From the NCBI RefSeq assembly GCF_024159085.1, contig NZ_JAMZDE010000005.1, forward strand, positions 186,001 through 250,000: 64,000 nucleotides of DNA, given 5' to 3'. The stretch's first letter is position 1; each line of letters starts with the position of its first letter. The translations under genes and the position numbers were made by a program. Origin of the DNA: Idiomarina rhizosphaerae (GTDB lineage Bacteria > Pseudomonadota > Gammaproteobacteria > Enterobacterales > Alteromonadaceae). A model generated the notes under the pieces. That model worked only from the letters and a program-made list of their open reading frames with translations. It searched no databases and was not told the origin of the DNA. This document shows, one piece after another, positions 1-64,000 of this stretch.

Positions 1-413
1 AGTAGGTCAACGCCAAGTAATACACCAACAATAACCAGCGACAACACAATGCTAACCCCGTACATACCCAGGCCAACCGCAATGCCAATTGCCGCCAGAG
101 CCCAGATGGTCGCTGCTGATGTAACACCAACTACAACACCATCTCGTGCCAGCATAACGCCAGCGCCAAGAAAGCCAATACCGGTAATAATTTGACCAAT
201 AACCCGAGATGGATCGCCGCTTTCACCAACGGCTGAAGAACCACCAACCAAAAACAAATAGGTTCCCAGAATAATCAGTGCCGCTGTTCTTATACCTACG
301 GGCTTACCCCTAATTTGTCGTTCCAGTCCCACAATAGCACCACATAGTAGCGCGGTGCCTATACCATTCCATGAGTAAGGACCTAATTCCTCTACAACTT
401 GCCAGTCAATCAC
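1..413 (-). CDS. MgtC/SapB family inner-membrane protein, partial (cut by left edge)
   Basis: The minus strand is open from a GTG at 413 to the window edge, giving about 137 N-terminal residues. The peptide has several hydrophobic segments and carries GAIVGLERQIRGKPVGIRTA followed by GQIITGIGFLGAGVML, the core signature of the MgtC/SapB family. These membrane proteins are linked to growth in low magnesium and to acid tolerance, with no settled biochemical activity. The GTG start is chosen because AGGAGAG lies 8 nt upstream, inside the end of the flavin reductase gene, whose stop is only 3 nt away. The two genes therefore probably form one transcript. The C-terminus is outside the window. Confidence 0.85.
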   Translation of the reverse strand, partial: MIDWQVVEELGPYSWNGIGTALLCGAIVGLERQIRGKPVGIRTAALIILGTYLFLVGGSSAVGESGDPSRVIGQIITGIGFLGAGVMLARDGVVVGVTSAATIWALAAIGIAVGLGMYGVSIVLSLVIVGVLLGVDL

Positions 414-416
414 TAA

Positions 417-932
417 CTAGCCCTCTCCTTGTTCTAAAAATTGTTTCAGAAAACTTTCATCCATTGCCGCAATAGCGTCATCGCTGGCCTTAGGACAACT
501 GGCGCATAGAGGCGCAGTCCACGCCTGAACATTGGCAAGAATATCGCGTAAATGACTTACGGCTCGCAAACCACCTAAACCGCCGGGAGACGCAGCAGCC
601 AGTAAAACTGTTTTACCGGCCCACGCTTGGCTATCAAGCCGTGACACCCAGTCAATCGCATTTTTTATCAGCGGCGACACCGACGAATTATACTCCGGGC
701 TCACCAGAACAACTTTCGATGCTGCCTGAATTTTCTCACCTAAGGTCTTCATCGACTCAGGCACTCCGTCGGTGGCTTCTAAATCACCATGGTAAATCGG
801 CGCGTCAAGCGCATCCGCATCGACCAGTTCATAGCGAATACCGTGTTTATCAGCCACTTCGGCTAAACGGTGTTTCAGTTTGGTATTAAGTGAATCCTTA
901 CGACGACTGCCACCAATAAATAAAACGGTCAT
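417..932 (-). CDS. NADPH-dependent FMN reductase (flavodoxin-like)
   Basis: This is a 171-residue protein of the NADPH-dependent FMN reductase family, which uses NAD(P)H to reduce flavin or quinone-type acceptors in the cytosol. The N-terminus has the phosphate-binding pattern GSRRKDSLN at residues 8-16, a variant of GSxRxxSxN. Later come SPEYNSSVSPLIKNAIDW, where PEYN contacts the flavin, and a glycine-rich ASPGGLGGLRA turn. Length and motif order are normal for the family. It sits just upstream of, and probably co-transcribed with, the MgtC-like gene. The physiological substrate cannot be told from sequence. Confidence 0.9.
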   Translation of the reverse strand: MTVLFIGGSRRKDSLNTKLKHRLAEVADKHGIRYELVDADALDAPIYHGDLEATDGVPESMKTLGEKIQAASKVVLVSPEYNSSVSPLIKNAIDWVSRLDSQAWAGKTVLLAAASPGGLGGLRAVSHLRDILANVQAWTAPLCASCPKASDDAIAAMDESFLKQFLEQGEG

Positions 933-953
933 ATTATCTCCTGCTTATTAAGA

Positions 954-1595
954 TTAAGAGTCTTTCATTGCTTCGATAAAACGGTTCGACTCAGCTACGG
1001 CCGCTTCCATATCTTTTATTAATACGGAAATATCGCTTTGCAGATTACTAAACTCACCCCGAATGGCGTCAATAGCCTTAGCATTTAAGTTATGTTTCAG
1101 ATAAAGCACGTTATCCTGCATTTTATCCAGAACCGGCTGCATTTTATCTGCCGCACGCTCCATAACCCTCAATAGTTCAGCATAGCGACGCTCAGTTTCG
1201 CGCAACTGCCGCTCGCTCTCGCGGCGCATATTGTCGTTACTGTATTCACCCAGCTCTTCGCTCCACTCGTCGAATAAGTCATTGGCGACTTCATCAACTT
1301 CGTCTATGCGGCTACGAACACTCTCTGCCGCCGATTTACTGTCTTCGTAATCATCAAGTAATGCATTATATTGCTTTTCCAGATTACCACCATCAATATC
1401 CAGCATGGCGTCCAGCCGTTCTAACGCAGAACGAAACTCTTCCTGAGCATCGGTTTGCGAATCGCGTGCATCATCCACTCTATCGACCAGAATATCGCGC
1501 TTTTCTACACCAAATTTTTCCATAGTACCGTAGTAAGCACTTTGACATGCTGACAGCATAAAGACCGTTACCAACGGCAATGTCCATTTTCTCAT
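954..1595 (-). CDS. DUF2959 family lipoprotein
   Basis: The 213-residue product begins with a lipoprotein signal peptide ending in the lipobox LSAC at residues 14-17, so it should be lipid-anchored at the cell envelope. The rest is highly charged and rich in Glu, Asp, Arg and Leu with heptad-like spacing, indicating long coiled coils. The overall pattern fits DUF2959, a family of unknown function found in marine gammaproteobacteria. The start codon overlaps the stop of the upstream Pmp3-type gene by 4 nt, so the two are translationally coupled. Confidence 0.85.
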   Translation of the reverse strand: MRKWTLPLVTVFMLSACQSAYYGTMEKFGVEKRDILVDRVDDARDSQTDAQEEFRSALERLDAMLDIDGGNLEKQYNALLDDYEDSKSAAESVRSRIDEVDEVANDLFDEWSEELGEYSNDNMRRESERQLRETERRYAELLRVMERAADKMQPVLDKMQDNVLYLKHNLNAKAIDAIRGEFSNLQSDISVLIKDMEAAVAESNRFIEAMKDS

Positions 1596-1831
1596 TTGTC
1601 ACCTCGTGCAGCTTTAATGATACGTTCGTCGCGTTTGTCCCGGTGATAACCATGCACCGCAATAATAGCGTGAAGAATAGCGATAATGTAAAGAGCGCCC
1701 AGCGCACCAAGTGAAACAATAAAAAGCACCACGCCGACAATGGCGATAACCGCATTAAATATCGCCTGAAAGATTTTACCTGTAAGTAAAATTGCAACAG
1801 GTGGAAGTAAAATAGCTAAAATATATAACAT
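1592..1831 (-). CDS. YqaE/Pmp3 family small membrane protein
   Basis: A 79-residue protein with two hydrophobic segments, near residues 2-35 and 40-60, and a basic tail. The pattern LAILLPPVAILL near the N-terminus is typical of the UPF0057/Pmp3 (YqaE) family, small membrane proteins associated with membrane potential and stress in other organisms. It overlaps the DUF2959 lipoprotein gene by 4 nt. The unusual feature is the charged C-terminal extension after the second membrane segment. Function here is unknown. Confidence 0.8.
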   Translation of the reverse strand: MLYILAILLPPVAILLTGKIFQAIFNAVIAIVGVVLFIVSLGALGALYIIAILHAIIAVHGYHRDKRDERIIKAARGDK

Positions 1832-1901
1832 TGCATTCTCCTTGCACTGAATTGTGCCTCATATCAAGTAAGAGACATTCCTTTAGAAAAAGCAAACTAA
1901 A

Positions 1902-2621
1902 TCAGTAAGGTAAACGGCTACCATCCCAGTGCCATAGCGCCCCGGTATTTTCCGGCTTTAAGTTTTTCACAACAGCCACAATGCGCTCTGCAGAGAGCTC
2001 GGGCGAATACAATTTGTCGGCAGATATTCGTTCCTGAAAAGGTTCCGACAAACGGGTGTCTGTTGTACCCGGGTGTATTGCCGCTACAGTCAGGCTTTTA
2101 TGAGTACGCTTTAACTCTATTGAAGCCGTTTTCAACAGCATATTTAACCCGGCCTTGCTTGAGCGATAGGCATACCAGCCACCTAAATAATTATCCTCAA
2201 TGCTGCCGACTTTCGCTGACAACTGTACCCAAAAGCGAGTCTTCTTTCTGTCAAGAATTGGCAAAAAAGCCTTTAGCGCCAGCATAGGTTTCGCTGCGTT
2301 AACGGAAAATAACTTATTCAAATTGTCGGCCGTTATATCGGTCAGCTTTTTCTCCGGAAAGGTTTCTTCGTCATGCAACATACCTATGGTTGAGATAACA
2401 CCACTTAACTGCTCACCGTTATTTCTAAACTCACTAACCCAGGCGCCAAGTACTTTCTCATCATAGTCTTCTATTTGGCAATAGGTTACGTCTGTCGACT
2501 CTTGCTCCGAAACCCGCTGCCGCGACAACGCGAATACTCTGTCATCGGGGTATTGCTTGCTTAATTCCAGAGTGATGGCCCGACCTAATCCGCCGCCAGC
2601 ACCTAATACCACCATTGCCAT
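1902..2621 (-). CDS. Short-chain dehydrogenase/reductase (SDR)
   Basis: A Rossmann-fold oxidoreductase of about 239 residues. The N-terminus has the nucleotide-binding glycine motif GAGGGLG, a serine lies in VQLSAK, and the catalytic YxxxK appears as YRSSK. These give the Ser-Tyr-Lys set of an active classical SDR. A GTG 6 nt further upstream is also in frame, but the ATG at 2621 is preferred because GAGAG lies at a proper distance and the protein then starts directly with the first beta strand. It resembles the C-factor/CsgA-like subgroup; the substrate cannot be inferred. Confidence 0.87.
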   Translation of the reverse strand: MAMVVLGAGGGLGRAITLELSKQYPDDRVFALSRQRVSEQESTDVTYCQIEDYDEKVLGAWVSEFRNNGEQLSGVISTIGMLHDEETFPEKKLTDITADNLNKLFSVNAAKPMLALKAFLPILDRKKTRFWVQLSAKVGSIEDNYLGGWYAYRSSKAGLNMLLKTASIELKRTHKSLTVAAIHPGTTDTRLSEPFQERISADKLYSPELSAERIVAVVKNLKPENTGALWHWDGSRLPY

Positions 2622-2690
2622 TTGCACTACTCTCTATCATGATAGTTATAACTTCCCTACGTGAATAAAGCTGGATTAGCTCAATACACC

Positions 2691-3545
2691 ATGAAGCAAA
2701 TTGAATGGAAATTGTATTTCAACCACACCTTAGGCTTTCTAAAGTACTTTGGGCAAAGGTTTAACAGCGACAATACCAATATCACCGCAGGCCACCTGAC
2801 CTACGTCAGCATGCTGTCGTTGGTTCCCCTTCTGGTTGTTATGTTCACAGTTTTCTCAGCCTTTCCAATGTTTGAAGAGTTGCAGGAAAACCTGGAGCAG
2901 GCAATATTTGCTAACTTACTCCCCACTTCGGGTGAACAGCTCGAGCAATACCTTAACGAGTTTGTGACCAATGCCTCCAAGATGACAGCAATTGGTGTCG
3001 GTTTCCTGTTTATTGTCGCCATTATGCTCATGTCGGCCATTGATAAAGCGCTGAATAATATCTGGCGGGATTCAAGCAAACGCCATTGGTTGGTCTCTTT
3101 TGCTGTGTACTGGATGCTGCTTACATTAGGCCCGGTGCTTATTGGCTCAGGCCTGGCTGCAACCTCTTATCTGATGTCGCTCAGCCAGTTTGCTGATGAA
3201 TATGTTTCCGGCATACAAAGCTTTGTCTTATGGTTCGTACCCATTGTGAGCTCCTTTGTATTCTTTGTGCTCATGTATCAGTTAGTGCCTAACCGTCAGG
3301 TTAGATTCCGTTACGCGGCCTTTGGTGCGGTTATTGCGGCATTTCTGTTTGAACTGAGTAAACAACTGTTTTCATTGTACATTACTTTCTTCCCAACTTA
3401 TCAGGCCATTTACGGCGCACTGGCAACCATCCCGATTCTTATCGTATGGATATATCTGTCATGGTTAATCGTACTTATTGGCGCCGTTTTAACCGTCAGT
3501 TTAGAGGAGTATCAGTTACAGCAGCCTGAGCCGAAGTCTGATTGA
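2691..3545 (+). CDS. yihY: YihY/BrkB family inner-membrane protein
   Basis: A multi-pass membrane protein with about six hydrophobic segments and a charged C-terminus, matching the YihY (UPF0761, formerly called RNase BN) family in segments such as [28 protein letters not shown] and [20 protein letters not shown]. Its role is not settled; the old ribonuclease assignment is not supported by the membrane topology. The ATG at 2691 gives an N-terminus similar in length to E. coli YihY; a GTG at 2661 would add ten residues without a visible ribosome-binding site. It is followed by dtd and yiiD as in E. coli. Confidence 0.9.
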
Positions 3546-3600
3546 CCTGCTTCGCATTTTCACCGACCATAGCCATTCTGTTTTTGAAAGGTATGTACTC

Positions 3601-4038
3601 ATGATCGGACTCATTCAGCGCGTTAGCCGTGCCAAAGTCACTGTTGCCGATGAACTGGTCGGTTCTATCGGGCCGGGGCTGTTAATCTTGTTAGGTGTTG
3701 AACACAAAGACGACGAAGCCAGTGCTACCAAGTTAGCTCAGCGCATAGCCAATTATCGCGTATTCAGTGACGCCGAAGACAAAATGAATAACAGTGTTAT
3801 CGATGCCCAGGGTGAAGTTTTGGTGGTTTCTCAATTCACCTTAGCCGCCGATACTCGTAAAGGCCGTCGTCCCAGCTTTTCTTCAGCGGCAACGCCCGAT
3901 CAGGCACAGCATTTATATCAGGTATTTTGTAAGCAAATAGCTGCGCAAGGTTTGCCGGTAAAAACCGGACGTTTTGCAGCGGATATGCAGGTTGAACTGG
4001 TCAATGACGGCCCGGTCACATTTGAATTGAAGGTATAA
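3601..4038 (+). CDS. dtd: D-aminoacyl-tRNA deacylase
   Basis: This 145-residue enzyme hydrolyses D-amino acids mischarged on tRNA, and glycine from tRNA-Ala, protecting translation. The family signature SQFTLAADT begins at residue 77, followed by KGRRPSF, and the C-terminal Gly-Pro motif is present as GPVTFEL. Length is the family standard. It lies between yihY and the yiiD-like gene with short spacers, an arrangement shared with E. coli, and is probably co-transcribed with both. Confidence 0.96.
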
Positions 4039-4043
4039 CACCT

Positions 4044-4946
4044 ATGTATCGCGTTATTACTCCGGAAACAGACGAACAACTCGAGCGTTATTACTACCTT
4101 CGCTGGCGGGTTCTGCGCGAGCCTTTTCAACGCCCTCTAGGCTCGGAACAAGACGAGTACGATCAGGTGGGTCATCACCGAATGGTGGTAAATGAAGCAG
4201 AGGAACCGGTTGCGGTTGGCCGCCTGCATTTTAACAGCCCAGAGGAGGCTCAAATACGTTTTATGGCGGTTGCTCCTGAATACCGGGGCGAAGGGCATGG
4301 GGTCGCTATTATCTACGCTCTTGAGCTTGCTGCGCGCAAAGAAGGCGCAACCCATGTGGTGATCAACTCACGCGACAACACCATTGGCTTTTATAAAAAG
4401 TGTGGTTACGACGTAGCGGAAGAAGCCGATACCGTAAATAACCCCATGGCAGAACATCATCTACGTAAATCCTTCACTGAATATAACCGCATTATTTATC
4501 GGCCTGAGTGGTGTACCGAGCTGCAGAAAACCTGGCAGGAAGACATTCCTATTTCCGATGCCATGGGGATTAAAATTCATCAGTATACGGGCCGGGTATT
4601 CGAAACCCGCGCGGTACTCTCGCGAAACATTAATGTGCACGGCACCATGTTTGCCGGCAGCATTTACTCACTGGGTACCTTAACCTGCTGGGGATTGCTA
4701 CATTTACAGCTGTTAGAGCGGGAACTGGAAGGAGCAGTGGTATTAGGCGATGGTAACATTCACTACCACAAGCCAGTTACCCAGGAACCCCGGGCAATAG
4801 CGCGTTTAAGCGACGTTACCGGTGACTTTTCTGCATTAAAACAAGGGAAAAATGCACGTTTAACGATTAAAGCTCAAATATTAGATGAAGAGCAGCCGGT
4901 AGCAGAATTTACCGGCCGCTTTGTGGTTCTGGCAAAACGGGACTAG
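4044..4946 (+). CDS. yiiD: GNAT acetyltransferase fused to hotdog thioesterase domain (YiiD/FabY-like)
   Basis: A two-domain protein of 300 residues. Residues 1 to about 145 form a GNAT domain with an acetyl-CoA-binding turn in FMAVAPEYRGEGHGVAII. Residues from about 160 to 300 match the YiiD C-terminal hotdog fold, including NVHGTMFAGSIYSLGTL. E. coli YiiD (also called FabY) has the same layout and is thought to act in fatty-acid synthesis or acyl transfer. The gene starts 5 nt after dtd. It ends 9 nt from the 3' end of hutH, which converges on it without a visible terminator. Confidence 0.9.
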   Translation: MYRVITPETDEQLERYYYLRWRVLREPFQRPLGSEQDEYDQVGHHRMVVNEAEEPVAVGRLHFNSPEEAQIRFMAVAPEYRGEGHGVAIIYALELAARKEGATHVVINSRDNTIGFYKKCGYDVAEEADTVNNPMAEHHLRKSFTEYNRIIYRPEWCTELQKTWQEDIPISDAMGIKIHQYTGRVFETRAVLSRNINVHGTMFAGSIYSLGTLTCWGLLHLQLLERELEGAVVLGDGNIHYHKPVTQEPRAIARLSDVTGDFSALKQGKNARLTIKAQILDEEQPVAEFTGRFVVLAKRD

Positions 4947-4955
4947 CCCGCAGAA

Positions 4956-6491
4956 TTAAGCTTCAGACAAAATATGCGGTAGTTTCACCACTGCCGCTAA
5001 CTCACCATTTTGAATCAGGTCGCTGGCTGCTTTAATGTCCGGCGCAAAGAAACGATCCTCAGCATAGTAAGCCACTTGCTCACGTAAGCAGTTAAATGCA
5101 GTCTCAACGGCCGCCGCACCTTTTAAAGGACGACGGAAGTCCAGACCCTGCGCCGCCTCTAACCATTCAATGGCAATAATATCGCTGACGTTTTTAGCTA
5201 TGTCCGTTAACCGGCGTGCCGCGAAGGTTGCCATCGACACATGGTCTTCCTGATTAGCCGAAGTCGGCAGACTGTCCACAGACGCCGGATGCGCCAGCGT
5301 TTTATTTTCTGACGCCAATGCTGCAGCGGTAACCTGTGCCAGCATAAAGCCCGAGTTAACCCCACCGTCATTGACCAAAAACGCAGGTAACTTGCTTAAA
5401 TGGCTATCTATGAGCAGGGCGCTACGACGCTCTGACAAAGCACCAATTTCGCTGGCAGCAATCGCCAGAATGTCTGCCGCCATAGCGACTGGTTCGGCGT
5501 GGAAGTTACCACCGGAAATAATGTCCTGCTCTTCGCTGAACACCAGTGGGTTATCAGTGACCCCATTAGCTTCACGCACCAAAATGCCCGAGGCGTGCTC
5601 AATTTGGTCTAAAACCGCACCCATTACCTGAGGCTGGCAACGCAAAGAGTAAGGGTCCTGCACTTTCTCGCAGTTCTCGTGATCTTTGGCAATTTCAGAG
5701 CTGTCGGTCAGTATATGACGCAACATTTCCGCTGCTTTAATCTGCCCCGGTTGCCCACGCACCGCGTGAACGCGTTCATCAAATGGGGCCCGTGAGCCCA
5801 TTGCCGCTTCAACAGAGGTCGCCCCTACCACAATGGCGGCATGGAAATTACGTTCAATACGGAACAGACCTGCCAACGCTAATGCCGTTGATGCCTGAGT
5901 GCCGTTCAGCAAAGCCAGTCCTTCTTTCGGAGCCAGCTCAAAAGGTTCAATGCCCGCTATTTTCAAGCCTTCCTCGGCGCTGAGCACCTCGCCGTTATGG
6001 CGGACCGTGCCTTCACCCACTAGCGGCAATACCATGTGTGCTAACGGCGCTAAATCACCCGACGCGCCCACTGAACCTTTTTCCGGTATGCAAGGGTAAA
6101 CTTCGGCGTTCAATAGCTTGATCAGCGCATCAACGAGCACCGGACGCACGCCCGAAAAGCCGCGCGACAAGGAATTTACTTTCAGCAGCAGCATTAAGCG
6201 TACAACCGCGTCTTCCATTAAGTCACCGGTGCCGGCGGCGTGCGATAACACAATGCGACGCTGAAGATCGGTCAGACGCTCCGGAGGAATACGAGTATTA
6301 GCCAGTAGCCCAAAGCCGGTATTAATACCGTAAACTACACGGCCCTGCTCCAGCACATCCGCAACGGTTTTCGCCGAAGTCGCAATGTTGTCTTTCGCTT
6401 CATCAGACAGCTTTAACGTCTGATGCTGATAAAACCAGTTGCGCAGTTCACTTAACTGCAACTGTCCTGGCTGTAATTCAAAATGACTCAT
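4956..6491 (-). CDS. hutH: Histidine ammonia-lyase
   Basis: HutH deaminates L-histidine to trans-urocanate, the first step of histidine degradation. The electrophilic MIO cofactor is formed from Ala-Ser-Gly at residues 143-145 in [12 protein letters not shown], and the conserved tyrosine loop YGINTGFG lies at residues 54-61. Length (511 aa) is standard. The start is fixed by a strong AAGGAGG that overlaps the end of hutU. It is the last gene of hutC-hutU-hutH and should be repressed by HutC and induced by urocanate. Confidence 0.98.
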
Positions 6492-6500
6492 GCAACCTCC

Positions 6501-8177
6501 TTACTTCGTATCCAGCATAGGTAAATCAAGCCCTTGTTCACGGGCGCAGTTTTTCGCAATATCGTATCCGGCATCGGCATGACGCATAACGCCCGTACCC
6601 GGGTCATTCCACAGCACGCGACTTAAGCGCTTGTCGGCTTCTTCGGTGCCGTCGGCTACAATGACCACACCGGCGTGCTGTGAGTAACCCATACCCACGC
6701 CGCCGCCATGATGCAGGCTAACCCAGGTCGCGCCACCCGCTGTATTCAACAGAGCGTTCAGCAGTGGCCAGTCCGATACTGCATCAGAACCGTCCTGCAT
6801 AGCTTCAGTTTCACGGTTCGGGCTGGCAACAGAGCCAGAATCCAGGTGGTCACGGCCAATAACGACCGGTGCTTTTAGCTCACCACTTTTGACCATGTCG
6901 TTAAACGCGCGGGCAATGCGGGCGCGATCTTTGAGGCCAATCCAGCAAATACGTGACGGTAAGCCCTGAAAGCTAATGCGCTCTTTGGCCATATCCAGCC
7001 AGTTGTGCAAATGCTCGTTATCCGGAATCAGTTCTTTGACCTTCTGGTCGGTTTTGTAGATGTCTTCCGGGTCACCGGAAAGCGCAACCCAACGGAATGG
7101 ACCTATGCCTTCGCAAAACAGCGGACGAATATAAGCCGGCACAAAGCCCGGGAAGTCAAAGGCGTTATCAACACCTACGTCTTTGGCCATCTGACGAATG
7201 TTGTTACCGTAATCCAGTACTGCCGCGCCTTCTTTCTGGAAGTGCAACATAGCGCGCACCTGCACCGCCATAGATTCTTTCGCAGCAGTTACCGTACCAG
7301 TGGCATCGCTTTCCTGCTTCGCTTTGTATTCTTCCAGTGTCCAACCCTGTGGCAAATAACCATGCAGAGGGTCGTGGGCAGACGTCTGGTCAGTCACTAC
7401 GTCTGGCGTCACGCCGCGTTGCTGCAATTCAGCGTAAACGTCAGCGGCGTTACCCAGTAAGCCCACTGAAATCGCTTCGCCTTTCGCCATGGCGTCATTA
7501 ATCAATTCTAACGCATCGTCTAAGTTGGTGGCTTTATGGTCGACATAGCCGGTACGCGAGCGAAAATCGATGCGCGACTCGTCACATTCAACAGCCAACA
7601 TACAAAAACCGGCCATGGTTGCCGCTAATGGCTGAGCACCACCCATACCGCCAAGGCCACCAGTAAGTACCCACTTACCTTTTGCATCACCGTTAAAGTG
7701 CTGACGCGAGACCGAACCAAAGGTTTCATAGGTGCCCTGCACAATGCCTTGTGAACCAATATAGATCCACGAACCCGCGGTCATCTGCCCGTACATCATC
7801 AGGCCTTTTTTATCGAGCTCGTTAAAGTGTTCCCAGTTAGCCCATTCCGGCACCAGGTTAGAGTTCGCAATCAATACTCGCGGCGCGTCTTCATGGGTAG
7901 GGAATACGCCCACTGGCTTACCTGACTGAATCAAGAGAGATTCGTTTGGCTTCAGGCGCTCTAAGGTTTCAATAATTTTGTCATAACATTCCCAGCTGCG
8001 CGCTGCACGACCAATGCCGCCGTAAACAACCAGCGCCTGTGGGTGTTCGGCCACTTCGTCATCCAGATTGTTCATCAGCATCCGCTTTGCAGCTTCTACC
8101 TGCCAGTTGCAGGTGGTTAGCTCGGTTCCATGAGGTGCGCTTATCTTGCGACTTTTATCCAAACGGGTGAATGACAT
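6501..8177 (-). CDS. hutU: Urocanate hydratase
   Basis: HutU converts urocanate to imidazolonepropionate using tightly bound NAD. The 558-residue protein shows the glycine-rich segment [15 protein letters not shown] and the conserved active-site cysteine at residue 411 in [13 protein letters not shown], corresponding to Cys410 of the Pseudomonas enzyme. Length matches the family. It begins 3 nt after hutC and ends 9 nt before hutH, so all three are one operon. Confidence 0.98.
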
Positions 8178-8180
8178 GAC

Positions 8181-8882
8181 TTACTCCTTAAAGGTTAAAT
8201 GGCCGCCTAATTTAAAGCGGGAGCCGGGGTGGGTCAGCGTGGCGAAAGTCACCACACCACCCGAGCTCCAGGTGCGGCGCAAAATTCTGAGACAAGGTTC
8301 GTGACGGTCGATACTTAAGTATTGGCATAGCGTGTTGACCGGCAGAATGGCTTCAATTTGATGACTGGCTTCGGTGAGCGGGCTGACCACGCATAAATAT
8401 TCGTGCGGAGTCACCTTGCTGTAATCCTGCTTAAGATAATCGGGAACCAGTTTGGGGTTAACAAAACGCTCTTCAAGCTGCACCGGCAAGTCGTTTTCAA
8501 AATGGGTGATTAACGAATGAAACACCGGACTGCCTTCTTCCAGCTCAAGCGCTTCAGCTACCTGAGTTGAGGCTGGTTGTTCTTTCAGCATATGCACTTT
8601 GGCGCGGTAGTCGTGACCACGTGAACGCACTTCATCGGCAATATTGCGAATAGCCATAAATGAGGTTTGTGACTTAATTGGCGCAACGTAGGTACCAGAG
8701 CCCTGAGTACGAATGACCAGACCCTCGTCGGCCAATTCCTGTAGCGCGCGTCTTGCCGTCATTCGACTGACAGAAAACTGCGCCGACAAGGCATTTTCTG
8801 AACTGACAGGGTGGTTTTCAGGCCACTCACCGGATTCTATCTTCAGATAAATATGCTGTTTTATCTTTGAGAACTTGTTCAT
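8181..8882 (-). CDS. hutC: Histidine utilization repressor, GntR/HutC family
   Basis: A 233-residue GntR-family repressor. The N-terminal winged helix-turn-helix is visible as ALSAQFSVSRMTARRALQEL, and the C-terminal half is a UTRA ligand-binding domain. In this family urocanate binds the UTRA domain and releases the repressor from hut promoters. It is the first gene of the hutC-hutU-hutH operon, so it is probably autoregulated through the palindrome at 8948-8959. Confidence 0.95.
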   Translation of the reverse strand: MNKFSKIKQHIYLKIESGEWPENHPVSSENALSAQFSVSRMTARRALQELADEGLVIRTQGSGTYVAPIKSQTSFMAIRNIADEVRSRGHDYRAKVHMLKEQPASTQVAEALELEEGSPVFHSLITHFENDLPVQLEERFVNPKLVPDYLKQDYSKVTPHEYLCVVSPLTEASHQIEAILPVNTLCQYLSIDRHEPCLRILRRTWSSGGVVTFATLTHPGSRFKLGGHLTFKE

Positions 8883-8947
8883 CCCGACCCCAAAATGTAA
8901 ATGACATGACTCGATGTTTTTGAGGCTAAAAGTCTAGTTCAGAATAA

Positions 8948-8959
8948 TTGTATATACAA
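8948..8959. promoter_or_regulatory. Probable HutC operator
   Basis: The perfect 12-bp palindrome TTGTATATACAA lies between the divergent hutC and hutI start codons, 66 nt and 47 nt away respectively. Its sequence resembles HutC sites known from other gammaproteobacteria. A single site here could repress both transcripts. Confidence 0.8.
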
Positions 8960-9005
8960 GAAGCTTTTGCTACTCTTTTATTAGAATCAACCTTAAAGGA
9001 CTGTT

Positions 9006-10232
9006 ATGCAACGCATAGAAAATATCAACGCAGCGACAATGACGGATGATAAGGGTTATGGCCTTATCCAGGACGCTACAGTCATTATTAATAAGGGCAA
9101 AATTGAATTTGTGGGTGCCGCTTTTGACGCCCCCGCTACCCCGACTGCGGAAGTTATTAACGGTAACGGCGGTCTACTGACTCCCGGGTTAATTGATTGT
9201 CACACTCACCTGGTTTGGGCCGGGTCCCGCGCCAACGAATTCTCGCAACGTCTGCATGGTGCCAGCTACCAGGAAATTGCCGAGCAGGGCGGTGGTATCA
9301 AGAGCACGGTTAAAGCCACCCGTGAAGCCTCCGCGGAAGAGTTACTGGAACTGGCTTTAGAGCGCGCAGAAACGCTTATGTCGCAAGGGGTGACGACCAT
9401 AGAAGTGAAGTCCGGTTACGGCCTGGACCTCGAAAACGAGCGCAAACAGTTAACCGTAGCACGCCAGTTAGCTGAGCAGTTGCCGGTGAACATTAAAACG
9501 ACTTTACTGGCTGCGCACGCGGTACCTTCCGAATTTAGCAATAACGCCGACGGCTATATTGCAGAAATTATCCAAAACATTTTACCGACGCTGGCTAATG
9601 AAGGCCTGGTCGATGCGGTTGATGCTTTTTGTGAAAGTATTGGATTTAGCCCGGCACAAACCGAAAAAGTGTTTAAAGCAGCAAGAGAATTAGGGCTACC
9701 AATTAAGCTTCACGCCGAACAAATCACCAACCAGAAAGGTGCCAAGCTGGCGGCGGACTATCAGGCGTTATCGGCTGATCATCTTGAACAGCTGGATGAA
9801 GAGGGTGTGAAGGCCATGGCCGAAAATGGCACTGTGGCAGTGCTGCTGCCCGGTGCATTTTACTTCCTGCGCGACACGCAAAAACCGCCGGTTGAGTTAC
9901 TGCGAAAACATGCTGTGCCCATGGCCATTGCCACCGATGCAAACCCAGGCTCATCGCCAATTCACAACTTACCGTTAATGCTGCAAATGGCGGCTACCTT
10001 TTTCCACATGACACCGGAAGAGTGTCTGCGGGGCGTTACCGTCAATGCAGCAAAAGCATTAGGCGAAAACCAGCGCGGCGTTATTGCCGAAGGCTGTTAC
10101 GCAGATTTAGCACTATGGAATTGCAAAGACGCCGCTGAGCTCACTTACCAGTTTGGCGTGAACCCGCTAAAAACCTTGTGGTTTAACGGCGTCGCTCACG
10201 ACCGTGTAAGTAAGCCGTGGTCAGCTCGCTAA
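9006..10232 (+). CDS. hutI: Imidazolonepropionase
   Basis: HutI hydrolyses imidazolonepropionate to N-formiminoglutamate, the third step of histidine breakdown. It is a metal-dependent amidohydrolase of 408 residues with metal-binding HTH in DCHTHLVW (His66, His68), later histidines in LLAAHAVP and KLHAEQ, and the catalytic aspartate in ATDANPGSSP. It is transcribed away from hutC, sharing the operator region. Its last 50 bp overlap the 3' end of hutG on the other strand, which is unusual for two intact conserved genes. Confidence 0.97.
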   Translation: MQRIENINAATMTDDKGYGLIQDATVIINKGKIEFVGAAFDAPATPTAEVINGNGGLLTPGLIDCHTHLVWAGSRANEFSQRLHGASYQEIAEQGGGIKSTVKATREASAEELLELALERAETLMSQGVTTIEVKSGYGLDLENERKQLTVARQLAEQLPVNIKTTLLAAHAVPSEFSNNADGYIAEIIQNILPTLANEGLVDAVDAFCESIGFSPAQTEKVFKAARELGLPIKLHAEQITNQKGAKLAADYQALSADHLEQLDEEGVKAMAENGTVAVLLPGAFYFLRDTQKPPVELLRKHAVPMAIATDANPGSSPIHNLPLMLQMAATFFHMTPEECLRGVTVNAAKALGENQRGVIAEGCYADLALWNCKDAAELTYQFGVNPLKTLWFNGVAHDRVSKPWSAR

Positions 10233-11232
10233 GCAACTGTCCACATATTTTCATACCTTCGTCGAAGCCTGCACTGCACAATGACGGCGCGGCTTCGGCA
10301 AGATGTAAATAGCGCGCTTCGTTCACCTCAGCTAAACGCTTAACGTACTGAAAACCCTGCCCAAGACTCAAACCAACATAATTCACCGCACTGGCAGGCA
10401 CGGCATTTAATGCATCAACGTCTACCTCAATACCCAGCGGTCGCTGCCAGGACACGGCTTTCGCTACCACTTCGTCCATTACCTCGACAAATGAGCGCTC
10501 ATATAAGCGGTGCAGGGTATGATAACGCATTCCCGCATCCTGAAGCTGACGCAGACTACTGGCTGAGTTTTTCCCCTGATGCAGACCAACAATATGATAA
10601 AACTCCAGCGCGCCTTCCATATAAGCGTAACTAAAGCCATTGCCCGAATGACGGCCTTCACGCGGACGGAAGTCTGCATGAGGGTCTAAATTGACCGCAC
10701 CACAAGCTTCCTTTGTCACTTTATGTAAGCTTTTCAGCAGCGGATACGCATTATTGTGACCCCCGCCAATGACAATGACCTCAAAACCCTGCTCGAATAG
10801 CGGCGTCAGGATTTTCTCAACACGGGCATCAACCTGCGCACAAAGTTCACGTAAAGTGGCCAGATCATGAGCGTCTGTCGCATCGAGTTCAGCGGCCTTT
10901 TCGTTTAAGTCGTCACAATTAACCGCTCCAACCAACAACAACTCATGTGTGGAAAGCAGGCCGGTTTTTTGCAGGTTAAGGAAGCTTTTTAAAAAAGACT
11001 GCCAGCCATCCTCTGCGCCGGCACGGCCAAGGTTTGCGCGCACTCCAATACTTTCAGGAACGCCCACCAGTGCAACTCGCTGACCGTCTTCCCAGGCTGC
11101 AGCCAGGCTCTCTTCATAAGTGCCCTGTTCCGAGAGCACCCGAATAGCCTGACCAATTTTGGTTTCTTGTTCGCGTACCGTCACCCACTTTGCCGGGTCG
11201 GTTAGTTCCAGGTAAGAGATCTCACTCATCAT
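10183..11232 (-). CDS. hutG: Formimidoylglutamase, arginase/agmatinase family
   Basis: HutG hydrolyses N-formiminoglutamate to glutamate and formamide, the last step of the pathway. All six manganese ligands of the ureohydrolase fold can be seen: His159 in GGGHN, Asp183, His185 and Asp187 in NLDPHADFR, and Asp271 and Asp273 in EVDVDAL. Length is 349 aa. The start overlaps the rraA stop by 4 nt, with two consecutive ATG codons at the junction, so translation is coupled to rraA rather than to the other hut genes. Confidence 0.92.
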
Positions 11233-11714
11233 TCAATATCTAATGGTTCCGGAGACAAGATAACGCCAGTGGTATCAACATAAAGGTGGTCTTCCGGCAA
11301 AAAGGTTACGCCGCCAAAGTTTACCGGCACGTTCAGCTCACCCACACCTTCACTAATTGCTCCAACCGGAATAGAAGCAACGCCCAGAATGCCAATATCC
11401 AGCTCTTCCAGCGCATCAACTTCGCGCACGGCGCCGTAACAGACTATGCCTTCCCAGTCGTTATCCATGGCTTGCTCGGCTATGGCAGCATCAACCAGAG
11501 CGCGGCGTGATGAGCCCCCACCATCAATCAATAAAATCTTACCACCACCGTCGGCAGCAATGGTTTCTTCAATCAGCCCTTTATCTTCGTGACACTTGAT
11601 AATAACCAAACTCCCGCCAAAAGAGCTGCGGCCTCCGTAAGACTCAAACATGGGTTCAACCACATCGACCATGTCGGGGTATAAATCGCAAAGTTCTGAA
11701 GTGTTGTATTCCAT
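11229..11714 (-). CDS. rraA: Ribonuclease E activity regulator RraA
   Basis: RraA binds RNase E and inhibits mRNA decay in E. coli. The 161-residue product has the same length as the E. coli protein and matches it across [48 protein letters not shown] and [15 protein letters not shown]. The start at 11714 is chosen from this match; an upstream in-frame ATG would add 23 unrelated residues. It overlaps hutG by 4 nt, so the regulator and the catabolic gene appear to share a transcript. Confidence 0.95.
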
Positions 11715-11874
11715 GATTGTATTCCTGACGTTGCTATAGCAGTAGCTGGCAGTATACCTGCTATCCGGTGCGGACAAAAGCAACCTGATAGCGGCAACGA
11801 AACCCTTGAATTATAGAATAAAAACCCGTTTAATCTAACTAACTATAATAATAATAAAGTGAATTGCTATTTTC

Positions 11875-13947
11875 ATGCCCCAGCTTGACCTCATGACCAG
11901 TCTGGCTATAGAGACCTTTGCGCATTCAATACAGGCAGTTTTTCTGCTCGGATTTGCCGCTTTGCTGATGTATTACCATAAATATTACCAGCGCGATTAT
12001 CTAGGCTACTGGGCTTTCGCCTGCTTTGCATTTGGTCCAGGAGAAATCATCAGAGCCTTTCTGGCTGGCAGCGCAATGGTGGTGCCGGAGTCCGCGCTTA
12101 GCTGGTCCAGTGGTTTACAGGGAATCGCCTTAACCTGCCAGTACCTCGCCATTTCGTTTATTGCGCTGGGTGCCTCTTGCGCCGCTTTTAATAAAAAACC
12201 GCAAAATTACTGGCAATATATAGCTTATGGTGTGTCGTTGGTTGGTGGCATTATTTCGTATTTTTGGCTAGATCCCACCATCAGCGATGCAGGTAACACC
12301 CCTAATGCAGGGTTTATGCGGTTCCTGGTCACTGGCGTAGCGTTAGTCGCCATCAGCTTGCTTATGTGGCGGAAATTAGGAAGCGGTATCGGCCCCAAAC
12401 TGGTGTCTGGTGGCTTTTTCAGTATCGGTTTTAAGAACTTAATCGTACTTAGCGTTATTTTCTCTTTACCCGGAAACGCCGTGGACTGGGCTCTCAGCTT
12501 TCAGGCACTTTTAAATATCATTATAATTGCGGCAATTATCGTCGGTATTATCATTTGGTTACTGGAATCTGAGCGCAATACCGCAGTTCGCGCCATCCAA
12601 AGAGCTGAGTATCTGCATACCCATGACGCACTGACTGGAGTCTCTAACCGTGACCAACTGGTCAGTAAAATTCCTTTATTCATCGAGTATTGCCGCAGTA
12701 ACAACCGCCAGTTAACCATTATGCTTGTTGGCGTCAGTCGCTTTAAAGTGGTTAACGAAAACATTGGTATTCGCGGTGGTGACCAGGTGTTAAAAGAAAT
12801 TGCGCGACGCCTGCAGAACTTTCGCAAACAGCCTCTGGCGGTATCCCGTATTAGTGGCGATGTCTTTGCTCTTGCCTTTGATCACTTAAAAAGCCGAAGT
12901 CTTATAAAAGATTTGGCTGCAGAGCTTCAGGACACACTGAGTAACCCCATTGAGGTGGGCGATAAAACGCTGAATATTGCGGCGGGTATTGGTATTGCGC
13001 GCTACCCTCAGCACGGCAGTCGCTCGGAAGTTCTACTCAATAAAGCAACCATTGCGCTGACTCAGGCAAAGCAGTCACACCAGCCCAGTGTTACCGTTTA
13101 TGAACGGGGTATGGATGAGATGTACTCCTATCTGGTTGATATGGAGCCAATTTTGCGCCGCGCTATGCAAGAGAATGAATTCACTCTATATCTTCAGCCG
13201 CAGTTTGACTTTGACCATCAACAACTTTGCGGCTTTGAAGCCCTTATCCGTTGGCAGCACCCAAAACGTGGCCTGCTGAGTCCGGCGGAATTTCTGCCTT
13301 ATATCGAGCAATTGGGGCTGTCCACCGAACTCGATGACTGGGTTCTTAATAATGCAGCCGCTATCCTTGCTTCCTGGAAACAAAAGTTTGGTCTCTGCTG
13401 GCCCATAGCGGTGAATTTATCCGCGCCACAATTTCAGCATTTTCAGTTAATAGAAAAAATGCAGCAGTTACTGGAAGACTACGAAATTTCACCCGAATGG
13501 CTGGAGCTGGAAATCACCGAAAACGTGGCCATGTCAGATTTACACAACGGCATGAGTGTTATCCAGCGGTTACGGGAAATGGGCTTTGGCATTTCTATTG
13601 ATGACTTTGGTACCGGCCACTCTTCCCTAGCTTATCTTCGTTCATTACCTATTAACAAAATTAAAATAGATCGCAGCTTTGTCAGCGAACTGCAGCAAAA
13701 TAATAACGATGTCACTATTTTAAAAGCTATGATCCGCTTGTCTCACGGTCTGGGTAAACGCGTTATCGCCGAGGGCATTGAAACCCAAGAGCAGCAGGAC
13801 ATGTTGCAAAAGCTGGGTTGCGACATGATGCAAGGCTATTTCTATTCACCGCCAATGCGCCTGCAATTTGCCGAACAGTTTATTGAACGCCAAATTCAAG
13901 GCGATAAAAAGCCGTTGCCACCCGGAGAGTTTGCAACGGCTTTCTAG
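11875..13947 (+). CDS. Membrane-anchored degenerate GGDEF / intact EAL protein (c-di-GMP phosphodiesterase)
   Basis: A 690-residue signalling protein. Residues 1 to about 230 hold seven or so hydrophobic segments. A GGDEF-fold domain follows, starting at DALTGVSNR (251), but the catalytic motif reads SGDVF (327-331) instead of GGDEF, so cyclase activity is unlikely. The EAL domain is intact: FEALIRW (454-460), EITEN (546-550), DDFGTG (576-581) and EGIE (633-636). The predicted activity is hydrolysis of cyclic di-GMP, perhaps with GTP sensing by the first domain. No clear Shine-Dalgarno sequence precedes the ATG. The last codons form a terminator hairpin shared with hslU. Confidence 0.9.
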   Translation: MPQLDLMTSLAIETFAHSIQAVFLLGFAALLMYYHKYYQRDYLGYWAFACFAFGPGEIIRAFLAGSAMVVPESALSWSSGLQGIALTCQYLAISFIALGASCAAFNKKPQNYWQYIAYGVSLVGGIISYFWLDPTISDAGNTPNAGFMRFLVTGVALVAISLLMWRKLGSGIGPKLVSGGFFSIGFKNLIVLSVIFSLPGNAVDWALSFQALLNIIIIAAIIVGIIIWLLESERNTAVRAIQRAEYLHTHDALTGVSNRDQLVSKIPLFIEYCRSNNRQLTIMLVGVSRFKVVNENIGIRGGDQVLKEIARRLQNFRKQPLAVSRISGDVFALAFDHLKSRSLIKDLAAELQDTLSNPIEVGDKTLNIAAGIGIARYPQHGSRSEVLLNKATIALTQAKQSHQPSVTVYERGMDEMYSYLVDMEPILRRAMQENEFTLYLQPQFDFDHQQLCGFEALIRWQHPKRGLLSPAEFLPYIEQLGLSTELDDWVLNNAAAILASWKQKFGLCWPIAVNLSAPQFQHFQLIEKMQQLLEDYEISPEWLELEITENVAMSDLHNGMSVIQRLREMGFGISIDDFGTGHSSLAYLRSLPINKIKIDRSFVSELQQNNNDVTILKAMIRLSHGLGKRVIAEGIETQEQQDMLQKLGCDMMQGYFYSPPMRLQFAEQFIERQIQGDKKPLPPGEFATAF
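13908..13943. terminator. Bidirectional intrinsic terminator inside a coding 3' end
   Basis: AAAGCCGTTGC (13908-13918) pairs with GCAACGGCTTT (13933-13943), an 11-bp perfect stem. Read on the minus strand it ends in a T-rich tail and would terminate hslVU. The hairpin lies within the last codons of the EAL gene, whose stop is at 13945-13947. Confidence 0.8.
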
Positions 13948-13970
13948 CTCTACAATTTCTGCAGAGTATT

Positions 13971-15323
13971 TTACAGGATGAAGCGGCTTAAGTCTTCGTC
14001 CTGCGATAGCTCACCGACATGTTCATTCACGTAATCGGCATCAATAACGAGCTTCTCACCGCTGTGGTCCGTAGCATGGAAGGAAATTTCTTCCATTAAC
14101 CGTTCCAGCACCGTATGTAAGCGACGCGCACCAATGTTTTCTGTGGTTTCATTTACATGGAATGCCACTTCAGCAATGCGTTGGATACCTTCTTCAGTAA
14201 AGCTAACTTCAACACCTTCGGTGTTCAGCAGAGCATGATACTGAGTCGTCAGCGACGCGCTTGGCTCTGTCAGAATACGCACGAAGTCGCCACTGGTCAG
14301 TGCTTCCAGCTCAACCCGAATAGGCAAACGCCCCTGTAATTCAGGAATAAGGTCTGACGGCTTACTCATCTGGAAGGCACCGGAGGCAATAAACAAAATA
14401 TGATCGGTTTTGATCATACCGTGCTTGGTATTCACCGTAGTCCCTTCAACCAAAGGCAGTAAGTCGCGCTGCACACCTTCGCGGGAAACATCCGGCCCGC
14501 TGGTATCACCGCGCTTACAGATTTTGTCAATTTCATCTAAAAAGACAATGCCGTTCTGCTCAACAGACTCAATAGCAGCTTCTTTTACTTCGTCGGGGTT
14601 CAGCAATTTCGCCGCTTCTTCCTCAACCAACTGCTTATAAGCATCTTTAATACGCATTTTGCGTGCTTTTGTCTTATCGCTGCCCATATTCTGGAACATG
14701 TTCTGCAACTGCGACGTCATTTCTTCCATACCCGGCGGCGCCATAATTTCAACACCCATTTGCGGCATGGCTAAATCAATTTCAATTTCTTTGTCGTCCA
14801 GCTGACCTTCTCGTAATTTCTTACGGAATACCTGACGCGTACCACGCTGGTCATCGTTTTCCGGCGTCTCTTCCTGTTGCTGAGCCCAACCAGAAGAAGA
14901 CTTTTTCGCTGGTGGCAGCAGCACATCCAGAATACGCTCTTCCGCCGCTTCTTCAGCGCGGTAACGTACCTTCTGCATCATTTCTTCGCGCGTTTGTTTC
15001 ACAGCAACGTCGGTTAAATCCTTAATAATGGATTCAATTTCTTTACCCACATAACCCACTTCTGTGAACTTAGTCGCTTCAACTTTAATGAAAGGCGCTT
15101 TCGCTAATTTAGCCAGGCGACGGGCAATTTCAGTTTTACCCACACCGGTAGGGCCAATCATTAAGATATTCTTAGGTGTCACTTCCTGACGCAGCTCGTC
15201 ATCCAGCTGCATCCGGCGCCAGCGATTACGCAAAGCTACGGCGACAGCGCGTTTGGCTTTATCCTGCCCAATAATATGTCGGTTTAATTCATCTACAATT
15301 TCTCTTGGGGTCATCTCAGACAT
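13971..15323 (-). CDS. hslU: ATP-dependent protease ATPase subunit HslU (ClpY)
   Basis: HslU is the AAA+ unfoldase that feeds substrates to the HslV peptidase in the cytosol. The 450-residue product starts [14 protein letters not shown], has Walker [10 protein letters not shown], Walker B VFLDEIDK, the pore motif GYVGKEIE, and ends in RFIL, the typical tail that inserts into HslV. The start at 15323 follows from this; the open frame runs 32 codons further back into hslV. It begins 1 nt after the hslV stop. Confidence 0.98.
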
Positions 15324-15324
15324 C

Positions 15325-15882
15325 TTATTTTTTCCCCTGCTTCGTTTTGTCTTCAGCAATAGACTCTTCTTCTTCAATGGTCTGATTGCCATTGGTATAC
15401 ACGCAAATATCGCCTGCAATGGTCAGTGCTTTTTGTACAATGTCGCGGGCACTCAGATCAGTGTTTTCCAGCAAAGCTCTTGCTGCCGACTGCGCAAACG
15501 GGCCACCGGAACCAATCGCAATAAGGTCATTCTCTGGCTGCACAACGTCACCATTACCGGTAATAATCAGTGACGTTTCTTTATCAGCAACCGCGAGCAG
15601 AGCCTCCAGTCGCCGCAACGCCCGGTCAGTACGCCAGTCTTTTGCCAGTTCCACAGCCGCACGCATCAGGTTTCCCTGATGTTGCTCAAGCTTCGATTCA
15701 AAACGTTCGAATAAGGTGAAAGCGTCTGCGGTTCCGCCGGCAAAACCTGCCAGCACTTTATCGTGGTATAGGCGACGCACTTTACGCGCATTACCTTTCA
15801 TTACGGTATTACCTAAGGAAACCTGGCCGTCTCCGCCAATTACAACTTTATCGCCGCGGCGAACAGATACGATAGTAGTCAA
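15325..15882 (-). CDS. hslV: ATP-dependent protease peptidase subunit HslV (ClpQ)
   Basis: HslV is the proteasome-like threonine peptidase of the HslVU complex. After removal of Met1 the mature protein starts [10 protein letters not shown], with the catalytic N-terminal threonine, and the core segments [12 protein letters not shown] and [12 protein letters not shown] are present. The 185-residue length is normal apart from a slightly extended acidic and basic tail. hslU follows after a single base, and ftsN lies upstream as in E. coli. Confidence 0.98.
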
Positions 15883-15965
15883 ATCAAGACCCTCTTTTTT
15901 GTCTTAGTGACGTCGATGACAAGTATTTGAGGGTCTATATCGTATTTTTCAATGGTGTCAGTCGA

Positions 15966-16532
15966 TTAATCCAGATTCCAGTTCCAAATAGCACAACCAA
16001 ACACCTGATTGCGCTGAAGTTTATGACGGTCACTTTCAGCATCTCGCTTGGTTTCATAAGGGCCAAGAATAACCCGGTACCAAAGCCCGTTGCTGCCTTC
16101 AGTCGAGCGTACCTGAGATTCAAGCCCCGCCATCGCAATTTGTGCTCGTAACCTTTCAGCGTCTTCCTGCTGACGGAAAGAACCACATTGCATGAGTTTC
16201 GGTGGACCTACTTCGCGTTCAGGCACATCCACTTCCACCTCTTTACTTTTTAACTCTTCTATATAACGCCAGCGTTCAGCCGATTTCTCCGGCAATACGT
16301 CAGCCGGTGGCGGTTGTACCTTTGGTTGTTCAACCCCTTCAGACTTACCGCTAATTTGCAGCAGAATATAGGTGAAAAAGGCAATCAGGCCAATGGCAAC
16401 AGCAATCACAAACCAAGGCACTGGTTTACGCTCAGTAACGGGTTTTGCGCCGCGTTGCTGCTTTTTATTGGTTGCTTTTTTCTTAGCCGGCTTACGTTTT
16501 GGCGGTTTTGGCTTACGATTCGCGTAATCCAT
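15966..16532 (-). CDS. ftsN: Cell division protein FtsN (SPOR domain)
   Basis: A bitopic inner-membrane protein of 188 residues. It has a lysine- and proline-rich cytoplasmic tail (1-38), one membrane helix (39-60), a proline-rich periplasmic linker, and a C-terminal SPOR domain (about 110-188) starting at LMQCGSFRQQEDAERLR. FtsN activates septal peptidoglycan synthesis, and SPOR binds denuded glycan at the septum. It is much shorter than E. coli FtsN (319 aa) because the linker is reduced. The position between argS and hslV supports the name. Confidence 0.88.
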   Translation of the reverse strand: MDYANRKPKPPKRKPAKKKATNKKQQRGAKPVTERKPVPWFVIAVAIGLIAFFTYILLQISGKSEGVEQPKVQPPPADVLPEKSAERWRYIEELKSKEVEVDVPEREVGPPKLMQCGSFRQQEDAERLRAQIAMAGLESQVRSTEGSNGLWYRVILGPYETKRDAESDRHKLQRNQVFGCAIWNWNLD

Positions 16533-16538
16533 AGTGCG

Positions 16539-18281
16539 TTACATCTTCTCCAGGGTTGGAATGCCCAGTAATTCCAGACCTTGCTTCAGCACGTTGGCGG
16601 TTAACATCGACAACTTCAGACGGCTGTTACGAAGGGCTTCGTCTTCCTGATTCAAAATTGGACAGGCTTCATAAAAACTGGAGAAGCGGCCGGCCAAATC
16701 AAACAGAAAACCACATAAGAAATGCGGCATGGCTTTATCCTGAACCTGATGCAGCACTTCGTTAAAACGCACCAGCTGATTCGCCAGCGCCAGCTCACGT
16801 TCATCGTCCAGAATAATGTCCGCGTCACGGTCAAATGCCGTGTCGCCTAAACGATCAAAAATGCTGTTCACCCGGGTGTAAGCATAAAGCAGGTAAGGTG
16901 CCGTGTTGCCTTCAAAAGTCAGCATATGGTTCCAGTCGAAAATGTAGTCGCTGGTACGGTTTTTCGATAAGTCTGCGTATTTAACCGAGCTAATACCCAC
17001 CACTTCAGCAACCCGCTTCTGTTGTTCTTCGCTAAGGTCAGTAGTTTTCTGCTGCAGTAGCTCTAGTGCGCGACGTTCTGCTTCATCTAATAAATCAGCC
17101 AGCTTGGTCACACCGCCGTCACGACTTTTGTAAGGTTTGCCGTCTTTACCCATCACGGTGCCAAAACCGTAATGGTCGAGCTGTATATCGCCTTCCACAA
17201 AACCGGCTTTGCGCGCCAGCGTAAATATTTGGTCAAAATGCAGCGACTGACGGGCATCCACAAAGTACATCAGGTGATCGCCACCTAACTGTTTCTGACG
17301 GTATTCAATAGCGGCTAAGTCGGTAGTGGCGTAAAGGTAACCCCCGCCTTTTTTCTGCACAATAATAGGCAGCGGTTCACCTTCTTTGCCTTTGTATTCT
17401 TCAAGGAACACGCATTGCGCGCCCTGATCTTCAGTCAACAAACCTTTTTCACGCAGGTGCTCAATAACACCCGGTAACTTGTCGTTATAAGCACTTTCTG
17501 CCATCACATCGTCACGAGTCAGCTTAACGCCTAAACGGTCATAAACGTCCTGACAATGGCTCAGTGACACATCAATAAATTGGTTCCACAGCTTCAGGCA
17601 GTATTCGTCGCCCGACTGCAGTTTTACGACTAGCTGACGTGCACGGTCAGCAAACTCTTCACTTTCGTCAAAACGCTGCTTGGCGGCTTTATAGAAAGTC
17701 TCCAGGTTGCTCAGCTCATATTCTGCAGACTGATTATCCAGCGCTTCCATGTACGCTAAAAGCATGCCGAACTGCGTACCCCAGTCACCCACGTGGTTCT
17801 GGCGAATCACTTTGTGCCCTAAAAACTCACACACACGGGACACCGCATCACCAATAATGGCTGAGCGTAAGTGCCCTACGTGCATTTCTTTGGCCAGATT
17901 AGGCGATGAGTAATCAATAACAATGGTTTTGCTTTCTTCCGCCACATCCACGTTCAGACTGTCGCTGTTCAGCATTGCGGTTAGCTGGCCTTTCAACTGG
18001 TCCTGCGAAATGGTGAAGTTAATAAAACCCGGACCCGCAATGTCCATTTTTGACAGTAAAGAATTTTCCGGAATCGCAGCAACAATGGCTTCTGCCAACT
18101 GACGTGGGTTCGATTTTGCTGGTTTTGCCAGCATCAATGCCAGGTTTGTCGCAAAGTCACCGTGCGACTTATCGCGGGGTCGATCCAACTGAATATTTAC
18201 TGAATGCTCTGCCGGAATTGTGCCCTGTGCTTTAAGTTGACCAATGGCTTCGGCCAGTAACTGTTCAAGTTGTTCTTTCAT
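16539..18281 (-). CDS. argS: Arginyl-tRNA synthetase
   Basis: This class I synthetase charges tRNA-Arg. The HIGH signature is HVGH at residues 134-137 in the segment [18 protein letters not shown], and the KMSKS-equivalent loop is the variant [15 protein letters not shown]. The C-terminal anticodon-binding domain ends in the usual short hydrophobic tail (IPTLEKM). Length is 580 aa. It is followed 6 nt later by ftsN. Confidence 0.97.
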
Positions 18282-18373
18282 TAATGCGACTACCTGTATG
18301 AAAAATCGAAGAGGAAATTCAAGACGCTTAGTTTAATCGCTACGCCCGATAAAAAAAACCGCTTAGTTGTTAA

Positions 18374-20584
18374 TCAGCTGAAGTCTTGCGGATCAATATC
18401 CAGCGACCAGCGCACTTTTTTCAATAACGGCAAGGCGTTAATCTGCGGCAACAAGTGTTCAATAAGCTGAAAACGCAATTTACGTGACTGACAATGTAAC
18501 AGTAATTGATAGCGGTAACGACCAGCTTTACGCTCCATTAAGGCGGGCATCGGCCCCAGTAAAAATGCACCCTCCACCTGCGGCATTAACTGCTGAATTT
18601 GCGTCATTGCCTGCACCACCGAGTCACGGTCGGTTGCTTCGCCACGGAACAGAGCCAAATAAGAGAACGGCGGCAGCTCACTTTGTTGCCGCTCGGCAAG
18701 TGCGGTCAAAGCAAAGTGTGAATAACCGTTGTTGAGTAAGTCCTGAATTAAGTCGTGCTCCGGATGGTGGGTTTGCAATACCACCTTCCCGGCTTTGTGC
18801 TCCCGCCCGGCGCGCCCCGCCACTTGGGTATAAAGCTGACCTAAACGCTCCGCAGCACGAAAGTCCGCACTGTAAAGCGCGCCGTCGACATCCAGCAGCG
18901 CCACCAGAGTGACATGGGGAAAGTGATGGCCTTTTGCCAACATCTGCGTGCCGACCAGCAACGGATATTCATTGTTGGTGGCTTTTTGCAGATAATCATC
19001 CAATTGCCCTTTGCGACGGGTGGAATCCCGGTCAATGCGCAGCACCCCTCGGCCGGGAAACATCTCTTTCAGGCTGTGCTCTAACTGTTCGGTACCCACG
19101 CCATGCGAAATTAAGTGAGTGGAACCACAGGAACCGCACTGCTTAGGTATGCGCTGCTGACTGCCACAATGGTGACACTGCAACTGGTGATGAGCCTTAT
19201 GCACCGTATAATAAGCGTCGCAGCGATGGCACTGCGCCAGCCAGCCACACTCGTGACACATTAACGCCGGTGCAAAACCACGGCGGTTAAGGAACAGCAA
19301 TACCTGATTACCGCGTTCAATTTCTGCCTGAATTTGTTCCTGCAACGCTTTGGAAACGCCGGCCTTAATTGGTTGTTGTTTAAGGTCAATAAGTTCGTGT
19401 TTGACCATTTGCGCACCACCGGCGCGCTGCCCCAGCTTAAGCCAGTGAAAGCGTTTGCTCACCGCGTTATTCAGGGTTTCGAGCGAGGCCGTTGCACTGC
19501 CCAGAACCAATGGAATATTCAGCAACGACGCCCGTTTAATAGCAATGTCCCGGGCATGGTAGCGAAAGCCGTCCTGCTGCTTGTAAGACAAATCATGTTC
19601 TTCATCGACCACAATAAGGCCGAGCTTCTGACAGGGCGTAAACACCGCCGAGCGGGTGCCTATAATAATTGCAGCGTGCCCGTGCTTAGCATCCAGCCAG
19701 GTGTTAAGCCGCTCTCTGTCACTCATTCCCGAGTGCAGCATCACCACCGGGGCGTCAAAGCGTTCTTTAAAGCGCTGCAAAGTCTGTGGGGTCAGGCCGA
19801 TTTCCGGTACCAACACCAATACCTGCTCACTACGCTCCAGTACTGGCTGCATAGCCTGCAGATACACCTCGGTTTTACCACTGCCGGTAACACCCTCCAG
19901 CAATAGCGTACTGTGCTTCTGTTGTTGGTTAATGGTGGAAACCGCTACCGCCTGCTCGGTATTTAACGCATGACCCTGCTCTCTTAATACCGACGATTTC
20001 TGCTGCCAGCTTTGTGGTTTTGCTGGTGCCTGCTCGCGTACCTCAATCCAGCCTTTGTCCTGCAAGGTACGCAACACCGCTGAAGTCACACCTATGTCGG
20101 TTAAGTCACTGCGTCTGAGCGGCTGGTGTTTAAGTGCCGCCAACACTTGTTGCTGTCGCGCTGCCCCTTTTAAGTCGTTAATGGATTGAGCGACACCTAA
20201 ATCGGTCAGAGCATAAAAGGTTTCCGTCAGGTATTCCGGCGCGTCGCCTTTGCGCAGTAAAACCGGCAGACTATTAGCAGCTACATCCCCCAATGAATGG
20301 TGGTAGTAGTCAGAAGACCAGCGCACCAACTGCCAGATATCATCCGGCCACAGTCGTTGCTCATCCAGAACCGAAGCTACCGCTTTCAGTTCAAATGTTG
20401 GCGGCTCGTCATTGGCTTCGGCAACCACGTAACCCACTAACTGACGCTGGCCAAAAGGCACGCGCACACGCACTCCCTGCGACAGTGGCTCGGCACTTTT
20501 GCACAGATAATCATAGGTTTGTCGAAGAGGTAACGGCAATGCGACTTTATAACGTCGTTCACTGCCGGTGCTGGCTTGCTTCAT
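18374..20584 (-). CDS. priA: Primosomal protein N' (replication restart helicase PriA)
   Basis: PriA recognises stalled forks and starts primosome assembly. The 736-residue protein has Walker A GVTGSGKTEVYL, the DEAH-type box VVDEEHDLSYKQQ, and a double zinc site made of four cysteine pairs in the CHECGWLAQCHRC and CHHC...CGSC segments. It is divergent from rpmE, as in E. coli, with both promoters in the short intergenic stretch. Confidence 0.98.
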   Translation of the reverse strand: MKQASTGSERRYKVALPLPLRQTYDYLCKSAEPLSQGVRVRVPFGQRQLVGYVVAEANDEPPTFELKAVASVLDEQRLWPDDIWQLVRWSSDYYHHSLGDVAANSLPVLLRKGDAPEYLTETFYALTDLGVAQSINDLKGAARQQQVLAALKHQPLRRSDLTDIGVTSAVLRTLQDKGWIEVREQAPAKPQSWQQKSSVLREQGHALNTEQAVAVSTINQQQKHSTLLLEGVTGSGKTEVYLQAMQPVLERSEQVLVLVPEIGLTPQTLQRFKERFDAPVVMLHSGMSDRERLNTWLDAKHGHAAIIIGTRSAVFTPCQKLGLIVVDEEHDLSYKQQDGFRYHARDIAIKRASLLNIPLVLGSATASLETLNNAVSKRFHWLKLGQRAGGAQMVKHELIDLKQQPIKAGVSKALQEQIQAEIERGNQVLLFLNRRGFAPALMCHECGWLAQCHRCDAYYTVHKAHHQLQCHHCGSQQRIPKQCGSCGSTHLISHGVGTEQLEHSLKEMFPGRGVLRIDRDSTRRKGQLDDYLQKATNNEYPLLVGTQMLAKGHHFPHVTLVALLDVDGALYSADFRAAERLGQLYTQVAGRAGREHKAGKVVLQTHHPEHDLIQDLLNNGYSHFALTALAERQQSELPPFSYLALFRGEATDRDSVVQAMTQIQQLMPQVEGAFLLGPMPALMERKAGRYRYQLLLHCQSRKLRFQLIEHLLPQINALPLLKKVRWSLDIDPQDFS

Positions 20585-20634
20585 GGCTCTATTCTGGAAC
20601 GCTACCGCGCAGAATACAAGGCAGCAGATTCTGC

Positions 20635-20663
20635 TTGATCACAGGCGCAGGATCACATAAAAT
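20635..20663 (+). promoter_or_regulatory. Predicted sigma-70 promoter for rpmE
   Basis: TTGATC (20635-20640) and TAAAAT (20658-20663) are separated by 17 bp and lead towards rpmE, leaving a leader of about 80 nt. A translational operator in that leader, as for other ribosomal proteins, is possible but not shown. Confidence 0.55.
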
Positions 20664-20751
20664 GCGCGGCTCTTAATTCATTGATGTTTTTTTGCGCATG
20701 GTGTTCGGCTTTGGATCGAATGGCGATGCGGCCCATAACTGAGGTAACCCC

Positions 20752-20970
20752 ATGAAACAAGGTATTCATCCTAAGTACGAGACTTTAAAAGTCAGCTGTT
20801 CTTGCGGTCACACGTTCGAAACGCGTTCAACCCGCTCAGAAGATCTTCACCTGGACGTATGTTCAGAGTGCCACCCGTTCTACACTGGTAAGCAACGTGT
20901 AATGGACACTGGTGGTCGTGTTGATAAATTTAAGAAGCGTTTTGGTGCTCTGGGCAAGAAAGACTCCTAA
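20752..20970 (+). CDS. rpmE: Ribosomal protein bL31, zinc-binding form
   Basis: A 72-residue large-subunit ribosomal protein. The four zinc ligands of the C+ type are present: Cys16 and Cys18 in CSCG, and Cys37 and Cys40 in CSEC. The HPFYTGKQ motif follows. The GAGGTAA sequence upstream of the ATG is a good ribosome-binding site. A strong terminator follows, so the gene is transcribed alone. Confidence 0.98.
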
Positions 20971-21012
20971 GAAAACCTATAGAAAACGCTGCTTAACAGC
21001 AGATTTTAAGAG

Positions 21013-21038
21013 AAAGGCGCTAAACAGCGCCTTTTTTT
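21013..21038 (+). terminator. Intrinsic terminator of rpmE
   Basis: AAAGGCGCT and AGCGCCTTT form a 9-bp stem around the loop AAAC, followed by an unbroken T run to 21038. This is a classical factor-independent terminator. Confidence 0.92.
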
Positions 21039-21211
21039 GTGCCCGCTCGCCTAAACCTCCTATTGTTAACGAAAAGTTAACTGGTGTACTTTTGAACACT
21101 CGTTAAATTTAGTTCGCGTCATTCGGCATAAAGACGGAGGTAAGATTTGTTTCTTAGCATAAAAGCGATAGACTGATCGGCATTCTGATAACCAGACTCA
21201 GGTATCACCGC

Positions 21212-22456
21212 ATGACAGATTTTCGCCAACAGGCACTGGATTACCACGAATACCCAACTCCGGGTAAAATTTCGGTTGAACTCACCACTCCCGCAGAAAC
21301 CAGCAAGGACTTAGCTCTGGCCTACAGCCCGGGCGTAGCAGAGCCGGTTAGGGAAATAGCTCAGGATCCGGACGCCGCCTACCGTTATACCGCCAAAGGC
21401 AACATGGTTGCGGTTATTACCAACGGAACCGCCATTCTTGGTCTGGGAAATTTAGGGCCGCTGGCGTCAAAACCGGTAATGGAAGGCAAAGCTCTGCTAT
21501 TCAAGCGCTTCGCCGGACTGGACTCTATTGATATTGAAGTGAGTCACCGTACCACGCAAGACTTTATCAATACCGTAGCTAACATTGCCGATACCTTTGG
21601 TGGCATCAACTTAGAAGACATTAAAGCCCCTGAATGTTTCGAAATAGAACAGGCGTTAATAGAGCGCTGCAATGTACCGGTATTCCATGATGATCAACAC
21701 GGTACTGCCATTGTAACGGCCGCCGGTATGCTTAATGCGTTGGAAATTCAAGGTAAAGACCTGGCGGAGTCACGCATTGTTTGCCTTGGTGCCGGTGCTG
21801 CCGCCATTGCCTGTATGGAGCTTTTAATTAAATGTGGCGCACAACGCGAGCACATTTATATGCTTGACTCAAAAGGCGTTATTCATACTCGTCGTGATGA
21901 CTTAAATGAATACAAACAGCTGTTTGCCAACAATACTGACAAGCGTACGCTAAAAGACGTTATTGAAGGTGCCGATATCTTTGTTGGGGTTTCAGGACCA
22001 AACCTACTCAGCGCAGAAGAGTTAAAACTTATGGCACCTAACCCGGTTCTGTTTGCCTGCTCTAACCCAGACCCGGAAATTAAACCGGAAACCGCTATGG
22101 CGGCGCGTGATGACCTGATTATGGGCACCGGACGCTCAGACTACCCGAACCAGGTGAACAACGTTTTATGCTTCCCGTTTATGTTCCGCGGCGCGTTAGA
22201 TGTGCGGGCTACTGCTATTAATGACGAAATGAAGGTTGCCGCGGTAGAGGCCATTCGCCAGCTGGCGAAAGAGCCGGTGCCGGAATCAGTATTAAAAGCG
22301 GCCGGTGTCAAAGAATTAACCTTCGGTCGTGATTATATTATTCCCAAGCCAATTGACCCGCGCTTGTGCCCACGCGTATCGCGCGCCGTTGCCGAAGCTG
22401 CGGTGAAGTCCGGTGCAGCCAAAATCGATTTACCAAAAAATTATATGCAGGATTAA
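21212..22456 (+). CDS. Malic enzyme (oxaloacetate-decarboxylating), short form
   Basis: The 414-residue enzyme oxidatively decarboxylates malate to pyruvate, feeding gluconeogenesis or NADPH supply. The N-terminal part has the malic signature [13 protein letters not shown] and [15 protein letters not shown], the metal site is in [13 protein letters not shown], and the Rossmann motif is [17 protein letters not shown]. The phosphotransacetylase-like C-terminal domain of E. coli MaeB (759 aa) is absent. It is one of the short bacterial malic enzymes. NAD versus NADP preference cannot be read from sequence. Confidence 0.93.
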
Positions 22457-22460
22457 TCAC

Positions 22461-22516
22461 GTAGCCTGACATTTATGTCAGGTGAGGTGCCGTTCCTGAC
22501 GTGAACGTCAGGCTAC
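22461..22516. repeat. BIME: two inverted REP units, copy 1
   Basis: A 56-bp element. The left unit is GTAG plus the hairpin CCTGACA-TTTA-TGTCAGG (22461-22482). The right unit, on the opposite strand, is GTAG plus CCTGACG-TTCA-CGTCAGG (22495-22516). A 12-bp linker separates them. GTAG followed by a small hairpin is the known layout of REP sequences mobilised by RAYT (TnpA-REP) proteins. The seventh stem pair differs between units (A-T versus G-C) while pairing is kept. Confidence 0.88.
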
Positions 22517-22544
22517 AAGCTGCGCGTAGGCTTCTGGGGGACAT

Positions 22545-22600
22545 GTAGCCTGACATTTATGTCAGGTGAGGTGCCGTTCCTGACGTGAACGTCAGGCTAC
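22545..22600. repeat. BIME: two inverted REP units, copy 2
   Basis: An exact copy of the 56-bp element at 22461-22516, in the same orientation, after a 28-bp spacer. It ends 15 nt before the metJ stop codon. The pair may act as a bidirectional transcription end or mRNA stabiliser between the converging malic enzyme and metJ genes. No RAYT gene is present in the window. Confidence 0.88.
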
Positions 22601-22615
22601 AGACACAGGCACTGT

Positions 22616-22939
22616 TTAATCGTCGAGCTCTTCGTCGGTTGGAATGGGTAATCCCCGGGCTTCCAGCTCTTCGCGCACGGCTTTGGGGATTTTATTCGGG
22701 TTGGATTTTTGCAAATCTTCGTCTTCCGGTAGCGGCTGACCGGTAAAAGCGTGTAAAAACGCCTCACACAGCAGTTCGCTGTTGGTAGCATGGCGCAGAT
22801 TATTAATTTGGCGACGAGTTCGTTCATCGGTCAGTACTTTTAATACGCGCGTGGGTATTGAGACCGTAACTTTTTTCACCTGCTGACTCTTACGACCGTG
22901 TTCAGCATAAGGGTAAATATATTCGCCGTTCCATTTCAT
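22616..22939 (-). CDS. metJ: Methionine repressor MetJ
   Basis: MetJ is a ribbon-helix-helix dimer that represses methionine genes when bound to S-adenosylmethionine. The 107-residue product matches E. coli MetJ closely, including [13 protein letters not shown], the DNA-binding strand [15 protein letters not shown], and [20 protein letters not shown]. The start at 22939 is set by this similarity; the frame extends 24 codons upstream without homology. It faces metL across a region with MetJ-box-like sequence. The C-terminus is somewhat divergent and acidic. Confidence 0.96.
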
Positions 22940-23016
22940 TGTTATTGTCCCGCTATATAACAAAACCACATAAGTTATAATGAATTGTACCCGAATGAAT
23001 GACCCCGTCAAATTTT

Positions 23017-23032
23017 ATCCGTCTAGATGGCT
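23017..23032. promoter_or_regulatory. MetJ-box-like pair between metJ and metL
   Basis: Two adjacent 8-mers, ATCCGTCT and AGATGGCT, each match the MetJ box AGACGTCT at six of eight positions. MetJ binds arrays of at least two such boxes, and this is the expected place for autoregulation and metL control. The match is moderate. Confidence 0.55.
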
Positions 23033-23113
23033 AAAAGTTGCTGACATTTGCCTGACAATATTTTAGCCTTAGTAGCAGTAATCTAATTCAAGCGAGTAGT
23101 TAAGGAAGGCGGA

Positions 23114-25555
23114 ATGACCACAACTCAGCTCACAGAAGAGCAAAAGCAAGCCGTTGCCGACAGCGTTCAGGTGCATAAGTTTGGCGGCAGCAGTCTTGCC
23201 GATGCGTTCTGCTATCGCCGCGTTGCCCGAATTGTAACCGAGTACGCCGGTGCCAGCGACTTAGTCGTCGTTTCCGCAGCCGGAGATACAACCAACCGCA
23301 TTCTTGCCATTATTAATGCCAAAGCTCAGCCGGGCGACACCGCCAGCATTCTGCTCGATCAATTAGAGAGCTTTCAGCAGGGGTTAATCACCGAACTATT
23401 GAGCGGTGATTTACAACAACAACTGCTGCAACAATCACAACAAGACTTCACCCGCTGGCGTCATTGGTTAGCCGGCGACGAAGTCATTAGCCATAACGCC
23501 GAATTACTGTCCTACGGTGAGCTTTGGTCCGCCCGTTTATTATCAGCTTTACTGCAAAAACAGGGCACCCGTGCCGACTACATTGATGCCCGCGACTTTT
23601 TACTCGCCGCAGATGCTCCTGAGCCGGTTATTCAGGTAGAGCATTCGCGTGAGAAACTGTTACAAAGAGTTGCCCTTCACTCGGGCACCCGCTTTATTGT
23701 TACTGGCTTTATTGCCCGCGGTTTAAACGGCGAGAGTTTAACTCTGGGGCGTAACGGCAGCGACTATTCAGCGACCTTAGTAGGCAGTCTGCTGGATACA
23801 CGTCAAGTTACTATCTGGAAAGACGTTGCCGGCGTTTATTCGGCAGATCCGCGCAAAGTTGAGCGTGTAGTAAGCTTACCAACATTAGACTGGACCGAAG
23901 CTGAAGAACTCGCACGCCTTGGCAGCCCGGTTCTGCACCCAAGAACCTTTCAGCCGGTCGACCGTCAACGCATGGTCATTTCCGTTCGTTCCAGTTTGAA
24001 AGTAGAAAATCAGCAAACTCGTATTGGTCAGTTCCAGAATACTCAGCCCCGCGGAAAAGTTTTCACTTCTCTGTCTGAGGTGGTTCTGTTTAAGGTTGAG
24101 TTGCACGATAAAGCCTTAGTGAAACGTCTGGATGAACTGGAATTAGAACCGCTGGTCAGCTGGACCGAGCCGGAAAATCATCAGCAGTATCTGGTGTTTC
24201 ATCAAAATCACTTAGACTACCTGACCGGCTGGTTAGACAGTCTGGGCGCGGGTGATGCCATTACTCAAATTCGCGGCTATTCCATGCTGGCCATTGTCGG
24301 TAACCGCATTCAGGAAACCGACCAGTTCTCGACCTTTAAATTACAACTTTCCGAACAAAAAGTGCGGCGTTTTGCGCTAACACAGAACGGCGACTCTGCT
24401 GTTGCTATTCTGGAACAAAAGCTTGATAACCGCTTACTCAATCGCTTGCACAGCCAATTATTCAATTATCGTCGCAGCCTGGGTGTGCTGGTCATTGGCC
24501 GCGGCAACATTGGTACGGCCTGGCTGGAACTGTTCCGACAGCAGCGCGACCGCATTAACCAAGTGATGGACGTTCGGGTTATGGGCATCGCCAACTCGCG
24601 GCGTTTATGGCTGGATTACAATGGCGTCGAGCTCACTCAGTGGGCAGAAGACTTCGATCGTCTGGCGCGGCCTTATGTACTCACGGAACTGTTGCGCGAG
24701 TTGCCAAATGCACCATACGACGAGATGGTCGTCATTGACTTGACTGATGCCAAGCAAGTCGCGCAACTGTATCCCAGCTTGTTCGCAAACGGTCTGCATA
24801 TTATCAGCGCCAACAAACGCGCGGGCTCCGCCGACGAAGCGCTGTACCGGGAAATTCGTACCATTCAGCACGAGTACGAGCGTGAATGGCTATACAACAC
24901 CACGGTGGGTGCCGGATTGCCGCTGAATTATGCCATAAACGATTTGCGAAATTCCGGCGACGAAATTCGCAGTATCTCCGGTATTTTCTCGGGTACCATG
25001 TCGTGGCTGTTTGAGAATTTTACCAAAGGAGTCACTTTCAGTTCATTGGTAAAAGAAGCCAAAGAGCGGGGTTATAGCGAGCCTGATCCTCGTGAAGACC
25101 TGTCCTGTCAGGACTTGGTGCGTAAATTACTGATTCTGGCACGCGAAATTGGCTTAAAACTGGACTGGCAGGACATTGAAGTAAAAAGCCTGGTACCGGA
25201 GCATTTACGTGAGCTACCACTTAGCGAGTTTATGCAACGCTTATCCGAACTTGATGAGCCCATGGCGGCGATGCTGGACGAAGCGGCTAAAGACGGCAAA
25301 GTGCCGCGACTGCTGGCCAGCTTTACCGTCAGTGACGAGCAAAGAGTTACTGCTCAGGTTGGTATTGAATACATTCCGGAAGGGGACATGCTGGCCAACT
25401 TAATACCCGGCGAAAACATCTTCGTTATCTACACCGACTGGTATTCCGAAATGCCGTTAGTTATTAGCGGACCTGGTGCGGGTAAACACGTTACTGCTGG
25501 CGGCGTGCAATCGGATCTCAATCAGTTACTGAGTAAACTGGCAGTGGGAGCTTAA
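23114..25555 (+). CDS. metL: Bifunctional aspartate kinase II / homoserine dehydrogenase II
   Basis: An 813-residue fusion carrying out the first and third steps from aspartate to homoserine. The kinase begins with VHKFGGSSLAD near residue 20 and has the substrate motif TLGRNGSDYSATLVG. The dehydrogenase half starts near residue 455 with VLVIGRGNIGTAW and includes NTTVGAGLPL. In E. coli metB lies between metJ and metL; here metL directly follows the metJ divergence. Control by MetJ is likely. Confidence 0.95.
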   Translation: MTTTQLTEEQKQAVADSVQVHKFGGSSLADAFCYRRVARIVTEYAGASDLVVVSAAGDTTNRILAIINAKAQPGDTASILLDQLESFQQGLITELLSGDLQQQLLQQSQQDFTRWRHWLAGDEVISHNAELLSYGELWSARLLSALLQKQGTRADYIDARDFLLAADAPEPVIQVEHSREKLLQRVALHSGTRFIVTGFIARGLNGESLTLGRNGSDYSATLVGSLLDTRQVTIWKDVAGVYSADPRKVERVVSLPTLDWTEAEELARLGSPVLHPRTFQPVDRQRMVISVRSSLKVENQQTRIGQFQNTQPRGKVFTSLSEVVLFKVELHDKALVKRLDELELEPLVSWTEPENHQQYLVFHQNHLDYLTGWLDSLGAGDAITQIRGYSMLAIVGNRIQETDQFSTFKLQLSEQKVRRFALTQNGDSAVAILEQKLDNRLLNRLHSQLFNYRRSLGVLVIGRGNIGTAWLELFRQQRDRINQVMDVRVMGIANSRRLWLDYNGVELTQWAEDFDRLARPYVLTELLRELPNAPYDEMVVIDLTDAKQVAQLYPSLFANGLHIISANKRAGSADEALYREIRTIQHEYEREWLYNTTVGAGLPLNYAINDLRNSGDEIRSISGIFSGTMSWLFENFTKGVTFSSLVKEAKERGYSEPDPREDLSCQDLVRKLLILAREIGLKLDWQDIEVKSLVPEHLRELPLSEFMQRLSELDEPMAAMLDEAAKDGKVPRLLASFTVSDEQRVTAQVGIEYIPEGDMLANLIPGENIFVIYTDWYSEMPLVISGPGAGKHVTAGGVQSDLNQLLSKLAVGA

Positions 25556-25565
25556 TGCTCCCACT
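25543..25565 (+). terminator. Possible terminator hairpin of metL
   Basis: AGTGGGAGC (25543-25551) pairs with GCTCCCACT (25557-25565) around a 5-nt loop that holds part of the metL stop codon. The following tract is only AATTTG, so termination may be weak. Confidence 0.5.
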
Positions 25566-25593
25566 AATTTGTTAGTGCACAGATTTTACCTGA

Positions 25594-28056
25594 CTAGAAT
25601 AAGTCGTCATCATCTTCTTGAAAGATGTCGCCATTAGACTGACCGTTATCGCGACTGTACTCAGTGGGTTCGGTACCACGTATAAAGTATTCAAACCGCG
25701 TGGTGTAGTCACTTTTGTGCGATAACTTGCCGCTTTCTAAGTCGATACGGACATTCACCACACCCGGCGGAATACCAAAATCGCGTGACGGAAACAGCGG
25801 TAGCGCCTTCTCCATAAACAGGATCCAGCCCGGCAACGCAGTTTTCGCACCCGCTTCACCGCCAGTTATTGCCTGCTGACTGGAGTCTACTTCAGGATGC
25901 TTTGACGTGCGTCCTAATTTACGGGAAACATCATCAAACCCAACCCAGACAGTTGTCGCAAGGTCCGAGGTAAAACCTGAGAACCATGTATCACGAACAT
26001 CGTTGGTGGTACCGGTTTTACCGGCAATGTTGCGGCCAACGGCTTCAGTAATGGGTTTAGAGCGCTGAATACGCCAGGACGTACCGTTCCAGCCTGTGCC
26101 ATTTGCCCAACTGCCGCCGCCCCAGACCGCTGAGTTCATTGCCTGCTCAACCAGAAACGCATTTTGTTCGCTAATCACCTGCGGAGCCGGGTTGTCACAG
26201 TCGAAACAAGCGCGCACTGGGTCTGTTTTTTCAATCACATTACCATCAGCGTCTTCAATACGTTTGATAAAGTAGGGCTCTATCAGAAACCCACCGTTTG
26301 AGAAGGCTGCGTATGCACGAGCTACCTGCATGGGTGTCATTGAAAGAGAGCCAAGAGAAAGCGATTCGTTCTCGGGAATTTTTGAGCGGTCCAGACCAAA
26401 TTTGGCCAGGTGATCCGCCACTTTTTTAACTCCCAGTTCGCGAATTAAGCGCACCGAGACCACGTTCTTTGACTTAGCCAAAGCTTTACGCAAACGGATA
26501 GGGCCTTCATAGACTTCCGGCGAGTTTTTAGGTCGCCAGGCTACACCGGATCCCGGATTCCATTGGTTAATGGGCGCATCATTCACCAAGGTAGCCAGGG
26601 TCAAACCCTCTTCAAATGCGGCTGAGTAAATCAAAGGTTTAATATTTGAACCGACCTGACGCTCCGCCTGCAAAGCACGGTTGTACTGGCTCAGCTGGAA
26701 ACTGTATCCACCGACAACAGCGGCAACGGCACCATCGTCGGGCCGTAAAGAGACAATAGCGGAACTGGGTTCGGGAATTTGCGCCAGTCGCCATTCGCTG
26801 CCGTCATTTACCCGACGCAACCAAATAACATGACCCGGCTGCATAATGTCAGCTGCGGTTTCCGGAGGCGGGCCCTGACGTTCCTCGTTTAAGTACTCAC
26901 GAGCCCAGTGCATAGCTTCCCATGGCAGGGTGAGTTTGCCCTCTCCCTTCACTAATACGTCAGCCGATTGCTCTTCGACTGCAGTCACAACCGCTGGAGT
27001 TACCGCACCAATAACACGCAGTTGCTCCAGGTACTTGCGTATAGCTGGTTCTTTAACCGGCTCTTCATTCTTCTCTGCTGACCACAATAAACTAACAGGA
27101 CCGCGATAACCGTGTCGCTCATCATAGCTGTGCAGGTTATCCCATATAGCCTGGCGCGCAGCCAACTGTACGTCGCTTCTGATGGTCGTGTACACCTGAT
27201 AACCTTCGTTATAGGCTTTATCTTCACCATAGCGATCAACCATTTCCTGACGCACCATTTCTGCCAAATAAGGCGCATTAACTGTCACCTCAGCTCCATG
27301 CCGCTGAGCAGTTACCGGGGCGTTAGCAGCTTCTTCAAACTCAGCACGAGTAATTTTCTTCTCGTCCAGCATGCGCAATAAGACAACGCGTCGACGAGCT
27401 TTAGAAGCAATAGGGTTTGAAATAGGGTTCAGGTTAGACGGTGCTTTTGGCAAACCGGCAATGGTTGCCATTTGCGCCAGCGTCAGTTCGTTTAACGGCT
27501 TACCGTAATACACCTGCGCGGCTGCACCGACACCATGAGCACGGTGACCAAAGGTAATTTTATTCAAATAAAGTTCAAGAATTTCGTCTTTACTCAGCAA
27601 CTGTTCAATGTGGACAGCGATAAAAGACTCTTTCACCTTGCGCATCCAGGCACGGTCAAAGCTTAAGAAGAAGTTTCGCGCCAGCTGCATGGTAATGGTA
27701 CTGGCACCTTCCTGAATTTCACCGGTGGTGAGCAACACGCTAAAAGCCCTGGCAACCCCTATAGGATCGACCCCAAAGTGCTGATAAAAACGGCTATCTT
27801 CGGTAGCGAGAAAAGCATCAATAAGCGGCTGAGGTACATCTTCCAGTTTTACCGGAATTCGGCGCTTTTCACCAAACTGTGAGATCAGTTCACCGTCCGC
27901 GGTAAACACCTGCATGGGTGTTTGCAAACGCACGTCCCGCAAGGTTTCCACACTGGGCAACTCGGGCTTAACGTATAAGTAAAGGCTGCCAACCGTTACC
28001 CCGCCAAGAATAATACACACCAGCAAGGTGTAGATTAGCCGCTTAAACCACTTCAA
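25594..28056 (-). CDS. mrcA: Penicillin-binding protein 1A
   Basis: A bifunctional peptidoglycan synthase anchored in the inner membrane (helix about residues 7-28). The glycosyltransferase domain has catalytic Glu86 in EDSRFYQHFG and the ELYLNKITFGHRAHGVGAAA segment. The transpeptidase has SNIK (470-473, active Ser470), SKN (529-531) and KTGTT (680-684). Length is 820 aa. The start is a TTG at 28056: GGAG lies 7 nt upstream, an in-frame TAA immediately precedes it, and the N-terminus then matches E. coli PBP1A. As in E. coli, it is divergent from the pilM/hofM operon. Confidence 0.97.
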   Translation of the reverse strand: MKWFKRLIYTLLVCIILGGVTVGSLYLYVKPELPSVETLRDVRLQTPMQVFTADGELISQFGEKRRIPVKLEDVPQPLIDAFLATEDSRFYQHFGVDPIGVARAFSVLLTTGEIQEGASTITMQLARNFFLSFDRAWMRKVKESFIAVHIEQLLSKDEILELYLNKITFGHRAHGVGAAAQVYYGKPLNELTLAQMATIAGLPKAPSNLNPISNPIASKARRRVVLLRMLDEKKITRAEFEEAANAPVTAQRHGAEVTVNAPYLAEMVRQEMVDRYGEDKAYNEGYQVYTTIRSDVQLAARQAIWDNLHSYDERHGYRGPVSLLWSAEKNEEPVKEPAIRKYLEQLRVIGAVTPAVVTAVEEQSADVLVKGEGKLTLPWEAMHWAREYLNEERQGPPPETAADIMQPGHVIWLRRVNDGSEWRLAQIPEPSSAIVSLRPDDGAVAAVVGGYSFQLSQYNRALQAERQVGSNIKPLIYSAAFEEGLTLATLVNDAPINQWNPGSGVAWRPKNSPEVYEGPIRLRKALAKSKNVVSVRLIRELGVKKVADHLAKFGLDRSKIPENESLSLGSLSMTPMQVARAYAAFSNGGFLIEPYFIKRIEDADGNVIEKTDPVRACFDCDNPAPQVISEQNAFLVEQAMNSAVWGGGSWANGTGWNGTSWRIQRSKPITEAVGRNIAGKTGTTNDVRDTWFSGFTSDLATTVWVGFDDVSRKLGRTSKHPEVDSSQQAITGGEAGAKTALPGWILFMEKALPLFPSRDFGIPPGVVNVRIDLESGKLSHKSDYTTRFEYFIRGTEPTEYSRDNGQSNGDIFQEDDDDLF

Positions 28057-28088
28057 TTATCTGCTCCATGACTTCATTTTTACTACGT

Positions 28089-28124
28089 CAGAACTTACGC
28101 CAGAACTTACTCCAGAAACACGCC
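28089..28124. repeat. 12-bp tandem repeat in the mrcA/pilM divergent promoter
   Basis: Three 12-bp units in tandem: CAGAACTTACGC, CAGAACTTACTC and the more diverged CAGAAACACGCC. They lie 33 to 68 bp upstream of the mrcA start and could be regulator half sites. No known binding protein is recognised. Confidence 0.6.
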
Positions 28125-28246
28125 AAAGTGTTGAAACCGAAATCACCGACATAAATTAGCTCATAACTCTTACTGACTATTATGGAGGATTTTTGTTCAC
28201 AACACTACGCTTGCATCTGGCTTTTCTACAATAAGGATATTGTCTA

Positions 28247-29071
28247 ATGTCATTACTTCGGCAACAACCGCTTGCTGTGCAAATTAATCGTGAAAATTGT
28301 CTGGTTTTACAATTGTCCCGCCGGGGTCGGCATTTTGTTGTCGAACACTTTTCTCAGCAGCACCAGAGCAGCTTAACTGACAAGGGCTTAAAACCAGACA
28401 GCATAGTCTCGGCACTGGACTATAGCGCAACCCACTATCAGAAAATTCCGTTAGACAATAACCAGCAGGTTGAAGAGCAATTACTAGAGAGATTGCCACC
28501 CCAGTTAAAGCTCAATACAGGTATAAGTTACGACTACTTCACCCATGACCGTGGAGAGGAAGCCGAAGCGGTTATTGGTCAGCGTTCAGCACTGGAGGAA
28601 TTACTGGTCTTACTGGCCCCCCTGAAAATGCCGGTACAGGTGGTTGAACCCGTTTATCAGTCGGTTGTGCGGGCAGTTAATGCGGTTTTGCCTTACCTTT
28701 GGCCTGACAATACCAAGTTCGAGACCAACATGAAGTGGGTAGTCGTTGAGCTCCGTCAACAACAATCCATTTTACTTTATTGCAAGAACGGAGTCTTTCA
28801 GCGACTCGACTCTGTCGACACCAACAATTTGGTGGACTTTTTACTTAAGGCTCAGCTTTCTCAGCAATTCGGTTGGGTAATGAGTTTTGGCGATAAAGCC
28901 ATTCAGTCACAACTTGAGCGGCAACTTTCTAATCAACAACAACTGAAGCATCTGGCGCTTTCGACAGCACCCTTTTTCCAGAATAACGTCGCCCCCATTG
29001 TTTCAGCCCTGGACAACGAATTAGTGCTGCTGGGCTTAGCTTTGCGGGGGTTCAGTCAATGGCATCGCTAA
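28247..29071 (+). CDS. PilM/HofM-like pilus assembly protein (short form)
   Basis: A 274-residue cytoplasmic protein at the head of a pilMN(OP)Q set. Similarity to PilM is weak. The call rests on position between mrcA and aroK, where E. coli has hofM, and on the following genes. PilM is an actin-like protein that binds the cytoplasmic tail of PilN; this protein is shorter than typical PilM (about 350 aa), so parts of the actin fold may be missing. Its end overlaps the next gene by 13 nt. Confidence 0.72.
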   Translation: MSLLRQQPLAVQINRENCLVLQLSRRGRHFVVEHFSQQHQSSLTDKGLKPDSIVSALDYSATHYQKIPLDNNQQVEEQLLERLPPQLKLNTGISYDYFTHDRGEEAEAVIGQRSALEELLVLLAPLKMPVQVVEPVYQSVVRAVNAVLPYLWPDNTKFETNMKWVVVELRQQQSILLYCKNGVFQRLDSVDTNNLVDFLLKAQLSQQFGWVMSFGDKAIQSQLERQLSNQQQLKHLALSTAPFFQNNVAPIVSALDNELVLLGLALRGFSQWHR

Positions 29072-29595
29072 ACCTGTTGCAATGGCGGGAGCAAAGCCTA
29101 TGGCTGCGCTACCGCGCGCTGCATTGTCTGGGTATTCTTCTGCTGCTTATTGTTGGCATTTTATCTGTGCAATGGGTCATTTCTTATGAGAGTTACCTGG
29201 GCAATCTAAAGCATCAACTGGCGGAGCAAAAGCTGGCACTGGAAGAACAGAGCGTTCTGCAGCAACGCTGGGAGCAATACCAAAATCAGCAACAGTTGCA
29301 AAAAGCCTTTATCCAACGAAAGCATACTAGCCACGAGATGCTCAATGCATTTTACGCTCTGCTTGAGCGAACACACCACCAACTCCAGCAGCGCGAGCTT
29401 TCCCTTAGCCAGTCACAAATGAAACTCACCGCCATCTACCGGCAGATACAGCAGGTTAATGAACAGTATCTATGGCTGGAAAAACAGTTAGCAAGCCCCG
29501 TTCTAAAGCAGCAGCTATTGCCTCAGCAAGGTGTGGTGTTCTCCTACATTCGTTCTCAGAAAAGCGCGGATAGCGGAGCTCAACCTAATGGCTGA
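29059..29595 (+). CDS. PilN/HofN-like pilus assembly protein
   Basis: A 178-residue bitopic membrane protein. The N-terminus SLNLLQWREQ matches the conserved PilN INLLPWR motif, which docks into PilM. One membrane helix follows (about 23-45), then a long glutamine-rich coiled coil facing the periplasm. It overlaps pilM by 13 nt and the next gene by 8 nt. In type IV pilus and competence systems PilN and PilO form the inner-membrane alignment complex. Confidence 0.78.
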   Translation: MASLNLLQWREQSLWLRYRALHCLGILLLLIVGILSVQWVISYESYLGNLKHQLAEQKLALEEQSVLQQRWEQYQNQQQLQKAFIQRKHTSHEMLNAFYALLERTHHQLQQRELSLSQSQMKLTAIYRQIQQVNEQYLWLEKQLASPVLKQQLLPQQGVVFSYIRSQKSADSGAQPNG

Positions 29596-30415
29596 ATCAC
29601 TTAAAAAACCACTGCGGTTATGGATCGCCGTGGTTCTGCTTTTCACCGCAGGGGCTATTGGTGTCAGTTACTTTCTTACCAGCTATCAGGCAAGCCAGCT
29701 AAATGAGCAGCTTCGGAAGCAAGAGAAACAACTGCATCAGGCCGTTCCCGGGGTTCCTGAACAAACCGAGCCAGTTGTAACGAAGCACGCAGAAACGGAT
29801 GTCTCCACTTTATTAACGCAGGCGGCAAGGCAGCACAACGTCGACCTTTATTATCAACAAAGCCCGGAAAACGCTGAGCAGTGGCTGGTTGGTGCTAACG
29901 GAACTTACCAGAACGCGTTGCGGCTGGTCGCTTCTATCATGCAGGCGCAGCAGGAAATGCGACAGCCGTTCCCGTTTACGCAAACATTAAAATGGCGTGA
30001 CACCGGGGAAAACAGCGGCAAATTAAGCTGGCAATTTCTCTGGTTAACGGCTGGCAGCCCAGCGCCCTCAGAACTTAGCGCCCATTCGTTGTTTAAATCA
30101 GACTTCCCGGACGTTATCGCAGAGCCTACCGAGTGTTTGGGCAAACCTGAAATGCAAAGTGATATTCACATTAGCGACTGGTCTCTGGTGCAGTTAATTG
30201 CCACTCAAACCTCTCCGGTTAAAAAAGCCCTGTTGAAAATACCGGATCAACCACTGCTGACACTTGCGGAAAGTAGCTGGATAGCTGTTCCGCTCATGCA
30301 GCTGCAAGACGTTAACGGCGAATACGCCGAATTTCAGCTTTGGGAAAAGCAATCCGGATGCTGGTCAGCAAAACCGTTGAAAATCCATTTAACTAAGGAC
30401 AATTCCTCACAATGA
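29588..30415 (+). CDS. PilO-PilP-like fused alignment protein
   Basis: A protein of 275 residues starting at the ATG at 29588. The first 150 residues have a membrane helix (about 10-33), a short coiled coil and an alpha/beta region like PilO/HofO. The part from about residue 165 onward (segments DWSLVQLIATQTSPVKKAL and VNGEYAEFQL) resembles the beta domain of PilP/HofP, which contacts the secretin. Only one gene stands where E. coli has hofO and hofP, supporting a fusion. PilP is normally a lipoprotein; the fusion would replace its lipid anchor. It overlaps pilQ by 4 nt. Confidence 0.62.
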   Translation: MAESLKKPLRLWIAVVLLFTAGAIGVSYFLTSYQASQLNEQLRKQEKQLHQAVPGVPEQTEPVVTKHAETDVSTLLTQAARQHNVDLYYQQSPENAEQWLVGANGTYQNALRLVASIMQAQQEMRQPFPFTQTLKWRDTGENSGKLSWQFLWLTAGSPAPSELSAHSLFKSDFPDVIAEPTECLGKPEMQSDIHISDWSLVQLIATQTSPVKKALLKIPDQPLLTLAESSWIAVPLMQLQDVNGEYAEFQLWEKQSGCWSAKPLKIHLTKDNSSQ

Positions 30416-31695
30416 TACCAACACGACTCTCTTTTTATGTCTTTTTGCTGCTGACTATTCTGAGTTTCCAGCCCGTGTCTGCAGTCTATGCAGCCGACAA
30501 GAATTGGCAAAGCCTGCTAAGCGAACAACAGCGCTTACAACCGGTGTCACTCAACACCCGTAAAATGCCGCTGCGCGACCTCATACAGCTATTAGCAGAT
30601 CAACACCAACTGAACATATTGATGACCGACAACGTGAAAGGTGAGTCCAGCCTGAAACTGAATGGTGTCGCATGGCAGGACGCATTTGCGACGTTAATCG
30701 AGAGCCATGATCTCGCTATTCGTCTGCAGGGCTCTATGCTGCGCATTGATGTTGCCGGCGAACACACCGCAGATAGCAGCGGGTATCGCTCTATTTTACT
30801 CAGCGTTAACTTCGCAAAGGCCAGCGACTTAGCCAAGCTATTAAAGAACGAGCAGCAGAGCTTTCTGTCACCAAATGGCGCGGTAAGCGTCGATGCACGT
30901 ACCAATACACTTATTTTACGGGATACACCAGAGCAACTGGCAACTATCCGGCAACTGGTTAATGATCTGGACGTGCCGGTTAAGCAGGTGCTGATTGAAG
31001 CCCGGATGGTCACCGTAAAAGCGAATGTCAGTAAAGAGCTGGGCATTCGTTGGGGCGTTTCAGAATACGGTCTGGCGATACCCGAAGACGCAGGCAGTTT
31101 TGTTAAAGGCATGCAGGTAGACTTGCCTACCGCCGCGCCCGCAGGCACTTTTTCTGCCAATTTAGCCCGACTGAGTGACGATATTCTGCTGGATCTTGAA
31201 CTAACCGCGCTGGAGCAGGAGAACAAAGCCGAAATTATTACCAGCCCAAAAATTTTCACGTCGAACCAACAGCCCGCCTACATAGAGCAGGGCACCGAAA
31301 TACCTTATGTTGAAACCGCCGCACATGGCGCTACCGCCGTGCAGTTTAAAAAAGCGGTAATGGGCTTAAGCGTTACACCGCAAATTACTCCCAACAACCA
31401 TGTTTTAATGGAGCTGACCATAACTCAGAACACGCGCGGCGATACCGTTGCCACCCCAACCGGCCCCGCTGTTGCTATCGACACTCAGGAAATGTCGACC
31501 CGTGTGCTGGCAAAAAATGGCGAAACTATCGTTCTGGGCGGAATCTTTCAGGAACATAACTTGAATGATGACAGTCGCGTCCCCATCTTAGGGTCGCTGC
31601 CATTAATCGGGAAATTGTTCTCTCATCAGCAGCAACGCGATGAAAAGCGGGAACTTATGATTTTTGTAACACCAACGATATTGCCACAAAGTTAG
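30412..31695 (+). CDS. hofQ: Secretin PilQ/HofQ
   Basis: A 427-residue outer-membrane secretin with a signal peptide ending near residue 28. An STN domain follows at about 45-105 ([20 protein letters not shown]), then an N1/NolW domain to about 200 ([20 protein letters not shown]), then the C-terminal secretin gate domain with [17 protein letters not shown]. It lacks the AMIN repeats of long PilQ proteins and so matches the short HofQ/ComE type used for DNA uptake. It is followed by aroK, as in E. coli. Confidence 0.92.
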
Positions 31696-31832
31696 TCCAA
31701 AAGCCGATTACTATTGCTAAAGTGGGCTCAAGTTGCGATAATCGCGCTTCTTTTCGTTGGGTTGGGGGACGTCTCCAGACACTCCGGATTCGTGAGTTAC
31801 AGCTAATTTTAACCAATGATGTAAGCAGGAAT

Positions 31833-32366
31833 ATGGCTGAGAAACGTAATATTTTTCTTGTTGGGCCCATGGGGGCTGGCAAAAGTACGATTGGCCGTCA
31901 AATCGCCAGACAATTACATTTAGAGTTCTACGACTCAGATTCTGAAATTGAGCGCCGTACCGGTGCCGAAATCAGTTGGGTGTTCGAGCTTGAAGGTGAA
32001 GAAGGCTTTCGTGCACGCGAAGAAAAAGTGATCGAAGAGCTTACCGAAAACATGGGCATTGTCTTAGCGACAGGTGGCGGCTCGGTCATGAGCAAAGAAA
32101 GCCGTAATCGGTTATCGGCTCGGGGTGTGGTGGTTTATTTAAAGACCCCTATCGAGAAGCAGTTGGCTCGTACCCAGCGTGATAAACGCCGGCCTCTAAT
32201 TGCCGAAGCTGAAGACCCACGCAAAGTGCTTGAAGAACTGGCACAAGAGCGCGATCCTTTGTACGAAGAAATTGCCGACATTACGGTGCAAACCGATGAG
32301 CAAAGTGCAAAGTTTGTGGTCAACGACATTATCGAACAGCTTGAGTCCATTAACGGTCTTGGGTAA
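31833..32366 (+). CDS. aroK: Shikimate kinase I
   Basis: AroK phosphorylates shikimate in the chorismate pathway. The 177-residue protein has the P-loop [10 protein letters not shown] (10-19), the shikimate-binding DSDSEIE region, the GGGS loop and the lid arginine in RDKRRPLI. The start at 31833 is set by the family N-terminus MAEKRNIFL; the frame runs 37 codons further upstream without homology. aroB follows after 18 nt. Confidence 0.97.
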
Positions 32367-32384
32367 GTAAAAGGAGCTGCGTTC

Positions 32385-33458
32385 ATGGCCGAGGTTAACG
32401 TCTCTTTAGGTGAACGCAGCTACACTATCTACATTGGTAACGCCCTGTTACCCAACTATGTAGAGCGCCTTCCGCACAAACTGAATCAACAACTGCTGGT
32501 CATCACCAACCCGACCATTAGTCAGTACTACCTTAAACCGTTATTAAAAAGCCTGGCCGGTCACCAGGTAAAAATATTTGAAATGCGCGACGGTGAGCAG
32601 TTCAAAAGCCTGGACAGCTACGCCGAGGCCATGGATATTCTGATAGACGCAGGCTTTAACCGCGACTGTGGCATTATTGCTTTAGGCGGCGGTGTGGTCG
32701 GTGATTTAGCCGGCTTTGTGGCGTCAACTTTTCAACGCGGTGTCGATTTTTACCAAATTCCGACCACTTTATTGTCGCAAGTTGACTCTTCAGTCGGCGG
32801 GAAAACAGCGGTTAATCACCCCCAGGGCAAAAACCTGATTGGCGCTTTTTATCAGCCTAAGTCTGTGGTTATCGACATTGACTGCCTGCAAACCCTGACA
32901 GAGCGTGACTTCCGTAGCGGTTTAGCTGAAATAGTAAAATATGGTGTTATCTACGACGCCAACTTTTTCGAATGGCTGGAACAACATACCGAAGAATTAA
33001 ATCTGCAAGACCCTGCCGCACTGACCTACGCTATTCAACGCAGTTGCGAAATTAAAGCCGAAGTTGTGGCGTTAGACGAGCGCGAAAAAGGCCTGCGGGC
33101 ATTGCTGAATTTAGGCCACACCTTCGGCCATGCCATTGAAGCCGCCACCGAATACGGTGCATGGACACACGGCGAGGCTGTGGCTGCTGGCATTATAATT
33201 GCATCTAAGCTGTCAGAAGTGACACAGCGGCTCAATTCGTCAGATTTTCGACGCATTAAAGATTTACTGCTGGCACTTAGCTTGCCAACAAAGGGCCCGC
33301 AAATGCCCTGGCAGGACTGGTTAGATTACATGCAGCGCGATAAGAAAGTAAAAGACGGTCAGCTGCATTTTGTTCTTCCGGTTGCTATTGGTCAGGCTGA
33401 AGTTGTCAGTACTGTAGAACACAATACCGTTGCTGCTGTGATCACTGAATGTTGCTAA
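32385..33458 (+). CDS. aroB: 3-dehydroquinate synthase
   Basis: AroB makes 3-dehydroquinate from DAHP using NAD and a divalent metal. The 357-residue protein shows the NAD-binding segment IALGGGVVGDLAGFVAST, the substrate region VDSSVGGKTAVNHP, and the metal-binding NLGHTFGHAIE and HGEAVAAG histidines. It lies between aroK and damX as in E. coli. Confidence 0.97.
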   Translation: MAEVNVSLGERSYTIYIGNALLPNYVERLPHKLNQQLLVITNPTISQYYLKPLLKSLAGHQVKIFEMRDGEQFKSLDSYAEAMDILIDAGFNRDCGIIALGGGVVGDLAGFVASTFQRGVDFYQIPTTLLSQVDSSVGGKTAVNHPQGKNLIGAFYQPKSVVIDIDCLQTLTERDFRSGLAEIVKYGVIYDANFFEWLEQHTEELNLQDPAALTYAIQRSCEIKAEVVALDEREKGLRALLNLGHTFGHAIEAATEYGAWTHGEAVAAGIIIASKLSEVTQRLNSSDFRRIKDLLLALSLPTKGPQMPWQDWLDYMQRDKKVKDGQLHFVLPVAIGQAEVVSTVEHNTVAAVITECC

Positions 33459-33503
33459 CGCCAACGCGTTATCTCTATTCGGCTGACAGACAGGAACAGA
33501 CAG

Positions 33504-35099
33504 ATGCAAGCACTTGCAAACCCACAACATATTGTTGCCGCGCCGGTAAAAACCAAACCGAGCCAACAGCAGGTTATTGACCAGCTACACGAGCAGTGCC
33601 AGCAGAGCGTGTCGCTTATTATGCTGCACGGTAAAGAAGGCAGCGGCAAAACCACCATTGCTGAAGTCTTTCTTGAACAAGCATCGGAATACGCTGAAGT
33701 CGCTTTTATCAGCGCCAACGAGCGCTCCACCAATGACCGCCTCCGCGCCCAAATTCTGAACCAGCTGTTCGGTACTATCAGCATTAACGACGAGTCGTTA
33801 AGTCGTCAAATTCAACGCCAACGCCCGCTAAAGCACGCCATTGTTGTTATTGATAACGGCGAGCAGCTATCCGAAAGCTTTATGGCCGAGTGCATTTCTA
33901 CCGTTACCCAACTGAGTGCCATTGGCCAGCGCACCAGTATTATCATTACCGGCGACAGTCGCTGGGCTCAACAGCAGCGTCCGGCACCGCACTTACGCGT
34001 ACAGGGGCCGACCATGATAGAAGTACAGCCGCTGAACCACGACGAACAAATACGTTTTGTACAGGCGTTATTACCAGAAAAACAACGCAGCTTCTGGAAC
34101 CTGGAACGCATTCAGCAATTTTTAAATTCCATTCATGGGTTTCCCGGTGAAATTCAGCAACGTCTGCAATTTACCCTGACCACTCAGGCTGCCCGTTATC
34201 GCGACACTAGTACAGACGAGAATGTCGACGGGAAAGACGCCAGCGAGAAGAGCACAGCGAAACATAGCCCGGAACAAAACAACCGTCGGAAAATGCGCCT
34301 TTGGCCCATTATTTTAGTTACAGTGCTTATTAGTCTGGCTTTTGCTGGCTTTTTGAATAAAGAACAGTTAACCGCCTATTGGCAGCAAGTGAATCCTGAA
34401 TCAGCGGCACCGGCAGAAACGGCCGCAGGAGACGCTGCAAACAACACGACAGAGAGCGCGGCTGAAACAACAGCAGAAGAAACAGAGCAAGCCGCCAGCC
34501 TGCCAAGTTTTGAGCCTTTAACCGAGCGTTCTTTAGAACTGGTTCCTGCAGAATTAGCGGCGTCTTACCGGAACGCTCTGGGCACACTGAATACTGTCGC
34601 TGCCTCCGAAATTACAGAGGGCGAAATTTCGCTGGGCTTTATTAAAAAACAACAGCCAAAGCAACAGCAGCCGCAGGAAGCTGAGCCTGTAGGACAATCT
34701 GACGAGCAGTCGGCAGCCGAATCAGGCATTGATACTGTTGTAGCCCAACCGGAACCAGAAGTTAAAGCAGAACAACCTGAGCCGCAAGCGCAACAGCCCC
34801 AACGTGCGTTGCCGTTCCAGACCCAATGGGCGCTGGATCAGAACGCTGGCAACTATACGCTGCAAATCAGCATTATTAGTGACCCGCAGCTACTGCGTAA
34901 CTTCCGTAACGACTACGACATAGCCGGTAATACCCAGGTTTACCAGCGTGCCGACCAACGTTATGTGGTTATTTTTGGTAGCTATCCCAACATTGAGCAA
35001 GCACGTGCAGCCGCCACGCAGTTGCCGGCTGAAGTGCAGCAAATGGAGCCCTGGGCTAAGTCATTCGCCAGTGTACAAAGCGACATTAATAGCCAGTAG
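33504..35099 (+). CDS. damX: DamX with N-terminal AAA ATPase and C-terminal SPOR domain
   Basis: A 531-residue division-associated protein. Residues 1 to about 230 form a P-loop ATPase domain with Walker A GKEGSGKTT (43-51) and a Walker B-like AIVVIDNGEQ. One membrane helix follows (about 264-284), then a long Ala/Glu/Gln/Pro-rich linker, and a SPOR domain (about 439-531) that binds septal peptidoglycan. E. coli DamX lacks the ATPase part; related marine gammaproteobacteria have it. Position between aroB and dam fits. Confidence 0.88.
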   Translation: MQALANPQHIVAAPVKTKPSQQQVIDQLHEQCQQSVSLIMLHGKEGSGKTTIAEVFLEQASEYAEVAFISANERSTNDRLRAQILNQLFGTISINDESLSRQIQRQRPLKHAIVVIDNGEQLSESFMAECISTVTQLSAIGQRTSIIITGDSRWAQQQRPAPHLRVQGPTMIEVQPLNHDEQIRFVQALLPEKQRSFWNLERIQQFLNSIHGFPGEIQQRLQFTLTTQAARYRDTSTDENVDGKDASEKSTAKHSPEQNNRRKMRLWPIILVTVLISLAFAGFLNKEQLTAYWQQVNPESAAPAETAAGDAANNTTESAAETTAEETEQAASLPSFEPLTERSLELVPAELAASYRNALGTLNTVAASEITEGEISLGFIKKQQPKQQQPQEAEPVGQSDEQSAAESGIDTVVAQPEPEVKAEQPEPQAQQPQRALPFQTQWALDQNAGNYTLQISIISDPQLLRNFRNDYDIAGNTQVYQRADQRYVVIFGSYPNIEQARAAATQLPAEVQQMEPWAKSFASVQSDINSQ

Positions 35100-35180
35100 C
35101 GGGACGAATCACGCAGTCAGCAATTTTCATCCCCCGGCCTTTGGGTTACAATCCGCAAAGGATAAACCAACGGCCGGCGC

Positions 35181-36053
35181 ATGAAGAAGAATCGGGCATT
35201 TTTAAAATGGGCAGGCGGTAAGTACTCACTTATCGAGCCGATAACAGCACGCTTGCCGCAAGGTAAAAAGCTCATCGAGCCTTTTGTGGGCGCCGGTTCA
35301 GTCTTTCTGAATACCGACTACGACAGCTACCTGCTGAACGACATTAATCAGGACCTCATTACCCTGTATCAGTTTGTGAAGCGCCGTCCGAAAACTTTTA
35401 TTCAGGACGCCCGCAAGCTATTCGTTGATCGTAACAATCAGGCCGACGCTTATTACGCCCTGCGCGCCGCCTTTAATGCCAGTAGCGACCCTTACTTTCG
35501 CTCTCTGCTTTTTCTGTACATGAACCGTCACGGTTACAATGGCTTGTGTCGTTATAACAGCAAAGGCATTTTTAACGTGCCCTTTGGTGATTACCGCAAA
35601 CCCTATTTCCCGGAAAAAGAACTCGAGCATTTTGCCGAGAAAGCGCGCAAGGCTAAGTTTATTTGCCGCCCGTTTGAGCAAGTGTTTCGACGTGCGCGAC
35701 AAGGCGATGTGATTTACTGCGATCCACCCTACGCACCGCTGGATCAGACCTCTAACTTTACCAGCTACGCGACCGGAGGCTTCGGCCTGACCGATCAGGA
35801 CGAGTTAGCTCGCCGCGCGGTACAGGTTGCGAAGAAACGCCATATTCCGGTACTGATCAGCAACCACGACACCGACCTCACCCGCGCCTTGTACAAGCAC
35901 GCCGACATCAGTAGCTTGTCGGTTTCGCGCAGCATCAGTCAAAAAGGCGACGGTCGTAAACCCGTAGCCGAGCTGCTCGCCTTGTATGATAGTGAAGTCA
36001 ATAAAAGTAACGTGGTTTCTCTTAGCAACTCATTAAAGAAAGTAGGCACATGA
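35181..36053 (+). CDS. dam: DNA adenine methyltransferase Dam (GATC)
   Basis: A 290-residue N6-adenine methyltransferase modifying GATC sites, used in mismatch repair and replication timing. AdoMet-binding segments FLKWAGGKYSL (8-18) and EPFVGAGSVFLN are present, and the catalytic motif DPPY is at 181-184. Order is that of the alpha class. Gene neighbours aroK-aroB-damX identify it as the housekeeping Dam rather than a restriction-linked enzyme. It overlaps the next gene by 4 nt. Confidence 0.96.
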   Translation: MKKNRAFLKWAGGKYSLIEPITARLPQGKKLIEPFVGAGSVFLNTDYDSYLLNDINQDLITLYQFVKRRPKTFIQDARKLFVDRNNQADAYYALRAAFNASSDPYFRSLLFLYMNRHGYNGLCRYNSKGIFNVPFGDYRKPYFPEKELEHFAEKARKAKFICRPFEQVFRRARQGDVIYCDPPYAPLDQTSNFTSYATGGFGLTDQDELARRAVQVAKKRHIPVLISNHDTDLTRALYKHADISSLSVSRSISQKGDGRKPVAELLALYDSEVNKSNVVSLSNSLKKVGT

Positions 36054-36502
36054 ACTGGCACTTAAAAGCATTTAACGACCTTTCACTGCATGATCTGTAC
36101 GACTTACTGAAACTTCGGCAGGAAGTTTTTGTGGTAGAACAAACCTGTCCATACCTTGACGCTGACGGCGCCGATGAGCAGGCCTTACATTTGTACGCCC
36201 GCAACAATGCCGATGAGATGATCGCCTACGCGCGGCTATACCTAGCCACCGCCGATACCGGCTATTCTCGTATTGGCCGGGTAATAACACATGAAAAAGT
36301 GCGAGGTCAGAAGCTGGGTGTTGAAGTTATGCAGCGCAGCATCGACTATCTTGAAGAGTACGCACCCAAAGCCCCAATTCGGGTAGGCGCTCAGGTTTAT
36401 CTGCTGAAGTTCTATCAAAGCTTCGGCTTTGAGGCCATTAGCGAAGAGTATCTGGAAGACGATATTCCGCACATTGATATGCAACGCAAGGCTGCGCAGT
36501 GA
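36050..36502 (+). CDS. elaA: ElaA-like GNAT acetyltransferase
   Basis: A 150-residue single-domain GNAT protein of the ElaA type, with LYDLLKLRQEVFVVEQ near the N-terminus, the acetyl-CoA motif region RIGRVITHEKVRGQKLGVEV, and VYLLKFYQSFGFEAISEEY at the C-terminal end. The substrate is not known for the family. It overlaps dam by 4 nt upstream and the GTG start of rsmJ by 4 nt downstream. Confidence 0.9.
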   Translation: MNWHLKAFNDLSLHDLYDLLKLRQEVFVVEQTCPYLDADGADEQALHLYARNNADEMIAYARLYLATADTGYSRIGRVITHEKVRGQKLGVEVMQRSIDYLEEYAPKAPIRVGAQVYLLKFYQSFGFEAISEEYLEDDIPHIDMQRKAAQ

Positions 36503-37290
36503 CAACTACGGCTCGGGTTCCCATTCTTGCAGGCAGCGATGCTGAAACCGTTGCGGTAAAAGCCATTGCGGAGCGCTGGGGACTCCCGTCTGAAACCATG
36601 GATAATGACGTTTTTCAGCTTTGGCTGACCGACGGGGTACTGGCACTACACTGGCTGCAAAGCCCTCAAAAAATGTCGCCTTTAGTGGTGGACTTTCATC
36701 AGGGTAAAGCCGCCTACCGCGCGCAGCATACGCAGTTAAAAAACGAAGCTATTGCCAAAGCCGTTGGTGTTAGCGGGCAGTTTAAACCATCGGTTGTCGA
36801 TGGAACTGCAGGCCTTGGCCGGGACGCTTTTGTACTGGCGGGCTTAGGTTGTAACGTGCAGCTTATTGAACGACATCCGGTTGTCGCCGCGTTGCTCGAT
36901 AACGGCTTACACCGCGCCCGGCAGGAAGGCGACTTTATTGGTGACACCTGCCAGCGCATGCAGTTAATTGGCACCGACAATCTTTTTACCGGTAATGGCT
37001 ATACTCAAGAGCCCGACGTGGTTTATTTAGACCCCATGTATCCAAAAACCGGCAAGCAGAAGGCCCAGGTAAAAAAAGACATGCAAATGTTCCAGCAGTT
37101 AGTAGGCAGTGACGAAGACGCCGATACCCTGCTGGAACCCGCCCTCGCCTTGGCCAAATATCGGGTAGTGGTTAAGCGCCCCAACAGCGCACCTTTTCTG
37201 GCCGGGCGTGAACCAAACAGTCAAATTAAAAGTAAAAAACATCGCTTTGATGTTTACATAAAACGAGGGTTTCATGAGTCAGCAAATTAA
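36499..37290 (+). CDS. rsmJ: 16S rRNA (guanine-1516-N2)-methyltransferase
   Basis: A 263-residue AdoMet-dependent methyltransferase of the RsmJ (YhiQ) family, modifying G1516 of 16S rRNA. Motifs seen are the AdoMet loop VVDGTAGLGRDAFVLAGLG, the acidic residue in LIERHP, and the catalytic-type VVYLDPMYP. The start is a GTG overlapping the elaA stop. Its end overlaps the next gene by 17 nt. Confidence 0.93.
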   Translation: MTTTARVPILAGSDAETVAVKAIAERWGLPSETMDNDVFQLWLTDGVLALHWLQSPQKMSPLVVDFHQGKAAYRAQHTQLKNEAIAKAVGVSGQFKPSVVDGTAGLGRDAFVLAGLGCNVQLIERHPVVAALLDNGLHRARQEGDFIGDTCQRMQLIGTDNLFTGNGYTQEPDVVYLDPMYPKTGKQKAQVKKDMQMFQQLVGSDEDADTLLEPALALAKYRVVVKRPNSAPFLAGREPNSQIKSKKHRFDVYIKRGFHESAN

Positions 37291-37765
37291 AGAAGGCGAT
37301 AAAATTCCATCAGGTTCACTGACCAGCAAAGGTGATCTTGGCATTCAGAACTACGACCCGGCAGAGATATTCGCCAAAGGCACACACGTATTGTTTTCAG
37401 TGCCTGGCGCCTTTACTCCGACCTGTTCGGAGAAACACCTCCCCGGCTACGTAGAACACGCCGAAGCATTAAAAGAAGCGGGTGTTCTGAGCATTAATTG
37501 TGTGGCTGTAAATGACGCCTTTGTTATGAAGGCCTGGGGCGAATCTTTAGGGATCGGAGAAAAGGTTCGGTTATTGTCCGACGGCAACGGCGCGTACAAC
37601 CAGATAATGGGCCTTAGCATGGACACCGGTAACTTCGGTGGCATCCGTTCTAAGCGCTACGCCATGATTATTACCGACGGCCAGGTAAAAGGCCTGTTTG
37701 TTGAAGAGGACAAGTCCTTTGAAGTGAGCAAAGCCGAATACATACTGGAGCAGTTGCAAAAATAA
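37274..37765 (+). CDS. Peroxiredoxin, Prx5/AhpE-like redoxin
   Basis: A 163-residue thiol peroxidase. The peroxidatic cysteine sits in PGAFTPTCSEKHLPGY, the signature of the Prx5 subfamily. A second cysteine in SINCVAVND may or may not serve as resolving residue. It has no glutaredoxin domain, unlike the Haemophilus-type fusion. It overlaps rsmJ by 17 nt and the next flavoprotein gene by 1 nt in a TAATG junction, so it is probably co-transcribed. Confidence 0.93.
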   Translation: MSQQIKEGDKIPSGSLTSKGDLGIQNYDPAEIFAKGTHVLFSVPGAFTPTCSEKHLPGYVEHAEALKEAGVLSINCVAVNDAFVMKAWGESLGIGEKVRLLSDGNGAYNQIMGLSMDTGNFGGIRSKRYAMIITDGQVKGLFVEEDKSFEVSKAEYILEQLQK

Positions 37766-38946
37766 TGTCGAACTGGGATGTGATTATTATTGGTGCCGGC
37801 GCGGCGGGGCTGCATTGTGCCGCCCATGCCGCACAGCGTGGTAAGTCGGTGCTGGTACTGGATCACGCCAAGCAGGCAGGTAAGAAAATACTGATTTCCG
37901 GCGGCGGTCGCTGCAACTTCACCAATATGTACGCCGGCCCCGAGAACTTTTTGTCTTCCAACCCACATTTTTGCAAGTCGGCACTCAGCCGCTATACCCA
38001 ATGGGACTTTATTGGCCTGGTGGCTGAATACGGCATTGCCTACCACGAGAAAACCTTAGGCCAGTTGTTTTGCGACGACTCTGCCAAAGACATTGTGCGC
38101 ATGCTAATGAGCGAATGCGACCGGCACGGCGCCAAAGTTCAGTTACGCACCGAGATTTTGTCGGTAGACTACGACGATAACTACCGCATTGAAACCAGCC
38201 GTGGTGACTACAGCTGCGAGAAACTGGTTATTGCCTGTGGTGGATTGTCTATGCCCAAACTGGGCGCCACCCCGCTGGGGTATCAAATTGCCGAACAGTT
38301 TGGGCATTCTATTGTGCCGGTACGCGCTGGCTTAGTGCCTTTTACTCTGCAGGACGACGAAAAGGCCCGCTTTGCCGAGCTTTCCGGTGTGGCTGTGCCC
38401 GTAAGTGCAGAGGCCCACGACGGTTACTTCCGTGAAGCCATGCTGTTTACCCACCGTGGCGTCAGCGGCCCGGCCATTTTGCAGGTGTCTTCCTACTGGC
38501 AGCCCGGCGAAGCCGTGACCATTAACCTGCTGCCCGACTTAGACGCCTTTGAGTGGCTGAAAACGCAACAGCAGCAACAACCCAAAACCCAGCTCAATAC
38601 TGTATTGCAGCAACACTTCCCTAAACGAGTAGTGACCGCATTAGCAGAGCACCATCAATGGCCGCTGAACAACAAACTGGCCGACACCTCTAACGCGCAG
38701 TTTCAGGCCATAGCCGATAACCTTAACCGCTGGCAATTAAAACCCAACGGCACCGAAGGCTACCGCACCGCCGAAGTCACCTTAGGCGGCGTAAACGTCG
38801 ACGAAGTCAGCTCCAAAACCATGGAAAGCCAGAAACAACCCGGCCTGTACTTTATTGGCGAAGTGCTGGACGTAACCGGCTGGTTAGGAGGCTTTAATTT
38901 TCAGTGGGCCTGGAGTAGTGGTTTTGCTTGTGGGTCTGAGTTGTAG
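37765..38946 (+). CDS. BaiN/YhiN family FAD-dependent oxidoreductase
   Basis: A 393-residue flavoprotein (HI0933/YhiN family). The N-terminal dinucleotide-binding motif is VIIIGAGAAGLHCA, followed by the family signature KKILISGGGRCNFTN, and C-terminally by ITVDEV-type segments ending in GEVLDVTGWLGGFNFQWAW, which contact FAD. The substrate is not established. It closes the run of overlapping genes from dam onward and marks the right end of the conserved backbone. Confidence 0.92.
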   Translation: MSNWDVIIIGAGAAGLHCAAHAAQRGKSVLVLDHAKQAGKKILISGGGRCNFTNMYAGPENFLSSNPHFCKSALSRYTQWDFIGLVAEYGIAYHEKTLGQLFCDDSAKDIVRMLMSECDRHGAKVQLRTEILSVDYDDNYRIETSRGDYSCEKLVIACGGLSMPKLGATPLGYQIAEQFGHSIVPVRAGLVPFTLQDDEKARFAELSGVAVPVSAEAHDGYFREAMLFTHRGVSGPAILQVSSYWQPGEAVTINLLPDLDAFEWLKTQQQQQPKTQLNTVLQQHFPKRVVTALAEHHQWPLNNKLADTSNAQFQAIADNLNRWQLKPNGTEGYRTAEVTLGGVNVDEVSSKTMESQKQPGLYFIGEVLDVTGWLGGFNFQWAWSSGFACGSEL

Positions 38947-39081
38947 ATCATTGTCGGAGAAAGCGTTTATACGGATTAGTTCCGATTTGTGCCAGAAGCC
39001 AACGTTAGTGCCTGGATAACCGGTACCCAATTAGCGCGTTAGGAGGAGACCCATCAGGCCCGAGCGCATTTGATGCACTTG

Positions 39082-39453
39082 CTATTTTTTACTCTTGTCC
39101 TGACGAGGGAAACTGATTGGAACTCTGAATTTGAGGCGAGACATCGACTGACTGTTTTCTTGCGACTTGCCTTGCGCGCCGAGAGCGAATACTCCCGCAA
39201 CTACACCGATTCCTCCTCTACTTTCTGTTCCCTCAGCGGCAGTTACAGCGACATCGAATTCGATAGAATGAATCAGGTTTCCGCTTTTATCCCAGCCGAT
39301 AGCTAAATTCGTCCCACCTGTTTGTGACTCTGTAAACACGTTTTGGACATCGGGGACAATCTTCGCGTCATCCGAACTAAGCCTCCCCTGTGCCTCAACG
39401 ATGCCGTCTACTATTTCGAAAATACTCTCCGACACAAAATCTTTTAAGTTCAT
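39082..39453 (-). CDS. Trypco2-like small protein (orphan)
   Basis: A 123-residue soluble protein. It has an N-terminal amphipathic helix (LKDFVSESIFEIVDGIVEAQ) and a C-terminal beta region with SIEFDVAVTA, a Gly-rich turn, and SRLKFRVPISFP. This helix plus beta sandwich resembles the Trypco2 domain known from predicted bacterial conflict systems. The match is by pattern only. No trypsin-like protease or NTPase partner lies next to it, so the function is unknown. It begins the accessory region. Confidence 0.65.
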   Translation of the reverse strand: MNLKDFVSESIFEIVDGIVEAQGRLSSDDAKIVPDVQNVFTESQTGGTNLAIGWDKSGNLIHSIEFDVAVTAAEGTESRGGIGVVAGVFALGAQGKSQENSQSMSRLKFRVPISFPRQDKSKK

Positions 39454-39548
39454 TTTTAGCCCCCCTTTTATCTAACATAATATTTGTACATTGTGCGTGA
39501 GAAAATTGTAACTGTTAAAAGCGTCTAGCAAAGTCTGAGACGTCTAGC

Positions 39549-40283
39549 TTACTCAATAGTGAATACAACATAGATCGTTGCAGAAGCTGTCATCTCGCCA
39601 ATTTCAAATATTTCGCCTGGAGTCGGTGGTGGAACCCTATATCTTTTTTGAACAGAAGCGTAGTTAGATGATTGCCCATATATATGTTGAGACGGTATTA
39701 AAGTGTATGAATTTTCTTCTCTTGTTTTAAACTCAGAAATCGAGTGTACATCTTTCACCTTTTTGCCATTCAAGCTGGCTAGCTGTTCAGCTTTTTCTCT
39801 TGCGTCTTCAAGTGCTTTATATAGTACTTCTTTTTTTACTTTTCTCGGATTTTTGACTTTTACTTCAGCATTCAGCTTACCTGAAATTCCTGAGTCTACT
39901 AAAGTTTGGTTTAGTTGATGATAAAGGGAGATATCTCTAAGGGTGATATCAATATTTCTCGAAACGCTAGTGCCTTTATCTATTTTCTCCCCATCTTCGT
40001 ATTCGAAATGAGGAGATATTTGCAACGGTGTGGTTTTGATATCTTCACGCTCTATACCGATATCTTTGGCGGTTTGTATAAGTACCACGGATTTTTTATC
40101 AACTTCGCTTTTTGCGAGTGAAGCATTAAGATCGTGATGCTCAACATATGTGCTGATAACAATGATTTCAGGCTGAATTTTCTTTTCAGCGTATCCTTCG
40201 ACGTAAATATGTGGACTCGTCGGTATAACAGAACCCCACGAAGAAAAGCTTATTATAAGAAAGAGGAGTAAAAAATTTTTCAT
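39549..40283 (-). CDS. SIMPL domain (DUF541) exported protein
   Basis: A 244-residue protein with a signal peptide (cleavage near residue 17) and a SIMPL/DUF541 domain, shown by HIYVEGYAEKKIQPEIIVIS, the mid segment IEREDIKTTPLQISPHFEYE, and KALEDAREKAEQLASLNGKK. Homologues include BP26 and YggE, periplasmic proteins linked to oxidative stress with unclear biochemistry. The gene is visibly more A/T-rich than the backbone genes, which suggests recent acquisition. Confidence 0.88.
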   Translation of the reverse strand: MKNFLLLFLIISFSSWGSVIPTSPHIYVEGYAEKKIQPEIIVISTYVEHHDLNASLAKSEVDKKSVVLIQTAKDIGIEREDIKTTPLQISPHFEYEDGEKIDKGTSVSRNIDITLRDISLYHQLNQTLVDSGISGKLNAEVKVKNPRKVKKEVLYKALEDAREKAEQLASLNGKKVKDVHSISEFKTREENSYTLIPSQHIYGQSSNYASVQKRYRVPPPTPGEIFEIGEMTASATIYVVFTIE

Positions 40284-40392
40284 CAGACTAATTCCTTTTA
40301 AAACCTTGATAATTGGCTAAGTGTATAACGCTTTGCCACTACACACCGCCTTGGTTTGTTATGTGTGCGCTGTGAAAGTGTTTTTTATCTGT

Positions 40393-40824
40393 TCATTTGA
40401 ATTCAACTCGGTACTCAACATACATACCACAATCCTCACCATATGAGACTGACAAATAATTATCTTTTGCTAGAAAGGATTTAACGGCATATACCGAGTG
40501 AATTGTTTTATTACTACCTTTCCAGGTGCCAAGTGGCATACCAAAGTCATGATCCATTTTTGTCGCGTCGTAAGCAGGCTTGCCTTTGAAAAGCCAGATA
40601 TGCTTAAATTTTTTACCATCCATCTTGGCAGGAACGGATACCTCAACCATGTACCCGTCTTCATCTTTTTGAGTATCAATTTGAATGAGCTCTTTATATT
40701 TATCGCTCCAGTCATGAACTGCGCCCTCTGAAATGACGCAAGTTCTTGCAACAACACTAGACGAAATAGAACATACACTTATAAATAGCACTACCATTGC
40801 AAGCCGCTTCGTACCCAAAATCAT
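40393..40824 (-). CDS. Exported hypothetical protein
   Basis: A 143-residue protein with a signal peptide (about residues 1-26) and a small, charged mature domain with two cysteines that could form a disulfide. No family is recognised. The start at 40824 is chosen because GGAGG lies 11 nt upstream and a signal peptide follows; the open frame runs 98 codons further upstream, but that part looks non-coding. Transcribed in the same direction as the SIMPL gene with a 109-nt gap. Confidence 0.65.
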   Translation of the reverse strand: MILGTKRLAMVVLFISVCSISSSVVARTCVISEGAVHDWSDKYKELIQIDTQKDEDGYMVEVSVPAKMDGKKFKHIWLFKGKPAYDATKMDHDFGMPLGTWKGSNKTIHSVYAVKSFLAKDNYLSVSYGEDCGMYVEYRVEFK

Positions 40825-41341
40825 GGCTGACGATTCCTCCAAGAGAGCATAATATGCGTATGGTTTGTGTGCGCGCTTTTTAGCTCGTCCAATCGATAGT
40901 TGCCGGTTTTTTAAGCTACTGATCAGGCCAATATTTCGGCCTGGAAACTCTCTGGACAAGAAATTCAATTTGACCATGCTCAGTTGCCCTTTAACAGACG
41001 TAAAATATCTAACTTTGATTTTTGTTATGGAATTGACAATAAACGACTTAAATACGCAACACAATAACAAAACACGCAATACCGCTGAGGTAAGTGTGCC
41101 GTGTATCGTTAGCATCATCCACTCTTATTAATCAAAGGATGACTAAACACTAGTTAAGGTAGGTAGATAGATAGATAGAAACACCTACAATGCCAAACGT
41201 CCGTTTCTCGTTCACAACGGATTTGTCGCTTAGTGCCTAGGCCGGATGTCTAAAGTGTCTTTTATGGTAATCTGAAGAGATTAAGTAGCATATGAGCGTC
41301 TGGCAGTATTTGGGGTCTCAGTTTCCCAAAAGGAATTGTGA
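40825..41341. other. Gene-free A/T-rich stretch
   Basis: No supported gene lies in these 517 bp. It holds the tetranucleotide run described at 41160-41179 and, near 41198-41240, a noncoding segment that shares short words (ACGGATT, TTAGTGCCT) with the intergenic region at 38971-39015. Confidence 0.5.
41160..41179. repeat. Tetranucleotide microsatellite, TAGG(TAGA)4
   Basis: One TAGG unit followed by four TAGA units in an intergenic region, about 160 nt upstream of the lipoprotein gene at 41342. Short tetranucleotide runs can vary in length by slippage; whether this one does is unknown. Confidence 0.8.
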
Positions 41342-42304
41342 GTGAAACTATTATCTAGACTTATCTTTCTGTGTTTAGTTTTGGCAATTTCAGCATGCTC
41401 TGACAGCTCGCAGCAAGCTGATCGTGACTTTCAGCCCCATGGTAGTACAACCAGTTTGATCTCAGATGCGAGCCCGCTGGTCATCGTTGATGAAGCACAC
41501 AATAATTTTCTTACCATTTCAGGTCGGTATAAACCTTTCGAGCAAGTTTTGTCGAACAATGGTTATAAGGTCAGGTCGAATACTAAAAGTTTCACATCAG
41601 ACCGTTTGAATAGAGCCGATATTCTAGTAATTGCCAATGCACTAGATCGTAATAGGAGTGACTGGCAACCACCGTTTGGCAGTGCATTAGATGATGATGA
41701 GGTTAATAACATCAAAAAGTGGGTTAGTGATGGAGGCTCACTTTTGTTAATCGCTGACCACACCCCGTTTCCAAAAGTTGTTGAAAATCTCGCACTCGCC
41801 TTCGGTTTCGAATTTACTAATGGGCATGTTGGGTCTTATGTATTTCGGAGTGCAGATAACACTCTCGCTGAGCACCCGATTACAACCGGTTCGAGCAATA
41901 ATTCGTCACGAGAGCCACTTATGCCAGTGTCTACGAAAGCGTTGAATGAGAAAAGCTCACCTTTCGGTCAAGTAACGCAAGTAAAGACTTTTGGCGGATC
42001 TGCATTCAAAGCTCCTAATGAAGCAACGTCATTGTTAACAATTGGGCAGGGTGCTGTATCTATAGAGCCGCTCATACCATTTCAGGTTACTTCGTCGACA
42101 CCTCGAATATCAATGAATGGCTGGAGCCAGGGAGCCGTTCTAAAATTCGGAAAAGGGCGTGTAGCCGTATTCTCTGAGGGTATGATGTTTTCGTCACAAC
42201 TGGATCTTAAAACAGGTAAAAAATATGGTTTAAGAGCCGTTGGAGCTGAGCAAAACGAACAATTTCTACTCAATATCCTGTTTTGGCTTTCGAGTGCTAA
42301 TTAA
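41342..42304 (+). CDS. Lipoprotein with GATase-like/DUF4350-type domain
   Basis: A 320-residue protein with a lipoprotein signal peptide, lipobox ISAC at residues 16-19. The mature part has an alternating alpha/beta pattern with LVIVDEAHNNF near the start, ADILVIANAL, and IKKWVSDGGSLLLIADH, which resembles glutamine-amidotransferase-like (DUF4350) domains without a clear catalytic cysteine. The start is a GTG with AGGA 7 nt upstream. Function unknown; probably a binding rather than catalytic domain at the envelope. Confidence 0.75.
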   Translation: MKLLSRLIFLCLVLAISACSDSSQQADRDFQPHGSTTSLISDASPLVIVDEAHNNFLTISGRYKPFEQVLSNNGYKVRSNTKSFTSDRLNRADILVIANALDRNRSDWQPPFGSALDDDEVNNIKKWVSDGGSLLLIADHTPFPKVVENLALAFGFEFTNGHVGSYVFRSADNTLAEHPITTGSSNNSSREPLMPVSTKALNEKSSPFGQVTQVKTFGGSAFKAPNEATSLLTIGQGAVSIEPLIPFQVTSSTPRISMNGWSQGAVLKFGKGRVAVFSEGMMFSSQLDLKTGKKYGLRAVGAEQNEQFLLNILFWLSSAN

Positions 42305-42433
42305 TCGCGAAACGAGCTAGTTTTCAGGGGTTTAATCGATAAAAAGATACTAGATTGAACTTCCGCTACTCGCTCACAACAGACTTTCAGCTTCGAGCCA
42401 GTAGCGAAATATCAAAATTACCAATAAGAACAA

Positions 42434-43603
42434 CTAAGTTTCACAAACTTTCTTAGGAAGTTTTGAATCAGACTTCTGTAGTTTCAGACCAAATACAAAG
42501 CGAGTAGGATTATAAGGTCTGATTAGGTAGTGATATATCCCCCAGGTCACCACAACGGTGCTAACCGTGACCAAAGCAAATTTGGTAAACCAGTGCCATG
42601 TCAGTGGTACCAAAAAATACACGGCTATGAGGGTTACGGTCTGATGCAAAATATAGAAGGGATAAACCGCTTCATTGCAGTAAGTGAGGAAACGGTTGGA
42701 AAAAGTTAAATAGCATCGACCATAACCCAATACGGCTAATATAATCATCCAGCTTGAGCCGACGTTAATAAAGTCGTACAGGTAGTTAATCAGACCAGAG
42801 TCAGGTACTTCCAGTATGTTAAATAACACCAGATAGCGTATTGCGAAAAGTCCAATACCAGTCACCAAAAAGGTGCGACGGGAATCAAGTAAAACTCTCC
42901 AATACTTCTGGTTCGAGCAAAATAAGAAGCCAATAAGCAATATCATTGTCAGCACGCTGAAGCGGGTCCAGTCGCCAATCAGGTACTGGTCAGTAGGCGG
43001 AAAAATAGGCGATAGAAACCAGTCGGCCGCAACTATAGGCACTGCGAGTAAATGAATGCCGTACGGGTGGCAGGTAATACGGTACAGCCAGTTCAACCGA
43101 CCTTGACTATTTTTCTGCCGTATCCAGCTAAACAGTGGCAACAGAACAATAATACTGGCAACCAGGTACACAACGAACCAGAGGTGATGCCATGAAAAAT
43201 TACCTTCTGGGTAAATTCCATCAAAAAAACGAGGGTAAAATTGCCAGTAAGATAGAGTCATCCCCTCAGTCAACCGCTGCACATATATCTGCGGAGGAAC
43301 GACCACCAGAATGCCAAATATAAGTGGCAATAGCAGCCGTGTAGCACGCTCCTTAATAAACCGTACTATTCCCCGACTATTCAGGCTAAACCAGATCCCC
43401 GCCCCTGAAATAAGATAAAGCAAAGGGATACGCCATTGATGAGGAAAGTACATCAAATCAGTTAACCACTCACTTTGCTCCGTATTTTTGATATGCCAGC
43501 CCCAAGTATTAAACGCCATCCCAGCATGAAAAAGTATCAATAAGAAAAACGCCAATACCCTTAACCAGTCCAGCTCATAATACCGCTTATGCTCGACGTT
43601 CAT
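42434..43603 (-). CDS. Acyltransferase family 3 membrane protein
   Basis: A 389-residue inner-membrane protein with about ten hydrophobic segments. The N-terminal signature YYELDWLRVLAFFLLILFH is typical of acyltransferase-3 enzymes (OafA/MdoC type), which move acyl groups onto surface glycans or other periplasmic acceptors; the histidine of this segment is thought to be catalytic. The acceptor is unknown. It lies downstream of the LytTR regulator gene and has its own upstream region with an 18-bp motif shared with the kinase promoter. Confidence 0.87.
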   Translation of the reverse strand: MNVEHKRYYELDWLRVLAFFLLILFHAGMAFNTWGWHIKNTEQSEWLTDLMYFPHQWRIPLLYLISGAGIWFSLNSRGIVRFIKERATRLLLPLIFGILVVVPPQIYVQRLTEGMTLSYWQFYPRFFDGIYPEGNFSWHHLWFVVYLVASIIVLLPLFSWIRQKNSQGRLNWLYRITCHPYGIHLLAVPIVAADWFLSPIFPPTDQYLIGDWTRFSVLTMILLIGFLFCSNQKYWRVLLDSRRTFLVTGIGLFAIRYLVLFNILEVPDSGLINYLYDFINVGSSWMIILAVLGYGRCYLTFSNRFLTYCNEAVYPFYILHQTVTLIAVYFLVPLTWHWFTKFALVTVSTVVVTWGIYHYLIRPYNPTRFVFGLKLQKSDSKLPKKVCET

Positions 43604-43686
43604 TACCTGACTCCTGCCTACATCGTAGACGACAATTTATTAACAGGCTTTGATAATGGCATTCAGTAAGTAGGCCTACCGCCAGT

Positions 43687-43704
43687 TTGTGACCAGTCGC
43701 AAAA
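43687..43704. promoter_or_regulatory. Candidate LytTR regulator site, copy 1
   Basis: TTGTGACCAGTCGCAAAA lies 84 bp upstream of the acyltransferase start. The same 18-mer with a single change is found 52 bp upstream of the histidine kinase gene. It is an imperfect inverted repeat. Binding by the adjacent LytTR regulator is inferred from placement only. Confidence 0.55.
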
Positions 43705-43755
43705 CTATGTGATAAGCAGGTTAAGGGAGGATAAAAGATCGCAAGGTGCGATCAA

Positions 43756-44490
43756 TCAAGAAAATTTCGAAAAGAAGGCGTCGCGATAATGGCGACTCAA
43801 TTTGACCGTGTTTCCATCGCTCATAGTAAGTTGATAGTCGCCTTTAAATACCGCTTCAACCTTACGTACCTCGTCCAGCTTAACTGAAAAGCTGCGGTGA
43901 ACCCGAATGAAACGAGAATCTAAACGGGAAAGAAAATTATTCATTGTATCGCGCTCGATAAACTTACCGTCTTCGGTATGCAGCTCCAGATAGTTGCCCA
44001 TGCTGGCAATCCAGTTAATGCTAGAGATGGATAACGGCAACATTCGCTCACCAGTTCGAATCAATATGCGCGGCGCGTGTTGGGGTGACAGATTTTTTGC
44101 TAAAGCCAGAAGCTCTTTGCTCGGTATTATAGCGGGCTTATCAATACGCGAGTAGGCTCGCTGTATGGCGACGTCCAACCTTTGTAGAGAATAAGGTTTA
44201 AGTAAATAGTCGACAGCAAACAGTTCAAAGGCTCTTATAGCATACTCGTCATAAGCGGTAACAAATATAACGGGGAACCTATCTCCAATCTCCAGTGCCA
44301 CTTCAAGCCCAGTCATTTCCGGCATATGAATATCAAGCACTAAAATGTCGGGCTTCTGCTGCTCAATCAGCTCCATTGCTTCAAGCCCATCTCTTGCCTC
44401 AATAATGCCATGGCCTGGCGCTAGTTGACCTAACATGCGCTTAAGCTTTTCCCGTGAAGGGGCTTCATCATCAGCAATAAGGATCGTCAT
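43756..44490 (-). CDS. LytTR-family response regulator
   Basis: A 244-residue regulator. The receiver domain has the acidic pair in IADDEAPSR, phosphoacceptor Asp53 in VLDIHMPEMTG and Lys98 in YLLKPYS. The C-terminal LytTR DNA-binding domain includes ISSINWIASMGNYLELHT and SRFIRVHRSFSVKLDEV. It overlaps the kinase gene by 4 nt, so the pair is one operon. Its targets may include the acyltransferase gene and its own operon. Confidence 0.94.
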   Translation of the reverse strand: MTILIADDEAPSREKLKRMLGQLAPGHGIIEARDGLEAMELIEQQKPDILVLDIHMPEMTGLEVALEIGDRFPVIFVTAYDEYAIRAFELFAVDYLLKPYSLQRLDVAIQRAYSRIDKPAIIPSKELLALAKNLSPQHAPRILIRTGERMLPLSISSINWIASMGNYLELHTEDGKFIERDTMNNFLSRLDSRFIRVHRSFSVKLDEVRKVEAVFKGDYQLTMSDGNTVKLSRHYRDAFFSKFS

Positions 44491-45587
44491 GCCTCTGCCC
44501 TTGTGGCGGGAAACACGATCTCCAACCGTGCTCGATTATGACCGACATCGAGCGTCAACTCTCCCTCGTCGCCGTACAGTAATTCCAGTTGCTTCTGGAC
44601 ACTTTTTAGGCCAATACCTAAAGATTCTGATGCCGGTTCAGCAGTCGGCAGGGTATTGGTCATCTCAATATGAATATTTCCTTCATGCATTATTATTTTC
44701 AACGCGATTGATACTTCACCACGGCTGCGGTGAATGGTATGCATCACCGCATTTTCCAGAACAGGTTGCAACAACATCGAAGGTACATTCTGATGTAGTA
44801 AATCATCCGCTATGCTTTCCTCATAATGGATTTGAGAGGGAAACCGTTTTTGTAGGATAGCCAAATAACTATGCAAAATAGTCATTTCCTGTGACAACTT
44901 CACTTGGGAGGTTTCTGACTGAGCCAGATAGTAACGAAGCAAGTCAGACAGCTGTTGTAGAAGTCCTTCTGCCAACAGAGGATCTGTCACTATTTTTTCC
45001 GAAATCATATTCAATGTATTGAAAAGAAAGTGCGGACGCAGCTGAGACTTAAGCTGCAACAGTTTTACGCTGCTTAATTCGCTTTGCACTTGCATGCTTC
45101 GCTGTTTCTCTTCCCCTCGCTTTAGTTCCTCCTTCCGATAAAAAATGGCGAGTACCATAGATAGATAAATCACACCGATACGCGGCCACTCCAACAAGAT
45201 TCGCTTTGAGAAATGCTCGTTGAGCCACAGATAGTGATCCATGCCATAGGGTGCGGGCAGATTGGCATAGAATGGATAACGAACAATATCCATCAACACA
45301 CATATCAGCAAAATAACAAAAGGTAAGATAGCAATATGCCGCAGCCATTGGCCAAGTGTCGACCAATGACTAAAATAGGGCAACTCGTAGTATTTTTTTA
45401 CTAACGGAAAAATCAGCCCGAGCAGATAAGCCGCGGTCATCTCCGTATACCAGATAACCCACCAGGGTATGTCGCTGTCTGTTTGTTCCGTCGTTCTGGC
45501 TATGCTCAGGTAAACGCCCAGAAGGGTCCATATTAGCCCATAACGTAAGGCACTTTTCCACGAACTAGGCATAAAATGAACTCTCAA
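44487..45587 (-). CDS. LytS/YehU-type sensor histidine kinase
   Basis: A 366-residue membrane kinase with about four hydrophobic segments in residues 10-150, a short coiled coil, and a His_kinase domain (PF06580 type) with phosphoacceptor His186 in LKSQLRPHFLFNTLN. The ATPase part has the N-box QPVLENAVMH and the G-box LGIGLKSVQKQLELLYG. No periplasmic sensor domain is evident, so sensing is probably through the membrane segments. Coupled to the LytTR regulator. Confidence 0.93.
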   Translation of the reverse strand: MRVHFMPSSWKSALRYGLIWTLLGVYLSIARTTEQTDSDIPWWVIWYTEMTAAYLLGLIFPLVKKYYELPYFSHWSTLGQWLRHIAILPFVILLICVLMDIVRYPFYANLPAPYGMDHYLWLNEHFSKRILLEWPRIGVIYLSMVLAIFYRKEELKRGEEKQRSMQVQSELSSVKLLQLKSQLRPHFLFNTLNMISEKIVTDPLLAEGLLQQLSDLLRYYLAQSETSQVKLSQEMTILHSYLAILQKRFPSQIHYEESIADDLLHQNVPSMLLQPVLENAVMHTIHRSRGEVSIALKIIMHEGNIHIEMTNTLPTAEPASESLGIGLKSVQKQLELLYGDEGELTLDVGHNRARLEIVFPATRAEA

Positions 45588-45638
45588 CTTTATCAGACTT
45601 AAGCCATATTAAGAGAACAGCCTTATTGATCAACTTAA

Positions 45639-45656
45639 TTGTGACCAGACGCAAAA
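45639..45656. promoter_or_regulatory. Candidate LytTR regulator site, copy 2
   Basis: TTGTGACCAGACGCAAAA lies 52 bp upstream of the LytS-type kinase start and matches the motif upstream of the acyltransferase at 17 of 18 positions. This fits autoregulation of the two-component operon. Confidence 0.55.
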
Positions 45657-45708
45657 TTGAGGGATTAGTAGCATAAAGTGCATTACTAATTTCCGCTTCG
45701 AGCGAACA

Positions 45709-45720
45709 GCGGAAGTTCGA
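45709..45720 (-). repeat. 12-mer TCGAACTTCCGC, left copy (inverted)
   Basis: On the minus strand this reads TCGAACTTCCGC. The exact same 12-mer occurs on the plus strand at 46161-46172, and the two flank the orphan gene at 45815-46129 as inverted repeats. An 11/12 match is at 42355-42366. The left copy also overlaps a local hairpin, TTCCGCT/AGCGGAA (45691-45714). Confidence 0.7.
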
Positions 45721-45814
45721 TTCATCCGTCGCTCGAAAACTCATTGCGTTGCTTTAGTTAAATCTGTCGATTAGTATCAAGCTTTGCCAGCCAATATTTG
45801 CACACGAGGTTGTG

Positions 45815-46129
45815 ATGGAAATAGAAGTAGTAAGACCAAAACAATTTGCTGATATTTTTCGAGACTATCACTTGCTGGTAGATGGGAAAGAGGCGGCTGT
45901 TATAAAGCGTGGTGCAACACAAACAATAACTTTGCCTGAAGGTAGTAAGACACTGAAAGCTGTAGTTGATTGGTGTTCGAGTCCTGACTTTGATGTTAAT
46001 GATATTCGCTCTGGAAAAATCGTAGTAAAGAACTCATTTGGCTCTAACTTTTTCAAGTCTCTATTTCTGCCGCTGTATTACATTTCCTTAGGTAAAGAAA
46101 GGTACTTAAAGATTGAGACCGGCATATGA
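45815..46129 (+). CDS. Hypothetical protein
   Basis: A 104-residue protein with no recognised family. It looks like a small beta-rich domain (EIEVVRPKQF, YHLLVDGKE, TITLPEGSKTLKAVVDW) with a short hydrophobic segment near the C-terminus (FFKSLFLPLYYISLG). The ATG at 45815 is preferred over a GTG one codon upstream because GAGG lies 5 nt before it. It stands alone between inverted 12-mer repeats, which suggests a separately acquired gene. Confidence 0.65.
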   Translation: MEIEVVRPKQFADIFRDYHLLVDGKEAAVIKRGATQTITLPEGSKTLKAVVDWCSSPDFDVNDIRSGKIVVKNSFGSNFFKSLFLPLYYISLGKERYLKIETGI

Positions 46130-46160
46130 AAACTCAGCGCACCTTGCCTGTGTAGCTTAC

Positions 46161-46172
46161 TCGAACTTCCGC
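46161..46172 (+). repeat. 12-mer TCGAACTTCCGC, right copy
   Basis: Exact inverted partner of the 12-mer at 45709-45720, 32 nt after the stop of the orphan gene it flanks. Confidence 0.7.
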
Positions 46173-46285
46173 AATTGGCACAAAGCCGAAGGTCAGCAAT
46201 GAGCAATGACCAATCATACGATTAATGTCTACTGACCACTCCAATTTCACTCGATCAATTAAACCACTACAGTGGTTTGCCGTCG

Positions 46286-47515
46286 TTACCAAGAAAGACG
46301 GGCGATAACACGCTTCTCGTCAGAGAGCAGTGAAAACGACCAGCCGTTGTGCTCACACAACCGTTGCACAATACCTAAACCCAGACCATAGCCGTGAGAC
46401 GACGTCTCAGTCGGCGTGTGCCGCTCATCAGCGTCACTGCTCACCTGATTGGTGACCAGGAGCTCGTTCTGTTTAATACGAACCGTGATGGGCCCTTGAC
46501 CGTCGAGTGTGTGCTCGAATGCATTTCGTACCAGATTATTGACGGCGATAGCGAAAGCTTGCGGGTGTCCGCAGACAATGGGTTTTGCGTACTCGTCAAT
46601 TTCAACATCAACGAACTTGCCGCTCAACAGGTAGCGCTGCTGCTCTACCGCCTGGCTCACCAGCGGCATCACTAAAAACATTTCATTATACAATCCATCG
46701 TCGGTTTCACGAGAGAGACACAAGAACATTTCAATCGTGATTTTCATGTCGAGCGTTGCACGCCTCACTCGATTTAACGTCTTCACATCAGTCGCTGACA
46801 GGTCGCTTTGCTCAAGCAACTCGAGCGCACCGGTTATTACCGTGATAGGTGTCCGCAACTCATGGCTGGCTGAACTGGTAAAGTATCGCTCCCTTTCAAC
46901 AAAGGCACTGATACGCTCAAGAGTCTTCTCAATGGTTCTGGCGAGCAGGCCTACCTCATCATCGCCAAACCGAGTGGACTCTATACGTTTATGATCTTCT
47001 GCCGATAGTTGCTCTGGATTGATGTCCGCGACTACTTTGGCGAGCTGTGCAACCGGGGCGACAGCTCTGCGCATTACAACAATCCCCAGCCCGAAACCAA
47101 GAGTACCGAGCGTACCCACGACACCAGTAATAACAAGCAGCCACCACCAATCTTCCGACGACGCAGCCTCAATTCCGGCAACATCGAAAACCACAAAAGC
47201 GTGTCCCTGTTCATTACCGGTAGAGATCACCGCGACATGTAGCTCTTCTTTCTCGAATTCGTACACTCCCTCCTCGGGGTTTGTCTGCGCCCACTCCTGA
47301 AGTGATTCCGGCAAGTTACTCGCCCTATCGTATCCGCGAAGGTGTGTTGGCATTGAGGGATAACTCTCGATAGCATGCTGCAGTTGACGCGTCATAACAC
47401 GGTCTTCGCTCAACTTAATCGCAGCGAAGAACGCGAATCCCCAGACCACGCTGAGCACAGCAACACATATCGCAAATGCAACGGCGACACGCGTGCGCAA
47501 ACTGTGTCGATACAT
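46286..47515 (-). CDS. Sensor histidine kinase (HisKA type)
   Basis: A 409-residue kinase with membrane helices at about 10-32 and 124-148 enclosing a small periplasmic domain, then HAMP, a HisKA domain with His218 in SSASHELRTPITV, and an ATPase domain with the N-box VNNLVRNAFEH and G-box GYGLGLGIVQRLCEHNG. It is the third gene of an operon TonB receptor - regulator - kinase and overlaps the regulator stop by 1 nt in a TAATG junction. The signal is unknown. Confidence 0.93.
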   Translation of the reverse strand: MYRHSLRTRVAVAFAICVAVLSVVWGFAFFAAIKLSEDRVMTRQLQHAIESYPSMPTHLRGYDRASNLPESLQEWAQTNPEEGVYEFEKEELHVAVISTGNEQGHAFVVFDVAGIEAASSEDWWWLLVITGVVGTLGTLGFGLGIVVMRRAVAPVAQLAKVVADINPEQLSAEDHKRIESTRFGDDEVGLLARTIEKTLERISAFVERERYFTSSASHELRTPITVITGALELLEQSDLSATDVKTLNRVRRATLDMKITIEMFLCLSRETDDGLYNEMFLVMPLVSQAVEQQRYLLSGKFVDVEIDEYAKPIVCGHPQAFAIAVNNLVRNAFEHTLDGQGPITVRIKQNELLVTNQVSSDADERHTPTETSSHGYGLGLGIVQRLCEHNGWSFSLLSDEKRVIARLSW

Positions 47516-48219
47516 TATTGGACGTCCTCTGTAATTCGGTACCCAATGCGATGCACTGTATGAATTAAATGAGTATCAAATGGCCTATCAATAGCCTGCC
47601 GCAGCTTGTACATATGCGAGCGAAGGGCATCACCATCAGGGGGTTCGTCAGCCCACAACAACGTCTCTAGAGCATCGCGGGTCACAACCGACGGAGCTTC
47701 TTCCATCAATCGCTGAAGGAGTTTCATGCCAGTAGGGTTGAGATCAATTCGTCGGCCAGCGCGATGAACTTGCAGCGTAGATCGATTCAGAGTGAGCTCT
47801 CCGACCGTTAACAGGTTATCGGTCTTTCCGTGACTGCGTTTGTAAAGCGCTTGCAGTCGCGCATGCAGCTCTTGTAATGCAAATGGCTTAACCAAATAGT
47901 CATCGGCTCCCGCCTCGAACCCCTTAATTTTATCGTCAAGCGTGTCTCTCGCCGTTAGCATAAGAATCGGCGTTTCCAGCTTGCCATCAGCGCGCAGCTT
48001 TTTGCAAAAACTTAGGCCATCCATCCCTGGAAGCATGAGGTCCAGAACAATAATGTCAAACGGGCTTGTCAACGCCAGGTGCATAGCGCTTATACCATCG
48101 TAGGCAAAGTCCAGTATATAACGATGCTTTTCGAGATAAGCGGCAATGTTCCCACAAATGTCGCGGTTATCTTCGACAATCAACACTCTAATCGGCGCCG
48201 CACCAAGCACGTTTGTCAT
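47515..48219 (-). CDS. OmpR-family response regulator
   Basis: A 234-residue regulator. The receiver has Asp60 in IIVLDLMLPGMDGLSF and the conserved lysine in DDYLVKPFALQEL. The C-terminal winged helix (LNPTGMKLLQRLMEEAP, LRSHMYKLRQAID) binds DNA. It starts 24 nt after the TonB receptor stop and is coupled to the kinase gene, so the sensor pair is expressed with the receptor and may regulate it. Confidence 0.94.
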   Translation of the reverse strand: MTNVLGAAPIRVLIVEDNRDICGNIAAYLEKHRYILDFAYDGISAMHLALTSPFDIIVLDLMLPGMDGLSFCKKLRADGKLETPILMLTARDTLDDKIKGFEAGADDYLVKPFALQELHARLQALYKRSHGKTDNLLTVGELTLNRSTLQVHRAGRRIDLNPTGMKLLQRLMEEAPSVVTRDALETLLWADEPPDGDALRSHMYKLRQAIDRPFDTHLIHTVHRIGYRITEDVQ

Positions 48220-48243
48220 CTGCTGTTCTCCTTATCAGGCCCC

Positions 48244-50628
48244 TTACCAAGCATAATCGAATCGTAAACCAATCAGAGGCTCGGCCTCACTTTCGTCTTT
48301 CACTTCAACACCCCGACGGTAGTCAAACTCGGTGTCGTCGCCCGATGATGCAGACGTTACGTTGATGACATCAAGAAAAGCAGTTACATCTACAGGGCCA
48401 ACTGCGCGTCGATAGTCAACGCGAACATTCAAAATACCGGAACCGCTTTTGCGACCAACATTGCGCTCAGTAATCTCTTTCGAATAGCGCAAAGGTTGTC
48501 CGGGCCCCAATACGTCTGAGTGAATAATAAATTCGTCGTCTGGCCTGCCGGAAAGATATTTGTAGCGTCCGGCGACCTTCCAGCGGTCGTTTATTTCCCA
48601 GGTCAGCCCGAGGGTAGCAACATGCTCTCGGTTAAACTCGGCGGCTACGTCACCGCGACCGTCTTTCCGGTCGACTTCAGCATCGTTATAAGAATAGGTT
48701 GCGGTAGCGTATAGGCCTTCGCTAATCATACCGTTGGCGACAATATCCACACCGTAGGATGTACCGTCACCAATGTTTGCAAAAGTCCCGTTTGCTCGAT
48801 CAAGGTCTACCACCAGATTGTCGAGATTTTGATAATAGGCTTCAGTCAAAATTGACCAACGTTGGCTCGGGAAGTACTCAAAACCGACACTGCTGTGTGT
48901 GATTTCTTCGTTCTCAAGATCGTTCGACTGGTTAGCGGCAAGGTCTAAAAACCGTGGCGACTGATGAAATAACCCAGCACTGGCAAAGTATCGAACCGTG
49001 TTACCGGGTCGCCAGTTAACACTGAACCTGGGCGACACTAAAGTTTCGTCGGCAAAGCCGTCCCGCTCAAGCCGCATGCCCGTGCGAAAGTCCCAGTCAC
49101 CGTACTCAAAAACTTGCTCCACGTAACTTGCTAAGCTCGTTTCTTTCTGACTGAGTGAAGAGTTAATGTTTTCCGGCGTCAATACAATATAACGTTGATC
49201 GGGGTCTGGCCTAAAATCATCGTCGTCGTAGACAAATCGATTCCAGTCACCATCTAAGACGGTGTCGTAATCCAAATCCAGTTGCGTGACTCGAATACCA
49301 GCACTGAACGCGCCCCATTGATTCAGCATTTCGAAGTCACTTCGCCAGCCAATCTCGGTTTCATCTTCCCCTATAGTAATGATGTCTTCCCGCACTGGAA
49401 AACTGGACGCGGGCGACCCCGAAGGCACTTGATCAGGGAATGCTTCGCCCTCAGAACTGGTTTTGTCGCTTTTGCGGTAGTAAACCTTGTTGGTGAAGAC
49501 ACCGGTATCACCGATCAACGAACGCAAGGTAAATCCATACATATCGCTGTCTTGTTCGGAATCTTGAAGCGCTGCATCTTCGAAATTGGGTGATGCGAAA
49601 ACATGAGTTACGCCACGAGTATAATCCTCGTGTGTATCAATCAGTAAAATTTCCAATGTATTTTTCTGATTAATTGGTATGACCGACTTTACGATGAGGT
49701 CTCTTAAAACAGGCTCACCAATGTCGAGTTCATCGATAGTTTCAAACAAATCGCCGAAGTCCAGTCGTCTGGCAGAAACGAGTAATGTCGCGTCTTCTGT
49801 GATACCGACAGGACCATCGTAACCCACTTCATAGCCGGCAAGGTCGTAGCGGAAACTTGCAGAGGGGCTTGGGTTGCCATCGGCTACTTCCAGTTTGAGT
49901 AGCGATGCCGCCCGGCCACCATAGGCCGCGCCCCACCCACCGGGTGAGAACTCTGCTCCGCTGATAACGTTCGGTGCGAATATCGAGAAACGGCCACCAC
50001 CGCCGACGTCTTCCTCTTCACCCAGTGTCGCATCAAAGTGCACCGCTTTATCAAAGGGGAAGTCATCAACGAATAGCAAATTGTCTCTTGGACCACGGCC
50101 GCGAACACTAAAGCTTGCGAATTCACTTGCGGATGCCAGACCAGGCAACCCATCCAACGAGAGTAGCGGATCTGCTCCGCCGCCCACAGCGCTTCGCAAC
50201 GCTTCTCTATCAAGATAAGTGCTGGACGCTGATGCGAATGCATCGGTTTGCTGTCCCAGAACAACAACTCTCTCAATTTCCACTTCTCTAAGCTCTAATT
50301 CAAGCTTGATATTTTTGCGTGTAATGACGCGTACGCTTGGTTCATACACTGCAGTGAAACCGCTTTTGGCTGCATTCACCGAGTAAAGACCTGGGTCGAG
50401 CTGTCCAGCGACAATACGACCTTGTTCGTCGGTTTCGAAAGTTTGCGTGGAAGAGGTTTCTCGTTCCGTAATCGTGATTTGCGCGTTCGAGAGTGGCCGG
50501 TCAGTATTTTGATCTTTGACTATAATGGTCAGCGCACCGGGCGCCTCTGCTGCGTAGGTAAAAAATGGAAAGCTAATCAGGAGTGCCCACAGAGCTAACC
50601 ACGATACCTGTTTGAATTGTCTATTCAT
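48244..50628 (-). CDS. TonB-dependent receptor with N-terminal carboxypeptidase-regulatory-like domain
   Basis: A 794-residue outer-membrane receptor. After a signal peptide (about 1-27) comes an Ig-like carboxypeptidase-regulatory domain (GALTIIVKDQNTDRPLSNAQ to about 110), then a TonB-box-like stretch (EIERVVVLGQ), the plug domain, and a beta barrel ending in GLRFDYAW with an aromatic C-terminal residue. The substrate is unknown. The added domain is common in receptors of the SusC/Oar type. Two-component genes follow directly. Confidence 0.9.
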   Translation of the reverse strand: MNRQFKQVSWLALWALLISFPFFTYAAEAPGALTIIVKDQNTDRPLSNAQITITERETSSTQTFETDEQGRIVAGQLDPGLYSVNAAKSGFTAVYEPSVRVITRKNIKLELELREVEIERVVVLGQQTDAFASASSTYLDREALRSAVGGGADPLLSLDGLPGLASASEFASFSVRGRGPRDNLLFVDDFPFDKAVHFDATLGEEEDVGGGGRFSIFAPNVISGAEFSPGGWGAAYGGRAASLLKLEVADGNPSPSASFRYDLAGYEVGYDGPVGITEDATLLVSARRLDFGDLFETIDELDIGEPVLRDLIVKSVIPINQKNTLEILLIDTHEDYTRGVTHVFASPNFEDAALQDSEQDSDMYGFTLRSLIGDTGVFTNKVYYRKSDKTSSEGEAFPDQVPSGSPASSFPVREDIITIGEDETEIGWRSDFEMLNQWGAFSAGIRVTQLDLDYDTVLDGDWNRFVYDDDDFRPDPDQRYIVLTPENINSSLSQKETSLASYVEQVFEYGDWDFRTGMRLERDGFADETLVSPRFSVNWRPGNTVRYFASAGLFHQSPRFLDLAANQSNDLENEEITHSSVGFEYFPSQRWSILTEAYYQNLDNLVVDLDRANGTFANIGDGTSYGVDIVANGMISEGLYATATYSYNDAEVDRKDGRGDVAAEFNREHVATLGLTWEINDRWKVAGRYKYLSGRPDDEFIIHSDVLGPGQPLRYSKEITERNVGRKSGSGILNVRVDYRRAVGPVDVTAFLDVINVTSASSGDDTEFDYRRGVEVKDESEAEPLIGLRFDYAW

Positions 50629-50741
50629 ATTGTTACCCTCTAAAAACCCACTGTCATTTTTTGATGGATTGCTGCGAGGTTAACAAAGCTAATGTGACTA
50701 AAAAGTCGCTGTCATGTGAAAGCTACATCAAAGACATTGTT

Positions 50742-50879
50742 CTACATTGGTTCGAAAGTAAAGATAGTAACGAACATCATATGTGCCACCAGACAAAGTG
50801 TCAGCGCAATGAAAACAACAGGCCACCACGCAGGTAGCCCATTCAACCAACCTTGCTGATGAGCAATTCTGCTGTTTCG
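50742..50879 (-). other. Short open frame encoding a possible membrane-protein remnant
   Basis: In the 306-bp gap between ribB and the TonB receptor gene the minus strand is open for about 45 codons (50879-50742). The translation contains GLPAWWPVVFIALTLCL and a second hydrophobic run ending at a TAG. No good start codon is present, only a TTG at 50846. It may be the C-terminal remnant of an inner-membrane protein or a chance frame. Otherwise the gap holds the receptor promoter region and a hairpin next to ribB. Confidence 0.3.
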
Positions 50880-50891
50880 CTAAAGCACGGA

Positions 50892-50920
50892 ACAGAGGAG
50901 ACACTTTGGTACTCCTCTGT
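50892..50920 (-). terminator. Hairpin downstream of ribB, possible terminator
   Basis: ACAGAGGAG (50892-50900) pairs with CTCCTCTGT (50912-50920) around an 11-nt loop, 14 nt beyond the ribB stop. The tract after it is only mildly T-rich on the minus strand. Confidence 0.5.
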
Positions 50921-50934
50921 CGCTTGAGCTTATG

Positions 50935-51591
50935 TTAGGCCAGCTTTTGTTGGTGTTGTTGCCGGTATTGCGCAATGTCCTCAATGGTCAGCACAGACAT
51001 CTTATGACGACGAGCAAATGCAACAACCTCAGGGGTTTTAGCCATGGTGCCGTCAGGGTTGGTGAGTTCACAGAGAACCCCTGCAGGGACTAACCCCGAC
51101 ATCTGCATCAAGTCTACCGTTCCTTCGGTATGTCCGCGGCGAGTTAAGACTCCTCCCGAGCGGGCACGCAGTGGAAAGATATGGCCGGGCCGAGCGAGAT
51201 CGCTGGGTCTGGCATCAGAATAAATCGCGGTTTTAATGGTGGTCACCCGATCTTGGGCAGAAACACCAGTAGTTACCCCTTCCTTTGCTTCAATTGAGAC
51301 CGTAAAAGCGGTTTGGTTTTTACTATTGTTTTCGGTCACCATTGGAGGTAAGTCTAGTTGATTGGCTTGTGAGTCGGTCAGGCAGAGACAAACTATTCCG
51401 CTACCTTCACGGATCATCATTGCCATCTGAGCAGCCGTAAGGCTTTCTGCCGCATAAATTATGTCCCCCTCATTCTCACGATCTTCATCGTCTAAAAGCA
51501 AAACGCCTTGACCTTGACGGAGGGATGTAAGGGCTTGTTCAACACGCGAAATCGGATCACCGAACTCGGAAACTAAAGAAAACTGATTCAT
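50935..51591 (-). CDS. ribB: 3,4-dihydroxy-2-butanone-4-phosphate synthase
   Basis: RibB converts ribulose 5-phosphate to the four-carbon precursor of riboflavin. The 218-residue protein has the acidic metal-binding segment [18 protein letters not shown] and the signature [17 protein letters not shown]. It is the stand-alone form, without a GTP cyclohydrolase II domain. An FMN riboswitch and terminator lie upstream, so expression should fall when FMN is abundant. Confidence 0.97.
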
Positions 51592-51640
51592 GGTATAACT
51601 CCTAAAATTTAACCAGAATCAGGGCTGTTTTTGAGGAATT

Positions 51641-51669
51641 AAAAGCGCCACCAAGCGCCAGGCGGACGC
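51641..51669 (-). terminator. Riboswitch-associated intrinsic terminator
   Basis: On the minus strand, GCGTCCGCC and GGTGGCGC form a stem with one bulged base around an 8-nt loop, followed by TTTT. It lies between the FMN aptamer and ribB, where the expression platform is expected. Confidence 0.72.
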
Positions 51670-51705
51670 AACCACGCCCACCTCTTATTTGGTGTGTTTG
51701 TTCAT

Positions 51706-51855
51706 TCTCTCTCATCCGGACTATCACCGTCGGCTCTGGCATCAGACCAGATCTGCTGACCTCGACGAATCGAGCGCTCGTGGGCTCACTTGGACACTGT
51801 CAATAAGCAGCACCATGTCTACCACCGGTGGGGAATTGCACCCCGCCCTGAGAAT
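51706..51855 (-). ncRNA. FMN riboswitch (RFN element)
   Basis: On the minus strand the conserved RFN segments occur in order: CAGGGCGGGGTGCAATTCCC, CACCGGTGGTA, AGCCCACGAGCGC, GGTCAGCAGATCTGGT, CCAGAGCCGACGG and AGTCCGGATGAGAGA. These form the multi-branched FMN aptamer. It precedes the terminator and ribB and should act on transcription elongation. Confidence 0.95.
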
Positions 51856-51924
51856 TTTTAATTACAACATTTCAGTCGACTGATATAGCCAACTGAGCAC
51901 TGCTATTAGTCAGCAACGCAATAG

Positions 51925-52854
51925 TTATATTAATCTTTTATTATGAGAGGAGAAAGCGGAATCTGGTGCAATATATGCTGCTAGCTCTTCCGGCTCACCT
52001 GAAGGAAACGCTTCTTTTAGAAATTCAAGAAAAGCAGAGACACGAGCGTTGAGTAGCCTGCGTGAAGGATAGAGCGCCCACAGAGCAATTTCCGGGCCTT
52101 CCACTTCCCCCCAGAGCTCAAGACGTCCAGCCTTCAGGTCTTGACTAACCAGCGAAATTGGAAGCTGACCAGCGCCTGCGCCAGCACGCACGGCGTCACG
52201 CACCATGAGCATAGACGAAAGATTAAGAATAGGATTCACTGCCTGACGCACCTTTGTGCCTGCCGTAATTAAATCCCAGGCTTGCGTTTGCTGGTTGGCT
52301 CCTCTTACAACAACAGGAACTGGTTCATTCTCGGAGGGACGTTTCAAATTGGGATTGGCAACCGCCACCAATCTGTCACGCATAAAAATCCGTCCGTAAA
52401 GATTTTCATCGATTTCAGGGTTCACTCGAATCACCAAGTCATAACCTTCTTCGACCATATCGACAGACCGGTCTTCAGTAGTCACTTCGAGTTGAACATC
52501 CGGGTATTTCGCGGTGAACTCAGCAGCAATTTTGCCCATAGCAATTTGGCTGAACAGCAATGGCGCGCTAATACGCAATCGACCTACGGGACGATCTGCA
52601 CCAGAAGAAAGGGAATTGAGCGTTTCATCCAACTCTGTCAATAAAGTACGAGTTCTTTCGTAAAGCGCTATCCCCTCCTGAGTTAGCTTGAGCTTTCTAG
52701 ATCCGCGCTCAAAAAGCCTAAGTTGAAGACTGCTCTCCATCTCCGCAACTCGGCGAGACAAAGTTGCCTTCGGCCGCCCGCTAGCCCTTGCGGCCCGTCC
52801 AAATCCGCCATGACGAGCCACCAGGTTGAAATCGGCAATCGCAAGTAAATTCAT
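51925..52854 (-). CDS. LysR-family transcriptional regulator
   Basis: A 309-residue regulator. The N-terminal winged helix-turn-helix is seen in GGFGRAARASGRPKATLSRR, and the rest is a periplasmic-binding-protein-like effector domain (RLRISAPLLFSQIAMGKI onward). It resembles the CrgA-like subgroup. It is divergent from the NmrA-type gene at 52976 with a 121-bp shared promoter region, so control of that gene is likely. Effector unknown. Confidence 0.93.
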   Translation of the reverse strand: MNLLAIADFNLVARHGGFGRAARASGRPKATLSRRVAEMESSLQLRLFERGSRKLKLTQEGIALYERTRTLLTELDETLNSLSSGADRPVGRLRISAPLLFSQIAMGKIAAEFTAKYPDVQLEVTTEDRSVDMVEEGYDLVIRVNPEIDENLYGRIFMRDRLVAVANPNLKRPSENEPVPVVVRGANQQTQAWDLITAGTKVRQAVNPILNLSSMLMVRDAVRAGAGAGQLPISLVSQDLKAGRLELWGEVEGPEIALWALYPSRRLLNARVSAFLEFLKEAFPSGEPEELAAYIAPDSAFSSHNKRLI

Positions 52855-52975
52855 AGTGTTCCACTATTGAGACATACAGTCCAAATATAGCATCTATCGA
52901 ACTGAATTTGAAACAACTAGAGTGTAACTCGTAGTAAGGCAATACATTATCTTTAACTTATTAGGAGCAATACTC

Positions 52976-53857
52976 ATGACTATTCTTGTAACTGGTTCCA
53001 CTGGCCGTGTCGGCCAACAGGTCGTAAATCAATTAGTTAATCGTGGCGCAAATGTACGCGTCCTCACTCGTGATCCTTCCAAAGCTAAATTCCCGGACGG
53101 CGTGGACGTCGCAAAAGGCGACTTGCTCGACATTGACTCGCTGCGCAATGCATTTAGCGGCGTCACTAGCCTGTTCCTGCTCAATGCTGTCACCGAAGAC
53201 GAATTCACTCAGGCGCTCATCACCTTAAACATAGCGCGTGAAGCGGGAATTGAACGGGTGGTGTACCTGTCCGTTTTCGACGCAGACAAAGCTGTGAACG
53301 TACCTCATTTTGCTGTGAAGTACGGCGCCGAGCGTATGCTTGAGCAGATGGATTTCAGTGCGACTATTCTGCGTCCGGCCTACTTTATCGACAACGAGCA
53401 GATGATTAAGGATGTGATCTTCAACTATAGCGTCTACCCCATGCCAATCGGTAGCAAGGGCATTGCCATGGTAGACGTTCGCGACATCGCCGAAGTCGCT
53501 GCAATCGAATTGATTCGTCGCGATACGGCTCCAAACAAATTGCCGACTGAAGTCATTAATATAGTTGGTCCCGACACGCTGACGGGCTCAGATGTGGCCG
53601 CGATTTGGTCGGAAGTTCTCGGCCGCACGGTTAACTACGGCGGCGACGATCCCAGTGAATTCGAGAAGAATATGGCGACTTTCATGCCAAAATGGACAGC
53701 CTATGAAATGCGGTTAATGGCTGAGCGCTACGTCACCGACGGTATGATCCCAAAATCCGGCGATGCCGAACGTCTGACAGAAATCCTCGGCCGACCATTG
53801 CATACCTATCGCGAATTTGCAGCGACACTTGCCAAGCAAGCAACGGCAAAGGACTGA
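52976..53857 (+). CDS. NmrA-like NAD(P)-binding protein
   Basis: A 293-residue Rossmann-fold protein of the atypical SDR/NmrA group. The nucleotide-binding motif is VTGSTGRVGQQV, and ATILRPAYFIDN and VDVRDIAEVAA are typical of this group, which includes quinone reductases of the QOR2 type and redox sensors. The classical YxxxK is replaced by the pattern HFAVKYGAE. A GGAG ribosome-binding site precedes the ATG. The divergent LysR gene probably regulates it. Confidence 0.9.
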   Translation: MTILVTGSTGRVGQQVVNQLVNRGANVRVLTRDPSKAKFPDGVDVAKGDLLDIDSLRNAFSGVTSLFLLNAVTEDEFTQALITLNIAREAGIERVVYLSVFDADKAVNVPHFAVKYGAERMLEQMDFSATILRPAYFIDNEQMIKDVIFNYSVYPMPIGSKGIAMVDVRDIAEVAAIELIRRDTAPNKLPTEVINIVGPDTLTGSDVAAIWSEVLGRTVNYGGDDPSEFEKNMATFMPKWTAYEMRLMAERYVTDGMIPKSGDAERLTEILGRPLHTYREFAATLAKQATAKD

Positions 53858-53902
53858 ATGCTCCAGCCCTTTATGAACCCCGATTACCAGAAAGCCCCTG
53901 TA

Positions 53903-53928
53903 TGCTCCTTCCAAAACTGGAAGGAGCA
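53903..53928. terminator. Strong hairpin between converging genes
   Basis: TGCTCCTTCCA and TGGAAGGAGCA form a perfect 11-bp stem around the loop AAAC, 45 nt after the NmrA-type gene and facing the converging gene at 53972. There is no T tract on either strand, so it may end transcripts poorly or protect 3' ends. Confidence 0.5.
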
Positions 53929-53971
53929 ATATCGTAACAACGTCACTTTTTAGCTTTAAACACATGCGGCG

Positions 53972-54286
53972 TTATTCGACTTTCACTTCAACTAAATTGG
54001 CCACAGGGTAAGTCAGTTGACCTACACCCATACAAACACTAAACCCTATTAACCAGTCCAATAAGTCAGGTAAATTTAGGAAAGATAAAAAGTGGTCAAT
54101 TATTAGCCAGCTTGGTACTCCTAAAATGCATGTGCCTAATACGGAAGAGAGTATACTTGCCGTTAAATTCGCCCTACAAAACTCACATGAAATATAGCCG
54201 CGAGAAATAAGCGCAATTCTTTCCTTAAAGCGAATATTTCTCTCGCAGTTGGGGCAGTTGGGGCAGTTGGTATCTAATAATTTCAT
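53972..54286 (-). CDS. Small zinc-ribbon membrane protein
   Basis: A 104-residue protein. The N-terminal 40 residues contain CPNCPNC and CEFC, a likely zinc ribbon, and the rest has two hydrophobic segments (about 45-70 and 76-98). No named family is recognised. The start at 54286 places the ATG 9 nt after the end of the ChaN-like gene, which suggests co-transcription. The doubled PNC comes from a tandem copy of the 9-mer GGGGCAGTT (plus strand), a recent small duplication. Confidence 0.62.
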   Translation of the reverse strand: MKLLDTNCPNCPNCERNIRFKERIALISRGYISCEFCRANLTASILSSVLGTCILGVPSWLIIDHFLSFLNLPDLLDWLIGFSVCMGVGQLTYPVANLVEVKVE

Positions 54287-54294
54287 TCTGAAAA

Positions 54295-55419
54295 TTAATC
54301 CAACTCCACCCTGTCGTCCCAAATCAGATCACCATTCAGACTATGCAAGGTCACTCGGTAATTACCGGAAGGCAGATAAAGCGGTAATTGCTCACCGGCA
54401 TCGGACATCACACGGTCGGCAACGTAGCCGGTCTCGGTATTGTAAGCCTGAAGTATGACGGGCTTGCTCTCAGGCCAGTCCGCTTCATTTGGGATGTAGG
54501 CGTCACCCAGAGCCTTCCTAAAATAACCGATGTTTGTTGGCGGTGCTTTAGGTACCCGTATTTGTATATCAACATTTTGCACGCTTCCCACATTTATAAT
54601 ATCGCCGTCCTGCTTATATGCATAACTGGCTAGTGGATTATTTTCATCGCCGCTGTACGGGCAGGCTGTTGTATCGATAGTCAGAGGATTAATACCATGG
54701 TCGTTTTTCAAAAAGTCACTCATTGTGCGGTATTTACCGCCCGGGTATTTAAGTGGTGCTTCGGCTATGTGCGCCCAACCGGCAAATATCAGAAACCGGG
54801 CGTTGTCATCTGCCTGGGTTATTTGTTCTATGATATTCTCAGCTTGCTGCTTATCTCTGAATGCAAAGCCTTCAGCAAAGTCCATGTCGTCCGGCGTGCT
54901 CTTTTCTGCCTCGTACCCAAACACCTTAAAACCTAGCGCTTCGGCCTTTTGAATGAGGTTGGACATCATCGATTCTTGAAAGTAAAACTCCCTGGCTGCT
55001 TTCTCACCAGGCCCAAAAGCTTCAAAGCCCACATGTGTAAACCCTTGTTCTTTAAACCAAGGCAACCACTTGGCTACCAGCGCTCTTGAAGCCACGTTGA
55101 AGTGATTTTCGTTCACCATAACAACCTGGTGGTCCGCAATATGCTTTTTCACTAAAGGCGTTGCTGGCACTTTTTTGGCCGAGCTATCCAGCTTGCAGTA
55201 ACTATACTCAGTATATTTAGTCAGGAACTCATAGACCTTATCGGAGCGACCCAGCATGGTATAAATTTGCGCTTCGTTTTGCGGGTTGCTAACGTAATCA
55301 AGTAAGGTATTAATGCGCCCCTGTTCAAAGTAAGGAGCGATATCAGAAAGAGGGTTTTCTTTTGTTTCTGCAAACACCATTAAGGGTACACACAGTAATA
55401 GCGCTAGAAAATGACGCAT
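54295..55419 (-). CDS. Secreted ChaN/EreA-like protein
   Basis: A 374-residue protein with a signal peptide (cleavage near residue 17). The central region has the pattern HQVVMVNENHFNVASRALV, then THVGFEAFG and LIFAGWAHIAE. These Glu/His positions resemble the EreA/ChaN-like fold, which includes haem-binding lipoproteins and esterases. The C-terminal 100 residues form a separate beta-rich domain. The assignment is by motif only; substrate unknown. A small zinc-ribbon membrane protein follows in the same direction. Confidence 0.65.
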   Translation of the reverse strand: MRHFLALLLCVPLMVFAETKENPLSDIAPYFEQGRINTLLDYVSNPQNEAQIYTMLGRSDKVYEFLTKYTEYSYCKLDSSAKKVPATPLVKKHIADHQVVMVNENHFNVASRALVAKWLPWFKEQGFTHVGFEAFGPGEKAAREFYFQESMMSNLIQKAEALGFKVFGYEAEKSTPDDMDFAEGFAFRDKQQAENIIEQITQADDNARFLIFAGWAHIAEAPLKYPGGKYRTMSDFLKNDHGINPLTIDTTACPYSGDENNPLASYAYKQDGDIINVGSVQNVDIQIRVPKAPPTNIGYFRKALGDAYIPNEADWPESKPVILQAYNTETGYVADRVMSDAGEQLPLYLPSGNYRVTLHSLNGDLIWDDRVELD

Positions 55420-55521
55420 AACACAGACCTTTGTTGTTAAGTTGTTACTAAACGATAGCCTACTGCGTTTTATTAAACAATCGGTTATTATTTATTCACA
55501 GACACTTCGAAGGTCGCCTGC

Positions 55522-56334
55522 ATGTCACACAGCAAATTTGACATTATACCTGCTGCCAGCTTCTCTAATATTGGGTTAGAAATTATCTCACCGTTTCCGG
55601 GCCTTTCCAGCTGGATTCAGTGCTTGTGGGTTACTGACCACACGAAGAACAATTCGCGCCATGTTGAAGAAAAGCTGTACCCTGATGCTGGGTCCAGTTT
55701 AACTTTTGAAATACGTCATACTCGGATCAATGCTCGTTATTTTCACCATACTCGAGTCGTTACTCACCGTTGGGATACATCAACAAGGTACATTAGCGTA
55801 CGATTCCGCCCGGGAGGCGCCAAAGCACTGCTGGGGCTGGATATCGAAGCTTCGCAGAACATCGAAATTGAGTTACTCGACACACCCTTTTCTCAACAAC
55901 TCAGTTTATGGCCATTAATGGACATGCTGCCTAGTCTATCGGCAGAACAGCAAGTACAGGCTGTACAAAACTGGTTACTGACGCTGAGTTATCGCGCTCA
56001 AGAACCGAATCGTAAGTGGTCGACTTTATTGGCTCATGCGTTCGCTGATTTAATACCGCCTCAGCAACTGGCGTTACAAAACGGGTTTAGTCGACGCACA
56101 CTGGAAAGGCAATTGCGCAAATACTTGGGTTTTACGCCAAATCAGCTGCACGGCTTTGCTCAAATTCGAGCAGCCCGACAATATTTAATTATAACACCGG
56201 ACAGTCTCAGCGACATTGCTCTTGCCTGTGGCTACTTCGATCAAGCTCACTTTACGAATGCTTTCCGTGAGCAAACTCTGGAAACACCACTTCAATACCG
56301 CCAAAGAAAAATGTCGCAAATCTCCAATCGATAA
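55522..56334 (+). CDS. AraC-family transcriptional regulator
   Basis: A 270-residue regulator. The N-terminal half is an effector or dimerisation domain of the type found in many AraC proteins (SPFPGLSSWIQCLWVTD, RFRPGGAKALLG). The C-terminal half has two helix-turn-helix motifs, LALQNGFSRRTLERQLRKYL and DIALACGYFDQAHFTNAFRE. It is followed after 47 nt by the AhpD-like gene in the same direction and probably regulates it. Confidence 0.92.
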   Translation: MSHSKFDIIPAASFSNIGLEIISPFPGLSSWIQCLWVTDHTKNNSRHVEEKLYPDAGSSLTFEIRHTRINARYFHHTRVVTHRWDTSTRYISVRFRPGGAKALLGLDIEASQNIEIELLDTPFSQQLSLWPLMDMLPSLSAEQQVQAVQNWLLTLSYRAQEPNRKWSTLLAHAFADLIPPQQLALQNGFSRRTLERQLRKYLGFTPNQLHGFAQIRAARQYLIITPDSLSDIALACGYFDQAHFTNAFREQTLETPLQYRQRKMSQISNR

Positions 56335-56381
56335 CTAGCGAATGTTCCTAAAGTATCCGGAGTTAATCTTTGGAGGACATT

Positions 56382-56834
56382 ATGCAACACCGAATTTCAC
56401 AATCTTCACTTTATAAACAATGCCCGCGCCTAGTGACTCATTTAACCGCATTAGGTGACGTGCCGGAATCAGCAAAGCTATCCCCGCAACTTCTGCATCT
56501 CGTCAAATTGCGCGCATCACAACTAAACCACTGTGGCTTTTGTCAGAAAATGCATGCTGATGAAGCCCGAGCTGATGGTGAAGTCCAGTCAAGGTTAGAT
56601 GTGCTCCCGGCCTGGAAGGAATTATCCTGTTTTACCGAAAAAGAGCAAGCTGCGTTGGCTTGGACGGAAGCACTAACGCTAATTAACGATGTAGAGATAG
56701 CTGATAATATCTTTCAAGCTGCACTGGACGCTTTTGGAGAAGGCGAGTTAATTGAATTGACCGCGGTCATAGTACAGATAAATAGCTGGAATCGTATTGC
56801 CGTAAGTTTCCGTTTCCAACCCGACATAAAATAA
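56382..56834 (+). CDS. AhpD-like carboxymuconolactone decarboxylase family protein
   Basis: A 150-residue all-helical protein of the CMD/AhpD superfamily. The redox centre CxxC-x3-H is present as CGFCQKMH (Cys51, Cys54, His58), which supports alkylhydroperoxidase-type activity. The ATG at 56382 is chosen because GGAGGA lies 5 nt upstream; an earlier in-frame TTG overlaps that site. It overlaps the next gene by 1 nt. Confidence 0.9.
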   Translation: MQHRISQSSLYKQCPRLVTHLTALGDVPESAKLSPQLLHLVKLRASQLNHCGFCQKMHADEARADGEVQSRLDVLPAWKELSCFTEKEQAALAWTEALTLINDVEIADNIFQAALDAFGEGELIELTAVIVQINSWNRIAVSFRFQPDIK

Positions 56835-57031
56835 TGGGTCGTAGTATGAAAGCAACTTTCTTACAGCGCCTTCAAAAAAACACATTAGGGATATTGGCTA
56901 GCTTGTCGTTTTTCTTTGGAAGTATGCTATTTCTACCCACTTTCGCAAGCTACGCAACAGTAGGTGTGTGGCTCTTCATGACAGGATCGGCGTTGATGTT
57001 TATCGATATTATTCGCCCACTAAATGATTAG
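56834..57031 (+). CDS. YrhK-like small membrane protein
   Basis: A 65-residue protein with two hydrophobic segments, LGILASLSFFFGSMLFLP and GVWLFMTGSALMFIDII, matching the YrhK domain pattern with its paired GS turns. The start overlaps the AhpD-like stop in TAATG; an ATG four codons later is also possible. The function of YrhK proteins is unknown. Coupling to a peroxidase-type gene hints at an envelope stress role. Confidence 0.7.
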   Translation: MGRSMKATFLQRLQKNTLGILASLSFFFGSMLFLPTFASYATVGVWLFMTGSALMFIDIIRPLND

Positions 57032-57055
57032 TGGGTGATTGGGCTAAAGGTGTTT

Positions 57056-57247
57056 TTAATGCCTAGCTTCACAAAATGAGGCCTTTTTTACTGCTACTCC
57101 CATTGAAGCGGACATTATTCCAAATACGACAGCTTCATTAGAGATAAATCTAAGAGCTGGAAAACTATCTAACAAAAAAGTCACCACTAGAGAAAGTACC
57201 AAACCCAAGGCTGAGTACGTTAACCAAATTTTCTTAGTATTGTTCAT
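57056..57247 (-). CDS. Small two-helix membrane protein, hypothetical
   Basis: A 63-residue open frame with two hydrophobic segments (about 8-28 and 38-55) and a basic tail. It is preceded by a weak AGGGAAAA ribosome-binding site. No family is recognised. The hydrophobic pattern suggests it is real, but it could be a chance frame. Confidence 0.45.
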   Translation of the reverse strand: MNNTKKIWLTYSALGLVLSLVVTFLLDSFPALRFISNEAVVFGIMSASMGVAVKKASFCEARH

Positions 57248-57420
57248 TATTTTTTCCCTTACTTCACATCATTTACAAATCAACTCAGTAAACTAATTTT
57301 CGATTGAGACATAACGTTTCTCCAGACTGCGCTAGACACCTATAACCTAACAAAAAATGCAACAAAAATTAAACATTCAATTCAAAAAATCAGCATTTTC
57401 CCCCAAACAATAATTTCCCC

Positions 57421-57450
57421 TTTACCTCCACCACTCATCTCGCTTATGCT
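57421..57450 (+). promoter_or_regulatory. Predicted promoter of the MetJ-box TonB receptor
   Basis: TTTACC (57421-57426) and TATGCT (57445-57450) are separated by 18 bp. The start of transcription would fall at about 57457, inside the MetJ-box array, so a bound repressor would block the promoter. Confidence 0.5.
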
Positions 57451-57454
57451 AAAT

Positions 57455-57478
57455 AGCCGTTTAGACGTCTAAACGGCT
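57455..57478. promoter_or_regulatory. Three tandem MetJ boxes (24-bp perfect palindrome)
   Basis: Three adjacent 8-mers, AGCCGTTT, AGACGTCT and AAACGGCT, match the MetJ consensus AGACGTCT at 6, 8 and 6 of 8 positions. Together they form a perfect 24-bp palindrome 26 bp upstream of the receptor start. MetJ binds cooperatively to such tandem boxes. Confidence 0.85.
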
Positions 57479-57504
57479 TATTCGTTCATTTTGTGAGGTA
57501 TTTA

Positions 57505-60117
57505 ATGAAATCAAAGTTCTTTACGTTATCAACTGTTGCCGCTGGGCTTATCGCCGCATCGGCATCCCCAGCTCTGTTAGCCAATGATGCTAGCTCCGAG
57601 CTGGAACGCATTAGTGTTACGGGTTCCTACATTAAACGGGCCCAGAATGAAGACGCCACGCCGTTGCAAATTATTGATGCCAGCGACATATCGGCCAGCG
57701 GTGAAATTACGCTTACGGACTTGCTGCGTGACTTAACGGTGAATACCGGTAACAGTTACGACGAGCAATATACCAGCAGCTTTTCGGCGGGTTCGGCTTC
57801 GGTTGGCTTACGCGGCTTAAGCCCCAAAAACACGCTTATTCTGGTGAATGGTCAGCGGGTCTCTAACTACGGTTTTGCGCTGGGCACTCAGGATACCTTC
57901 GTTGACTTAAACGCCTTACCTTTAGGCGCGGTGGAGCGCATAGAGGTACTGAAAGACGGCGCTTCCGCGGTCTATGGATCGGACGCCATTGCCGGGGTTA
58001 TCAACATTATTTTGCGTAACAACGTACAAAACACCCAATTTCGGGCGGGTGTCGGCGGAGCCAGCGAAGGTTCATTAACGCAGTACAGCGCAGGCATTAT
58101 CAGCGGGTTTGGCGACATAGGAGACGACGGTTATAACCTGACATTCAGCTACGATTATCTGACCCGCGAGCGGCTAAATGCCGACGACCGCGACTTTACT
58201 CGTTCCGGTGACTTTCGCGATAAGCCCGGCGGGCGTTTAGCCGGCTGGTCGTCACAGGGCGGTAACTATTTAAGTGATCCGCAAAACCCTCAGGCTTTTG
58301 AGAACTGCCCGGGCATTTCTGAAAAAAGAGACCGAAGCGATTTCACCCCAGGTGCAGAGGGCCAGGTGTGTGCTTTTAACACCCAGCCATACAACACGCT
58401 GCAACCGGAAGTTGAGCGGCATCAGTTCTCACTGCAAGGCACCTTGCAAATCACCGATGACCTGCAGGCCTACAGCGACTTTCTGTACAGCAATAACCGT
58501 TCAAGCCATGTTTTTGGCGCACCGTTAAGCGTCGGTGCCGGGCTGCGGGCTTACAATCAGGAAACCGGCAGTTTAGTGGATATTCCGGTGGAATTACCGG
58601 TCGGGCATCCGGACAACCCGGGTTCAGAGGCCTTACCTTTTGAATACACGTTTTTTGATGTAGGCGAGCGCGTAAAAGCCAATAAGCAAGACTTTCACCG
58701 CTTTCTGGCCGGTGTAAATTACCGTGGCTTAGACTGGGACTGGTCAGTTAACGTGCTGAATTCACAAAGCCGCCAACGCGAGTATGTTGATAACTTTATT
58801 AACCGCTACACTTTTGAAGATGTGCTGGCCAGCGGCGAGTATGATTTCTTTAACGGCAACAATGACCCGGAAACCATTGAAGCGTTGCGCATTGATACGC
58901 GTCGTCCGGGCTTTTACGAGCTAAACAGTATTAACGCGAATGCCAGCACCATTTTAAAAGAGCTGGATAACGGGCCGCTAAGCGTTGCCTTTGGGGTCGA
59001 CTGGCGTGAAGAAGAAATGGATGCGGGAACCTCACCGGAGGTGTTATCGGGCACCGAACTGCGTCCGGCTATCAACCTGGTTAAAGGGAAACGACAAGTT
59101 GCCGCAGGCTTTGTTGAGCTGGACGTTCCGGTTGTCGAGAACCTGAATGTGAACCTTGCCGGCCGTTATGACCATTATGATGATTTTGGTTCAGCCTGGT
59201 CACCTAAAGTGGCGTTTCACTATGTTTTAGGCGACGACTGGTTGCTGCGCGGTTCCTGGTCCCGCGGCTTTCGTGCGCCATCGCTTCCGGAAATCGCAGA
59301 GAGCAACACCATCAGTTATGGCTCGGTTATCGATCCGAATGACCCCATTGATCCGGGCGTGCGACGCGGTTTCACGCAAGTGCGCACGGGTAATTCCGAG
59401 CTCGACGCCGAGCGCTCAACCAACCTCAATGCCGGTATTATTTGGTCTCCGCAAAAAGGCGCCAGCATTGCTGTAGATGTATTTGAGATTGAACAGGACG
59501 ACATTATTGCCCCCGATAACGCGCAGTTTATTGTCAATAATGAAGAACAGTACGCTGATCGTATTCAGCGTGACGATGCAGGCCGACTGCAAATTATCAG
59601 CAACCAATACCGCAACCAGGGCACCCGCTCTACCCGCGGTTTTGATATTGATGCGAACTACCAAGTGCAGTTAAGCAACTCTACGCTTCAGTTTCAGAGC
59701 ACCTGGTCACGGCTGTTGGAGTACGAACAGGCGTTAGTTGCCGGTCAGGAGCCTATTGATGGTGCTGGTGGTAATATTTTAGGTGCTCTGCCCAAGTGGA
59801 AAGGTAACAATCAGCTACGCTGGCTTGTTAGCGACTGGCAATGGGGCGTCAGCCTTAACTACACCAGCAGCTACGAGCAGCAGGTTGCCACACAAAGCAG
59901 CAACCCGGGCTTAGATGAAAAGGTTGATAGTTACTGGCAGGTTGATTCTCAACTGGTTTATCAAGGCTTTGGTGACACTCAGCTGACCTTAAATATCAGC
60001 AACCTGTTCGACGAGGAGCCGCCGTTTGATCCAGCCGGAGGTGCCTACGGATACGATATGACCCAGTACAACCTGCGCGGTCGAACGGCTAATATATCCG
60101 TTGTTCATAATTTTTAA
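57505..60117 (+). CDS. TonB-dependent receptor, probable MetJ regulon member
   Basis: An 870-residue outer-membrane receptor. The signal peptide ends near residue 26; the TonB-box-like ERISVTGSYI follows, then a plug domain with NTLILVNGQRVSNYG and VERIEVLKDGASAVYGSDAI, and a barrel with SWSRGFRAPSLPE and a C-terminal HNF. The ATG at 57505 follows GAGG. MetJ boxes in the promoter suggest uptake of a methionine-related compound or cobalamin (cofactor of MetH); the sequence alone does not fix the ligand. An intrinsic terminator ends the gene. Confidence 0.92.
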   Translation: MKSKFFTLSTVAAGLIAASASPALLANDASSELERISVTGSYIKRAQNEDATPLQIIDASDISASGEITLTDLLRDLTVNTGNSYDEQYTSSFSAGSASVGLRGLSPKNTLILVNGQRVSNYGFALGTQDTFVDLNALPLGAVERIEVLKDGASAVYGSDAIAGVINIILRNNVQNTQFRAGVGGASEGSLTQYSAGIISGFGDIGDDGYNLTFSYDYLTRERLNADDRDFTRSGDFRDKPGGRLAGWSSQGGNYLSDPQNPQAFENCPGISEKRDRSDFTPGAEGQVCAFNTQPYNTLQPEVERHQFSLQGTLQITDDLQAYSDFLYSNNRSSHVFGAPLSVGAGLRAYNQETGSLVDIPVELPVGHPDNPGSEALPFEYTFFDVGERVKANKQDFHRFLAGVNYRGLDWDWSVNVLNSQSRQREYVDNFINRYTFEDVLASGEYDFFNGNNDPETIEALRIDTRRPGFYELNSINANASTILKELDNGPLSVAFGVDWREEEMDAGTSPEVLSGTELRPAINLVKGKRQVAAGFVELDVPVVENLNVNLAGRYDHYDDFGSAWSPKVAFHYVLGDDWLLRGSWSRGFRAPSLPEIAESNTISYGSVIDPNDPIDPGVRRGFTQVRTGNSELDAERSTNLNAGIIWSPQKGASIAVDVFEIEQDDIIAPDNAQFIVNNEEQYADRIQRDDAGRLQIISNQYRNQGTRSTRGFDIDANYQVQLSNSTLQFQSTWSRLLEYEQALVAGQEPIDGAGGNILGALPKWKGNNQLRWLVSDWQWGVSLNYTSSYEQQVATQSSNPGLDEKVDSYWQVDSQLVYQGFGDTQLTLNISNLFDEEPPFDPAGGAYGYDMTQYNLRGRTANISVVHNF

Positions 60118-60131
60118 TTGATAATGTCAGC

Positions 60132-60163
60132 AGAGCCAGAAGATTTTCTTCTGGCTCTATTTT
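60132..60163 (+). terminator. Intrinsic terminator of the TonB receptor gene
   Basis: AGAGCCAGAAGA and TCTTCTGGCTCT form a perfect 12-bp stem around TTT, followed by ATTTT. It lies 14 nt after the stop codon. Confidence 0.88.
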
Positions 60164-60233
60164 GTAAACGTGTGATCCATAAGCTTCTATTAAGCTATAG
60201 TACAAGGAGTCTTAATAAAGGAACCTTGCGCTT

Positions 60234-61262
60234 ATGAAAAAATGGATCTGGATAATTGCATCGGGAGTTACCGCAATAGCAGCGGTTAATGTCCAGGCGC
60301 AAGAACTGTCTGATATGCAGCAGTGTCTGCTAGATGAAATGAACAGCACGAAAGCGGAGACCACTATTGCCGATGTGAGGTCTAAATGCGAGGAGAAACT
60401 TCGCTCTGCTGACGATGAAGATATTGTTGAAGTGGATGCCGTAGAAGAGCCCGGTGCTTTAACCAATCGTATGAAAAGAGAGCAAATAACCCAGTTTGAC
60501 CCTTACGTGTTAACGCCGCACCGTCGTAACTATTTATTACCCTTTATTTCCAGCAACAATATCAACCGGTTACGGTACGCTGATGTTGAAGGCTATCAGG
60601 AAAATCTGGAAGATCACGAAGCAAAATTTCAGGTCAGCTTTAAAATACCCTTTAATAGGGAAGGCTTCTTATTTGAGGACGACCAGCTGTTCTTTGGTTT
60701 AACGATACAGTCCTGGTGGCAGCTGTATTCCAGTAATATTTCTAAGCCATTCCGTGAAACCAACTACATGCCCGAGCTTTTCTACGCCACTTCAACCGGC
60801 TGGCACCCTTTTGGTACCAATACCGCGCTAGTTTTTGGTGTAGAGCATTTATCTAACGGCCGCAGCCAGCCATTGTCACGCAGCTGGAACCGCGGATATA
60901 TGCAATTTGTGGTGGAAAAAGACCGCTTTGTTTTCTCGCTGAAGCCCTGGTTACGTTTTCAGGAAGACCCAAAAACAGACCCCATGCAGTCCAGTGGCGA
61001 CGACAACCCGAATATTACCGATTACGTGGGTGACTATGAATTCACCACCGCCTATAACGATGGTGATTTCGAGTACATTCTCAGGCTCCGCCATGCCATA
61101 GATACCGGCAGAGGGTCGGCGGAGCTTAACTGGACATTTCCTATTGGCGGGAAGTTTATTGGCTATACCTCAATTTTCACCGGTTACGGAGAGAGCCTGA
61201 TTGATTACAACCACAAGCAGACTCGTTTTGGTATCGGTATAGCCTTAAACAATATTCTATAA
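60234..61262 (+). CDS. pldA: Outer-membrane phospholipase A
   Basis: PldA hydrolyses phospholipids that appear in the outer leaflet of the outer membrane. The 342-residue protein has a signal peptide (cleavage after about residue 22), an acidic N-terminal linker that is longer than usual, and the catalytic set His205, Ser207 and Asn219 in EHLSNGRSQ...SRSWNR. The barrel strands follow to the C-terminus. It converges on the next TonB receptor gene with only 4 nt between stops. Confidence 0.94.
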   Translation: MKKWIWIIASGVTAIAAVNVQAQELSDMQQCLLDEMNSTKAETTIADVRSKCEEKLRSADDEDIVEVDAVEEPGALTNRMKREQITQFDPYVLTPHRRNYLLPFISSNNINRLRYADVEGYQENLEDHEAKFQVSFKIPFNREGFLFEDDQLFFGLTIQSWWQLYSSNISKPFRETNYMPELFYATSTGWHPFGTNTALVFGVEHLSNGRSQPLSRSWNRGYMQFVVEKDRFVFSLKPWLRFQEDPKTDPMQSSGDDNPNITDYVGDYEFTTAYNDGDFEYILRLRHAIDTGRGSAELNWTFPIGGKFIGYTSIFTGYGESLIDYNHKQTRFGIGIALNNIL

Positions 61263-61266
61263 GAGT

Positions 61267-63282
61267 TTAGAAACTATAGGCGGCTGACAACCATAAGCGT
61301 CGGCCGTCTTCAACATAGCCATACTCTTCCACGCCAATTTCCTTGTCGAATAAGTTATAGACGCCTGCAGCCAGCTTTAAGTCACGCGTGACAAAGTAGT
61401 TAACACCAACGTCAGCTAAGGTGTACGAAGGCGCAACCAGAGAACCCTGTGAAGGTCCGGTTGTCGGTTGGCTCTCTTCACCACGATAATGCACACGCAG
61501 CCAACTGTTCCAACGCTTACCTGGCTGCCAGTTCAGTGAGGTTTGCACTAAGTGCTTAGGTAGCTGGTTTAAGGGCTCACCTTTGTATTCACCGGATTTC
61601 TGCTCGGAATCGGTGTAAGTATAGTTACCTTTCAGAGACCATTCACGACTGAAATGCGTGCTCATTGTCAGTTCAACCCCGCGGGTAACGGCTTCATCAA
61701 TGTTCACGCGGGTGGTTGGCATAGACCCAAATTGGTTAGGCCCTGCATCACAGATGGTTTGAGGACAGTCGACACGAGTAATTTTGTCGTCAAATTCATT
61801 ATAAAAAACAGTTATGGAGCTTGAGCTACGACGCCCCCACTCAGTATATAAACCCAGCTCGTAGTTGGTTGAGCTTTCGGCTTCCAGGTCCGGGTTACCA
61901 TAGACATTACCGCCACGACTGACTTGCCCCCAATCCGCGGTTGTTTCACGCAGGCTAGGCGCACGGAACCCAGTAGAAACGCCACCTTTAATTGTGGTCG
62001 CGCGGCTTAATGTATAAACACCATAAACACGCGGACTCCAGTGCCCACCAAAAATGTCGTCGTCATCGTAACGGACACCGGTCGTCAGGTTAAAGTCACT
62101 GAATATCGGCCAGGCTGTTTCTGCAAAGGCTGACCATTGTGAGCCTTCGATACGAGTTCTGTCACTTATCTGGTTACTGGTTAAGTCTTCCAGTTCTTCT
62201 TTTTGGTATGCAACGCCAAGGTTCATAGAACTTTCTTCAAGCAGCGGCACGTTCCAGTGACTCTGAAAATCAGTATTGGTAATGGTCATCAGACGCGCTT
62301 TGTTTTCAAATTCATCTCGCTTTAAATAACTACGGGCGCCAACCAGCCCCCACTGGCCATTGTGGGCAATGGATACGCTATTACTGTCATATTCAGTGGT
62401 TGATGACTCCGGACATCCACGGCGACCGCATTCTTCGCCTGGTGCCAACGGCTCAATAGTTTTGCCCACAGAAGCGTCGATGCTTTGCTTCGCAGTACCC
62501 ACCTCAAACAAAATTTCATGGTCGCGGTTTGGCGTGTAAGCCAGTTTTAAGTCCGCATCTTCTGCAGTTTTATCCCGATAGCCAGAAATAATTTCATCTT
62601 CCAGGCGACGCGTATAACCGGCAGACAATTGAATTCCCAAAGTATCTTTAATTAACGAGCCCGAAGTAAACAAGTTAGTCTGGTAGCTGTTACCTGATTC
62701 TGAACGTTCCTGCAGAGTGCCATCAACGCGGATCTCCGAGCGCCATTCTTCCGGCGTTTTACGGGTAATAATATTGATAACACCACCTATTGCGTCTGAA
62801 CCGTAAAGAGACGACATAGGCCCCCGAATAACCTCAATTCGGTCAATTGCGGCCAATGGCGGAGTCCAGGCACCTTCAACACCGGGACCGTCACTATTTG
62901 GACGGGTTTCGCGTGAGCTTTGACGCTGGCCATCGACCAAAATCAATGTGTAATCAGCTCCCATACCGCGCAGACTAATGTCCTGCCGATCACCGCCACC
63001 AGTCACGATAACACCCGGTACGTCGGTCATAGCATCGGTTAGATCTTTATAAAAACGCTGAGAAAGGTCTTTTCTGTCAATAACGGAAATTGAAGCGGGA
63101 GCTTCTTTCAGGTGCTGTGCAACGCCTGATGCAGTCACCACCATAACTTCCATGTCTTTGTGTTTATGATGTTTCCTTTTTGGCTTTTCCTGTTCCTGCG
63201 CCTGAGCAACGCCTACAGCTGATACTACAGTTAATGCTAGAATGCTCAATTTTAAGCCGCTGATACTGCAATTCATGTTCAT
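61267..63282 (-). CDS. TonB-dependent siderophore-type receptor
   Basis: A 671-residue outer-membrane receptor. A signal peptide (about 1-28) is followed by a His/Lys-rich stretch (KPKRKHHKHKD), the TonB box MEVMVVTASG, the plug (SLRGMGADYTLILVDGQRQS, RIEVIRGPMSSLYGSDAIGG), and a barrel ending in SAAYSF. The pattern resembles FepA/IrgA-type receptors for catecholate siderophores. A Fur box lies upstream, so expression should rise under iron limitation. The exact ligand is not known. Confidence 0.92.
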   Translation of the reverse strand: MNMNCSISGLKLSILALTVVSAVGVAQAQEQEKPKRKHHKHKDMEVMVVTASGVAQHLKEAPASISVIDRKDLSQRFYKDLTDAMTDVPGVIVTGGGDRQDISLRGMGADYTLILVDGQRQSSRETRPNSDGPGVEGAWTPPLAAIDRIEVIRGPMSSLYGSDAIGGVINIITRKTPEEWRSEIRVDGTLQERSESGNSYQTNLFTSGSLIKDTLGIQLSAGYTRRLEDEIISGYRDKTAEDADLKLAYTPNRDHEILFEVGTAKQSIDASVGKTIEPLAPGEECGRRGCPESSTTEYDSNSVSIAHNGQWGLVGARSYLKRDEFENKARLMTITNTDFQSHWNVPLLEESSMNLGVAYQKEELEDLTSNQISDRTRIEGSQWSAFAETAWPIFSDFNLTTGVRYDDDDIFGGHWSPRVYGVYTLSRATTIKGGVSTGFRAPSLRETTADWGQVSRGGNVYGNPDLEAESSTNYELGLYTEWGRRSSSSITVFYNEFDDKITRVDCPQTICDAGPNQFGSMPTTRVNIDEAVTRGVELTMSTHFSREWSLKGNYTYTDSEQKSGEYKGEPLNQLPKHLVQTSLNWQPGKRWNSWLRVHYRGEESQPTTGPSQGSLVAPSYTLADVGVNYFVTRDLKLAAGVYNLFDKEIGVEEYGYVEDGRRLWLSAAYSF

Positions 63283-63298
63283 CCCCTAATGAAATATA

Positions 63299-63317
63299 AA
63301 TGCGAATTATTTTCATT
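63299..63317. promoter_or_regulatory. Fur box
   Basis: On the minus strand AATGAAAATAATTCGCATT matches the 19-bp palindromic Fur consensus at 16 of 19 positions (counting the free centre). It lies 17 bp upstream of the receptor start and 73 bp upstream of the divergent LysR gene. Confidence 0.82.
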
Positions 63318-63389
63318 AGCGATTTTAACTGGTACTATGGAATCAGCAATTTCAAAAATATTGAAAGCTTCTTTAGCAGGACTTAAAAC

Positions 63390-64000
63390 ATGAATCCGAA
63401 AATGATTCGATCACTAAAAGCCTTTACCCGTACGGTAGAACTCAACAGCATGAGTGCCGCTGCAAATGAACTGCATATGACAGTGTCCGCTATTAGCCAG
63501 CAGTTGCAGCGACTGGAAAACGACAACGGTATTTCGTTATTTCATCGTAATACACGTTCGCTTTCACTTACCGAAGCCGGTCAGGTTTTTTATCAATCGT
63601 GCCTCGATATGTTGTCTATTGCCGCGAAAAACCAGGAACGTTGGGATCAATTAACAAACCAGCCGCAAGGGCAAATAAAAATTATTGCGCCCGTGGGTTT
63701 TGGCGGAGGTTTGCTAAGCGAGCCCTTAAAACAACTGCAACATGAATTCACTAACGTAAGCTTTCAACTGCATATGACCGACGAGCCTATCGATCTCATT
63801 ACCGCGGGGGCAGATCTGGCTATTCGCATTGGCCCGCTGGCCGATTCAACCTTATACGCCAGACATTTGGCCGACTGGCACATGGTTCCCTGCATTGCTG
63901 CTGAGCACCCTGCGGCTAAGAACTCGATAAAAAGCTTTGAAGATTTACCCGAAGGTTGTTTTATTGGTCACATACCCAGCTTACCCAATAAGGATTTTCC
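63390..64000 (+). CDS. LysR-family transcriptional regulator, partial (cut by right edge)
   Basis: The frame is open from the ATG at 63390 to the window end, giving 203 complete codons. The N-terminal helix-turn-helix is clear (MSAAANELHMTVSAISQQL, then FHRNTRSLSLTEAG), and the start of the effector domain follows (IKIIAPVGFGGGLLSEPL). AGG lies 9 nt upstream of the ATG. It is divergent from the Fur-box receptor gene and may co-regulate it; the C-terminus lies outside the window. Confidence 0.92.
   Translation, partial: MNPKMIRSLKAFTRTVELNSMSAAANELHMTVSAISQQLQRLENDNGISLFHRNTRSLSLTEAGQVFYQSCLDMLSIAAKNQERWDQLTNQPQGQIKIIAPVGFGGGLLSEPLKQLQHEFTNVSFQLHMTDEPIDLITAGADLAIRIGPLADSTLYARHLADWHMVPCIAAEHPAAKNSIKSFEDLPEGCFIGHIPSLPNKDF

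What the first reader, a model, noticed from the sequence alone, without database searches (positions are those of the whole stretch)
57455..57505. TonB-dependent receptor controlled by three tandem MetJ boxes
A perfect 24-bp palindrome made of three adjacent 8-mers (6/8, 8/8 and 6/8 matches to AGACGTCT) sits over the predicted transcription start of a TonB receptor gene. MetJ is encoded in the same window at 22616-22939. Methionine repression of an outer-membrane receptor would imply active uptake of a methionine-related compound, or of cobalamin needed by MetH. The ligand is unassigned.
Basis: partly seen in the sequence, partly recalled or inferred. Interest (0 to 1): 0.78.

Follow-up and report, generated by a model that had tools for sequence, protein, structure and literature searches.

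The report
Methionine-repressed outer-membrane uptake receptor
A marine bacterium's outer-membrane uptake receptor of unknown cargo carries a strong, evolutionarily conserved switch for the methionine repressor MetJ, which points to a methionine-related or other sulphur nutrient rather than vitamin B12 as its cargo.

Summary
The perfect 24-bp palindrome at 57455-57478 is three adjacent metboxes (6/8, 8/8, 6/8), ending 26 nt before the ATG of a TonB-dependent receptor (57505-60117). With a published MetJ weight matrix it scores 27.8 bits (threshold 12.58); the only other passing site in the window is the metJ/metL operator.

Passing sites lie upstream of 24 of 24 orthologues found in 395 genomes of the family (five genera), in unlike flanks; none upstream of 22 genus paralogues, 5 xanthomonad-type homologues or in 372 background windows. 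MetJ repression is very likely but unmeasured.

Cobalamin does not fit this genus: 0 of 19 genomes showed BtuB, a cobalamin riboswitch or MetH. None showed the other methionine-synthase families searched, PF02574 and PF01717, so outside methionine or sulphur could matter.

In Rheinheimera pacifica the receptor diverges from a 2OG-oxygenase/methionine-gamma-lyase-like pair among sulphur genes. In one genus a candidate leader peptide ending in cysteine codons lies between metbox and receptor.

The ligand is unproven.

The parts
57455..57478 (.). Operator: three adjacent metboxes forming a perfect 24-bp palindrome
   Evidence: 27.8 bits with the published metbox matrix against a 12.58-bit threshold (matrix read in PMC3228920 section 21)
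57421..57426 (+). Putative -35 element TTTACC
   Evidence: Read directly; weak, pair not listed by the promoter scan; TTTACC also stands upstream of the 5 named Idiomarina orthologues
57445..57450 (+). Putative -10 element TATGCT; it would place the transcription start at the 5' end of the operator
   Evidence: Read directly; pair not listed (8 of 12 consensus matches)
57495..57498 (+). Shine-Dalgarno-like GAGG
   Evidence: Read directly
57505..60117 (+). TonB-dependent receptor, 870 aa, plug plus beta-barrel
   Evidence: Pfam Plug 7.1e-19 and TonB_dep_Rec_b-barrel 1.5e-44; none of the 24 NCBIfam families listed reaches its cut-off
22616..22939 (-). metJ, methionine repressor
   Evidence: Pfam MetJ 1.2e-59; NCBIfam NF003622 182.5 bits, cut-off 110
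23017..23032 (.). metJ/metL divergent operator (two metboxes), positive control inside the window
   Evidence: 14.9 bits, the only other passing site in the window
23114..25555 (+). metL, bifunctional aspartate kinase/homoserine dehydrogenase II
   Evidence: NF007003 1040.6 bits, cut-off 582

Best explanation
The site is a MetJ operator placed over the transcription start of a TonB-dependent receptor gene. When S-adenosylmethionine is plentiful, MetJ dimers bind the three adjacent boxes and block the promoter; when methionine/SAM runs low the receptor is made and brings a methionine-related or other organosulphur nutrient (for example methionine, methionine-containing peptides or their oxidised forms) through the outer membrane. 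Shown here by sequence: the operator, its conservation with the receptor and its absence from the paralogues examined, and MetJ in the same genome. From established knowledge of MetJ: SAM-dependent repression at two or more adjacent boxes. Inferred: repression in this organism and the nature of the ligand.
For: Published matrix and thresholds: 24 of 24 orthologue upstream regions (600 nt) pass; 0 of 22 genus paralogues, 0 of 5 xanthomonad-type homologues (one with only 89 nt upstream) and 0 of 372 background windows pass. Per-sequence dinucleotide shuffles: 2-box P at most 0.01 in 24 of 24, and at least 0.10 in 27 of 27 controls. Anchored comparison of 12 representatives: 1.43 bits per column in the two boxes, 0.23-0.45 upstream, 0.68 then 0.29 downstream; anchoring on the box inflates this. 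The same genome has passing metboxes at a metX-like/metY-like pair, msrA and metJ/metL. The genus showed no MetH, PF02574 or PF01717, 0 of 19 each, so methionine or methylated sulphur from outside would matter. In Rheinheimera pacifica the receptor is divergent from a 2OG-Fe(II) oxygenase and a methionine-gamma-lyase-like gene, beside sulphate-binding, FMN-reductase, sulphur-transport and rhodanese genes; a MegL-like/PcbC-like pair carries metboxes in a few Shewanella species according to PMC3228920 section 13.
Against: No binding or expression data. The ligand is inferred only from regulation and from one informative neighbourhood; no neighbour is conserved across the genera except LysR-looking genes, and neighbours other than those of R. 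pacifica, the window and one gene in L113 were not family-searched. Only 7 of 19 genus genomes have the orthologue, so it is not essential to the genus's methionine supply. The R. pacifica site is weak (14.9 bits; 3-box shuffle P 0.11). In genus g4 the site lies 360-509 nt from the ATG. PMC3228920 doubts that a methionine-degrading lyase belongs under MetJ repression. By the same paper Idiomarina was reported to grow without methionine, so an unknown route may exist (passage). Reversed-pattern controls match as often as the loose pattern.
Confidence: 0.65

Rival explanations
1. MetJ-controlled cobalamin receptor: a diverged BtuB that supplies B12 for MetH, as for the MetJ-controlled btuB genes already known.
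For: btuB is a core MetJ target in gammaproteobacteria (PMC4239095; PMC3228920); BtuB is among the PDB sequence and fold matches.
Against: 0 of 19 genus genomes showed TIGR01779 at E 1e-60, a cobalamin riboswitch or MetH (in some genomes only part of the first-look candidates was scored, for example 39 of 57). P0001 scores 99.7 bits against a 599.7-bit cut-off. PfeA, FepA, PirA and Cir rank above BtuB in sequence and fold. No Rfam cobalamin hit in the 17 orthologue loci scanned or in the window. Other B12 enzymes, and the B12 needs of the other four genera, were not searched.
Confidence: 0.06
2. Siderophore or other metal receptor that has joined the MetJ regulon, for instance to supply iron or zinc to methionine or sulphur enzymes.
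For: Best PDB sequence and fold matches are ferric-enterobactin receptors, 15-16% identical in the ten best fold alignments.
Against: All listed NCBIfam siderophore-receptor scores lie far below their cut-offs. A metal receptor would be expected to carry a metal-repressor site; I did not scan for one. The R. pacifica neighbourhood is sulphur, not iron.
Confidence: 0.15
3. The palindrome is an intrinsic terminator or RNA hairpin of the leader, not a DNA operator.
For: The terminator scan lists it (10 pairs; tail TATTCGTTCA).
Against: Orthologues keep the metboxes and lose the perfect palindrome: AGCCGTTTAGACGTCTAAACATCC in I. xiamenensis, AGACGTCTAGACATCTAAATATCT in L101. No gene ends just upstream: the last ORF of 100 aa or more on this strand ends at 56834, and a shorter possible frame ends near 57031 (read).
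Confidence: 0.03
4. Receptor for a general sulphur source (for example cysteine/cystine compounds, sulphonates or thiosulphate-related organics), with MetJ as one of two sulphur signals. This narrows the best explanation rather than opposing it; its odds are part of the 0.65 given there.
For: In genus g4, candidate leader peptides with 47 Cys in 359 residues, 10 of 10 ending in Cys, lie between metbox and receptor; sulphate-binding and sulphur-transport genes are near the R. pacifica copy.
Against: The cysteine leader is absent from the short leader in the window; translation of the leader peptide and an attenuator structure are not shown.
Confidence: 0.25

Closest known systems
MetJ-regulated btuB (B12 outer-membrane receptor), tested in Yersinia and predicted in a third of species (PMC3228920)
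   Same: A TonB-dependent receptor repressed through metboxes at the transcription start
   Different: Not BtuB by family score; the genus showed no MetH, BtuB or cobalamin riboswitch
HypR- and HutC-regulated TonB receptors for hydroxyproline/proline and histidine (predicted, PMC5343134, passages)
   Same: A TonB receptor tied to an amino-acid nutrient through the amino-acid regulator that controls it; the HypR cases are also in Alteromonadales
   Different: Another regulator (MetJ), and no methionine gene next to the receptor in this window
Methionine transporters MetNIQ and MetT (PMC3228920)
   Same: Uptake genes under MetJ
   Different: Inner-membrane systems; this would be the outer-membrane step. 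I did not check the own genome for either
Cysteine-codon attenuators (uORFC-8-2 upstream of cysS, PMC8632094, passages)
   Same: Short upstream ORF with tandem Cys codons, seen here only in the unnamed genus g4
   Different: Upstream of a TonB receptor and combined with a MetJ operator; not in the window itself

Membership tests
MetJ regulon | Two or more adjacent metboxes passing the published matrix and thresholds | tested here: met
   Three boxes, 27.8 bits, threshold 12.58
MetJ regulon | MetJ encoded in the same genome | tested here: met
   22616-22939
MetJ regulon | Site conserved upstream of orthologues | tested here: met
   24 of 24
MetJ regulon | MetJ binds and represses in a SAM-dependent way | not testable with these tools
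   Needs gel shift and reporter assay
TonB-dependent receptor | Plug domain plus TonB beta-barrel | tested here: met
   PF07715 and PF00593 above gathering scores; fold matches are TonB receptors, on a model of moderate confidence (mean pLDDT 68.6)
TonB-dependent receptor | TonB box and energised transport | not tested
   No TonB interaction or transport data
BtuB (B12 receptor, TIGR01779) | Score above family cut-off | tested here: not met
   99.7 bits against 599.7
BtuB (B12 receptor, TIGR01779) | Cobalamin riboswitch or B12-dependent methionine synthase in the genome | tested here: not met
   0 of 19 genus genomes each
Methionine-compound receptor | Binds or transports methionine or a derivative | not testable with these tools
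   Inferred from regulation only

The most novel reading that the evidence does not exclude
This is the founding member of a family of TonB-dependent receptors for a methionine-type sulphur nutrient, the outer-membrane step of methionine acquisition, gated by MetJ in five genera and, in one of them, additionally by a cysteine-sensing leader peptide, so that transcription start responds to SAM and elongation to charged tRNA-Cys.
Probability: 0.4. Interest if true: 0.75.

Novelty: new variant of a known kind. Interest (0 to 1): 0.55.

Why it matters
TonB receptors are numerous in marine bacteria and most lack known ligands (general knowledge); a tight, lineage-wide link to MetJ narrows this one to methionine or sulphur nutrition and makes it directly testable. 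It also bears on an open puzzle: Idiomarina keeps the genes for homocysteine but has no recognised enzyme to methylate it (PMC3228920, passage; 0 of 19 genomes for MetH, PF02574 and PF01717 here), so how it obtains methionine is unexplained, and this receptor is a concrete candidate component in the species that have it (7 of 19).

Tried and rejected
Cobalamin receptor: rejected for this genus. Intrinsic terminator: rejected because orthologues keep boxes and lose the perfect palindrome. Chance motif: rejected by scores and conservation, although loose-pattern counts do not exceed reversed-pattern controls (32 against 27). Ligand by gene neighbourhood: clustering of neighbours found none shared across genera except one cluster of 8 that looks like LysR regulators by eye; only R. 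pacifica is informative. The window's downstream neighbour, a phospholipase A1 family gene (60234-61262), recurs at 3 other Idiomarina loci only. Ligand by structure: moderate model (pLDDT 68.6, pTM 0.72); the 50 PDB rows shown are TonB receptors at 11-16% identity, so no ligand follows. Attenuator structure in the g4 leaders: consensus folds gave no model shared by the three subgroups; no Rfam hit in the leaders. Differences in the leader ORF are more often non-synonymous than synonymous in all three subgroups (85/35, 33/10, 16/3), so there is no sign of selection on the peptide as a whole. The leader-ORF shuffle test (10 of 10 observed, mean shuffle fraction 0.041) used a criterion set after looking, and the ten leaders fall into three related groups.

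Rows dropped: of 23 paralogue loci returned (L060-L082), L071 was left out because it lies at a contig end; weaker paralogue matches were not fetched. In some searches only two first-look candidates per genome were scored.

Literature: searches MetJ + TonB-dependent + methionine, TonB-dependent receptor + methionine uptake, Idiomarina + methionine + auxotrophy, MetJ + Idiomarina, folate-independent synthases, leader-peptide terms. Seen: PMC4239095, outline and passages and parts 2 and 3 of 6; PMC3228920, outline, passages and sections 5, 12, 13, 21; PMC5343134, PMC8632094 and PMC7857596, passages only. Supplements and RegPrecise could not be read and may list this gene. The I. loihiensis genome paper was not held; what I say of it comes from PMC3228920.

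Full report
WHAT IS THERE. A perfect 24-bp palindrome AGCCGTTTAGACGTCTAAACGGCT lies at 57455-57478, the longest perfect palindrome in the window. It is three adjacent 8-mers matching the MetJ consensus AGACGTCT at 6, 8 and 6 of 8 positions. The 2-box pattern with up to 3 mismatches occurs in the window only here (two overlapping places; 0.12 expected). It ends 26 nt before the ATG of 57505-60117, which encodes a TonB-dependent receptor (Pfam plug and barrel) that reaches none of the NCBIfam cut-offs listed. MetJ is at 22616-22939.

INDEPENDENT YARDSTICK. PMC3228920 section 21 (read whole) gives a metbox weight matrix and thresholds: each box at least one quarter of the consensus value, the whole site at least the consensus value (12.58 bits). 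Applied to the window, two sites pass: this one (27.8 bits, three boxes) and the metJ/metL operator at 23017-23032 (14.9 bits). In the whole genome (2.87 Mb, 9 contigs) the strict 2-box pattern has 4 places: this site twice, one before a metX-like gene (152.5 bits, cut-off 296) followed by a metY-like frame cut by the locus end, and one before msrA (TIGR00401 211 bits, cut-off 108); both of these also pass the matrix (31.6 and 18.1 bits). Against this, the reversed-pattern control gave 6 places in the own genome, and over the 19 genus genomes the pattern had 93 places and the reversed control 110. Loose counts prove nothing; scores, target genes and conservation do.

CONSERVATION. Orthologues (77-100% identity) are in 7 of 19 genus genomes; the other genomes have only matches of about 33% or less over the full length in the rows listed. 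In a draw of 395 family genomes 24 have one at E 1e-150 or better, in 5 of 52 genera; in a draw of 394 order genomes 2 do. Identities run down to 59-60%. Five named Idiomarina contigs were also found (I. zobellii, I. sp. ATCH4, I. xiamenensis, I. ramblicola, I. aquatica); that the window's genome is an Idiomarina is inferred from these. Scanning 600 nt upstream of the 24 with the published thresholds, 24 of 24 pass (14.9 to 31.7 bits). For five of the seven Idiomarina I scanned the named contigs, which appear to be the same species; the unnamed copies were inspected with the same result. Controls: 0 of 22 TonB paralogue loci of the genus (one of 23 dropped), 0 of 5 xanthomonad-type homologues (55-56% identity; PMC4239095 Table 1 reports no MetJ in its four Xanthomonadales; one has only 89 nt upstream) and 0 of 372 background windows of 600 nt pass. 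The background windows come from the 17 non-Idiomarina loci and are mostly coding, so they are not matched for intergenic composition. Dinucleotide shuffles give 2-box P at most 0.01 for each of the 24; the weakest, R. pacifica, has 3-box P 0.11. The sites sit in unlike flanks, at different distances from the gene, and several are not palindromes, which speaks against a conserved hairpin and a merely inherited stretch. The 24 are not independent; by eye they fall into roughly eight to ten upstream types.

HOW IT PROBABLY WORKS. MetJ with SAM binds adjacent metboxes and represses (established knowledge; the need for two or more boxes is stated in PMC3228920). A TTTACC-18 nt-TATGCT promoter would start transcription at the 5' end of the palindrome. 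It is weak by consensus and the scan listed no promoter, but TTTACC and a -10-like hexamer recur upstream of 5 of 5 named Idiomarina orthologues. So the receptor should be off when SAM is high and on when methionine is scarce. This is inferred, not measured.

THE LIGAND. The genus also showed no PF02574 (the homocysteine methyltransferase family of MetH and MmuM) and no PF01717 (catalytic domain of MetE, to which the core synthases of PMC7857596 are homologous; passages): 0 of 19 each. PMC3228920 had noted for Idiomarina the absence of metE, metH and metF with metX1-metY kept, and that it was reported to grow without methionine (passages). A genus with homocysteine but no recognised methionine synthase has an obvious use for methionine or methylated sulphur from outside. 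But 12 of 19 genus genomes do without this receptor, so it is an accessory route.

HINTS FROM RELATIVES. In Rheinheimera pacifica (L031; L105 is the same contig by its length) the receptor is divergent from a 2OG-Fe(II) oxygenase and a methionine-gamma-lyase-like gene (418 bits, equivalog cut-off 549.7, so not a certified lyase), with a two-box site between them. Close by are an FMN reductase, a sulphate-binding protein, a sulphur-transport (PF04143) protein and a rhodanese. PMC3228920 section 13 reports that a MegL-like gene always clustered with a PcbC-like oxygenase carries metboxes in a few Shewanella species, and doubts that it belongs to the regulon; that these are the same pair is my inference from domain content. 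In ten genomes of one unnamed genus (g4) the metbox lies 360-509 nt before the ATG. The leader holds an ATG ORF of 29-46 codons, preceded by GGA- or AGG-containing sequence, with 47 Cys of 359 residues, 10 of 10 ending in Cys and 8 in Cys-Cys, and an invariant CGA-ATG. In the DNA alignments the gaps inside this ORF within each subgroup are 12, 3, 15 and 6 nt, while gaps elsewhere in the leaders include 1 and 4 nt. Chance ORFs meeting a post hoc criterion occur in 1.8-7.4% of shuffles per leader. The peptide shows no selection on the whole and no shared attenuator fold emerged. It is a lead, not a result.

STRUCTURE. The AlphaFold2 model (17 sequences, pLDDT 68.6, pTM 0.72) matches ferric-enterobactin receptors best and BtuB lower, at 11-16% identity among the 50 rows shown; this says TonB receptor and nothing about the ligand.

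VERDICT. MetJ control: about 0.93 likely. MetJ control together with a methionine-related or other organosulphur ligand: about 0.65; the general-sulphur rival (0.25) is part of that figure. It is a non-BtuB kind of MetJ-controlled TonB receptor, similar in logic to the HypR and HutC receptors predicted in PMC5343134 (passages).

Noticed in passing
L106-L112, L114-L116 (genus g4), upstream of the receptor orthologue: Long leader between metbox and receptor with a short ORF ending in cysteine codons; candidate cysteine-sensing attenuator combined with a MetJ operator.
   Followed up: partly
whole genus (19 genomes): MetH, PF02574 and PF01717 found in 0 of 19 genomes, although a metX-like/metY-like pair is present in the own genome: no recognised methionine synthase.
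   Followed up: partly
L031:2290-4723 (Rheinheimera pacifica): Methionine-gamma-lyase-like and 2OG-oxygenase pair divergent from the receptor with a two-box site between them, among sulphur genes.
   Followed up: partly
L113:4327-6462: Another TonB receptor, nearest to PqqU but below its cut-off (481.5 of 1200 bits), directly upstream of the orthologue in G728.
   Followed up: no
window 51700-51859, minus strand: FMN riboswitch upstream of a gene at 50935-51591 that looks like ribB by eye.
   Followed up: no
window 22461-22516 and 22545-22600: Two copies of a repeat containing inverted repeats between a gene that looks like malic enzyme by eye and metJ.
   Followed up: no
L037: A contig labelled Bacillus subtilis carries a xanthomonad-type homologue of the receptor in what looks like high-GC DNA, perhaps a contaminated or mislabelled assembly.
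   Followed up: no
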